Source: Amphirosellinia nigrospora
Taxonomy: Eukaryota > Ascomycota > Sordariomycetes > Xylariales > Xylariaceae
Direction of reading: 5' to 3'
NCBI GenBank assembly: GCA_004123355.1
Contig: SCHM01000003.1
Span: 6,033,058 to 6,097,057 of the forward strand
DNA length: 64,000 bases
Shown piece after piece: positions 1 through 64,000 of this stretch. The position numbers and the translations under genes are program-made. The stretch's first letter is position 1. Each line of letters starts with the position of its first letter. Below the pieces are notes generated by a model, which saw only the letters and a program-made list of their open reading frames with translations, had not been told where the DNA came from and did not search any database.

Positions 1-1300
1 CCGCATATGCGAGTATCCGTGATCAAGCTCGGATGAGAAGTCGAATGTGACATGCTGACCCGGGCACCAAGCACGTAGGCTACTCTCTTTCCCGTTCTTG
101 GTCGGCGTGAGTCTAAACACATACCGTGATATCGTAGGCGTGATCACCTGTCTTGTGAGTAGCGTAGCCGTTGCAAAGCGTTCGTAGCCCCGTCGACTTC
201 GTCCTCATCACCCTCCTTTCTCTCCGCGGCAAGCCGTCGGATGGGCGGTTGTAAGGCGAGTAATCGATCACAGCCCCGCGGAACGGGAGCCCGTCGCGCA
301 CGAACCTTGCCTCAGTAACATCGATGCGGATAGCAAGTTTCGAGTGTGGCATGTACGACGCAGCGCGCTCACCCACGAGGATTGTTGTCCGACCTGTTAA
401 GTACAGCACGTCTCCTGTCTCGAAGTCAGGTATGACGAGGCCGACGACCGGGTCCTCCTGGATGTTCCTAGTTTTGGTAAAGGCGATTGCCCGAGTATTC
501 CGGATACACGAGCACAGCGCCCCCATCCCTGCGGCCGTCGTCGTTGGCTTGCGACTCCCGGTTGCGGAGCACCCGCAGGAAACCCGGGGCACCGCCACGG
601 TGGTTTACGTCCATGCTCCCGTCCCCGTGCTTACTGGCGATGAAGAACAAGTCCGCTTTTGCAATCAACTCGACCGCTTCCGCGGGAGTGGAAGCCCATC
701 ACCCGCAATAGAACTTGGACTCTGCACTAATTCCGGCGAGGGCACATGCGGCACGATGTGTTTCTTATTCAAATACTTCGGGCAGTTCCCAGCGCCCCTC
801 GACCGCAAACGCCAACTGCAAGTTCACCACGCCGGGGGTCGTGCTTGTCGCAGCGCCCGCAATAAAGTGGCCAGCGAGCTTGAGGCGGTCGCGCGTCTCC
901 AGGTCGATAGAGAGCCCAGCCATGACCTTTCTCCGCTCGGGCCGAACGACCTCGTCGTCGATGATCCGCCCCTCTCCTTGGCGTCCGACTTCCTGCACCA
1001 CGGACGGCGAACAGCGACTGCACCACGGGGTCGAACCGCGCATCAGCGATGCCGTTCACGCCCAGCACGTCTGCCGCAATGGGGCGCAGAAACCCGCTTC
1101 GCCGCCCCAGACAGTCGCCCACGGCGTCCGCGGTCGTCGAGGGCCCCGAAAGCTACGAGCGGAGACACCATGGCGCGGTAGCCATGCGCTTGCTTTAGTC
1201 CGTGCACGGTGGGATTATCTCGGTGAACCACGCCTAGCATGCGCTGGACGGCCTGCTCGCCAGGATGCCACTGGGAATGCAAGGCAGTAAGCATAGCCAT
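1..1300 (-). pseudogene. FAD-binding FR-type oxidoreductase with N-terminal PNPOx-like domain, frame-shifted, cut by window start
   Basis: Pieces of one protein read in order along the minus strand from the ATG at 1300. They are HPGEQAVQRMLGVVHRDNP near the start, then IAADVLGVNGIADARFDPVV, KVMAGLSIDLETRDRLKLAG, LFFIASKHGDGSMDVNHRGG, DPVVGLVIPDFETGDVLYLT, and finally CPGQHVTFDFSSELDHGY at about 20-60. These pieces match a fungal family that joins a pyridoxamine-5'-phosphate-oxidase-like flavin-binding half to a ferredoxin-reductase-type FAD/NAD half. The last piece is the start of the FAD-binding domain, so the rest lies beyond position 1. The pieces lie in different frames and at least six shifts separate them, so no complete reading frame survives as sequenced. 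No intron was recognised. The family's substrate is not known to me; a flavin-dependent redox role is inferred. It is either a pseudogene or an intact gene spoiled by sequencing indels. Confidence 0.8.
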
Positions 1301-2140
1301 GGCTGGTGTTGGCGAAGGAGCAAGGGGCGGCTTGTTATGAACCGAGAAGGGAATATGGTTAGATATAAGTCTGTACTTTGTAGGCTATGACGATATAGAA
1401 TTAAAAATTCTAATAATATAGGAATATCGTGCTTGCAATAACTCTATATCAGCTAGTTATCAAACACAACCTATTGATTAATGCTGAAAGCCCTCCCCCG
1501 CCTTTATCTTATATTGCCAACAAATGAGTCTATTGCCGATACTCCGAATTAGCCATGCCGATGTGTCAACGGCGTTTCCTTCAAAAGGGGATATCGTATT
1601 AGTTGTGGCGGCCCAATTGGTTGTTTTGAGAGACGGGTAGCATAGCGTACTAATGTATGTAAGCTTATAAATCTAAGAAAGGGCGCACCTAGCACCAGCG
1701 ATCAAATCCCGAGGAGTCGTAGCGAGAGGCGGAGAGGTGGGATCAAACTTCAAGTACGTGGGTATGCTGTAATCAGCGCAACTAAAACTAAGTTAGCTTC
1801 ATATTCCTTCTGCCCGAGCCTAAGTCATGGCATCTCGAAACACGCTGTAATTCAAGCAACGCCCCGCATCAGTAACTCGTGCCCTCACCTCTTGATATAT
1901 GTCCTAGGCATATTAAACGGCGGTTCAGCATTCCGTATCTCTAGATATCCTAATATCATATTTACGCGAGTAGGCCTAAATCTCTAGGTGTGGCACTATG
2001 AACCGCCTATTTTCGGTAATGTGACGGTCAACGCATGACGCTTCGCTTACAAGACCTGGGAAATGCCAATAGAAGTAAACATTTATTGTACAGCAACTGT
2101 GGTAAGCTAAAGCGATTCATCTCCTCCTAAATGCCATTAT
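1301..2140. other. Intergenic stretch without a recognisable gene
   Basis: This stretch holds short stop-rich frames on both strands and moderately A/T-rich patches such as 1390-1450 and 1900-1980. I saw no gene, RNA or repeat unit. It lies upstream of the oxidoreductase start at 1300 and downstream of the transporter end at 2141, so it probably holds the promoter of the former and the 3' UTR of the latter. Confidence 0.5.
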
Positions 2141-3912
2141 TCATCCTCCCAACACGTCAATATCTTGAATTATCGTAGTTGTACCATTACCATAACGTGC
2201 CTGGTTGGTATTCATTCCTGCGTTGCTTGAAAAGTACTCGTCTGCCTGGCGCATTGGTTGTGGCGCCGTCATATTTCGTTGGGGTGGGAATCGCTGTTGT
2301 TGAATTGGTTGGGTCGTGGCACTGCGAGCCGGAAGGTGGTCTGGGCGAGGACCACGATTTGAATACATGGAAGGCCCTGTAACAGATCGGCCCTCAGCAT
2401 AGGAGGACGATCGGCGATGTCCGACCGTTCATTGAGTATGGCGAAGCTGGTGACCGGTCCTCTCAGGCATGGAAGGCAAAGTATTTGGAGAGCGTAAACC
2501 ATTCATTGGCGGCTGGCGATCCATTAACCTAGCCATTCCTGGTCGCGGTGGCGCTTGGTAGTTGGTAAAGTCGAGATTTGGTAGCGTTGGTTCAGGTGAT
2601 CCCGATCTGTCGACGCCCATTTCAGCAGCACCAGCTACCAGCGGAGCACGGGAGGAATAACTGTTGCCCGATACACTAGTACCATTAGTAGCTTGACGTG
2701 ATGGCATAGGCCGTTTTTGATCTAGAGAGCCAAGTTCGATGCTACCAGGTCTCGACGTATATACGGGCAGAGTCGCCATGGTATCATTACGATTCAACAT
2801 AGGCATTCGGCAAGTTTATCCCCTTTTCAACATCCATAAACAAAGGTAGGGTTGCCTGTCGCTCGAGACGTGGTGGCCCGCCCGCCGATCCGGCAGCCTT
2901 GCCTTGGGTTTGCGTCCGTTTCCAGTCTTCTTTCGCGAGAGCCTTGTTGATTTTCTTGGTCACAATAGCCTTCAATCTCTTATTGATTTTGCGTTCGCAG
3001 TAGCCATGTAGACCTCCGTCTTGTTGAGGAATATAGTGCCAAAGAAAAAATACGTAGAACAATACCCCAAGCAGAAAAACAAAAAGGAGAAAACCCAAAT
3101 AACGAGGGTGAACAACATGCCTGACAATACCACAGCTTGTCGGGTGTTTTCCTCTGCCAGGGCCCGTATGTTGGAGAAAGCCCCCGATAGTGCTTTCGAA
3201 TGACGAAGCGTCGGTCGGAGTAAGATTGAGTGAATAAACACCATAAAAGTGTTAAGGCATTCACTGCTTGGCGAGGGGCAGAGCAGACAAGCACTCGAAT
3301 CCAAGCTGTACATAGTTAGTGACTTCTGCGCCCGTAGCTATCTGAATAAAACCAACAGGATACTCACATTGTAAGCTGAAATAGGAGAATAGAGCTACAT
3401 ATTCAGCTCCTTTCTCTTCGACTTCGTCAGTTCTGCGAAAACCAAAAAACGCCTCCAACCTTGACCTTTACTAGCCGGGTACTCTCCAAGCGGACGGCTA
3501 GATTGTCGAGGTAACATTCGGCAACACTACCGCGTTTCATGACGCGCCAAGCCCGAAAATGTTCAAATAGAAGATTGACAAACTGGCGATAATGGTGCCG
3601 ACGAAAATCCACTTTGTCTGGTCGAAAGTGAGAAGTTGGGTAGGTGCGATCAGGACCACTGGTTGAAGGCCAGCAAGTTGATGGCTGTGAAAATGTCGAC
3701 ACCGTACACAGCCAGGGAGAGTATGATAGAAAAGTAGAGATAGCCATAAGCTAAGACGGCAAAAACAGATGAGGATTTGAAGTCTCGAAGGCTCTATGGC
3801 ATGGTCAACAATAGAACTATACTAAGTGAGTGCATCGATCACTTACGATAGCATCCCATTGCTGCTCTGGCTGGATCTCCGCCGCCTTTCGTGTGGTGCC
3901 AAGGAACATCAT
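2141..3912 (-). pseudogene. Kch1/Prm6-type low-affinity potassium transporter, several frame shifts
   Basis: Fungal Kch1/Prm6 proteins are plasma-membrane potassium influx proteins used during calcium signalling. The gene starts at 3912 (MMFLGTTRKAAEIQPEQQW). Introns lie at 3794-3846 and 3306-3367, each with GT..AG ends. Membrane segments can be followed piecewise: LAYGYLYFSIILSLAVYGVD, TKWIFVGTIIASLSIFY, ENTRQAVVLSGMLFTLVIW and FLLGVLFYVFFLWHYIP. The last is followed by the basic stretch KINKRLKAIVTKKINKALAK and a long low-complexity cytoplasmic tail rich in Pro, Ser and Gln that ends QDIDVLGG. About seven frame shifts and one in-frame TGA near 2429 interrupt it. Many shifts look like a lost base in a run such as AAAA or GGG. 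Assignment rests on recalled family patterns and on order of segments. It is a decayed gene, or an intact one with sequence errors. Confidence 0.75.
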
Positions 3913-5928
3913 CTTGTCGGATTGTAACGAAGCCCCGAGTTGTGATCAAAATTCCCGTGTAGCAAATAACATCAATGAATCGTGAAATCGACGCTGTCGA
4001 TAAGGGTATCTAAAGTCGCTTCGTCCAAGTAAAAAGAAAGTAGGACTAGTTTGCTATCGTCGTCGCGAATCAATCGCCAACCGACCAATTTCCCAATGGT
4101 CCGTGAATGGTGGTCGTTGAAGCGGTCCGGCCGTAGCGCACAGTCGTTCCTCGCCCGCGATATACGACTGCGCTCCTAAGTAGAAAGAAACACAAGCGGC
4201 CAGATGGCGAAAAGGGGAAACGGGTAAAGGCCCTAAATGAAGGTAGAATGGACGCGTCCAGATTTGTTGAAGGAAAGATCCCTATACCAGGTCTCGCTCG
4301 GTAGATCAGCAGAAATGTAGGAGTACTACCGCTACCAGAGCCCCATTTCCATGCGACAAGGCGAAAACAGCAAGGCCGTAGAGATTCAACCAGCACGACT
4401 CTGCTTAGTTGTGCCGACGAGAGAGAACGGGTCAGGTAAGGGAGACGGAAAGAGGATAAGAGACCAGCCAGTTTGATCGTCTTAGGGGCCAGATAAGCGG
4501 TAATAACAGCAGGTGTCGTGAGTGAGTGTTTCGGTACCCGAATACAGAAATCGGTTAAAAGATTGGACGACGTGCTAGGATATCAACCTACGCCGGCGGA
4601 CGTATCCGTTGAAGAGAGCAGTCGGTCGCGGCGCAGCTCTGCTGGTATGCGACGGCTTGAGAAAGAAAAGACTCGAGAGTCGTGGACGGCAGCGAGGTAG
4701 AGAGGCCTCTTGAGGAGAGAGCCCGAGGGGTGCGGGTGTGTTTCAATGCAATTCCTAGCGGACGACTACCTAACCAGCTATATGCAGGGGTCTGGTTTGA
4801 CCCGCCCCCAGGCCCATATTTCTTATCTACAGCACATGGTAGCACCTACTTTTGTATGGAGACATCGTGCACTAAGGCGTATCTTCTAACTACGCGATTC
4901 AATTGGCTACAACTGGAAGAGCGTTTGTGGGGCAGAAAAACTTGCTAGCTCTGGATTGGTAGACTAATGCAAATGTTCTGATAACTTCTGTGGTTGTTTC
5001 CCGGAGCCCCCTCAATGCAAGGTACCCGCCCGTTCAGTAACACCAGCGCTAATTCTTCTTCGCGTCTCGCCTACTTTGCAGCGCGGGAAAAAATGTTAGT
5101 ACGGAAACGGACAGATAAACACGTCTACGCGGCCCATACTCGTGGCCAAGACATAGATTGAACGCGCGTCTAACTCTATGGCCAGTATCTCTCCAACCAC
5201 ACAGCCGCCAATCCGGATATGTGACTATTTATAGAGACTAAATAAGTTTATTTTTGGGCTTATTTGATGGTGCCCAATTTCAAGCCATGCGACGGGCTAC
5301 GTGGTACCGCCTATACATACAGCCTATAATAGCTCCAACCCCATACCCCAGACAGACATAGGAATATAGAAAAAAAAATCAAAAAGAAAGTTGTGAGCTT
5401 CATGTTTTTAACTAAAATATATACTCACTTATTTATCTTTATTATTATCTCTAGCTATACTGTTAGCCTTTGAAGTAATAGAGGATTGGTATTTGGGATC
5501 AACCCAATGTTTTGTTCGGAAGGGTCTGCCCAGATACTGACATCGAATAGCCAGAGATATACTCCTAGTAGCTCTATATAGAATTCGCGTCGTCGTTTGC
5601 TCGTTTGATAGTCAGAGCTTAACTAGACTCAGAGCCTTGCCGGCACGCAATTAGGTAGGAGTGAACATTTCTGGTATAAGCGTCGAATGTCTCACAGTAA
5701 GTACATAAAGAGAACCACATTGGCCGTTTTGGGCGAAGAACTCATTGGAATGCGGCCTTATCACCACTGCTACGGACAAAGGTATTCAAACATGGTCTCC
5801 GAAAGTGTTCCCAGGGGTTGTGCCAAAGCAGATATTCACTCTCTCTTTCTCTCTGATACCTCTCTACTGTCCTATATTGATTGCTCATCTTCTTGTTCGT
5901 GTCCTTTACGCCTAGGCAAGTCACAACG
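3913..5928. other. Divergent intergenic region between transporter and pseudokinase
   Basis: No gene is supported in these 2 kb. Both neighbours point away from it, so it should contain two promoters. Just before the plus-strand gene there is a pyrimidine-rich tract of CTCTCTCTTTCTCTCT type at about 5837-5875, common at fungal transcription starts. An A-rich run sits at about 5368-5390. Frames at 4070-4396 and 4518-4948 show no family features and look random. Confidence 0.5.
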
Positions 5929-7280
5929 ATGGCGACCTTCAGAAATGCCTACGATTATTACCACAGCAATTGGCTGAAATATGAACTCATTACCGAAATA
6001 TCGCCCAAGGTCTGGAAGGTATGCCGTAAAGAAGATCGGATGGAGTATCTTGCTCGCGACATCACGGACACCTTGTTTGTCGACGTCACCAGCGATCCAC
6101 AACAGCTGACTCCCTACGGTCAATTATTCGCTCCCAGCGGCGAGAACTTACTCGAGCAGGTCAAAATAGTCTTAAACCACCCAAATTTGGTGTCTTTGGT
6201 CGACTGCTTCGCCCTTCAGTTCTCGAGCTCGGGCAAGGTCGGCCGCGAGCAGTGGTTTGCCGTCTGGGACTATTGCGATGCTGGTAATCTAGGGAATCTC
6301 CTCGTGCCTGCGGTGCCACGCCCGAAAGATATCGATTGGCCAGAAAAGCTCTACCCGAAGATGACGACGATGTCAAAATGGAAGATGCATTACGCGCAGG
6401 TTTCTGCCGGAGTCGTTCTGCTGGCATGTTCTTACGTCGGTGTTGAGAGCCCTCATGTGGTTGCACGACGGCGTTCGTGATGTGAGAGTGTCAGAGAGAA
6501 ACACATGGGAAAGAGTATCCGAGGATTTAGATTGGCAGCCTATGTTGCATCGTAACATTCACCCCCAAAATATCTTCTTAGGATATCCGCGGCGCAAAGA
6601 GTGGTACGGTGCTGTGAAATTGGGCAACTACGGGCGACTATATATTTCGGGACACTGCCAAGCTCATGGGGACGAGACCGCGCCAATCTTCTCCAAGGTA
6701 ATCGGACCACCTCCGAAGCAGAAGTTCGCACGCCTCGAAGATATGATCACCTCTGACGCCAATAACGGCAGTGTGTATCCCCAGGTAAGCTACCATCGCA
6801 TCAAAGAACAGGGACTTGGGCTGACTTAACGATAAGCGCAACCAAGCCTACACTATGGTCAGCGAATACCGGGCTCTCGGCGAGATCATACAGGCCATGA
6901 TGGTCGAGCCCACCAAAAGGAAACATGTGAAAATGATGCAGTCGCAATCGGTGAGGCTGAATCTACAAGGGCTAGACTATACGGGTCGCCTGAAGAACTT
7001 TCTGATAAAGCTGATGGAATTTGATCCGTGGAAGAAGGAGGATGGGGCAGAGGCAGAGGCACTAAATCCCCAATATGTCACAAGCGGTCTGTACTGTCAA
7101 GCCCTAGAAGGTGTTCGGTGGTTCATGAGCTCAGGCAGGGAGGAGGTCGACTCTTATGTAACATCACATATGGCTGAGGTCGACGACTATATCGAGAACA
7201 CAGAGCTCAGAGCTACAGAGTTGTTCGATTCATTTCACAATGTTCAAGAAATATTGGAGGAATTCGCGGATAAATCTTAG
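5929..7280 (+). CDS. Fungal protein-kinase-like protein, predicted pseudokinase, two exons
   Basis: The start ATG at 5929 (MATFRNAYDYYHSNWLKYEL) follows a pyrimidine-rich leader. An intron at 6785-6836 (GTAAGC, branch CTTAAC, AG) splits it in phase 0. Allowing for two one-base shifts, the protein would be about 433 residues. The fold is kinase-like: LNHPNLVSLVDCF resembles the strand after helix C, WHVLTSVLRALMWLHDG resembles helix E, then HRNIHPQNIFL stands where active kinases have HRDxKxxN, and KLGNYGRLYI where they have DFG. The catalytic Asp is Asn and the metal-binding Asp is lost, so phosphotransfer is unlikely. The C-terminal third is helical and acidic and ends EILEEFADKS. The shifts lie at about 6357 and 6401-6405 and look like lost bases in C and T runs. 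A scaffold or regulatory role is inferred; the partner is unknown. Confidence 0.75.
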
Positions 7281-7731
7281 TATACAACTGGGCTGCTGAG
7301 CTGGGGCTCACCCTTGGGACAAGTATAAGCTGCTTTGGAGGAAAGATTAAATAATGGATGACAGTTCAGATCGTTCGAGTTGGGACATGAAAAGAAATAC
7401 TCGATGTACAGTATAGCACTATGTAGTACAGTTTCTAATACAGTCCAGAAACTGTACAAATTAGGCGCGTTTGCTTTCTGCTCCCTAATCTTCTTTCTCT
7501 GCATTATGATTGGTAACGCCCATCTACCTGCAATAAGCAATTAGCTACGTAATCTTCGTAGTCATTGAAGCATCGCCTGCTCCCCTACTTCACGATAAGC
7601 CTCATAGCTAATCGCCCAACCTCCGTGTTGGACCCCTCTCACATTTTGGCGTGGGTGATTGATCCTATTCACACATCTGGTCACATATAAAACTGGACAA
7701 GGGGCATAAGAACGACAGAGAGACGGCAAGA
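7281..7731. other. 3' flank of pseudokinase and promoter of next gene
   Basis: No coding sequence is supported. The stretch separates two plus-strand genes by 451 bases and should hold the 3' end of the first and the promoter of the second. A TATA-like CATATAAAA lies at about 7683-7691, some 45 bases before the next ATG. Confidence 0.4.
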
Positions 7732-8368
7732 TGTCGCTGGCCGCGCCCACACCACCTCTACTACTTACGAAACGACTTACCTCATTCCTACGGGCGAACC
7801 TCTCTCCCCAGATCCACACGACCCTCCTAACCACATCGCCGGAAAGCTTCTCACCCATGCTTCGCCACATCCTGTGACCACCCTGCGCACGCAGGCCACC
7901 GTCGCCGCTTCCCTTTGGGCTCTCTATGCCGCTCCGTCCACCGGCACAACCATAGAGGGAGGCTTACACCGCACTCATCAGCAGCCTTAGTCAGCGCGCC
8001 ACACCGAGTGCCATAACTGCTCAGCTTGCCGGCGCCGTGGTCGTCATTAGGTATCTACGGTGTGGCTTGTTGTTTATATGCTTTGGTCCCGCAGCCGAGC
8101 CCATCGACTCAGCTCCTCATCCACAGAGTCGACCGATGCAAACACCTCAAGACAATCTTGAGCCTCAACCTAGCCCGCCCTTGGCGCGCCTTCAGAGGTG
8201 GAGAGTATTACAAGTACCGGCGCTGCGACAACGGCTAGCATCGCTACGACGACTAGCGTTGGGGCTTCCGCTGTCGTAGCTATGAGACGACAGGCTGAAG
8301 AGCTCGCGCGCTGCTTAAACGATAGGCTTGGTTTCTCTCGACCTACCAGACGAGACAGGGGTGTTTGA
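7732..8368 (+). pseudogene. Unidentified small membrane protein gene, frame-shifted
   Basis: I do not recognise the family. Reading from ATG 7732 gives SLAAPTPPLLLTKRLTSFLR, and at least three frame shifts are needed to keep a protein-like sequence. Later pieces are TLRTQATVAASLWALYAAPS, AYTALISSLSQRATPSAITA, a hydrophobic probable membrane span YGVACCLYALVPQP, and a Thr/Ser/Ala-rich tail with MRRQAEELARCLNDRLGF that ends at the TGA of 8366-8368. The pieces keep one order and strand, and the amino-acid composition is ordinary, unlike the chance frames around it. It lies just downstream of the pseudokinase on the same strand, and a TATA-like box sits before it. It could be a genuine lineage-specific gene with sequencing indels or a decaying one. 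A chance alignment of frames is not excluded. Confidence 0.4.
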
Positions 8369-10682
8369 GTCGCGCAACACATAGGCGCTTTTAAAATGAT
8401 ACACGACTTAAACTTAATCCTCACGGGGAAAGGAGGTCCTTATAACAGACAAAAGTATGTCGTGTTATCCGGAAACCCACTTCTCAAAGAGACGGATTCA
8501 CTATCTACGCAACGTCTCATCGCGAATTCAGTACCATCCGCTAAGTGTCTATGTTTTTAAGCCCCATGCCACGCAAATTAATTTTGCGGGTCTCTCGGTT
8601 TTTAATCTGTGAGGCCTGCAAGTTTCTCTCGGAGCTCACTGAAGGGAATTGAAAGCCAGCTGCATACTATCCCAAGGCCTTACCGGACGAGCACATTCCA
8701 CAGTCGTGGGGCTCGCCCCTACAACCGTAGATCCAAACGGTTGGTAGTAGCACGTTGGGACAAACCTGGCGATCGATGGCCAGTCGGCTTCAAAAGCGGC
8801 CTCGTTAGTATGGAATGCGTAGATCGGCTCTGATCCGTATCCCTAAAACGGCGAGGTAGGTAGGCCCGCCACAATCAACTCTTGGTTTCCAGCACAACAC
8901 CGAAGACTCGAAAACCTAGAACCGTGTCTTGTTGCATAGTTTCCTTGTGCTCCCCGCTAACGACGACGTCCGTAATACATACTCTTTCAAGAGTTGGCCA
9001 AGCCAGGTTTATAACCACGAAGACGGGGTGCCAACTTGCCAAACGCTATACCAAACAAAATAAATCTCAGCAATCTCAGAACCGCTTCAATGGGCCATCG
9101 GTTAGGGAGATAATATCATTAGTCATTGAGCTACTAGAGATTATCACCAGTATCTCTATAACCGACTAATAGGCTCAATACAGCAGCACATTTGCAGCAC
9201 ATTTGCATCTCCAGCCCAAGGTTAACCTAGGACTATTAAACCGCCTTTCTCCTATCAGAGCCTACTCTGATAACTTACCTAGGCAAAGGAGTAAGGTGAT
9301 TCCGGATCTGCTAAATGATGGCCGAATATGATTGCGATGATCACTTCTTGGCTGCTGCGATATCCCCACCCTATCCCCCATGCTCCGTCACAAAGCCGTC
9401 TATGCCAATTTGACCGTCATTTCGGGGTCCCCAGTCGCATTAGAAACGGTTCTGCCTTCGTCAAGTTCGGCCGGGTAGTTTGCGGCCTATCTGAAGACGA
9501 GATTGGCTACTCGCCAACCCCATGCAACTTCTACTGAATCCTGGGGCCTTAGCCTTCGCTCTCTACCACACTTGTAGCCTTCTCCAAATGTTGGAGGAGT
9601 GGGGGGACCATGTGAATGGAAGGCGACTCATTTAATATGCAAGGTTCCCGGACTCAAGTTTGGTTTGCGACTTTAGCCGGACTTATCATTTCCATAATAA
9701 GCAAGGGTTGTCCGCCCTCACAATATTACCTCCGCTGTCAAACAAGCTTACATACCGTCTCATCGCCACTTAGATGAAAGTGCCCTCTTATGCAGTGAAT
9801 GATACATGATACTAGATAGGGTCTCAATGCGAAATGCCTGCCAACTCTATGATAACAAGGTACATTCCACCAGTCGGCTCATCAAAAAGTAATCCGAAGA
9901 GCCAAAGTGCACACACACTTGGCTTACGCATTCTTGGCCAGTTTCTCGAAGCTTTTCGGCCCTTCGTGATTGCATTGGAATGTTTTTGCACGAATGCCAT
10001 TGTTCATCCCACGCTGTATTGCAGGGTACATGGCGCTCTCAGATCGATTGCAGCTCTGTATTGGGCCACTCTCGTTTCACTTATAGCACCATCTCACAGA
10101 CCGACAAATCCCAAAGCGAACTTGTTTCCTCCGGGGTTATGTAGTACTCATTTGTTTATCTGGTGAGGCTGAGGCGATGCTACCAGATGACATGATAGCT
10201 TTCAGCTATGGCAACACAACTAATTGCGTCACTTACATGACAGGGAAGTGTATGCCTGTAAGAGGCAAATACTGATGAACAGATTCGAGCTGCCGTATCG
10301 GTTGTTCAAGGCTTTAAAAGCTCTAATATCAAAGATTGCCTCTCTTCCGCGGTTGACCACGCGGCTCACACATCGTTGGCCCACCCCAAGTGGAACACCT
10401 CCGACCACGCGAGGAGATCCCTTCCGTCCTGCAGGCTCTCTCCATTTGTCGACTCATGGGAGTAAAGATCGTCAAGGCGCAAAGACAAGGCATGGAAGTC
10501 CTCGGCTGTCAGGCCCATCAAGCCGTGAGATCTCATCTGAAAGCAATATACCCTTGACTTTGCAAATAGAATGTGGATCGCGGTGCCCCATGGCCGGATT
10601 TACCATTCTGGGGTGCATCTCTGTGTGATGCCACGATGGTAGCGGAGGAGATGGTTGTGGCAACCTCTTGGGTCGAGAGGAA
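8369..10682. other. Gene-poor stretch upstream of the cellulase
   Basis: I found no coding pattern in 2.3 kb on either strand. Frames at 8609-8833, 8882-9169, 9328-9537, 9834-10166 and 10224-10628 lack domains, signal sequences or a neighbouring continuation in another frame. The part close to 10,680 should be the cellulase promoter. A TAGGTAGG repeat occurs at about 8854-8861. Confidence 0.45.
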
Positions 10683-10688
10683 TCTAGG

Positions 10689-10695
10689 TATAAAG
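10689..10695 (+). promoter_or_regulatory. TATA box of the GH7 cellulase gene
   Basis: TATAAAG stands 111 bases before the ATG at 10800. It is followed by a pyrimidine- and CA-rich leader (CTCGTCTCAACACGC type), the usual layout of a strongly expressed, inducible fungal gene. No activator site was confidently identified. Confidence 0.6.
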
Positions 10696-10799
10696 ACTGA
10701 AGCCTAGTCAATACCTTCTGTTCTCGTCTCAACACGCTTCACAACCACATTCATTTCAACAGCCCTTACGACGACAACGTTTCTGTCCACTTCGGCACC

Positions 10800-12414
10800 A
10801 TGATGAACTCTAAGACTGCAGCTCTTGTGGCTGCCTGGTCGGCCGCCACCACGGTCTCAGGGCAAGCCGTAGGCACCGAGACAGCGGAGACGCATCCCAA
10901 GATGACCTGGCAGAAATGTACGGCCCCGGCAGCTGCACGACCGTCAATGGTGAGGTCACCATCGATGCCAACTGGCGCTGGCTCCACGATGTCGGTGGCT
11001 ACACCAACTGCTACACAGGCAATGAATGGAACGCCACCATCTGCCCCGACGCCGCGACCTGCTCCACCAACTGCGCCGTCGACGGAGCCGAGTACGAGTC
11101 GACCTATGGTGCCTCGACCAGCGGGAACGCATTGACGCTCAAGTTCGTTACCGAGGGAGATTACTGTAGGCCATGACTCTCGTGCGAAATGAGGTATCCC
11201 TTACTTACTAGGACTATTTACAGCAACCAACATCGGTTCTCGTTTGTACCTCATGAACGGTGCGGACAAATACCAGATGTTCAGCCTGCTCGGCAACGAG
11301 TTCACCTTTGACGTCGACGTGTCGAAGCTCGGCTGTGGTCTTAACGGCCCTGTACTTCGTCTCCATGGACGAGGACGGCGGAATGTCCAAGTACTCGGGG
11401 AACAAGGCCGGAGCCAAGTACGGCACTGGTTACTGCGACGCGCAGTGCCCTCGTGACCTTAAGTTCATTGACGGCAAGGTGAGCACCTCCGTTCTATGCC
11501 GAGAAGGCCTAATCTAATCTAGCAACAAAGGCCAACTCCGATCAATGGGCCCCGTCTACCAATGATGATAACGCCGGTGTCGGTGAGATGGGCTCGTGCT
11601 GCTCCGAAATGGATATCTGGGGTGAGTGGCCAATTCGTGGTGGACTACAGATCGTGAGCTAATCAATTTGACAGAGGCCAACAAAATCTCAACCGCCTAC
11701 ACCCCTCACCCTTGCACCACTGTCGGCCAGCACGCCTGCCAGGGAGATGACTGCGGTGGAACATACTCAGACACCCGCTACGCCGGTGACTGTGATCCTG
11801 ATGGATGCGACTTCAACTCCTACCGCCAGGGTGTCAAAGATTTCTACGGCGAGGGCATGACCGTCGACACGAGCAAGCTGTTCACCGTCGTCACCCAGTT
11901 CGTCACGGGCGCAAGCGGTAGCCTCGAGTCCATCAAGCGATACTACGTTCAGGACGGCAAGGTCATCCCCAACTCTGAGAGCACCATCGAGGGCACCAGC
12001 GGCAACGAGATCAACGAGGAGTTCTGCACGGCCCAGAAGGTCGCTTTCGGAGACACTGACAACTTCAAGGAGAAGGGCGGTCTTGCCCAGATGGCCAAGG
12101 CTCTCGAGGGTGACATGGTCTTGGTCATGTCTCTCTGGGACGACGTAAGTACCTCTATCAGCAGCAGCGGCAGCATCGCGAGCTCGTAATGAAGCTAACA
12201 AAGAATGCCTCTATAGCACTACGCCAACATGCTCTGGCTCGACTCCAGCTACCCTCCCGAGAAGGCCGGCACCCCCGGTGGCGACCGTGGAAGCTGCGCT
12301 CAGGACTCCGGCGTACCCACCGACGTCGAGAGCGGCCAGGCCTCTGACACCGTCATCTACAGCAACATCCGCTTCGGCCCCATCAACTCGACCTTCGACG
12401 CCTCGTTGCTGTAA
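10800..12414 (+). CDS. GH7 cellobiohydrolase, catalytic core only, five exons
   Basis: The enzyme releases cellobiose from chain ends of crystalline cellulose outside the cell. Exons are 10800-11165, 11224-11478, 11531-11621, 11675-12144 and 12217-12414. Introns have GT..AG ends, and the intron starting at 11622 has a CTAAT branch site. The predicted length is about 460 residues. The N terminus [21 protein letters not shown] is a signal peptide. Then come [45 protein letters not shown] and the catalytic EMDIWEAN, whose Glu-x-Asp-x-x-Glu gives nucleophile and acid/base. The acid/base Glu codon is split by the third intron. The protein stops soon after [10 protein letters not shown], so linker and CBM1 are absent. 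Two small frame shifts, one base near 10,924 and two bases near 11,345, sit in GC-rich runs. Everything else is clean, which favours sequencing error or very recent loss. Endoglucanase is less likely because of the core length and motifs. Confidence 0.93.
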
Positions 12415-15400
12415 ATCGTCTTCGCAGATCTTCCATCAGTTTAGTCTCCTCTCTAACTTAGCCCATGTATCTCTAAAAGAGGCATAAAGTGCGGTCTAGC
12501 AAGTGTCGACGGTCAGTGTAAGGCAAGAACACGGGTTGCGCCACACCTGCGGCCGGAGCTGGAAGGAAAACAATGACAGGTCCGTCGGCGTCCGAGACGA
12601 ATAGGGCGATTCTTGTACAAGTTTCTTCACTTTTATATAACACGTATATTTTTCCCATGACAAAAATCAAGATTGTATTTAACCGACCTTAATCGCTCTC
12701 CAACATAAGAACCTGAATAGGAGGTATTGCTCTTGCCAAAACCCCTAATAGATAAACGGTGTACGTTTATTTGGAATTTCATAACAATGTTGTTTATGCG
12801 TTCAATTAATGAGTTGTTTTCAAAGACTTATAACTAAGTAATGAACTTGACGTTGGATGAAAATGTATCATGATGTACGAGAAGCTCTGCACCCACAGAG
12901 GAGCTAGGCCACTATCGCGTACACTGCCTTTCATGCTGGATCGAAGTAGTAGAGTATGCACGATCCTACCCGAACCCTTACATCCATAGTAGTACCTTTA
13001 TTCTTCCTTACATATAGGTGGGTACCTGCTACTTTCGGCTACGCTAACCTAAAGTGCCGAACCTGAGTAGCCGATGCATAAAATAATGAGGTCATGGCAG
13101 CACCTCGTCACCACATATAACAGTAAAATACCTGCCTTTTAGAAATTGCGTAGCTATGGTCCCGAACGCTCCGTACCTAGAGAGTAGGTAATTGGTACCG
13201 TGCCTCCGAACGAACTATCTAGCCAGTTACACCGTAAAGTCAAACATAGGTTAAATCCCCATTCCTTACATCGATAGGAAGTATATATACATAAATGTCG
13301 TTCTTGAGCAAGCCAGAGACAGCTCCAACGAAAGCATCCATAAAGAGGGGGAACAATTGTAAAAATGGAGATCAGAAAAATAAAAATAAAAATAAAATAA
13401 ATAAAAACTGCTGAGCAGTAAAAAGAGTTACCCATCCCCATCCAATAAGAACTCAGCGATCCCGAGTCGCCCGTCCGGGGATCCGCGATCGAGGGAACCT
13501 GTCGGCAGTTGATTGACTCGAACCACGGTTCTGTTCTGCTGGTGGACAGATAGTAGGTAGGATAGGATACTGTACGCCGCAACACGAAAGCCGGACCGAG
13601 CTAAACGAGGTGGCAACTAGTTCATTTATCGTATAGTGTTGAAGTTGGTGCTACTTCGTACCTACCACCGTCTCTGTTATCTAAAAGCATACTTAAGATA
13701 TATATATAATTCACGACGAATTTTTCTCGTGAGTAAGCGTCAAGTATCTTCATCTCTTTAAAGCACGATATCCTCGAATGAGCAGACATCAATCATCGTG
13801 GGGTGTGGTTTTTGCTACCACCCGTCACGGTTCCTATTCCTCTTCTTTTTTCTAACTTGACCATACCCAAATAATGGTAACTTTTTACACCATCTACATA
13901 CATCGGCTAGGCCTACCAATACAAATTTGCCCATTTCATGGTGAACCCTGTGGTACTACTTTGCCAGCGTGGGATATTACGCGCAGATCGCTTGTCTCGC
14001 CCTACCTTGATAGTCTATCTACATACATATATCGCCACTATGCCTTGTATCACGAAATAGGTAGGTAGTATCAATCTGGCATATCTTTCACCCCATACCA
14101 TACATGCACGCTCGCCTCGTGCGTCAAATTTGACAGGTCACGCGTTGTCGTACGCATGAACATGTGTGCGGATGATGTGCCCTTCGCTTGATCGGTTCGT
14201 ACGGGAAGGGTAGGCAGACGGATGAGGGCGGCATCCGACTTCTGAATATGGTGTAATTATCATAAACAGGCGGTCAGGATTACTTGGTACCGAGTGAAGT
14301 ATAGTAGTTACACAGTCCACACGTATGTAAGCAGATATCTACCATGTAGCCGGCTTACCAATCCATATAAGGGAGCAAGCAGGCAGAATACTTATCCAGA
14401 TATGGGCTTAACAATCAATAAAACATCATCCGTAATAATGTAATTCAATAAAGTGTCCAAGAGGCGTAATTTACATTAATTTTTTTTTTCTGTTACTCGA
14501 AAGGGAAAACCTTTGACCTCGCGTGGCTTGCTCTGCTCTGTACCGTGTTATTATCACCTACCTTCTTTAGTAGCTAAGTCACGCTAGACGAGGAGCCAGC
14601 CTCGTTCCGAAGAACTATCTAAGCATAAGCAGACAGCCATGGCGCCAGGGACATGGGTACCGGTACCACGTGCACTGCTTTGTTGGTTGTGGCATACTTT
14701 AAATTCTTTTGCCGCACGGCAGATCTGAATGCCAAACTTATACCTGTAATGAGTAAGGAATATGGATATTAAGTCGTACGTTAAGTCATATCTCACGAAA
14801 CTTGCGGCATCTGGGAGGCCCTGTGACAAATTTGAGGTCACGATATATTTTGTTTCACAAAAGATTTTGGCACTGATATGTGAACATGCAAGTTGTTGAG
14901 TCATATAGCGACACAAATCCATTCGGCATTTTTTTGCGTCTTGAGTGAAGTAACGTTATTGACTATGTGCCAAATCCAAATCTCTTTCCGAGATTGTGGC
15001 TTGCTTGAGCTGTAACCTGAAAAGGCCAGATGACGGTTCGGTCAATTACAACTTTTTTCTTTTGCCGTTTCTTGTCTATCTCATCACACACAAAACCAAC
15101 GTTGAATTTGTTTCCCATCCGAAAAATGCGCCCACCCCTGTCCAATCTGCTCCGTGTCTATGCTTGATGAAAATTCATGGGGTATCAATGTAATGCCTGA
15201 AAGCACAGATAAACCGCCAAACTCAAGTACGCCAGCCGTAAAAAGGAAAGAGGAAAGGCAAGAATAACCAAGGCAATTTATCGACTCCTAAATATGTGGT
15301 ATCGTGTCCGGTGTTGTCGTGAAAAAGAAGAATCGTTTATGATAGTGATGTAAAATAAAGCAGCGTCGATCAAATTTGGTTGAGTGCCCGTGCGTGTGTA

Positions 15401-15444
15401 AGGGCAGCTCTCATGTTCCGCGTTGGATAGGCGAATGTTCCATA
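12415..15444. other. Intergenic region between cellulase and photoreceptor
   Basis: These 3 kb show no supportable gene. They contain an A-rich simple stretch of AAAATA units at about 13375-13408, a T-run at about 14480-14490, and several TAGGTA or TACCTA motifs (for example 13552-13562 and 14058-14068). Both neighbouring genes end into the region, so it needs no promoter. The frames at 13154-13585 and 14584-14922 look like chance. Confidence 0.45.
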
Positions 15445-16192
15445 TCACTCCGTCTTCTCGGCAATAAAGCCGATGTAATACCTGGGCGTCGGCGAATCCA
15501 GCAGACAGGTATCATAGTCAGCAGATTGGTGAATTTCTGGCCGTTTTTCTTAAAGTTGGTCACCTCGACGGCCAGCTCGCTGACGGACTGGACGGCGCGG
15601 CGCATTTTCTTAACGACACTCTTCTCGACATGACGCCGCGTCGACGATTGGCAGACTTGTCCTCCCGGAGCTTGCAAGAAACGGCAGTTCTTCCCGAGCA
15701 TCTCGTTTAATGGATACCCTGTGAGCTGGGCACACGCCTCATTGGCGTAGACGACCGGACAGTCGGGCTGCTCGATATCGCACACGACTATTGCACAGGA
15801 CGCATCCACGGGCCCAAGCTCTATAACTGGTGAAGGTCTCATTGCCACTCGGGTCTTTTTGTCACTCCATTAGCACTTTTTTCTTGACATATTGACTGAA
15901 AGGGAAGTCATATATTAAAAGTCTTGGCAACTCACAAGAATGCTCAATATGTCGAATCCACTGGGAGCGTAAAGGCCCGGGAAAATTATAGAATCGTTGA
16001 CGGTGTCATCCTGCGGCGGTAGTGAAGCGGAGGAACTTTCGGCATAATTATACTGAAGAGCGGGTTAGCTATTAATTGATCAAAGAGTTGCTAACGATAT
16101 CATCCTCTTGATAATTCCAAGGCCTAGCTCGGCTCGTTGGGCTTCGAAGTAAATTCTACTCACTTCCAAGGCGTTATACTCCAGGGATTCAT
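15445..16192 (-). CDS. vvd: VIVID-like short LOV blue-light photoreceptor, three exons
   Basis: VIVID binds flavin, forms a cysteinyl adduct in blue light and dampens the White Collar complex during photoadaptation. Exons are 16192-16164, 16052-15936 and 15854-15445, with GT..AG introns at 16053-16163 and 15855-15935. Length is about 185 residues, close to the 186 of Neurospora VVD. The start MNPWEYNALE matches the VVD N-cap MNPW. Then come GLYAPSGFDILSIL, VIELGPVDASCAIVVCDIEQ, the photoactive GKNCRFLQ with its adduct Cys, EVTNFKKNGQKFTNLLTMIP, and YYIGFIAEKTE at the stop, just as VVD ends right after the LOV core. WC-1 is excluded by the length and by the lack of further PAS and zinc-finger domains. 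Two one-base losses, in exon 1 (TGGGAG read as TGGAG) and near 15,500, break the frame as sequenced. Confidence 0.88.
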
Positions 16193-16571
16193 AGATAATG
16201 CTGGAACGGGGTAAAATCTGACAGACATGGCGAACAGAAGTATGAAGTGATGACACTGAATGAAGCCGGTAAGGAACCTTAAGTATGGAGAGATGTGTTA
16301 TGCAGTCTGACTGGGATAGGATGTGATGGATGGATGGAGTGATTCGAATGCGGACACGGATCATACGAGTGTCGTTGTGATAAGGTAGTACCAGGGGGGC
16401 TTTGTTTGTGTCGTTAGAGTTTGCGAAGGAGTTGATTATATTACACAGGGCCGGCTGTATTGAAACGTTTTAGATCATGTGGCTGGAGACTTTACTGGCG
16501 GTAAATGCTGCCATGTTTCTTCGGTCCTAGGCTGGTTGAGTAGTGAGGCGAGCGTAGTATAGGCCGAAAAG

Positions 16572-16811
16572 GATCGTGATCGTGATTGTGGAAGTCGGCT
16601 ACTGGATGCCTTTGACAAGCAACACGGGGATACCTAATTAAAAGCCACGGCATTTTCCAGATGCAAACAAGGGCCGAAAAAAATGCAAGATGGCTGTTTT
16701 AGCTTAATGACGCATGGGTAGCATGGATAGACGGAGAAAGGGTCTTTGGTCGTTCTTTGGGATGATCTCCCGCTGTTGTGATCGTCACATCATGACGGAT
16801 CCATCGCGATC
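16572..16811 (-). promoter_or_regulatory. Cluster of GATC cores upstream of vvd, candidate light-response elements
   Basis: Six GATC cores lie in 240 bases, at 16572, 16578, 16764, 16780, 16798 and 16808, some 380-620 bases before the vvd start. Examples are GGATCGTGATCGTGATTG and GCGATCGAGG. The White Collar complex is known to bind GATC-type elements in early light genes, so these are candidate sites. The spacing does not match a strict consensus, and the call is inference. Confidence 0.35.
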
Positions 16812-17459
16812 GAGGCAAAGCAGCCTACTGTATGGCCCAAGGGAGGACCCTAAGAAGTCGGCGACCCACATGACTCGCGCGCCTCCTGGCGAGCAGACTA
16901 CTGTGTACTATCTAGGTGGCAGCGGGAGGCGGGACGCGGAGTTGCTTCGGTAGCCTACCTAAATTTCTACTTCTATAACAAAATGGCAACTCAACCGACG
17001 TCAGAGCAATATCGAACAATCACTTGGTTAGAAGATCGGTAGCGAGCTTTGGACTGCGTGCCGAACGACAGCCGGAGGAAGAGCTCCTAAGGCTATTGGT
17101 AAATCTATTGGTAAATGCAAGTTCTAAGTTGGTACTACTATAAACATCCAACTGCTGTATAACTTTATGCATGTCTCATCGCACACAGGCGACGCACATA
17201 GCTTCATGTAAATCATACATAATCTAACCTTCAGTTCCACGATAACGGATCCGACTCGGGTTACACGCTGTCTCGGGGTGTGTGTGGGATACCGCTCGCT
17301 CGGAAGGCGCTGGAAGAGGTCGACAAGAGATAGCCGATCCCCAACGGCCACAGCAGACGGCTAGGATCAGGCGTTGACGCGTGCAGGAAGGCCATCGGGG
17401 TTCGTGCCATCGCGTAGCACGACTGCAACCGGTGAAGGTGAGACAGGAGATTGCACACA

Positions 17460-17526
17460 AGCGACCAAGCAACCAAGCAACCAAGCGACCTAGACTAGAG
17501 GATAGGCTGGGCTGGGCTGGGCTAGG
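17460..17526. repeat. Two short tandem repeats, CAAGCRAC type and GGGCT type
   Basis: About four units of an 8-base repeat (AAGCAACC and AAGCGACC variants) lie at about 17459-17490. They are followed by a GGCTGGGCTGGGCTGGGCT run at about 17506-17524. These are simple sequence repeats between genes with no evident function. Confidence 0.7.
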
Positions 17527-20476
17527 CGGGTGGCAGGTGGCAGATGGCAGAGAGAAAAAAGACCCGATCTAGGACGGGAAGGGCACTTAGTGGCGATCTG
17601 AAAGGAAACGGTATTCCCTCGGATCGTACAAGAGATGGCTCCATCGTGCCCCGGATCAGGATTCTACATCGAGAATAAATGGTCACCGCCCCTGTGCTGT
17701 GTCCTACCTGCGATCTGGGATCTGGGTGTGGCGGCTACGACGCAACCTCAAACGGATGCGGAATTGGAATAAGACAGGCCTAGATCAATCTGATTCTGAA
17801 ATCCCATCTCGATTTTCCCAATGTGTGACGACTCGGGTAATTGTGCCAACTACCTAGGTACAACCTACATGCGAGTATGTAAGTGTACAAGTGCTGAACA
17901 TGTGGACCCGTCTCTCCGAGGTCTCTCTGGACCGAAATACTTCGTAGGATCGGAGAATCCCTTCTTCCGAAGACCATGTAGAGATCCAACGGATATCAAG
18001 CTACCTTACCGATCCTCAGGTGATATCAAGTCGCCCGGCATGCCTGATGACTGTATACCGAAGTAGATTTGGCCTTGATAAACAAATCTATACATGGGGA
18101 CTTAGGACTTGCTACCTACTGTCACTAAGTGGATCCGTCAAGTACCTAGGTAGAGGTAGTGTACCCAGTCAGTTGAAGGTGTTGACGTCGTAAATGGAAT
18201 AGAGACGGAACTCTATGCAAGCTACTAGGTACTAGGTAGACCCACCAGCCTACATCCATGGATGTCTTAGTCGGGCCCCCCAATACGTGTGTGTAGCTGA
18301 GGATCTTATCAGCTTTGTTTAGATAGTCGATTTAACCTTAAGTGTAGCCGCCTTGATCATTTATTCGGCGGAAGAACTGCATAATTAAATATAGTATCAG
18401 GAGTTCATAAAGTAAAATCTAGTTATTAAAAGCAACTTACGAAAGCAAACCCTAATTTTAGAGACTTCTTGGTTATATTTATGCGGGTGGTAATCTGGCC
18501 AAAAATCTTTTTGAAAAAATTAAAATCAAGCGTCGATAGCTTCAAAATTGAAAACCGGAGATAATATATAGTTCGATATTTAGGTGAATCTTTGCCTAAA
18601 GTTCAGGGGCTAGTGTTATAAGCTCGAATAAAACACGTGGTTCTGATCATCAGTTTGTTGTACGACGACGGCGTCCCAGCCCATCATTCATCATTGTTCC
18701 ACGAAAAGAAAAGTGCCCACTATGTAAACGGACTTGTCTCAAATTGAGCACCTAATCTCAAGATCTAAGCGGATAGTTCGGTAGTGCAGGGTCCGTGTTA
18801 GTCGGCCACAACGTAGAATGATTTATATTTACCATCAAGGAATACAAGAACCTACGAGGCTCATCCCTGTACAACCATCGTCGTGCCCTGGACTAAGCTG
18901 GTTGGATAGTTGACGATGCCAGACAACACATCCTTGCTCACCCGACGGAATACCGATCTTCCATGCCAAGAGAGAGGATCCGATGAGGGAGATCATACGC
19001 GCCCACGTACATCGTGTATTGAAGAAGTCAAGTGATATAGGGGTGACCCTCCTGTAGCCGCTTCGAAATGGGAAGCACCGGCCTGTGTTGAGGATGTTGC
19101 TTACGCACACGTTTGAAACTTACATTGTTCCACCGAACAACACACACGGCTACTTACGTGCATCGAGATATAGTGAGTATCACATAGGGTTCTTGGCAGT
19201 TCGATCTTCAACTCTACTGCGTCGTCATGCTATCGGAGCGTGCCTAGTTCGCAAGCCTATCCCTAATGTGTTAAGAGCAAGATCTAGGCCCAAGCTGTTG
19301 GGTCTGCCGAATACACTATTTGTCACAATGCTGCTAGAGTGGACATTGCTATATTCATCACCCGACGACACGAACCTAGTGTGTCCGTTTTAGATCATGA
19401 TACTTGGCGAGAACTCTCAACCTAGGACAAACTACTAAATCCTCGGTATTATATTGGTATTATATGAGTCCTTTGTGATGAAAATAATGTTATAACATGT
19501 AATAGAAAAAAACTAAACATAGTATAATCCAGTTGCTTAATAGAACACTTCCTATAAATACTAGAAACTTATTTAGTTGAAACTATCAATAAATTGCCAG
19601 ATAACAGGTAATACTACTACTTTCGAATCGTTATAATTCTGGTGGTGCTAAAATTGTACAACGCGCAAAAGAGCTCACCATCATAGGTTAGCACAGCGTA
19701 GAGAGGTACTCTAGAGTCCTGATACAGACTCCAAGATGCGGACAAAATGGATATTTTGGGGTTTGGGTGCGATAAGACATATTTATCACAAGGAACAGGG
19801 ATAGAAAGAGTTGTGCTGCAAAGTTAAAAAAAACAGTAGCCTTCGTTCTCTAGTGGGTTAAGGTGTGGTGCTGCCTAACAATACTCATAATTTAATATTA
19901 GACACCTACTACACTTCCTTGGCATTCCCACCCTATCGTTTCTCAGAATGAGATTAAGTACCAAGAGGATCTGGAAATTTTTACTCTATAATGCACCAGG
20001 ACTTCACTGAAGATAAGAGCTGGCTAGAATTGGAAATAATACAACTACGTAGTATCTCCTGAGCTATTTAATGCTCAAGCGCTTCGCGTCCCGAGGACCC
20101 CCCGTAAGTGGTATTCTAATAGCTATAGAATAACATGTACTCCCTTATCCGTGAGGACCGCGTATGGCTCATAATTCGTTTTCTCGTAACGAATGCATCG
20201 TAATCGTGCGCTGTACAGGGTATTTTAAGGGAATTATCCTCCGGGTCACACGGCGTCCGAGGCCGTGGTAACAATCTAACACTTCCGCTACTGGAACTTA
20301 ATACATTTAATACCCATTATGCACACCAACGGCGGTGGCTAACACAAGGCCGAGTTCAGCACAGAGCGCGAAATGGCCACCGCTATAGTGATAGTCATGA
20401 TAACATAACAGACCCATCTGATCATAAAGACAGGTCCGTCCAGACAGAAACCCAGTACTTTATAAGGGTCGGGCAG

Positions 20477-22894
20477 TCAATGCAGATCGAGGAGACGACG
20501 GTTCTTGGCCTGTAGCTGACGGAATTTTTTGTCAAGTGCCTCGTGCTGCTTCTTGGCTTGACCCCACACCGTTTCAGCATCTTCGACCGACATTAGCGGC
20601 GTACTGCCGATGGCTGGAGAGGGGCCATTCTCTGGGTGATCATAGCCCCGTAGACAGCGTCTGTTGAACTCCCAGCTGACGATGTGCCGTAGTCGTCTGT
20701 AGGTCGACCTGTAAACATCTTTCTTTGATCCTCGGCGTTTTCCGTAGGAGGGTAAATCCAAGGCGCAAGTTGTTGCAGGTTCACATTCTTGGTGAAATTA
20801 GAACCGGCACCCATGGTTTTGTAATTCCAAGATTGAGGGATGGAAGGACGTGCTGGTTGATGCAGCTGATAGCTTCCTCTCGATGCATCTTTCCGACCGG
20901 ATCGCTAGGGTAATTGTCGGGGCCCAGGGGGAAAAAGGAGGGTAGCCCATTAGGCACGGCACGATTCTTCACAAGACTGAAGCCACTTGCCGGTGCATAG
21001 CGAGGAGCAGAGAAAGCAGTCGGAAGGATGCTATTAGCTCTCATACGATCTTGAAGTTCGAGGAATAAATCCGCCTCGTCTGGTGTCAGATTCAACAAGC
21101 AATCTCCGTTGGGAGTAAGCAGCACATCATGGCCATTAACTACCTTGCGGACGGGCTGGAAGGCATGGAGCTTTTCTTCATCCTCCTTGGTGACAATAGC
21201 TTTTAGGGTTGGCGGTAGAGAGACGGACCCGTTGGAATCTACGAGGCGATGTGTTGGAGGGGTTTGAAGAGGCTTATTTTCTCGATTGTAGGTACAGCGC
21301 CGCTTTCTACTAGCCCTCTAAGAACATCTCGAAGCTGGGAATGGTGCCAATGTCTTGCTCTACTGGCTGCTCCTGTCTCACTTCGGTAGTGTGGTTAATG
21401 TAATCTGGAGTCAATACTGTGGTTTTCGTAGACTCATTGAGTTTGATAGAGGTGTCAATGGTGGCGGGACTCCTTGGCGAGCTAATGGAAGGCTTGCCCT
21501 TCTCTTTGTTGGATTTAGATGGTTCTATCGTAGGTTGACTTGTTTTAGCTTCCCTTTCGGTGGCCATACTGCTGGAGTGAGTAATGTTGTCGTTCTCTGG
21601 AATGGACTTCTCTTTTCTTCAATGACTTCCGAAGTGCTTGGCGTTGCCGGCCTTGTGGATGCTCTACTTGTTCCGGTGAGCTTTTTCTCCTTTTTCTGCT
21701 TCTTTTCCGACCGAGGATCGGTGCGATCTCAACTTCTGGTTCAAAGGGGTTGATATCGGCTATCTGTGCGGCCGCTTCTTTTGAAGCTTCTTTGCGTTGT
21801 TTGCGCTGCTGACTCTTCGTAGTAGGGCGCATAGGAAGAGAGCCAATCTTCGATGGAGGTGGAGAGCTGGTTCGCGATGCCGAAATAGAAGCACTAACAA
21901 TGGATGCAGTATCGGAAATGATCTCACTTGCAGGAGTAACCGGCCGGTGAGCCATGCTTGCCGCTGTAGCTGAACGGATTGAGGTGATAGCCGCTGGAGC
22001 TATGTTGGTTGATGGCGATTCAGCTTTGGGAGTCTGTACTAGCCGTAGTGTCTTAGGCGCCACTTTTGCAAGAGGAGACGACACCGAGGCTGTTGTGGGT
22101 GTAGGGGTTGGCAATGCAGAAGCTACTGGATTCTTGCTAGACTGGGAACCGATAGGAATATGGCTAATAGCCCTGTCCTTGTCCTGAATTTCTGGCTTTT
22201 TACTAGTAGAGTGTAACGCAACAGGGTTTGTAGCGGCAGCGATGTCGAGGATGCCAGGTATAGGTCGCTTTTCAGACTTTTTTGGCTTGCTTTCTGCTAA
22301 AATCTTATTTGGCATGTCGAGGGTTGCCTTTTTGCTCGACGGAGTCTTTGGGCCTTGACCAAGCCTCGACGATGGAACGCTACTTACTTTAGAAGGCGAG
22401 GCTGTCTTTATCGAGTCGAGGGCCGGAAAATCTTCTTCTTGCAACAAGCTGGCCTTTGATTTGGAGGCCTGAGCGGCGATATCTTGTGCAAGACCGCTGG
22501 AGTTTGCCAACTCTTTGATGTTCTTCTTCGCATCATTATGGTGAGCAATATGTTCCTCCTTAGCTCGCGTAGCCGTAGGTCTTGTTGATGTCCGGGAGGT
22601 AAGCGGAGTAGCTGGCCGAGGAGTTGTGGTAGAAAGCGGGCGTATCGCGCTACTCCTTGAGTGCGGACTCTCTTGTGAGACAGGGCTTTGAACTCTATCA
22701 TCAATGTTGCCGTCAGAGAAAAAGGCTGGGTGTGCATGACTAAAACCAAACCCAGGGGGTAGAGACGGCGGCGATATATTGTCAAGACGTAGAGACTGTT
22801 GCAGCTCAGACGGGTATGAGTCTGACACAAGAGCATCAACGGCCGAAGAGACTTCTTCGAGAGGAAGGAGATCGTCATCTAATAAGAAAAACAA
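20477..22894 (-). CDS. C-terminal part of NOT4 or a tightly linked separate gene
   Basis: The largest frame runs 22894-21545 (about 449 residues), preceded by an acceptor at about 22,890 and a candidate exon at about 22,960-23,010 (SIANPMYHVEDDDGSLR). It begins DDLLPLEEVSSAVDALVSDS and is rich in Ser, Pro, Ala and Thr, with TTKSQQRKQRKEASKEAA and APILGRKR. Later pieces in other frames are AIVTKEDEEKLHAFQPVRKV, LLTPNGDCLLNLTPDEADLF, SGFSLVKNRAVPNG and DPVGKMHREEAISCINQHVL. It closes with a short coiled coil (KKQHEALDKKFRQLQAKNRR) at 20477. I recall these segments in the C-terminal extension of large Sordariomycete NOT4 proteins. Here, though, a stop follows GGYGGW in the upstream part, so either an intron joins them or this is its own gene. 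At least two frame shifts lie near 21,560-21,700 and around 20,790. No enzymatic domain is visible; a scaffold role is inferred. Confidence 0.65.
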
Positions 22895-23433
22895 ATACGT
22901 TAGCTCTCAGGCTTCATCTCAAATCATGGCTACAATTCTAGAAAAATAGGCACACGTCACGTCGTAGGCTCCCATCGTCGTCTTCCACGTGGTACATAGG
23001 ATTGGCAATACTGAAAGGCGGAAATGATATATTAGCCAGCTTCTCAAGCATAAGCTTTGGGCTAGCTCTGGGAGTTAACGTACATAAGGTTGTGGAAGAC
23101 GACGATGGCTTGCCCGGCGTGAACATTGAACCGAATCATGTGAAAAGAAAAGTCGAAGATGAATGATGCCAAAAATGAAGTGTATCTCGAGAAAGGCAAC
23201 AGCCGCCGTGGAACAGCCCCGTCGTTTCCAAGAGCAAGTGGACGCCATGCAACCCTGACCCATCCTGGATCATTATCCCCTTGCAATGCTCGCTTAAAAA
23301 GACGTGGTGGAATGTTCCGTTCATCTTCCATTTCCGATAACCTTGACGCCTTGACGCACCCTTGCCGGAAAACAGAAGAAATAACGAAAGAATCAAATAG
23401 GCCGCCTGTTGCTCCTCAAGTTCTATTAAATGA

Positions 23434-25973
23434 CTACCACCCGCCGTATCCACCATTACCATTATACATGGCATTGCGGTTGTTGTACCCACCTTGTGTT
23501 TGACCGCTGAACAGTCCCTGCCCGGCTCCCATGCTGCTACCCTGTTGCTGATGATGCATCCGCGCCTGCAGGATACTCGGGTCCGCAAGATCTACTAAGC
23601 CACTCCCCCCAGAGGAGGAAGTGTTAGCGTGTCTGTGCTTCTTCCCCTTCTTCTTCTGCTTGGGTCCGTAGTCCGGGTAAGCTCCAGGCTGGGAGGCATA
23701 GAGCGTTGCCACGAGGCCGGGAGCCGGAGCAGGAGTGGAGGAGGTGGAGGACGGAAATTGGCTATGGAAAGAGGGAACTTGGGGAACATGTACTCACGCT
23801 TTCCATCATGGGCTTGGTTACCCACATTGCTCCGAATTAGAGACTGAAGCAAGTCATTTGGATTACCCTTTGCAGCCGACCCAAAGGCTGACGCACCAAA
23901 AGCATGCCCCTGTCCGAACATGCCACCGCCCACTGGAGGTGTACCGGTTGACTTCAGACCAGGTGGAGGCCCAGACACGGACGTAGTATAAAGTTGCCCT
24001 CCTGGCTGCGAGCGAAATGTGGAAGGCATCATAGACGACTGCTGAGCCATGTATCTAGGATCTGCAGACGATTTGACATTAATGGAGTTCGTACTGTTGT
24101 CATTGGCGGCGAAGCTGAACCGAGACTGTTGGCGAGTGTGACCTTGTCCTTGAAAAAGAGATGTCTGTTGGGATGTCTGCTGGGGAGAAATTCCAGGAGG
24201 CATCTGATCTGTGAAGCTATTCTGAGGTCGCATAAACAGCTGTTGCTGCGGTGTTATAGTGCGACTTCCAATCGAGCCAACAGTCGTAGAAGCCTGCCCG
24301 AATCCAGTCAGGGAGGGGCCAAATAAATCATTGGAAGATCCTCTCTGAATGGGCGGATTTCGTACTGATTCATAACTTAATCTGGTACGTGTCTGCTCCC
24401 TGTCTTCCGGCTCACCCCCTAGTATAAGACTACCACTCTCTCCAGGCTCTCCATCCGACTCATGAATCACATTATCCACCTGACCATATTGGTGAGTCCC
24501 ACGATTTTCATCTTCGTCTCGCATGGCTCGCCTTTTGGAGGCCAAACTTAAAAAGAAGAAAGGAGGATATTCGTCACCCGGATCTGGTCTAGCAGCGAAA
24601 GCGTTACGTGGCAAGGAACCCAGCTGTTTAGCAAAGTAACTGAAATCGTCTGCATCACTTTCTGTTGATGCCTTTATAATCGTTGAATCAGGTTTTGTTG
24701 GTGTCTCAACTCGTTGTTTTTCGGCCTTCCGGCTTGGCTCCGAAACTGTTTGTATATCGTCGACTTCGTGGCTAGACTCAGTAGTGGCAGGTAACGCGCT
24801 CGAGACAGCAGGGCTAGAGGCAGCACCGCTGGTTGCGTGGCTACCGCGTCTGCTGCGTTGTTGGGTAGTGCGTGCCCACATTGCCGAGGCTGGTAAAGCG
24901 GGCCCATCACCAGCTTCCGAGTCATCTTTACTCGATGAACGGAGCATAGGTTGTGAAGTGGCTGGCGGAGGAATGGTCTGAGGGTGTGGTCGAGCCACAG
25001 AGCGCGATGAGGAAGCAGCGTTGGAGAGAGGACGTTGTGTATGTACGCTGTTGAGCGACGACAAGTCTTGGCGTGAATAACTATCCTCTTCATCACCGAG
25101 TTCATGTAAGAACATGCACTGCCTGTTCCCGCACTGCTCGTGACGAAGCCAAGCTGAACAGTATTTAGTGGTACCGAGTTGGGCTTTCAGCACACGGTCG
25201 CCATTCGGAGACCCATTCACTGCTGCTATACACTTGGCTGCATCTTCTTTCTTTTCAAATGTGACGTAAATGCCGAGGGATTGTTGTTGGCCGTCGGAGG
25301 ACTTTCTATTATAATAGAAATCTTTTGGATGTTGCCGTACTGCCCAAAAAACTCGTGCTTGCGAAGCGTCTTGAGCAGCTCGTCCTCGCGAACGGTTGGT
25401 GTTAGCCCTGTCACATAAACGAGGTTCTTTTGGACAACTCGAACGCCCTGGAGATTTTTGCGATTTTCTTTTTCGGCTTCGCGCTTTTTGGGCCTCTTTT
25501 TGCCGCTGCTCGGTTGCTCGTTTCTTCTGATTCTTCTGTATATTGGCCCTGAATTCCGCCTCCCTATGAAGTGTTAGACAACGCCGCTCTGCTGAAATGG
25601 TTCGGGGCTCCCTACTCTTCGCGTGTTACTACTTTCCATTTCACGTCTTTGTCATCATACGGCCGGCGACACGCAGGACACAAACCATTCAGATTGTTCT
25701 TGAGATTATTGAAACAAAACTGGCAGATCTGAGAGCAAACAAGTATCAGCATGGTCCATCAGGTGAGCTGGTGGGTATAATGTTACCTGATAGCCACACG
25801 GACAAGGTCGAAAGTTTCGGTCTTAAATCAAACTCCTCGATGCAAAGAGGACTGTACGTGGTAGTCAGTATGTTGCGGACATCAAGGGACAATGTACCGC
25901 AATGGGGATAGATGGGGTCCAGGGCTCACCAGGTATCATCCTCGTCGTCGATAAATGTGTCTTGCGGGGCCAT
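23434..25973 (-). CDS. NOT4: CCR4-NOT complex E3 ubiquitin ligase subunit NOT4
   Basis: NOT4 is the RING ubiquitin ligase of the CCR4-NOT deadenylase complex, acting in mRNA decay and co-translational quality control. The start is ATG 25973 (MAPQDTFIDDEDDT). Introns lie at 25852-25929, 25729-25786 and 25564-25615. The RING shows PLCIEEFDL, PCPCGYQ, ICQFCFNNL and CPACRRPY. A basic linker (EFRANIQKNQKKRATEQRQK) leads to an RRM (NLVYVTGLTPTVREDELLKT, SLGIYVTFEKKEDAAKCIAA) and a CCCH finger (KYCSAWLRHEQCGNRQCMFLH, 25,15x-25,09x). A long Ser/Gln/Gly/Pro-rich tail follows, ending KQKKKGKKHRHANTSSSGG and NGNGGYGGW with a stop at 23434. The frame breaks at about 25,830, 25,470, 25,300 and 23,750, mostly one base in A or C runs. 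The 541-residue frame 25220-23595 is otherwise open. Identity is secure from the domain order. Confidence 0.9.
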
Positions 25974-26820
25974 CGTGAAGCTGTGAAGTTACAAGTTTGT
26001 AATACTGGGGGCCGCGATGGGTCGTGGTAAGGATATGGCGCCAGTAATAGAGAAAGTCTATCAAGTGTCGCGCCTAATTATGCGTTAAAACGAGTCGGCG
26101 GGTGATGCTCGAGCGCGTCGTGTCTTCTCGAGACTTCGGGAATTAAGTGGCTTGCTGGGAGATGATGCACGCAAAAAATGACTTTATTCTGAGAGAACCA
26201 CGCAGACCCTGGTTAGGCAACGCTAGAACACAGATGCACAACGTGATAGGATAACTGCGAGTGCTGGTTGCGGGAGTTGGTGGCTCGTAGATGCGGTCCG
26301 CGATGAGAGAAGCCGGGAGTGTTTGCAAGAGACAGAAGGATGCAAATGGACGGAGGGCAAAAAGAAGCAAAGGAGTTGCTGCAGCGTCTGTCTTCCAAAG
26401 TTGAGCATGGATCGAGAGAAGGAACTAACCTGCACCGTGCTTCGAGCCACAGTTGAGACCCTGACCCGATTGGGCTAGATCCGAGCTTCGAGTTTTTTGG
26501 CAGATTTTTAGTGGAATCTGGTTGGCTAGTTGCTGGGGTCACCTGACTGAAGCCTGAGCTGGCTTGTACTTGCATTGTCTAGAAAGGGCATCAGCTGTTC
26601 AGCAAAGGTAGCCACATTAGCAAAAATCACCAGTGATATGTACCCACGTACCATATAAATATACTTGGTGGGTACTCAAGCAGATAGATTAGGTAGCAGG
26701 CAAGCATAATCCCTATCTATCTACAGCGCCTACCAAGTACCATAGGGTATACAGCTAGCTATATGGCACTTACAAACCTTACCGTAGCGGACAAAGGGGG
26801 GTATACAAAATGATCATATC
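25974..26820 (-). promoter_or_regulatory. NOT4 promoter and 5' leader, then edge of ordinary sequence
   Basis: The 600 bases before the NOT4 start carry C/T-rich tracts on the minus strand but no TATA box. The frame at 26143-26575 is open but has no homology that I know of and probably belongs to the leader. Between 26,640 and 26,800 there are repeated GGTACTTGG and TAGGTA motifs. At about 26,820 the composition drops abruptly to almost pure A/T. Confidence 0.45.
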
Positions 26821-27215
26821 TTAGGATTGCAAAAAATAAAAAGTATTATAAAAAATAAAATTATCATAAACATTATAAATTTTATAAAAATAATTATTAT
26901 AATATTTTTATAAAAATAATAATTTTATTTTTAGTATAGCTAATAATTTTAAAATAATTTTTTAAAATAAAATATTTTAAAATAAAATATTTTTTTATAA
27001 AATAATTTTAAAAATAAAATAATTTTAAAACTTAAAAACTATTTTAAAAAATTATTTTTTTAAGTATTAAGCAACGGGTATAAAATCTTCCGCTAAAGTT
27101 TAAACTAAACTAATTCTAACCGTTCTTTTGTATTTAAAGTAGTTATAGGTAGATGGGTAGATGAATAAATGGTTAAATTAGCTTTTTAACTGCAGCGATA
27201 ATCCTTGTGTACGGG

Positions 27216-27255
27216 TACGTAGGTGCATAGGTGCGTAGGTGCGTAGGTGCGTAGG
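27216..27255 (+). repeat. Minisatellite of AGGTGCGT units
   Basis: Four and a half head-to-tail 8-base units (one AGGTGCAT, three AGGTGCGT and a partial AGG) follow TACGT. They keep their G and C in an A/T-rich setting. The array is far shorter than the length RIP needs. Confidence 0.8.
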
Positions 27256-27300
27256 GGGTTTTATCCCCCATTATTAGGGTATTTTCTGCTTGTAAAATCA

Positions 27301-27385
27301 TTTTAAAAAGCTAAAATTATTTAGGCGAAAATAATTTTAAAATTTAAAAATTATTTTCGCCTAAAATAATCTCGACTTTTTAAAA
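27301..27385. repeat. 85-bp near-perfect palindrome
   Basis: The two arms TTTTAAAAAG...TTAGGCGAAAATAATTTT and the reverse complement AAATTATTTTCGCCTAA...CTTTTTAAAA meet near 27,343. The arms are about 40 bases with a few mismatches near their middle. It could be a small MITE-like hairpin or the remains of an inverted repeat; no target-site duplication is clear. Confidence 0.65.
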
Positions 27386-29847
27386 CTAAGTTATAATTAA
27401 TATGTTTAAAAATAGTTTTAATTTTTCACAAAAATCTCTAGCATTATTTCCTAAACCCCCCTGGCCCACTACGGTATGGTTTAGCTTCGCTAAGGATAGC
27501 GCTTAGTTGGTTGTATTATAGGTATTAGCGTCCGGTGTGAGTGGTATTGTAAATTATTGTTCAGCGATTCCGGCTAGCTACACTAGTTCCGAATCGAAAT
27601 ATTTGCGCCCCACCCATCCTTCACATACAAGTTCCCCCCGTTTTAGGAAACATACCGATAATAGTATTTTTTTCTATAAATTATATATAAATATTAATTA
27701 AAGCTTATTTTTATATTAAAAATAGTATTTTTAATGTTTTAAAGCGTTAAAATGCTTAAAAAAGCTTTAAAAAATGTATTTAATACTTTACTATAAAAAC
27801 CGCTAAATTACTATTAAATTTATATAAATACAATATTAGCTATAAAACGCGTATTTTTTTATAATAACGTAAAAAATTATACGTAACTTTTATAATTACT
27901 GCTAAAAATACTTACTATATTACTAATTATAATAATTTATTTTTTTATCGCTATTATTTTTGTTGTTTTTATTGCTAAAGCTATCGCTTAGCTTATTTAA
28001 CCTTTTAAATCGATCGATTTTACGAAAAAAAAGGTTAGTTAAGCTATTTTTTATTATATAAACTAAATATAATAAAAGCTATTATTATAATTGTACGTTT
28101 TAATAATTTTACTAACGAAAAAATCGAAATATTTTTATATATAATATTTCCGAAAAATAAAAAACGGGCTATAAAAGCTACTAAAAATAAAAATATATTA
28201 ATAATAATAATAAACATAATAATAGCTTATAAAAGCTATTATTGCTAAATAAATTATTAATAATAAAAAAAAATAAGTTTAAAGCTAGCTTTATATTTAC
28301 TAAGCTAGCAAAAAAACTTTAAAAAGCGAACATTTATATATAGCTAGTAATATAAATAACTTGCTAAAATTAAAAATAATTTATTTTTAGCTGCTATTAT
28401 TATTAATTTCGAAGCTTTTAAAATATTTAAAGCTTTAGTATAATATTTTAATTATTATTATTATTTTTACTATTATTAATTTTTTTTTTTAAAGTTAATT
28501 TATTAAAAATAAAAAAATATTAATTAAAAATTTTTTTTTTAAATTTACTTGTAAAAACGTTATACAATTATAGTTTTTAATATTACCGATTTTATTTATT
28601 ATATTAATAAAGTATATAAAATATAATTTAACGAATTTAAAAACGAAATATTAGCTACTATACGTAAATATATTATATATTATTATTTTAATTAAGCTAT
28701 TTTTTACTTTATTTATATAAAAGTTAAATTAGGCGTTATACTATTAAATAAATATTTACGTTTTTAATTATATTAAAACTTATAGAAAATAATAATTTTA
28801 TATTTATCGATAGTTAAAATATTGCTAATATTTTAAAATTATCGAAAATAATATTTATAACTATTTAATATTTATATAAAGTTAAAAACACTAAAAACAA
28901 CATTTAATATACTAATAAATAAAAAAAAAGTCTTAAAGTAATAGTTTTATTATAAAATAATTATATTATATATTTATTATATTATATTTGCTATAAAATA
29001 TATTAAAATTTAGTATATTTTTAGTAAAAATAATAGCTATAATATATAATATTATATAATAATATATATAAATAAAAAAAATAAAAAATACTATTATATA
29101 TTTATAGTATTATTATAGCCTTTACTAAAATTTAATATAGCTATAAATATAGCTATATATTTATAATAGTATAATAAACTAATAATTTTTAAGTAAAAAA
29201 TAACTATATAAATATTATAAACTATAATATTATTTTTTTTAATATTTACGCTATATATAAATTGCGATTTTACTTTATAAATACTTGTTTTTTGTTAAAA
29301 ATCGATAACTTTTTTTTCTAAAACAAAAATCCCTTTTATAACTATTACTTTTAACCTTTTTTATTTACTATAGCTAGTTATAAATACTTTATTATAAATT
29401 AAATACTACAAATAAATTACTAATAAATAACAATATATATATTAAGTATAACCTAAATATTTTGATTTATTAAACATTTTGTTTATTTTTTTAAAAGTAA
29501 TACTATAACTATAAAAGCAATTTTATAGTTTTTTACTATATAAAAAGTCCTATTATTATATATATAGCTAAAAAACTTTCCGCAAATAATATTTTATTAA
29601 AAAAAAGCAAAAGTTATATATAAAACATTTCTATTTATTTTACTAAATACTTTTAAGTAGTTATGCGCCGCCCGAAAAACCGGCTATTTAAACGTAAAAA
29701 ATAATAAAAAGCTATTTTTAAAGCTAAAAATGATTTATAATACTTTTAAAATACTATTTTAAAAATATAAAATTTTCGAAGCTACTTAAATAAATAAAAT
29801 AACACTATTAATATAAATCTATTAAATATAAATAATTCTTATATTTA

Positions 29848-30056
29848 TAGTAAGCTTTATTAAAAATAGTATAATATTAAGTTTTATATTAAATAATAAA
29901 AAAGAAACAAGTACTAATAAAGCCCTTGAAAATAAAAGATTTATTTAGTTTTTAGTTTTTTATTTAATTTATAGGACTAGACTTTATTTATTAGTAAAGC
30001 CAGGCTTTACTTAATAAGACCTTTATAAAGGTCATTCCTCCTATTAAAGTATAGTA
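29848..30056. repeat. Left LTR of element F
   Basis: 209 bases, aligned end to end with the copy at 61478-61686. Shared landmarks are AGTATAATATTAAG and TATAGGACTAGACT, plus a hairpin near the right end. This copy is the more A/T-shifted of the two. ATTTA precedes it at 29843-29847. Confidence 0.85.
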
Positions 30057-33000
30057 AGTACCGGCCCTAAAAAAAAGACTGTTATTGCTTTTAATAACTC
30101 TAGCACTATATTTAAGCTAAATATATAATATTAGGGTATTTATTAATATAAATTATTTTAATTTAATTATTTTTATAGCAAAGTTTACTTTCCGGGGACA
30201 ACCGCAGGGTTATTTGCCAGGCTAAGCTATAATAGCTATAGCCTTTTTTTTTTTTTTTCGATTTTAAGTTTACTACTTACTTAAAACTAATATTTTTTAA
30301 TTAAATCTTTAGAGTTTTTTTAATTATTATTTTAATTTTTACTAGTTGTTTTTATAACTATAGTTTTTTTATTTATTAAATATTAAAGCTAGTATAACTA
30401 CGGTTAATTAATATTATAAATAGTTTTATTTCGAAAAAATTACTATTTTTTTTAGAATTAAGTTAATTATTAAAAATTAAACTAAAAAAAAAAATTTATT
30501 AATAAAAAAGATTTTATTATTTTATTTAAAAAATAAATAAGCAATAAAAATAATAAAATATATTTTAAAAGTTTTAAAAAAAATTTAGTTTATAAGCAAA
30601 ACGTTTAATTTAACTTTTAACTTTTTAAAAACTAATACGTTATTAAAAAAACTTTTTAAAAAGCTTACTTAAAAAATAATAATTATAATATAACCGTAAA
30701 TATATTTTATTTTTTTTTTTAAACTTTATTAGTTTATATTTTTAATTATAATATTATTTAGCTTTTAATAAAATAAAATTTATAGCTAATTTAATATTTT
30801 TGCGTAAATATTTATATATAAAACGTAAGTTTTTATATTTAATAATATTAATTTTTATTAATATATTATTAGGTTTAAAAAATCGGAAACCGAATAGCTA
30901 TTTATAAGGCGAAAATTTAATAAGATCGAATAAACATTATTAAAATTTACTATAAAAAATAAAAGTAAATTAATTTAATTATTTTTAAAATATTTAAAGT
31001 TATAATATTAAATAATAATTTTTATAGTTTAGTTTTTTTATTTAAAAAAATTATTTTTTTAAAAATAATAAGCAATAATTATAAAAAGCTTAGCTTTTTA
31101 TACTTTTTATAAACTTTTTTAAAATCCGAAATAAATTTATAATTTTAATCTATAATAATACTAATAAATAATTTTAATTGTTTAATAATAACTATATAAC
31201 TAATATAGCTATTTATTTTTATAGTATATTTTTTTATTACTTAAAATAAATAAAGTTTTTTTTAAAATAATATACGTTATTAAATATTAATATATTATAA
31301 TAGTTATAATTTTTAATTTATTAAAGTATATTTACCGAAAAAACTTTAAAAAAGCTAATAATAAAGTTAAATAAAATAGTTTTATAAGCTTAATATTTTT
31401 AAAGCAAATAAGCTAATAATTATTATAAGGTTTTTTATAACTAATAGCGTATATTTTATAATTATTATAATATTTAATATAAGCTATTATTTTACGCGTT
31501 TTTAAATAAATAGTATAAAGTTTTAATTTTTTTAATATATATTATATATTAAAATAATATTTTATTATAAACTATTTATATAAATTTATATATTTATTTA
31601 TTAAAAATATATAATTTATATTTATTTTTTTTATTTATATTATAAAATAAATCTTTAATAATTACGAATAAATAGCTAAAGCGCGAAAATATTTTATTAA
31701 TAACTTTATTATCTTTATAAATAAATATATAATATAGTAATATTTAAGGTTTTTATTATAATTAATAATAATTTTAGCTTTTATTATTTATCGAATATAG
31801 TTTTAAAAACTATTTTATAGCAAATTTAGCTAATTAAATTTAATTTAAAATAAATTTTTTATTTAATCGTTTAATTTAACTATTATTATTTATTTAATTA
31901 ATTAATATAAAATTAATTTAATATATTAAAATAAAATTTAACTTATTAAATAAATAATATATTTATAATTATATTAAAATAAATAAATAAAAATATTAAT
32001 AAAACGTTTATTAACCCGATTAATAAATATATATTAAGTTTTATTAATATAAAAATTTTTAGTTATAAAATAATTAATTAATATTATAATAAAGTTTTAC
32101 GTAGTTTTAATTATAATATATAGCTTTTTATATATTTATATTATATATATTTTTAATTTAAAAAGTTTATAGTATAGCTTAATATTTATAAAATAATAAT
32201 TTAAAAATATAACTAATAATATTTAAATATTCGGAATAAATATATTAAAACTTATTAGTAGTTTTTATTTAAATAAAAAATTATAATATTAAAGTTTTTT
32301 TTTAAAGATTTATTTATTTATATAAATAATTATTAAGCTAAATTATAATAATAAAAAAAAATATAATTATAAATTAAATTTTATATAGTTTTAAACAAAA
32401 GTTTTTTTTTTCGGTTAATTTATAATAAATAAATTAATAATAAGCTTATTATTTTTTAAAATTATTTATAAATACGTAATTTAACTTACGTTTTTTTATA
32501 AATAATTTTATTTTTTAATATTATAAAAGTTTTATATATTAATATAATATAAAAAAAAGTTATATAAAAATTTATTACTATTAAAATATTGCTTTAACGC
32601 TTTAAATTAGTTTAAAAACTTTAAGTTTAAAAAATAATTAATCGTTTAATAATAATTAAATAGCTAAAAATATTTATTTAGAAGCTTAATAAATTAATAA
32701 AAAATAAACGAAAAAAAACTTTTTTAAAAATAATAAAATATAATAAAATCGAAATATTTCGAAAATAGTATATAAATAAATAAATGTTTTTTAGTAATAT
32801 TCGAAAAAATAATAATATTATTAATAAATATATAATAAAATTTTTTAAAAAATTAAAGTTTTTTATTTATAAAGCGTTATTTAAATATTAGTAAATTATA
32901 AAAACTTATTAAAACAATTATTAATTGTTTAATTTTTTAATAGCTAATTATTATAAAATAATTATAATAGTTAAAATAAATACTAAATTAATAAAAAAAA

Positions 33001-34709
33001 AATAATATTACTATTTTATAAAGTTTGTTATAAATAAACCTAATAATTTTAAATTATAATAAAATAAATAATTATTTAAAACTATTTTATTTAAAACGTA
33101 TAAATTAACTATTAGTTATAAATAAAGTTGTTTTTTTTTTTAAGTTTATATAATAAAAATAAAATATATAAAAAAAATTAAGCTATTAATTTATTTTATA
33201 TAATTTTAATTATATAGTTTATCGAATATAATATTAATTATTTTTTAATTATAAGTAAATAATAAATATAATAACTATTTAGTTTTATTTTTTATTAATT
33301 ATTTATTTAAAAAAATTTTTATTAATTTATTAATAAATATATTAATAATTTTTTAGTTAGTTTAAATTTTAAATATATTATTAATTAGTTTAAAAATATC
33401 GGTAGTTTTTAAATTATTTTTAATATAAATCGATTATTTATTAAATATAACTATTTTTTTAACTTTAATTAATTTATAAATATTAAAAGTTAAATAATAT
33501 TAAAAATTTTAAGTTTTATTTATTATTAAATATTTTTTTAAAACTTTATTTTATATTATATTTTTAATTATAAAATAAATTATATTTAATATAAAAATGC
33601 TTTTTTTTTCGTAAAATATATTATATTTTTTAATATATTAATAATATTAGCTATATTAGTTAAGATTATTATTATGTTTTTTTTTAAATAATTAAATATG
33701 CTTTAATAATAATTGCTTTAAATATAAAAGTTATTAAAAAGTTTTTATTAACGCTAAAAATAATAAATATTTCTAAATTAGCTAGGATTTATATTTTAAT
33801 ATTAATAATTTATTATTAATAAAGTTAATATTTATTAATTAAAAAACGTTTATATTTAAGCTTAATTTTTTAATTATAGCTATAATTATAGCTATTATTA
33901 TAGCTTTTAAGCAATTTTTTTATATTATAAATTTAAAATTAATATTAATTTATTTAAAAATAAATTTAACGTAAATATTTTTAATATTATTTTTTTTTAG
34001 CAAAAAGTTAGTTATAATTATTATTAATAATATAATAAATTTAATAATAGTAGCTATTTTATTTTTATATAAAAGTTTAAAAGCGAAATTTCGATTAAAT
34101 AATAAAAATATATAAATAGCTAGTACTTTAATAATATATTTAAGTTTAAATAATATATTTTTAAACAAAATTACTTTATATATATATAATTACGCAAAAA
34201 AAGTATACTTTAAAAAATATTTCGTAATTATTTATATTAACGAATATTATTTATTAACTTTTATAATTAATTATAGTTTTTATAAGCTAAAAAAATTATT
34301 ATTTAGTAATATTTTAAATTTAATATTATTTTTAAATATTTATATAAATTTAATAATTATTATTAAAAAAAAAACTATTAGCGTTTTTTTTATAATAATA
34401 AAAAAATATAGCTTAATATTTATATTATATTTTTTTTTAAAATACTTTTAATTTTATTTTTATAATATATATAATATGTTTTAAAATATTTAAAAGTTTA
34501 CGCGTAATAATATTACGTTTTATTTTAAAATTAAAACAAATAATATTTTTTATTATTTATTAAATATAAATATTAATTTTTAAATATAAAAAATAGTTAT
34601 TAAAAGATTTTTTTATATATTATTTATTTCGTATAGCTTAAAAAACGCTTATATAACTATCGGTAAAATTAAGGTTAATTTAGCTTGGTTTTTTTAGTAT
34701 ACTTTTTGC

Positions 34710-34900
34710 TAATAAAGCCCTTAAAAGGTTTATGTTACCAATAGCTTCTTTACGCAAAGCGTAGGGAAAAACCACTTAGTAACACTTATATCTAGATAAA
34801 TAGCTAGCATACTACTAGTTAAAAATCTATTATTAAATTTATTGCGTAATCTAATAATAAATTCTTTTTTTAATTAAGCTTTATTTTATAACTTATAATA
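34710..34900. repeat. Left LTR of element E
   Basis: 191 bases starting TAATAAAGCCC and ending ACTTATAATA. It is matched along its whole length by 57429-57620. It retains more C and G (for example TTACGCAAAGCGTAG) than the right copy. Confidence 0.75.
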
Positions 34901-37900
34901 TTTTTTTAAAATATTTTATTATAGTTTTATTATAAATATTAAATTATACTAAAAACTATTTATTTTTAAATTTTTCGAGGTTAAAAAATATTAATTTTTT
35001 AGTAGCAATTAGCGCGCGATTTATATATATCTATTAATTAAAGCAAATATTACGCTTTAACGTTAATTTATTTTTATTTTTACTTTTATTTTTTTACGAA
35101 GCTTTTAAATAAACTAATTATTTAGCTTTAAAAAAACTTAGTAAAATTTTATATTTTAAATATATTAGTTTTATAGCGTAGCTAAAATTATTATAAAATT
35201 ATAAACGTTATAGATTTTTATTAATTAATTATTTTAAATATTTTAATTTTACTATAAAGTTTTTAAACGTTTTAGTTTATTATTAAAGTTTATAAATATA
35301 TTATTTTATTATTAAAATATAATTATAAGTTATATATATTTTATTTTATTTTTATTTATATATAGTTTATTTTATTTTTAAATTATTATTTATAATATTA
35401 TATAAAAATAACGAATTATAAAACTAATATAATAATAGTTTTTTTTATATATTTAGTTATTTTAAATTAAACGTTAAATTTATTATTAAAGAATTTTTAT
35501 TTAAAGTTTTTTTTTTTTAATTTTTAGCGTAATAATTATTAAAATAAATATTATTATTATTAGTATAAGCTTTATTAAAAACGTTTATAAATCGTCCGAT
35601 AATATAATTTAAAAAGTTAAAACGAAAAAAAAAAAATAAAATTATGCAAAAATAACTAAAGCTAAACTAATATTAATAAAGCTTAATTAATAATAATAAG
35701 TTAAAAATTTATAAAGTTTTTATTTAAAAAACTAAACTAATATTTAAAATTTAATATAAAAACTATAAATATATTTTTAAAATAATAATAAAATAATAAT
35801 TTTAAATAAAATTAAATTAAACTAAATATAAAAAAGTTATAAAAAAATATTAAGCAAATTAATAATAAACTTAATTTAATTATATAAGTAAATTAAAATT
35901 TTAATGTTTTATAAAGTTTTAAAAAAATTAATATTATATTTTTATTAATATTTTATTTTTAACTATATTAAACTAACAAGCTTTTTATAATATAATAATT
36001 AATTTTAATAATATAGCTATAAATAAATAAAAAATAATAATAATATTCTCGTTTTTATTTTTAAATATAATAAGCGTAGCAATAATACCCGCTTTTGCTT
36101 TTTTTTATCGCTTTAAAATAATATAAAAAATATAAAAATATATCTTTTAATTAAAACAAATAATAATAATAGCAATAGTAGTAAAAATAATAATATAAAA
36201 TAAATAACTTTAATAATAATCTAGATTTATTAAATAATAAAGCTAGTTTTAATAGCTATAGCTATAATAATAAACGTTATTATTATAAAACTTTATTTTT
36301 AATTATATTTATAATAAAAATACTTATAAAATTAAACGTAAAAATATTAAATTTTAAACTTTAATTAAACGATTTAAAAAATAAAAAAATCGTTATAAAT
36401 AAAAAAAATATTATTTATATAAATATATATATATTTTTTAATATATAAACTATATATAAGCTTAATAATATAAAATTATTAAATAATAACTAAATTTTAA
36501 AACTATTTAACTATTTTTTTATAATTTTATTTTTATAATAAAATAATAAAATTAAGCTTATTAATTATTATATTTAATAAAAAATAACTTAAATTTAATA
36601 TTAAAAAGCTAAAAAAACGTTTTAAAATATACTTTAAATACGCTATAAAAAAGTTTTTAAAAATAATTTTTTTTTATTTAATATAGTATAAAATAAAAAT
36701 ATATTTATTTAATTTGTTTAATATAAGCTATAATATATTATAAAAATAAAATTTAGCGTAAAATAATTTTAATTAATAAAATATTATAAAAAATATTTAT
36801 AATTAATAAGCTAAAATAATCGTTAATTATATTTATTTATTAAAAAAAAAAATATATTAAATAAATATATAAAAAAAATTAATAAAACGCGCTATAAATT
36901 AAAACAAAAAACGGAACATAAATTTTTAAACGCTAAACTTTTTTATAATTATTTAAAAAATAATAATAAAAACTTTTAAAATTTATATTTTAAATATAAT
37001 AACTATAAATATTTTAATCGTTATTAATTAAAAAATAAATATTAATTTTATTATAAACGTTATTATTATTTTAATAATAAACGTAATAAATAAATAATAA
37101 CGATATAATAAAAATTATAGCTATTATAAAAAAAGCAATAAAAAATGCTTATAAAAATAAAAAACATAATAATAAAAATAAAAAAAATAGTAGTATAATA
37201 GAACTAAAACTATAGCTATAATAACTATAACTGTAGCTACAACTATAGCTATAACTATAATAGCGATTATAAGCGTTATTATAATAAAAAACATAATAGC
37301 TATTATAGCGTATATTAAGCTAATAATATACGTTTAAATAAAAAAAAATCTAAATATAATATTAATAAAAATACTATAGTAGTAATATATTTTATTATAT
37401 ATTTAGTTTACTTTTATTTATAAATATTATAAAAAATATAAATTATTTAATATTTTTATTTTATATATATAAAATATAAGCTATATTTTATTAAAATATA
37501 TAGTATATTAATATTTTTTTATTTATTACTTTTAAATAATATATATATAAATATTATATTTAAATATTATTTTTACGAAATAAATTTTTTTAATATTTAA
37601 ACTAATATAAATTAGCTAAAAAAAATATAGTTAAAAAGTAAAATATTTTTAACGATAATTTATTATTTATATAAAATAAATTAAATAAAATTTTTAAAAA
37701 ATATTTATATTTAAAGCGCGAACGTAAATATATATAATAAAACTTTATATTTAAGCTATATATTTTTCGTTTTTATATACGCGTTTTATTAACTAGTTAA
37801 AATATAAAATATACTAATTTAAATATAAATAAAACTATAATTAGCAATAAATATTTTAATACGTTAAAATATATAGTAAAAAAAATAAAAGCTAAATAAT

Positions 37901-40900
37901 TATTAAAAATAAACGTATAAAAATAATACGTTAAATTAAATTTAAATTTTTTATTCGAAAAGTTAATAATAATAACGGCTAAAATTATAAAATATAAAAA
38001 AAAAATTAAATTATAAATAAAAAACTATAACTAAATATATTAATTAATAATAATTTTTTTATTTTTATAAAACTATTATTAATTATTTTAAAAATATTAT
38101 TATTTTTTACGATTTAATAATTTTTATTAATTCGAAGTTTTAGTTTATAATTGTAAATATATAAAAATTATTAATATATACTATTATAGCTAGCAAAAGC
38201 GCGTATTTAAATTAAATATAAACTTTATTATTATAAATTTTATTTTATAATATATAAAAATATAATAAATATTATAATAAATAAAACTTTTAAAATTATT
38301 TTAGTTATTAATACTACAAATATTTTAATTAAAATAAATAAAAATATTAAACTAAAATAAATCTAAAAATTATAATAATAATATATATTAGCTTATAAAA
38401 ATTAACTATAAAAACTTTAGCTATTATAGCGGTTATTTTAATAATATTATTAGCTAAAATAATTAGCTTAAGATTTTTAGCTATTTTAAATTTATTTATT
38501 GCTATAAATGCTAAGTTTAATATAATATTATTATTATATATTATAATTAATATAATATTAATAGAACTAATATTTATAAACGAATTAATAATTTATAGTT
38601 ATTTTTATAGTAGCGTTTAATAAAACTAATAATTATACTACTAGTTTTATATAAAAAATAATATTTTTATTTTAGCTATTAATATTTTAATATTTATTTA
38701 AATATTTTTTTATTAACGTAATATATAATTTTATTATAATATTAAAACTACGTTATTATTAAAAAAACTATATATATTAATATTAAAAAAGCTTTTTAAG
38801 CTTAAGTTTTAAAAATATATTTTATTTTAAAGTATTAAAAATTTATAAATTTTTTTAAAAATATAATTAATAATAATATTTATATTTATATAAAAAAGCT
38901 TTTAAAATAGCTAAATTTATTAAAATTATTAAACTTATAATATTTAAATAAATAAAAATAAAATTAATATTTTTAAAATAAAATAGTTTAAAATTTTTTT
39001 TTAATAATTAATAAAAAATAAACTAAATATAAAAGTATTTTTTAGTTAAAAAAATATAAAAGTTTTTAATAAAACTTATAATAAATTTTATAAAAAATTA
39101 TATAATTTAAATAAATAAAGCTATATTTTTCGTATATTTTATATTTATTATTTAAAAAAAAGTTTATACGTAAATAAAAGCTAAATAGTTATTAATTTAT
39201 AATAGTTTAATAAAATTATTATTTTTAATAGCTATTTTTTTTTTTATAAATAAAATAATCGGAAGCTTTTATAAAAAAGCTATATTATTTATATTAATAT
39301 AACTAGTTTTTTTTATTAATTTTTAATTTATTTTAACTATAAAAATAAATTTATTATTATTAGCTTTTATAATATAAAATAATTTAATATAATATTAATA
39401 AAATATAAATTTTTAGTTATATTTAAAAATATATAAATAATTTTTTTGTTTTTATTTTTATTTTATTATTATTTATTAATAATATTATTATTTTTTTAAT
39501 ACGTTCGAAAAATATATATAATATTTAAATATTATTTTTAGTTTATTTTAAAAAATATTATTATATTATTAAAAAAATCTTTTATTAATTATTTTTTATT
39601 AAACTTTTTAAATTTTATTATAATATTAAAAATATTTATTATTATTAAATATATATAAATATTTAAATAGTTTATATTTTTTAAAAACTTTTAAGCTTTT
39701 AAACAATATTTTAGCGCAAGTAAATTTTTTTGCAATTTTTTTTTTATTATATATAATTAGCTAAGCTTTTATAAAAACGTAAAATAACTTTATTTATTAA
39801 AAATTGTTAAAAAAAAAAATAATAAATAATAACCTAGGTTATTATAAATATTATATATAAACTATATATTATAATTTTATATTAGTTAAAATAGTTTTTT
39901 TTAATATTATTAAAACGTTATTTATTTTAAAACTACTTTTATTATTATAACTTAAATTATATTTTATATTTATAAATCGATAAATATTTTAAACGAAGTT
40001 TTAATATTATAGTTTTTTATATTAAATTAAATTTCGAATAAAAACTAAACGAATTTATATTTTTATATAAATATAATTAATTATATATTTAAATTAATAT
40101 TTATTATAAGCTAAAATTAAATATAGCTTTTTTAAATAAAAAATAATATATTTTATATAAGCTATAAAAAACTTTATATTATAATTTATTTAAATAAATA
40201 TTATATAATTATTTTAATAAATTATTTAGTTATAAAAATATTATTAATTAAACTTTATTAAATATTTTTATTACTAATAAAATAAATAATTAGTTTATTA
40301 ATTTATTAGTATATTTATTATAATATAGTTTTAAATTTTATTTATTAAAACGTTTTAATTATATTTTAAATATATTAATTAATTTATAAGTATAAAATAT
40401 ATTAATTTAAAAAATAAATTAAAACGATTATAAAAACTTATAATATTAAACTTTATATAAAATATAATAAAATATATTATAAAATAATAATAAATAATAT
40501 ATTTAAATAATTTCGAACTAAAATATAAAACAGATTTTCGATATAAAAAAATTTTAAACAAATTTTATTAAAACTAATTTTATAAGCTACGTAATAATAA
40601 AAACGCTATTATTTTTTTAAAGCTAAGTATTTATTTTTATTATAAATAGTTTAATTTATAATAAATATAAAAAAATTAAATAATTTTATATTTATATACA
40701 ATATATAAACAAATATTATATATATATATAATAAAAATATTATTTTAGATTTAATTATATAATAAAAGCTTTAAAACTATATTCGATTTATAAAACGTTA
40801 TAATATATTAAAAAATATTATAAATACTATTTAAAATATAATATTAATTATAATAATAAATAAAAACTAATAAATAATTTATTTAATTAAACTTAAAATA

Positions 40901-41503
40901 TATTATTAATATAAATAATTATAATTAATTTTATTTTATTATTATTTTTAATTAAATTATAAAATATTTATAGTAGCTAAAAAAATTTAATATATAATTA
41001 TATAATAATAATTTTTTATTATATGTTTAAACGGACGTTAATAATTTTTAGTAATATAAAATATATTACTAAAAACTAAGCAATAGTTTTAATTAAATAA
41101 TTATTTTTAAATAATTAAAATATTTTTAAAAAAATTATTTTTAATTATATCGTAAGTTTATTTTTAACTTTTAAAAAAGTATATAAAAAGTATTAAATAT
41201 TAAATTATTAATAACTATTATATATTATTTATAAAAACATAATTTATTTAAAAAAAAAATAAACAATTAAAATTATAATATATTTTTATAATTATATATA
41301 TTTTAAGTTAAACTAGCTTAATATAATTTTTATTTTATAATAAAACTTTAATTTTATGTTTTTATAAGCTATATAATTTATTTTATACGAATAATTATTT
41401 AAATTTAAGTTTTTTAGTTTTTTTAATATATTTATAAGTTAAATAAATATAATAATTTAAAAACGTAAAATTTTTGCGTAACTATTTATAATAAATTTAA
41501 ATT

Positions 41504-41787
41504 TGTTGGGTGGCTAAAAGGTACGATATTATATAATAATAGGTAAAATAAATATTATATATATTGATTTATTTTTTCTAACTATTTATATAAAAGCTAG
41601 GCTTTTGTGCGGAGAATTTTTTTATACGAAAAAAATTTTGCTGCAATATATTATACAACCGAATTAAGCGGATATACTAGCTTAATTTTATTATATAAAT
41701 AGCTAATATATAATTAATAATTAGTTATTATATATAATTAATATTAATATATTAATTTTATATATAAATAATATTATAATTATAATA
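41504..41787. repeat. Left LTR of element A
   Basis: About 284 bases, sharing AAAAGCTAGGCTTT, TTTTGCTGCAATATA and a long TTAATATTAATATATTAA part with the three other LTR copies of this family (48458, 49747 and 56755). Confidence 0.8.
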
Positions 41788-42150
41788 TAGTTTTTTTTTT
41801 TTAGTTATAGCTTTTTATATAATTGTTTTTTTTAATATAAAAAATTTAAACGTAAAAAAAATATTAAATATATTATATAGCAAATATATAAAAAAAAAGC
41901 GTTTAATAATATATTAAATTATTTTTAAAGTGCTTAATATTTATATAATTATATATAAGAAAAAAGTTAGTAAGTATAAATAAAAAAGCTAACTTTTATA
42001 TAATTATTATATATAATTTTATTTAATTTGTTTAAATATTTTAAAGGATTAATAATACGTTGCTTTTATATTTATATTATTATATAGTTAGGTTATTTTT
42101 ATACTATTTTTTTTTTTTTTTTTATTTTTTTTTTTTTACGCGCGTATACT

Positions 42151-42181
<31 letters not shown>

Positions 42182-42185
42182 TATA
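42151..42185. repeat. (TA)n microsatellite inside element A
   Basis: A TA run follows ACGCGCGTATAC. The same arrangement stands at 50419-50453 in element B, so the tract was already part of the element before the two copies separated. Confidence 0.75.
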
Positions 42186-42322
42186 CTTTATATATATATT
42201 TAACTAATTTTATAAACTTATATAATATTAAGTTTAATAATTATTATATAATAAATATAATATTAGTAGCAATATTAATATAATATTAGCAGTATTAATA
42301 ATACTAATAATATTAATAGCAA

Positions 42323-42354
<32 letters not shown>

Positions 42355-45300
42355 AAGCTTTTTAAGTTTTTTTAAATATTATATTAATAAATAATTAAAG
42401 TAAAATTGCTATTAATATTAATAATAGTTATATAAGACTTATTAATTTTATTAAGGTTTTTTTTTATGCTTTATTTTTTTTTTCGGCGGTATTATATAGT
42501 TTTAAAACTTTATACGTTTAAAAAATAATAGCGCTATTAAAGTTTATAGCTTTTTTACTAAAAATCGGCTTATAAAGCTTTTATATTAATATTATATATA
42601 ATATATATATATTTTTATTTATTTATTTATACGAATAATTTTAATATATTTTAGCTAATTTATTTTATTATACATAAAATAAAAAAAATATAATTGTTTT
42701 TTTTTTTATATAATATTATTTTTTAAGTATTATTAATTATTATTTTTATTAATATATAAGCGAAGTTTATACGTTAAAAAAATATTTTTATATAATTTTT
42801 ATTTAAAATTATAACTAAATTATTATTTTATATTAAAATAGTTTATATAACGGTTATTAAATTAAAATATTATTATAACTAATATTATATAGTGCTAGGT
42901 TTTTAAGGTAATATTTATAGCGTTTATATATAACGATTGTATAGTATTTATTATTTTATTATATATAGTTTAGGTTTAAAGGAAAAGGAAAAAGAAAAAG
43001 GGATAAAAGATTATATATATTGTTTTAAAGTATAAATTTTAGTTATTATTTTATTATAATTTTTTAACTTTTTTATTATTTATATATAATGTTTGCTTTT
43101 TTAAATGTTTATATAATATATTGTTTTTTATATATTTAGTTATTATTTATTATATAAGCGTTTTTTTATAGTTTTTTAATAAATATTTCGATTTATATAA
43201 ATAGTTTGTTTATAAAAACTAAAGTTTTTAATATTTAGTTTAACGTATATTTAATAAATATATTAGCTAGGTTATTTTTACTATTAATTTATTATACTTT
43301 AAAGATTTTTTTTTTTATATAACTTTTAAAAAAATATAATATTTATTATTAATTTTTTTTTTAAATTGTTTTTAGTTTAACTAAATAATTATATAATAAT
43401 TTAAATTTAAATATAAAATAATAAATATTAAAAATAAGTTAAATGTTTTTATAACTTTTTAAAATATTATATAAAAAATAATAATATTATTAAAACTTAA
43501 TTATATTATATAATTTGCTAGCTAAAATATTCTATATAATTTTTTATATTTGTTTAAATTTTAATATATAATATTATTTTAATTTTAAAGTTTAAATTTA
43601 TTATATTTTTATATAAGCTTTAATTATAAATACGATAATAAATTTAAATTATAAAGTTATATTTATATTATTTATAAATAATTTATTTATAAAAAAAAAG
43701 CTTTATATAATAAAAATTAAAAAAATAAACGTAAGCTTTTTTAATAAATTATTTTTTTATTATTTAATTTATTTGTTTAATATTTTAATATTATATAATT
43801 ATAGCTTAATAATTTAAGCTAATAGTAAAATTATACGTAGTTTTAAATTAATATATATTATTAATATATATTTTTTAGTTTGTTAAAAAATATAAGCTTA
43901 AACGAATTTTTTTATATAAAGTTAATTTTAGCTAAATTTTTAGTTTAATTTTTTAAATTATTATAATATTATTTATATAAAAAATTTTTTGCTATTAAAC
44001 TCGAATAAATATTTAAAAAATAAAGTTTTTTTAAACTTTACGCGAAGTTTGCCGTTTAAGTTTTTTTTTTTTATATAATAAAAAGTTTAATATAATAAAG
44101 CTTAATATATTATTTATTTATATTTTAATTATTTTAAAAATATTTAATTATATATAATTAATAAATATAAATTATATATAAATATTTATATTTTAATTTT
44201 TTTAATAATATTAGTAATATATTTTAAACTAATATAGCTTAAATTTAGCTAAACTATATAAAAATCGTATAATATATAAAATAATTTTTAAAAAGTATTT
44301 TTTTTTTAGCTTTAAAAATAAATAAATATAAATATTATATAATAGTTTATGTTTTAACTAAACGTAAATTAAATAATATTTTAAGTTTATATAAAATTTA
44401 AAATTTTATATAAAAATAAAACTAAATATTAAAATTAGCTATTAGTTTATTTATTAAATTATAATAATTAAAAAATAAACTTTTTTTAATATTATTATAT
44501 TTTTATATAATAAGTTTAAACTTTTTATATAGCTTTATAGTTTTTTTTAATTTTTTATATAAAATAAAATTTAAAAATATATTTTTTTTATAAATATTGG
44601 TTATATATAATAAATTTAAAAACGCTTGTTAATAAATTTATTAATTTATTTTAATTTTTTTAATAGCTTATTAAAAGTTATAATAATTTTATTTATATAG
44701 TTTAATTATTAACTTAAAAGCTTGCTTTTTTTTTTATTAAAAAATTTATATATTTAAATATTATATAATAAATATATTTAAACGTTATATAATAATAAAG
44801 CTAAGTTTTTTTTTTTAGCTAATTATGTTTTTTTTTAATAATATTATTATATAAATTATATATTATTTTAGTTTAAATTATTTATTTAAATATTTTTATA
44901 TAATAATATAGTTTAATTTATATATATTAAAAACGTATTAGTTTATTAATTAAAGCTATAATTATATTTAATTTTTAATTGTTTCGATTTTATATAGTTT
45001 TTTTTATTTTATTTTTTTTTTTATATTAAAACTTCGCTTTAAAAAAAAATATAAATATATTATATAAAATAATCTATTTATTTATTAATCGCGCGATTAA
45101 TTTTAATTTTTATATAGTTTTTATATATATTTTATTACTTTTTAAATAGCTACTATTTTTATATAATAAAAAAAATAAAAAAGATTTTTTATTAATATAA
45201 AAATAAGCTTTAAAAATAAAAAAAGTTAATATAAAACTATTAAATCTAGCAATATTATTTAATATTTTTATTATTATTTATAAAATTAATTTATTATTTA

Positions 45301-48300
45301 TATATAATTAATTTTTTCCGAAAAATATTATATATACGTTTAAATAGCTTATATATTTGTTTTATTTTATTTATTATTTAATATATTTAATAAATATTTT
45401 ATATTATATATTAGTTATTTTTATATATTTTTAAATTTATCCGATAAAAAATTTATTTTAAATTATATATAATATTATTAAAAGGTTTTAATAAATATTA
45501 ATCTAATATTTATATAATATTTTTTATATTTTTATATAAATATTAATTTTAAAAAATCGCTCTTAAAATAATATAATAATATTAATAATATATATACGTT
45601 TTAGTTATTTATTTATTACGATATTTATAATTATTTTATAATTAAATTTTATAGTTTTTTTAATTTAAATTTAAATTATTATAGTTTTATTATATATTTA
45701 GTAATAATAATAAAATTTTTAGATTTTTTTTAAAATAAATTGTTCGTTTTATATTTTACGCGTAATAATATTTTATATAATTTTTTATATAAAAATATTT
45801 AAATTATTTATATAAATAATATAGCTTAGTTTTTATAAAATAGCTATTATTTTATACGGCTAATATTAAAAAATAAATAGCTTTATTTATATATAATAAA
45901 AATATTGTTTTATTTTTTCGTACGATAATATTTTTTATATTATTAAAATATATTTTAAATATTTATATTTTTTAAAAAAAATAAAATAAAGTAAAAATAT
46001 TTAAAATATAAAATATTATATAGTTAATTTAGTTATTAATTTTTATTATACCGATTAAAATTATTATATAATTTTATTAAAGCTTATTTTAATTATTTTA
46101 AAAGTTTAAATAATTTTAGCTTTTAAGTTTTTTTATATATAAGCTTTTATTTATAGTTTTTTATAATAAAAAATTTTAAAGTTTTTATATTTTAAATAAT
46201 ATTTTAATATTTTATATAATATTAATTATTAAATATAAATAAATTAAATAATTAGTCGTAATTATTAATTAAATGTTTTTTTTTATTATATAATATATAA
46301 ATATATATTTATAATATATTATATAATATTTTTATTTTATATATTTAAATTTTTTTTTTTTTTTATTATATATATTTAAATAGCTTTTATATTTAATTAA
46401 ATAAATTAAAAATTTTTTAAAAGTTAGTTTATTTTCGAATATTATTTCGTATATATTAAAATATTAGTTTTTTGCGTAAAACTTTTTTTAAAAAATATAA
46501 TTAGTTAATTAGTATTTTTTTTTTAATAAATAAAATATTTTATTTATATATAAGTTTTTTAAAAAATAGCTATTTATACGATTTTAGCTAATATATTATT
46601 TTTAAAAATTTTTAAAATATTATATAATATTTTAATATGCGCAAATAATAGTTAATTTAATTATATTATTAATTTATATATAAAAATTTTATTTTATATA
46701 AAATATTAAATTATTAGGTTTTTTTTAATTAAAAATATAAACAAAAGTTTAAAAAAAATTTTATATATAAGTTTTTAAAAAATAAATATTATTTTAAATT
46801 TAGAATATTTTTATATATATATATAATAATTATATTTAAATAAATTTTTTTAAATATTTTGCTTTAAATATTTTTAAGCTTTAAATAGCTTATTAATTAT
46901 AACTTTTAATATTTTATAAAAATAAGTTTTTTTTTTATTTATATATTTATATAAAAATAATATTAGTTTAATAATTTAATATTAATTATAATTTATAATT
47001 ATATTAAAATATAAGTTTATAATATTATATATTTTTTTTATATAATTAAAGCTAATATAATATATATAATAATTTTATATAATTAATTAATATTATAAAA
47101 AATATAATATAAAATTAATTTTTATAATTTAAGTTTTAATAATAATTAACGAATTATTATATTTTATTATAAAATAAATTATATAGTTTTTTAAAATAAT
47201 TTTTTTTTTTATTAAGTTTTTAAAAAAATTTAATATTTTACGGATAAAATAGTTTTATTTTAAATATTATACGTAAAAAAATTTAAATTTTAAATAAAAA
47301 TATTTTTATATTTATATTATATAATAAAATTATTTTAAAGTTTAAAAAGATTTTAAAAAACTAAATATTTTATTATATATTAAAAATATAATATATTTTT
47401 ATTTATATAAAAAATAAATTATTAACTAAAATAAATAATAAATAACGTTTAATAGTTATAAAAAGTTTTTAAACTTTATTTTTAGTATTTTATTTTATAT
47501 ATATTTTATTATTTAAATTAAAAAGCTAGTTTTTTATATATATATAAATTATTTTATAGCTATTTTTTATTTATTTTTTTGTTTTTTTTTTATTTGTTTT
47601 TTTATTTAAAAAAAAAAATTATAAAATTTTTATTATATAAAAAATTTATTAATTTTAAAATTATTAATTTAATAAAAAACGTAAATATTATCCGAAATAA
47701 TTATATAAAAATTTAAAATTTATACGTTAAATATATTTATTTTTTATAAATTATATATATGGTTTTTTTTTAGTTATTTTATAAGTTTTTAATTTAAAAC
47801 GTTTTTTATATAAAAATATTATAAATTTTTTAATAATTTAAATATTAATTTTATTAAATATTTTAAATTTTATTGTTTTAAAGTTTTTTATTAATATTTT
47901 TTAAAAGTTTTTTAAATTATATAAAATATAACTATATTTTATATATAAATATATTATTTATACGTTAATTTTTTATAATAATTATTTTAAAGTTTTATAA
48001 ATATTTTTATATATATAAAAATTAATAGTTTTTTATATAAAATTAAAAATATATTAGTTTTTTAGGCGATTTTTTAGCTATACTATTATATAAAATATTA
48101 GCTAAAAAAATAAAAAGTTATTTTAGCTGCTTTTTAAAAATATAGCGTTTTTGTACGTTTAGCTATATTAGCTATTATACGATTAGTTATTATTTTTATT
48201 ATATTCGAAATATTACGGATAAAAAATTATTAAATTATATAAACTTTTATATAGTTTATAATAATAATTAAAAAATAATATAATTACGCGCTATTAATTA

Positions 48301-48457
48301 AATTTTTATATAAAAATATAAAATATTTTTAATTTTTTTTTATTAAATAATATTAAAAAAACTAAAATATAATATAAAAAACGTAGCTTATATAACTAAG
48401 TTTAAATTTTATTTTTATTTTTATTAATTTATATTTTTAGCTAAAAATATTAATTAA

Positions 48458-48737
48458 TATTAAATAGCTAAAAAGTATAATATTATATATAATAATAAAT
48501 AAAATAATTTATATATATTAATTTATTTTTTTAACTATTTATATAAAAGCTAGGCTTTCGTACAAAGAATTTTTTATATAAAAAAAATTTTGCTACAGTA
48601 TATTATATAACTAAATCGGGCGGACATATTAGCCTAATTTTATTATATAAACAGCTAATATTATATTAATAATTAGCTATTATACGTAGTTAATATTAAT
48701 ATATTAACTCCGTACGTAGATAATACTACAATTATAA
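48458..48737. repeat. Right LTR of element A
   Basis: About 280 bases, a direct copy of 41504-41787. Landmarks AAAAGCTAGGCTTTCG and AACTAAATCGGGCGGACAT are present. Confidence 0.8.
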
Positions 48738-49151
48738 AAAATAGTTATAAATTTTGCTACTATTATATAAAAAAAATATTTTAATAATAAATATAATATT
48801 AAAATTTAAACTAAATAATAAGTTTTTTTTATTTATATAATAGTTATATTTATTTAGCGAACTTTTTAAAAAATATTTATAATAACGTATTAAATTTTAA
48901 ATTATTAAATATAAAATCAGTAATTTAGCTTACGAACTAAATTTTTTTTAAATATTATTATATATATTTTATTATTTTAGTTATATAGTTATAATTATAT
49001 AAAAATAATAAAAACTTTTTTAAGCGAATAATATTTCTGCTAGAACTTATTAAAGCTAACTAGCATTTTAATAATAAAACGAAAATAATATTTATAAAAT
49101 CGAAGTTATATTTAAATATTATTTTAATTAAAAAAAAAAATTTTAATTATT

Positions 49152-49705
49152 TGTCACGATTGGCGTTCCTGGCCACTACGCAGTTGCGCTAACCCCTGTA
49201 AAAGGGATGTGGAATACCAAGGTGGAGACTTGGCATTCTATTAGTGGCTATATAGGGTTCCTGGCCACTACGCAGTTGCGCTAACCCCTGTAAAAGGGAT
49301 GTGGAATACCAAGGTGGAGACTTGGCATTCTATTAGTGGCTATATAGTCCTACGGTGACCAGCCGTAACTACCCCCCGAAACAACACAGGGTTCGCCCCT
49401 TGAACCCTAGCCCCTCCCCCCCGGCCTCCACCCGCGGGAAGGTGTCAGGTTAGGGCACTAGGTTCGACGCTTCAAGGGAGCCTGTGCGAGGGAGTGCAGC
49501 GTCACTATATACGCACCCGGAAAAGGCTGGGCCTTTTACCACCTACAGGGCTCGAACCTGCAGGCTGTGGGTACCTTGTATTGTCACGATTGGCGTTCCG
49601 GCCACTACGCAGTGCGCTAACCCCCTGTAAAAGGGATGTGGAATACCAAGGTGGAGACTTGGCATTCTATTAGTGGCTATATAGTCCTACGGTGACCAGC
49701 CGTAA
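49152..49705. mobile_element. Element G: 554-bp normal-GC island with terminal direct repeats (TRIM-like)
   Basis: The island starts TGTCACGATTGGCG at 49152. A repeat with that start and the end GGTGACCAGCCGTAA occurs at both ends, 49152-49368 on the left and 49582-49705 on the right, around a 213-bp middle. The left copy is longer because a 92-bp unit (from 49166 and again from 49258) is duplicated in tandem; the right copy has it once. The possible target duplication TTATT stands at 49147-49151 and 49707-49711. There is no coding frame. On the minus strand the middle has GGTTCGAGCCC, a B-box-like tRNA motif, and the 92-bp unit has TTAGCGCAACTGCG, A-box-like, so a SINE-type origin is the alternative. 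Normal composition beside RIP-mutated DNA means it arrived later or escaped RIP. Family is unknown. Confidence 0.7.
49166..49349 (+). repeat. Tandem duplication of a 92-bp structured unit
   Basis: Two head-to-tail copies begin at 49166 and 49258; a third single copy lies in the right repeat from about 49596. Each can pair GCCACTA near its start with TAGTGGC near its end. Inside are hairpins CGCAGTTGCG, CCCCTGTAAAAGGG and a 10-pair stem GAATACCAAG with CTTGGCATTC closing a 7-base loop. The complements are visible in the sequence; an RNA role is inference. Confidence 0.7.
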
Positions 49706-49746
49706 TTTATTTAATTAAATAAAAAAAATAAAATTATAAACATAAC

Positions 49747-50030
49747 TATTAAGTAGCTAAAAGGTATAATATTATACGTAATAATAGGTAAAATAAATAC
49801 TAGTATATTAGATTTATTTTTTAATTATTCGTACGAAAGCTAAGCTTTCGTATAGAAAATTCTTTTATACGAAAAAAATTCTGCTGCAATATATATATAA
49901 TTAAATTAAGCGGATATATTAGCTTAACTTTATTATATAAACAACTAATATTATAGTTAATAATTAGCTATTATACGTAATTAATATTAATATATTAATT
50001 TTATATATAAATAATATTATAATTATAATA
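49747..50030. repeat. Left LTR of element B
   Basis: About 284 bases, the same family as the LTRs of A, with landmarks GCTAAGCTTTCGTA and TTCTGCTGCAATATA. ATAAC precedes it. Confidence 0.8.
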
Positions 50031-50415
50031 TTAGCTTTTTTTTTTTTAGCTATAGCGTATTTTTATACGATTATTTTTTTTAATATAAAAAATTTAAACG
50101 TAAAAAAAATATTAAATATATATATAATAATACGTAAATAAAAAAAGCGCCCGATAATATATTAAATTATTATTTTTTTAAAATATTTAATATTTATATA
50201 ACTATATATAAAAAAAAAAGTTAATAAGTATAAATAAAAAGCTAATTTATATATAACTATTATATATAATTTTTTTGTTTAATTTATTTAATATTTTAAA
50301 AAATTAAATAATATTTACTTTTATATTTGCTGCTATTATACGTAAGTTAGGTTATTTTTATATTGTTTTTTTGGTTTTTTTTTTTTTTTTTTTTTTTTTT
50401 ACGCGCGTATATTTA

Positions 50416-50418
<3 letters not shown>

Positions 50419-50453
<35 letters not shown>
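50419..50453. repeat. (TA)n microsatellite inside element B
   Basis: This TA run occupies the position equivalent to 42151-42185 of element A, after the shared ACGCGCGTATA motif and a long T-run. Confidence 0.75.
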
Positions 50454-50454
<1 letters not shown>

Positions 50455-53400
50455 TTTATATATATATTTAACTAATTTTATAAATTTATATAGTATTAAG
50501 TTTAATAATTATTATATAATAAGTATAATATTAATAATAATATTAATAATAATATTAATAATATTAATAATTAATAAATAATATAATAATTATATTATTA
50601 TTATTATTATATTATTATATATAAAGTTTTCTAAGTTTTTTAATATTATATTAATAAGCAATTAAGGCAAAACTACTATTAATATTAATAATAGCTATTA
50701 TAAAACTTATTAATTTTATTAGGGTTTTTTACCCGCGTTTTATACTTTTTATTTTTAATAGTATTATATAGTTTTAAAACTTATACGTTTAAAAAAAGTA
50801 GCGCTATTAAAGTTTATAGCTTTTTTATTAAAATTAAGCTTAAAACTTTTATATTAACGTTATATATAAATATACGTATATTTTTATTTATTTATTTTAT
50901 ACGAATAATTTTTAATATATATTTTAGCTAATTTATTTTATTATATATAAAACGAAAAAAATATAATCGTTTTAGTTTTTCGTATAATATTATTTTCTAA
51001 GTATTATTAACTATTATTTACTAATATATAAGCGAAGTTTATACGTTAAAAAATATTTCCGTATAATTTTATTTAAAATTATAATTAAATCGTTATTTAT
51101 ATTAAAATAGTTTATATAATATTATATTAATTATTAAAATATTTTATTTAATTAATATTATATAATATTAAGTTTTTAAAGTAATATTTATAGCGCTTAT
51201 ATATAGCAATTGTATAATATTTATTATTTTTATTATATATAGTTTAAATTTAAAAGAAAAAAAAAATAAAAGATTAATTATACGCGTTATTTTTTAAAAT
51301 ATAAATTTTAGTTATTATTTTTGCTATAATTTTTTAACTTTTTTATTATTTATATATAATATTTATTTTTTTAAATATTTATATATAATATATCGTTTTT
51401 ATATATGTTTAGCTGTTATTTATTATATAAATATTTTTATAGTTTTTTAATAAATATTTTAATTATATAAGCAGTTATTTATAAAAACTAAAGTTTTTAA
51501 TATTTAATTTAGTATACGCTTAATAAATATATTAGCTAGGTTATTTTTATTATTAATTTATTATATTTTAAAAATTTTTTTTTTTTATATAACTTTTAAA
51601 AAAATATAATATTTATTATTAATTTTTTTTTTTAAGTTATTTTTAGCTTAATTAAATAATTATATAATAATTTAAAATTTAAGTATAAAATAATAAATAT
51701 TAAAAATAAATTAAATATTTTTATAATTTTTTAAAATATTGTACGAAAAATAATAATATTATTAAAACCGCTAATTATATTATATAATTGCTAGCTAGAA
51801 TTTTATATAATTTTTTTATATTTGTTTAAATTTTAATATATAATATTATTTTCGATTTTAAAGTTTAAATTATATTATTTTTTATATAACTTTAACTATA
51901 AATATAATAATAAATTAAACTATAAATTATATTTATATTATTTATAAATAATTTATTTATAAAAATAAAAACTTTATATAATAAAAATCGAAAAAAATAA
52001 ACGTAAATTTTTTAACGGGTTATTTTTTTACTATTTAATTTATTTATTTAATATTTTAATATTATATAATTATAGCTTAATAATTTAAGCTATAATAATA
52101 AAATCGTATATAGTTTTAAATTAATATATATTATTAATATATATTTTTTAGTTTATTAAAAAATATAAGCTTAAGCGAATTTTTTTATATAAAATTAATT
52201 TTAGCTAATTTTTAGTTTAATTTTTTAAATTATTATAATATTTTATTTATATAAAAAAATTTTTTATTATTAAATTTAAAAAATATTTAAAAAATAAAGT
52301 TTTTTTAAATTTTATATAAATTTTATTTTTTAAGTTTTTTTTTTTCGCGCAATAAAAAGTTTAATATAATAAAACTTAATATATTATTTGTTTATATTTT
52401 AATTATTTTAAAAATATTTAAATTATTATATATAACTAATAAATATAAATTATATATAAATTTATATTTTAAGTTTTTTTTAATAATATTAATAATATAT
52501 TTTAAACTAATATAGTTTAAATTTAGTTAAGCTATAAAAATTATATAATATATAAAATAATTTTTAAAAAATATTTTTTTTTAGCTTTAAAAATAAATAA
52601 ATATAAATATTATATAATATTTATTTTTTAATTAAATATAAACTTAAATAATATTTTTAAGCTTATATAAAGTTTTAAAATTTTATATAAAAAAAACTAA
52701 ATATTAAAATTAACTATTAGTTTATTTATTAAATTATTAACGATTAAATTAAAATAGTATTTTTTCGATATTATTATTTTTATATAATAAGTTTAAATTT
52801 TTATATAGTTTTATAGTTTTTTTTTAATTTTTTATACGAAATAAAACTTAAAAATATATTTTTTTTTATAAATATTTAAATTATATATAATAAATTTAAA
52901 AACGTTTTATATAATAAATTTATTAATTTTTATTATATTTAACTTTTTAAATAATTTATTAAAAGTTATAATAATTTTATTTATATATAGTTTAATTATT
53001 AATTTAAAAACTTATTTTTTTTTTTTATTAAAAAATTTATAATATTTAAATATTATATAATAAATATATTTAAACGTTATATAATAATAAAGCTAAGTTT
53101 TTTTTTTTTAGCTAGTTATATTTTTTTTAATAATTATTAGTTATATAAATTATATATCGTTTTAGTTTAAATTATTTATTTAAATATTTTTATATATATA
53201 ATATATAGTTTAATTTATATATATTAAAAATATATTAGTTTATTAATTAAAATTATAATTATATTTAATTTTCGATTATTTTTAATTTTATACGGTTTTT
53301 TTTATTTTTTTTTTTTTTTTTATATTAAAACTTTATTTTAAAAAAAAATATAAATATATTATATAAAAATAGTTTATTTTATTTATTAATCGTATAATTA

Positions 53401-56400
53401 ATTTTAATTTTTATATTTTTATATAATATTTTTATTGCTTTTTAAATAATTATGTTTTTTATATAATAAAAAAAAATAAAAAAATTTTTTATTAATATAA
53501 AAATAAGTTTTAAAAATAAAAAAGTTAATATAAAACTATTAAATTTAATAGTTATTTAATATTTTTATTATTATTTATAAAATTAATTTATTATTTATAT
53601 ATATATTAATTTTTTTTTAAAAAATATTATATATATGTTTAAATAGCTTATATATTTATTTTATTTTATTTATTATTTAGTATACTTTAATAAATATTTT
53701 ATAATATTATATGTTAATTATTTTATATATATTTTTTAAATTTATTTAATAAAAATTTATTTTAAAATTATATATAATATTATTAAAAATTTTTAATAAA
53801 TATTAATTTAATATTTATATAATATTTTTTATACGTTTTATATAAATATTAATTTTAAAAAAATTATTATTTAAAATAATATAATATTAATAATATATAA
53901 TACGTTTTAATTATTTATTTATATAATATTTATAATTATTTTATAATTAAATTTATAGTTATTTTTAATTATAAATTTAAATCGTTATAAAGTTTTATTA
54001 TATATTTAATAATAATAATAAAATTTCTAGATTTTTTTTAAAATAAATTATTAATTTTATATTTTATATAAATAATATTTTATATAATTTTTTTATAAAA
54101 ATATTTAAATCGTTTATATAAATAGTATAGTTTAATTTTTATAAAATAACTAGTTATTTTATACAAGCTAATATTAAAAAATAAATAGCTTTATTTATAT
54201 ATAATAAAAATATTATTTTTATTTTTTTATATAATAATATTTTTTATATTATTAAATATATTTTTAAATAATTTATATTTTTTAAAAAAAATAAAAATAA
54301 ATAAAAATATTTAAAATATAAAATATTATATAGCTAATTTAATTATTAATTTTATTATTTTATTATTATATATTAAAGCTTATTTTAGTTATTTTAAAAG
54401 TTTAAATAATTTTAGCTTTTAAGTTTTTTTATACGTAAGTTTTTATTTATAGTTTTTTATAATAAAAATTTTAAAACTTTATATTTTAAATAATATTTTA
54501 ATATTTCTTTATAATATTAATTATTAAATATAAATAAATTAAATAATTAATTTATAATTATCGATTAAATATTTTTTTTTATATATATATAAATATATTA
54601 TTTATAATATATTATATATATTTTATTTTATATATTAATTTTTTTTTTTTTTTTATATATATTTAAATAGTTATATAATTAAAAATTTTTCGGAAGTTAG
54701 TTTATTTTTAAATATTATTTCGTACGTATTAAAAATAATTTTTTATATAAAACTTTTTTTAAAAAATATAATTAATTAATTAGTATTTTTTTTTTAATAA
54801 ATAAAATATTTTTTATTTATATATAATTTTTTAAAAAATAATTATTTATATAATTTTAATTAATATATATTTTAAAAATTTTTAAAATATTATATAATAT
54901 TTTTATATTATATAAAATAATAGTTAATTTAATTATATTATCGATTTATATAAAAAATTTTATTTTTTATATAAATATTAAATTATTAGGTTTTTTTTAA
55001 CTTAAAAATATAAATAAAAGTTTAAAAAAAATTTTTATATATATAAGTTTTTAAAAAATAAATATTATTTCGAATTTTAAAATATTTTTATATATATATA
55101 TAATTATATTTAAATAAATTTTTTTAAATATTTTATTTTAAATATTTTTTAAGCTTTAAATAATTTATTAATTATAATTTTAATATTTTATATAAAAAAA
55201 TTTTTTTTTATTATATATTTATATAAAAATAATATTAGTTTAATTAGTTTAATATTAATTATAGTTTATAATTATATTAAATATATATTTATATATATTA
55301 TTATTTTTTTTATATATAATTAAAATATAATATATATAATTTTTTATATAATTAATTAATATTATAAAAAATATAATATAAAATTAATTTTTTATAATTT
55401 TAAGTTTATAATAATAATTAATAAACTATTATATTTTATTATAAAATAAATTATATAGTTTTTTAAAATAATTTTTTTTTTTTTGTTAAGTTTTTAAAAA
55501 AATTTAATATTTTATAAATAAAATAGTTTTATTTTAAATATTATATATAAAAAAGATTTAAATTTTAAATAAAAATATTTTTATATTTAATATTATATAA
55601 TAAATAAATTATTTTAAAGTTTAAAAAAATTTTAAAAAACTAAATATTTTATTATATATTAAAAATATAATATATTTTTGCTTATATAAAATAAATTATT
55701 AATTAAAATAAATAATAAATAACGTTTAATAATTAAAAAAATTTTTAAAATTTATTTTTAATATTTTATTTTTAATATTTTTATTATTTAAAGTTAAAAA
55801 GCTAGCTTTTATTATATATAAGTTATTTTACGGCTATTTTTTTTATTTTTTTTTGTTTTTTTTTTATTTGTTTTTTTATTTAAAAAAAAAAAATATAAAG
55901 TTATTTTATTATATAAAAAATTTTATTAATTTTAAAATTATTAATTTAATATAAAAAACGTAAATATTATTTAAAACAATTATATAAAATTTAAAATTAT
56001 ATATTAAAGTATATTTATTTTTTATAAATTATATATATAGTTTTTTTTTAACTATTTATAAGTTTTTAATTTAAAACGTTTTTTATATAAAAACGTTATA
56101 AATTTTTTTAATAATTTAAATATTAATTTTATTAAATATTTTAAGTTTTATTATTTTAAAGTTTTTATTAATATTTTTTAAAATTTTTTAAATTATATAA
56201 AATATAATTATATTTTATATATATATTATTTATATATTAATTTATTTTATAATAATTATTTTAAAGTTTTATAAAATATTTTTATATATATAAAAATTAA
56301 TAGTTTTTCGTATAAAATTTAAAAATATACTAGTTTTTTAAGCGATTTTTTCGGCTATATTATATATAAAATATTAGCTAAAAAAATAAAAATTATTTTA

Positions 56401-56754
56401 GCTATTTTTTCGAAAATATAATTTTTATATATTTAATTATATTAGCTATTATATAATTAATTATTTTTTTTATTATATTTAAAAATATTATAAATAAAAA
56501 ATTATTAAATTATATTACGAACTTTTATATAGTTTATATAATAATAATTAAAAAATATATAATTATACGCTATTAATTAAACTTTTATATAAAAATATAA
56601 TATTAAAATATATTAAAATAATTAATTTTTTTTTTTATTAATATAATATTAAAAAAACTAAAATATAATATAAAAAATATAATTTATATAATTAAATTTA
56701 AATTTTATTTTTATTTTTACTAATTTATATTTTTTAACTAAAAATATTAATTAA

Positions 56755-57038
56755 TATTAAATAGCTAAAAATATAATTTATATATATAATATAATAAATA
56801 ATATTAATATATATAGATTTATTTTTTTTAACTATTTATATAAAAACTAAGCTTTTATACGGAAAATTTTTTTATACGAAAAAAATTTTGCTATAATATA
56901 CCGTATAACTAAATCGGGCGGATATATTAGCCTAACTTTATTATATAAACAGCTAATACTATAATTAATAATTAATTATTATACGCAGTTAATACTAATA
57001 TATTAACTTTATATATAAATAATACTATAATTATAATA
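56755..57038. repeat. Right LTR of element B
   Basis: About 284 bases, direct partner of 49747-50030, followed by ATAAC at 57039-57043. It retains AACTAAATCGGGCGGATAT. Confidence 0.8.
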
Positions 57039-57428
57039 ATAACTATTAGTATTTAGTATATTATTTTTAATATTCATAAAAACTTATCGATAAATATTAA
57101 GCTAAGTATAGCTTCCGTTTTATATTGTTAAAAAAGAAAAAATTTTCTGTAAAACTATTTATCTTTAATCCTACGGTTAAAATAATAAAAATAAAAATTA
57201 AGCGCCCTTATAATAAGCTACGTAAATTAGTTATTAATACTTTAATTCTAGCAATAATTTTTATTAATATTTTTATTACGAACATACTAGCATTTATAAA
57301 TAAAATAATAAAAAAAAATAAAACAAACAATAGTATTATTTAATATTATATAAAAATAGATTTATAAATATAGCTTAAATAAATCGGTTTGCTAAAGTTA
57401 ATAAATGTTTTTTTATGCCCCGGTATTT

Positions 57429-57620
57429 TAATAAAACCTTTAAAAGGTTTATATTATTAATAGCTTTTTTACGTAAAACGTAAAAAAAAGCTACTTAGCA
57501 ATACTTATATTTAAATAAACAGCTAGTACATTATTAATTAAAAATCTATTATTAGATCTACTACGTAAATTTAATAATAGATTTTTTTTTTTAATTAAGC
57601 TTTATTTTATAACTTATAAT
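57429..57620. repeat. Right LTR of element E
   Basis: 192 bases, the direct-repeat partner of 34710-34900, with the same end ACTTATAATA. Differences are nearly all C-to-T or G-to-A. Confidence 0.75.
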
Positions 57621-58977
57621 ATTTTTCTCATTTACGTTATAAATATATTATTTCGTTTAAGTAGCTATATAAGATTTTTAGCTATATAAAATTTAAAATA
57701 ATAAAATAATAATTTTATAATAAAAATAAAATAGCGTAATATAAATACGTTCGTTTTATTTTTTATATAAAAAACTAAAACATAATTTGCTCGATTAGCT
57801 ATATATATATATATAAACGTGCTAGTTTTATATATATATTAAATTAAATATTTTATAATATTTATAAGTATTATTATAGTTTATTATAATAAATATACTA
57901 TTATTATTTTCTAATTTATAGATCGAATAAATAAGTATAAAGAATTGTTTTTATTTTTATTAGCGAGGTTTATTATTTTTTTTTTTAAGCAAAATTAGCG
58001 TATTTTTTTTTATATTTTTTTTTTAGTTATATTTATAGTTTATAACTAAACTTTTGTTTATAACCTTTTTTTTTTAAGCTAGCGGTTTAGCGCTTTTATA
58101 TTTTTTTGTTTTTATGCTTATTAAATCGGTTATTTTGTTTAAAACTACGCTTAAGTTTATTATATTTTTAATATAGTTTATTTTTAAAATATTTTTATAA
58201 ATAATTACTAAAAAGATTAGTTTTACTTTTATAATTTAAAATATATAGTTTATTAATTTTATAGTAAACTTAAATATTAGTAAAAAATTTAATGCTTAAG
58301 TTTATATAAATTTAAATAAAAACTATAATATTATATTAATTATAGTTATTTTTATTTAGCGTTTTTATTGCTCGAATATATTATAATTTTTGCTAAATAA
58401 AAATAATTATAATTATTTTATTACGAACAAAATATTTTAGCTTAAAATATAATTAGTTAAATAATTTTATAGCTTAAAAAGCTTATATAGCGAACTTATT
58501 AATAAAGTTATTAATAATTATAGTTAATTTTTTTTATATATATTAGTTTATTTTAAAACTATTAGCTTATTATTTTATTATAATAGCTAGTTTTAATAAA
58601 ACGTTTAAAATATAAATAATAATTATTTATTATTAGCTTTTATTAATTTTTTATTTTTTAAAAACAAATTAATATATTTAATAAAATAAAATATATTTAT
58701 AAAAATTAGCTTATTATTATAATTATATATTTTTATATTAAGATTATTTTATTTTAGGTCGAACTAATTAACGTTTGTTTTTTTTAGCTTTACTAGTTTA
58801 TTATACTATAAAATATTAATAGATTTTTTTTTGAATATTAACTTTATTATATTTTTATTTAATTTTATAAAGGTTTTATATTAAAATCTTGTAGGTTATA
58901 CGGCGGGCGTAATTTAAATAGTTTATACGGTTAGTATAAAGTTTATTTAATATTGCTAGGTTATTTTAGCTTATTAA

Positions 58978-58980
<3 letters not shown>

Positions 58981-59011
<31 letters not shown>
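58981..59011. repeat. (ATT)n microsatellite inside element F
   Basis: About ten uninterrupted ATT units in the right internal part of element F. A simple repeat without evident role. Confidence 0.8.
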
Positions 59012-59013
<2 letters not shown>

Positions 59014-61477
59014 AATTTTTATAAAACGTTTTAATAAGTTTTAAATATAATTAAATATTAAATATTAAAAGCTATTTATTTTAAGCTTTATTAAACTATT
59101 AATATAACGTAAAAAATCTATTTAGTTTTTTTATATTAAACTATTTAAAAAGCTAAAATTAAAGATTTTTTACTAACTATTAAACTTATAAATTAAACTA
59201 TATACTAAAGTTTTATATTAGCTATTTTTCGGGTAAAGATTTTAAAATATTAAGGGGTATTAAAAATATTAAATATATATTTTTTATTAGTTATATAAAT
59301 TATGTTTAAATATAAAAATCTTTTAAATATTTATATAAAAGTTAATATTTTATATTTTTAGTTAATTTAGTATATATTACTATTTTTAGTACTATATAAA
59401 TTATTAGCGCTATATATATATAAAATTATCGGGTTATTATAAATATATATTATTTAGAACGTTTAAAGTTTAATTAATATATATTTAATAAAAATACTAG
59501 TTAATATATAAATAAAATAATAAAATAATAATTTAGATATAAAATTAATATATTAAAAATCGTTAGTTTAAAATTACGATTGTTTTTATTATAATAGTAT
59601 TACCGAATTATTTTAATGCTACGATTTTTTATTAGCTATAATATATTTAATACTAATTATTAATATTATAACTTTAAAAATTTATAGGTTATAGTTATAT
59701 TATTGTAGTAGCTAGTATACTTATAAACGGTACGTTATTATTTTATCGAATTTTTTATATAATTATTATAACGTTTATAAATAATAGTTATTTTATTATT
59801 TATAAATATATTTATATATATATAACTAAAGTTTGTTAGCTTAAAGTTTAATTTTTAGTTTTTAATTTTATTATTTTTTTTATTAATTGTTTTTATTTAT
59901 TAATTAACTTTATTAAAATAGCTTTAATATTTTTAACTTTTTAATATATATTAATAATATATTTAAAAAATTTAGCTATATTTTTTTATAAAGCTAATTA
60001 AATAATAAAACTATTAAAATAGTTGTTTTATTTTTTAAACTTTTTTAAATATAGTTTTAAATTTTTTATTATTATTAAACTTTTAAAAATAGTTTTTAAA
60101 TTATTAAAATTTAATTTTAATTAATTAAACTACGCAAGCTTTTAATTTATTGTTTTAAAATTTTAAATATATTAAAGCTAAAAAAAAAAAGCTTAAAAAT
60201 TAATATAAATAATTATATTTTGCTTTTTTTAATATATAATAATTAAATAGTTTATATTAAAAATATAAATAATAATTTTATTATTGTAAAAAGTTTTAAT
60301 AATAAGCTAAAATTTAGCGGCAATATAAGTCCGGACGTTATAGCTTAACGTAGATAGCTAGAAATAATATTATTTTTTTTTTTTTTAACTAAAGCTATTA
60401 TAAATCGATTAATAAATAGCTATAATAAATATTAAAATTAAATAGTATTAATATTAAATTAGTTTTAATTAGCTTAAATATTAAATTTTTTTATTATAGC
60501 TATATTATTATTTAACTATAAAACTTTTTAGCTTTTAAATTAAACTATTAAATTTTTTAAGTTTTATTTTAATAATAATATTTATTTTAAATTTTAAATA
60601 AGCTTTAAATATAACGTATAAAATAGCTAACTAAAAAGAATTTATAAAAAATAATATAATTAATTAATATATTATAACTATTTAAAATAAACGTAGTTTT
60701 TAAATAAGTAATTAAATATTTTTTATTATTAATTATTTTATAAATATATAAATTAATTAAATATTATAATTTTATTTTCGTACTAAAAATAAATAAATTA
60801 TAAAATAACTTAAAATATAATATAAAATAAATAGTTTATTAATTATTAAAATTGCTAAAATAATAAATAACTTTTAATAAAAAAAAAATTATTAACTATT
60901 TTATAAAAAGTTTTAAAATAATTTATTAAACAAATAAAATATAATAATATTAAAGTTATAAAAATAATAATAATTATTATAAACGTTAGTTTTAGCCGGA
61001 TATAATTAATATAAAAATAATAAAGCTATTTTAAAAATAATATTAAATATAAATTTAACTATAATATAAATCGTAACGTTAATATTAAACTAAAAACTAA
61101 TTAATTCGATATAAATTATTAATAATTAATATTTTTTTTTTTTTTAAAATATAAAATATTAAAATAATAACGTATTTTTTTAAAATAAATAAATATTAAA
61201 ATATTTCGAACTTTTATTACTTTATTAAAATACTAAATTAATATAAATAATATTAAAATAAACTTTTTTAAGCTTTTTTGTTTTATTAAAAATATAAAAT
61301 TAATAAAAATAAAATTAATATAAAGTTTAAATATTACTATAATACTATAAAAATATTAAAAATAATACGTAAAATCGCCGGAGCAGTTAAAAAATAACTA
61401 TATAAATAAACTACCGGCCGAAAAAAACAAAACTAAAATAACATAAAAACAAAAATTATAAAACTTACCGTACTATT

Positions 61478-61686
61478 TAATAAGTTTTACTAAAAATAAT
61501 ATAATATTAAGTTTATATAAATAAAAAAAAAAAAAAATACTAAATAAAGCTTTTGCTAAAATAAGAAATTTATTAGTTCTTAGCTTTTTTATCTAATCTA
61601 TAGGACTAGACTCTATTTATTAGTGGAGCAAGCTCTACCTTGCAGTGGGACCCCTGCGGGGTTACCCCCCTTGTTAAAGTGTAGCA
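61478..61686. repeat. Right LTR of element F
   Basis: 209 bases, partner of 29848-30056, and followed by ATTTA at 61687-61691. It keeps more G and C than the left copy, including a G/C hairpin GGGACCCCTGCGGGG at about 61,648-61,662. The difference between the two copies is mostly of the RIP type. Confidence 0.85.
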
Positions 61687-61691
61687 ATTTA

Positions 61692-63535
61692 TCTCGGCTT
61701 AAAGATTATAAATACTGCTATTATTACTAAGTTAAACTATTAATAGTTTTTTTAAAATATAATATAAAGTTATTTTTATTAAAAAATTATTTATAGCGAA
61801 GTATAACTAGCAATAAGTTTAGCTAATATATATTTTCCGAAATAAATTATATAAGCACTTTATATAATAGTTTTATAAAAATATAAGCATATTAATTCCT
61901 TCGGATAATATTATTATAAGCATACGCGGAATTTTTTAACTTACCGATATAAAACTTTTTACTTTTAAAAATAAATATAAACTACTAAGATTTATATATT
62001 AACTTATTAAATAATTTTTAAATAATATAATAATAGTAAAATATATTTATAGCTTTAAAAATAGCTTTAAATATATAAAATATTAATTTTTATATAATCT
62101 GCGAACTATTTTTTTTTAGTTCGAACACTATAAAATGCTTAAAAGTATTATATATAGTTATATTATTTTTATATTATTTTTTTAAAAGCAAAAATTAAAT
62201 TTAATATTTAAATATATAAAAAAATATCGAATAATTATTATATATATAACTTTAGCGATAGTATTACCGAAGCTATTATAAAATAAATAAATAATACGTA
62301 AATCGCGTAAAAAATATATTATTAATATTATTTATAATAGTTTTATTTTTTTAATAAGTACTTTTTTTTTATTTTTATTTAATTTGCTGCTTTAACTAGT
62401 AAAAAATTTTCCCTAATCGAAATAATTAACGATAATAATACTAAAAATAATAATAAACGTTAAAAATTAAATATAACGCTAAGTATAAAAAAATAAATTA
62501 TTAATACTAAAAATATTTTAAATTATATATAAATTAAACTATAAATTTAAGTTATATTTTACGTTTATTGTTTTAAAATACTTTTATATAACGTTATTTT
62601 ATTTATTAATTTTTTTTATATAAATATATAAAAAGCACTAAATTTATAATCATTAGTAAATTTATAGTTTTTTTATTTATTATAACGCTTTATATATATT
62701 TTTAATATACTAAAAAAGCCTTAATAAAATTAAAATCTAATAAGTATAAAAATAAATATTATAGTTTAATTTTATATATTTCTAATTTATATATAGCTAT
62801 AAAATAATAAAAACTAGCGTTATTTATTATAAAAACTAACTAAAGCTTAAAAAATAAGTTTATTAAAAATAATATTTTTTTTAAACTAGATTTTAAAACT
62901 TTTTATATTAATTAAACCTTAATATATAAATATTGTTTCGTTTAATATATTATTTATATAATTATAAACATATATTAAATCGGTTATTTTATTTTAATAA
63001 TTTCGAAATAAAAAAAATTAATTTTTAAATACTTAGCTATATTAATAGTTTATATTTTTTTTATTAATATTAAATTCGTTAATAAAAACGAATATATTAA
63101 TAATAAAATTTATAATTTAATAAATATAAAATAGCTATTTATAAGGTTTTATTATATTATTTTAATTTTTAGCTTTTTTATAACTAATCGACTTTTTTTA
63201 ATTAATCGGAAATTGTTTGTATAGCTATATATATATTATATTAAATTGCTAAAAATTATTATATTTTATTAAAATATAAATCTAAATAAATATTTAATTT
63301 TTCGATTAATATTTTTAAAGCTTATAAAAATAGCTTTAACGTATTATATTAACTTTATAACTTTAAAAACTATTCGGTATAACTTTAAAAGTTATATTGT
63401 TTTTAATAACGTTATATAGTTTTTATATTATAATTAAATTAATTATTAATTTTAATATTCGATTAGTTATATTATAATTATTATTAATATATTTATACGT
63501 TAAAATAATATTAAAAAAGCTTTATTGTTATTTCG
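61692..63535. repeat. RIP-mutated flank right of element F, unclassified
   Basis: A/T desert beyond the right ATTTA of F. It is slightly richer in G and C words than the elements inside F, but no reading frame, LTR or repeat partner could be recognised within the window. Confidence 0.5.
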
Positions 63536-64000
63536 AAAGCTTTAAAAGCTTTAAAAGTAATAAAAACGTATAATTAAAAGCTTTAAAAGCTATAAAAGTT
63601 TTAAAAGCATAAAAAACGCTAATTTAAAGTTATTAGCGCAAAAAACGCTAATTTAAAGCTATTAGCGCAAAAAACGCTGTTTTAGGGCTATTAATATATA
63701 AAACGTATATTTAAAAACTATAAAAGCTTTAAAAGCGTTAAAATCGCTAATTTAAAGCTATTAACGCAAAAAACGCGTATTTAAGGGCTATAAAAGCTAT
63801 AAAGGCGTAAAAAATCGTTAATTCGAAGCTATAAGTATAAAAAACGCTATTTTAAAGCTAATAACATAAAAATACCGTTTTTAAAAGCTATAAAAGCTAT
63901 AAAAGCTTTAAAAGCATAAAATTGCTAATTCGAAGCTATTAACGCAAAAAACGCGTATTTAAAGGCTATAAAAGCTTTAAAAGTATAAAAAACGCTGTTT
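63536..64000. repeat. Compound minisatellite, continues past window end
   Basis: A 29-base unit GCTAATTTAAAGCTATTAG plus CGCAAAAAAC recurs at least seven times with variants (GCTAATTCGAAG, GCGTATTTAAGG). It alternates with runs of 9-base GCTATAAAA or GCTTTAAAA units. Mixed units of about 29 and 41-48 bases alternate to the window edge. CG-containing words such as AACGC survive, unlike in the desert to the left. Confidence 0.75.

Follow-up and report, generated by a model that had tools for sequence, protein, structure and literature searches.

The stretch analysed here is a 64,000-nt window of the Amphirosellinia nigrospora genome (GCA_004123355.1, SCHM01000003.1:6,033,058-6,097,057, forward strand); all window coordinates count from its first letter as position 1. 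Within it, a small island of ordinary base composition is embedded in RIP-mutated DNA. The GC content of 49152-49706 reaches 0.546 but is only 0.095 in the left flank (28001-49151) and 0.101 in the right (49707-64000), and both flanks are of RIP type in their dinucleotide ratios (TpA/ApT of 1.21, (CpA+TpG)/(ApC+GpT) of 0.20). Across 28001-64000, taken in 200-bp windows, GC rose above 0.3 only at the island and in one weak window at 61551. The island contains three LTR-like copies, and its parts can be laid out as a miniature LTR element on the minus strand:

49147..49151: left copy of the target duplication (TSD), TTATT, read from the sequence
49152..49706, minus strand (probable orientation): whole miniature LTR element, 555 bp
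49152..49370, minus strand: downstream (3') LTR, lengthened by a tandem duplication with a 92-bp period
49165..49348: tandem duplication within the 3' LTR, 49165-49256 plus 49257-49348, identity 91/92
49371..49382, minus strand: candidate purine-rich tract adjoining the 3' LTR, GTTTCGGGGGGT, interrupted
49371..49581, minus strand: internal region, 211 bp
49573..49581, minus strand: primer-binding site adjoining the 5' LTR, ATACAAGGT
49582..49706, minus strand: upstream (5') LTR, 125 bp
49643..49652, minus strand: proposed RNA 5' end and self-primer, ACCTTGGTAT
49678..49683, minus strand: TATA-box-like sequence, by coordinates ~29 nt upstream of the proposed primer
49688..49704, minus strand: short hairpin at the outer LTR end, stem TACGG/CCGTA, read from the sequence
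49707..49711: right copy of the TSD, TTATT, read from the sequence

The minus-strand orientation was assigned from the primer site, the purine tract and the reverse transcriptase (RT) match in a related full-length copy. The middle one of the three LTR-like copies arose when part of one LTR was duplicated in tandem, giving an uninterrupted run of 91 identical bases offset by 92 (49165-49255 versus 49257-49347). At its length, the internal region would be expected to have no coding capacity. Compared with its relatives in the same genome, the island differs at several points: the purine tract of another copy, L002, reads AAGGAGGGGGGA directly before the 3' LTR and is, by eye, richer in purines; the island primer site ATACAAGGT is one base short relative to the ATACCAAGGT of other copies; and at the right end the island has CGTAAT where most copies have GTAACT, a loss of one base, so that the TSD itself was part of the basis for placing this end. 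The LTR of this family, which we call family A, reads AGTTAC...GTGACA on the minus strand. Its ends as set by the TSDs are therefore AG...CA, not the usual TG...CA; LTR elements with other ends exist, TG...CA being usual but not universal (PMC5659011). The arms of the outer hairpin covary between copies, with TACGG/CCGTA replaced at the same place by TACAGTG/CACTGTA in L002, L008, L024 and L027.

A first-pass annotation of this DNA had singled out the island as a GC-normal speck with terminal repeats in a RIP-mutated surrounding, and the base composition, the RIP indices of the flanks and the three LTR-like copies bear this out. Its suggestion that TTATT is a target duplication also holds, as the motif stands on both sides (49147-49151 and 49707-49711), but the element end has to be moved from 49705 to 49706. 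The surrounding block also holds a RIP-mutated repeat of ~200 bp, present four times on one strand (41593-41796, 48546-48737, 49831-50040 and 56843-57047) with successive copies about 7, 1.3 and again 7 kb apart. The arrangement looks like a pair of RIP-mutated LTR elements, each ~7 kb long, one to either side of the island.

Searching the whole genome (48.1 Mb in 11 contigs) yielded at least 16 matches to the whole element, at least 20 to the LTR and at least 10 to the internal region, which sorted into at least 15 loci. These take several forms: two LTRs around an internal region (the island, L002, L005 and L028), longer arrays in which three LTRs alternate with two internal regions (L003 and L026), single LTRs (L007, L022, L023 and L024), some of them with a TSD, and mixed forms with a related family, B (L006 and L008). 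Four family A copies are RIP-mutated (L025, L026, L028 and L034). Exact 5-bp TSDs flank 10 of the 12 insertions in the first set, where none of 132 cross-pairings of left and right flanks was exact; the non-exact cases match at four of five positions (L007) and three of five (L023). Adding L025 (TTAAT) and L026 (ACTAG) brought the count to 12 of 14 assessable insertions, with L034 left out since its left end is not clear; TTAAT is common to L025 and L003, giving 2 exact cross-pairs of 182 by hand count. For the composite forms at the island, L002, L003, L005 and L028, one TSD encloses the whole. The island thus belongs to a multicopy family with terminal repeats and 5-bp duplications. The very small terminal-repeat mobile element that the first-pass annotation had envisaged is borne out by these copies, and the further copies with 5-bp duplications that it had proposed to look for are present in the same genome.

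A longer relative of 367 bp (L027:1228-1594), with the family ends and the TSD TTAGT, has a tRNA-Met gene (1633-1704) 39 bp away. This was the single locus with a nearby ARAGORN tRNA among the 41 given, and we saw no general preference for integration near tRNA genes.

A functional clue lies at the junction of the 5' LTR and the internal region. The sequence ATACCAAGGT directly behind the 5' LTR is the exact complement of ACCTTGGTAT within the LTR. An exact 10-nt complement to the element's own LTR occurs at five of ten family A junctions (L002, L003 twice, L025 and L034); at L034 a base is changed in both arms and the match is still exact. L005 matches its own LTR at 9 of 10 nt, and as for the remaining junctions, the island site lacks one base, one L026 site is absent, and the other L026 site and that of L028 are RIP-mutated. 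Such a 10-mer is expected about 0.0002 times per LTR, and the observed complement length was reached in 9 of 20,000 dinucleotide-shuffled LTRs. As a control, the unrelated gypsy element D is self-complementary over no more than 7 nt in the region of its LTR end.

Position points the same way. The primer segment starts 29 nt below the TATA sequence in L002, both L003 copies, L005 and L025, with which the island agrees by coordinates, and its start lies 72 nt from the LTR 3' end in family A and 71 nt in family B. Judging from the TATA distance, we propose that the RNA begins at ACCTTGGTAT. In the predicted fold of a 167-nt L002 leader with this start, the first 11 nt pair with the primer site plus the last LTR base, with pairing probabilities of 0.87 to 1.0 across the first ten. 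Among predicted folds of seven leaders at three lengths each, the mean pairing probability of primer and primer-binding site was at least 0.8 in 13 of 21, comprising all folds of L002 and of both L003 leaders, two of three each for L005 and L025, and none for the RIP-mutated L028. In the longest fold the pairing fell to 0.0 for L005 and also for the island, whose shorter folds gave means of 0.52 and 0.79. Taken together, the complementarity, its placement and the predicted folds suggest that family A RNA most likely serves as the primer for its own reverse transcription, as Tf1 RNA does.

An element without coding capacity would need proteins from elsewhere, and family B offers a candidate source. 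Its LTRs, at 215-218 bp, have the same outer ends as those of family A; we found at least 41 LTR matches and scored 40 of 48 candidates. Among the matches listed are seven same-strand LTR pairs, five of them spanning 6.84-7.09 kb and two 14.0-14.4 kb. An RVT_1 domain (40.1 bits, three stops, in a RIP-mutated copy) lies inside one of these seven paired copies, oriented as expected from the primer site, while in the profile searches no integrase match fell in any of the seven. A locus that had looked like a longer family B copy, L062, was rejected as such, being a B LTR with a single element D LTR inside. Of the RT and integrase matches listed, many fall on one contig of 1.33 Mb (C9), which could be an accessory chromosome.

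Family B has the same kind of junction with other letters. At L096 an exact 10-mer, ATCGAGAGAT, is the complement of ATCTCTCGAT in the LTR, and ATCTCTCGAT is present in 13 of 13 family B LTR loci looked at. At all seven further junctions the best LTR match falls at this same site, with 6 to 8 of 10 positions matching strictly and 10 of 10 when RIP-type changes are allowed, the mismatches there being of RIP type only; because this tolerance also lets 28 of 297 other windows score 10 of 10, the RIP-tolerant match is weak on its own. The family B primer starts 41 nt below the TATA sequence. As the 10-mers of A and B are unrelated, complementarity has been kept while the letters differ.

The two families also meet in single insertions. 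L006 combines an A LTR and part of an A internal region with a B LTR and is flanked on either side by ATTAT; L008 combines an A LTR with a B LTR and is flanked on either side by TATTA. Each time the B LTR is the upstream partner in element orientation. A single TSD around A plus B suggests entry as one piece, which we infer to have arisen through a switch of template between A and B RNAs or through recombination that preceded insertion. Given the mixed insertions and the shared ends, the helper is likely to be family B or a close relative, and the common LTR ends, type of purine tract and self-priming layout point to the 6.8-7.1-kb family B as the likely helper lineage. Pattern searches for junctions of A or B LTRs with their primer sites returned no intact full-length helper, their exact matches lying only in A-type TRIMs; the family B pattern gave 93 matches versus 75 in the control, of which only C5:5084319 is a known junction. 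The helper may accordingly be lost, mutated or of another type.

Why the island kept its base composition is a separate matter, on which copies of different length are informative. The usual limits of RIP are given as ~400 bp and 80% identity (PMC4112212), and the first-pass annotation had reasoned that repeats this short might escape the process. Yet four of the nine family A insertions with an internal region (L025, L026, L028 and L034), similar in size to the island or somewhat larger, are strongly RIP-mutated, and L005 mildly so; in the strongly mutated copies, nearly every difference from L002 is a C>T or G>A change (all 46 in one L025 LTR, 40 of 41 in the L028 internal region). Element D, a gypsy-type element of ~5.8 kb with canonical TG...CA ends, has five unmutated copies with an open, stop-free RT, 99.3 to 99.9% alike across the 1.7-kb ends compared. 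With short copies mutated and the 5.8-kb element intact, short length is neither sufficient nor necessary for escape. DNA methylase domains occur at three places in the genome. Along the L026 array, the number of RIP-type transitions drops across successive LTRs, from 41 to 40 to 17.

Length may still matter. Strong RIP mutation is absent from all five family A loci that have a 136-bp LTR but lack an internal region. In family B, each of the 14 LTRs that belong to paired copies has 74-90% identity to the query, whereas 15 others among the matches listed are at least 91% identical. On the other side, 5 of 13 family B solo LTRs with exact TSDs (215-218 bp; L042, L047, L075, L093 and L097) are RIP-mutated, although their mutation may predate the solo state. 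Escape through shortness is thus not needed to account for the island, even if an influence of length survives from the original suggestion. The island itself looks young: its two LTRs differ by single-base indels only, some of which could be due to assembly errors, with zero substitutions across the shared stretch, and its TSD consists of AT-rich DNA while the element carries no RIP signature. An old island, left unmutated since its repeats fall below the length limit, is consistent with the usual limits, the five short loci without strong RIP mutation and the contrast within family B, but we consider it rather unlikely in view of the mutated copies of similar or somewhat larger size, the mutated solo LTRs, the unmutated D copies and the lack of substitutions between the island's LTRs. 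The island is probably a recent insertion into DNA that was already RIP-mutated, which is the simplest reading and a simpler explanation than length-based escape.

From the multicopy family, its repeats, its TSDs and its complementarity, all directly legible in the sequence, we infer the following course of events. A TATA-box promoter within the LTR would drive transcription of the element; the leading 10-11 nt of its RNA would anneal to the primer site that follows the 5' LTR and prime synthesis as in Tf1; the RT of another LTR element, likely of the family B lineage, would copy the RNA; and the DNA copy would be inserted with a 5-bp target duplication, in the case of the island into DNA already RIP-mutated and too recently for mutation of its own. 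We hold with good confidence that the island is a non-autonomous TRIM on the minus strand fitting this description, with a TATA-box promoter in its LTR, helper RT, insertion with a 5-bp TSD, a self-priming family, a B-type helper and recent entry. We also lean, more cautiously, towards a broader proposal: that family A represents a self-priming TRIM, a gene-less element of ~0.5 kb with a primer system of its own, in which primer and site stay complementary though their letters differ between A and B, and which rides on a self-priming helper lineage, the mixed A/B insertions with a single TSD being footprints of RNAs copied together.

Another identity considered for the family is a TRIM of the Helenus kind, driven by a tRNA-derived pol III promoter and primed by a host tRNA. 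As described in PMC10886601, Helenus TRIMs occur in rusts and some Agaricomycetes, and the likeness to family A is that of a fungal TRIM with 5-bp TSDs; they differ in having a tRNA-like sequence within the LTR and tRNA priming, and no complementarity between LTR and primer-binding site is reported for them there. Family A has that complementarity, and no tRNA-like sequence appears inside its LTR. The minus strand of the island does hold GGTTCGAGCCC, which resembles a tRNA B box, and TAGCGCAACTGC, which is near an A box (both consensus sequences being taken from general knowledge); TAGCGCAACTGC lies in the LTR, but the B-box-like motif lies outside it, in the internal region, so that single LTRs are without it. 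ARAGORN (bacterial code) detected no tRNA anywhere in the window, and comparison of 48900-49950 with Rfam was blank up to E = 1. We therefore regard a Helenus-type origin as very doubtful.

The 125-136-bp repeat might itself be a DNA transposon (MITE) with short inverted ends, the longer forms being clusters of it. The ends are indeed partly inverted (TGTCAC and AGTTAC, and in family B TGTCACG and AGTCACG), and single units with TSDs occur. Such a cluster is nevertheless hard to reconcile with the one TSD that encloses each composite form, with an LTR-type primer site and purine tract in the internal region, or with family B units that flank 6.8-7.1-kb spans, one of which holds an RT domain, and we find this reading hardly credible. 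Other candidates fell away more simply: a hammerhead-type retrozyme or known RNA is unsupported by the blank Rfam search, a tRNA or SINE is opposed by the absence of tRNAs from the window and by fixed 5-bp TSDs with terminal direct repeats, a Helitron is at odds with the 5-bp TSDs, and a host gene or rDNA piece is unsupported given a multicopy family with TSDs.

Should the self-priming TRIM reading hold, even the smallest LTR elements can bring a primer of their own and depend on a helper for proteins alone, and family A would be a compact natural test piece for self-priming, ~0.5 kb long, with matched and mismatched pairs of primer and site. A GC-normal speck within RIP-mutated DNA, moreover, need not signal RIP escape, as a young insertion looks alike. 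Three families that differ in length, with a mix of mutated and unmutated copies among them, offer a way to test the RIP length rule in this species.

The family is best placed by comparison with elements already described. The first-pass annotation knew of no named family with such a structure, a view that does not stand, since LTR, primer site, ~200 non-coding bp, purine-rich tract and LTR make up the anatomy of a TRIM. TRIMs are already known in plants, animals and fungi, and among ascomycetes nine are described in Cochliobolus heterostrophus (PMC4112212). Family A resembles them in its two short LTRs, short non-coding internal region, primer site, purine tract and 5-bp TSD, as well as in its single LTRs and multi-LTR arrays. 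A TSD of 4-6 bp is characteristic of TRIMs, and 12 of 14 insertions here have exactly 5 bp; a primer site lies beside the 5' LTR in the family, of the self-priming kind and with a one-base deletion in the island copy; and a polypurine tract lies beside the 3' LTR, read by eye in L002 and interrupted in the island. The usual TG...CA ends are absent, with AG...CA in their place. The main difference is the primer site, which when compared with the element's own LTR proves complementary to it in family A, whereas TRIMs use a tRNA. Among the open-licence PMC papers listed we found no self-priming TRIM; in a paper on bivalve TRIMs, self-priming appears as background only, with no clear mechanism proposed.

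Self-priming is, by contrast, known from full-length fungal LTR elements (PMC7175516, PMC4600332, PMC6934838), the named cases including Tf1, Tf2 and Tj1 as well as Maggy, Skippy, Boty and others (PMC6934838). In Tf1 the first 11 bases of the RNA are reported to pair with the primer site, and RNase H cuts between bases 11 and 12 (PMC7175516). Family A shares with Tf1 and the sushi elements an RNA 5' end complementary to the primer site, over 11 nt in Tf1 (PMC7175516, PMC4600332) and over 10-11 nt here if the RNA begins where we propose. It differs from them in scale, as those are full-length coding elements and the internal region of the island measures 211 bp.
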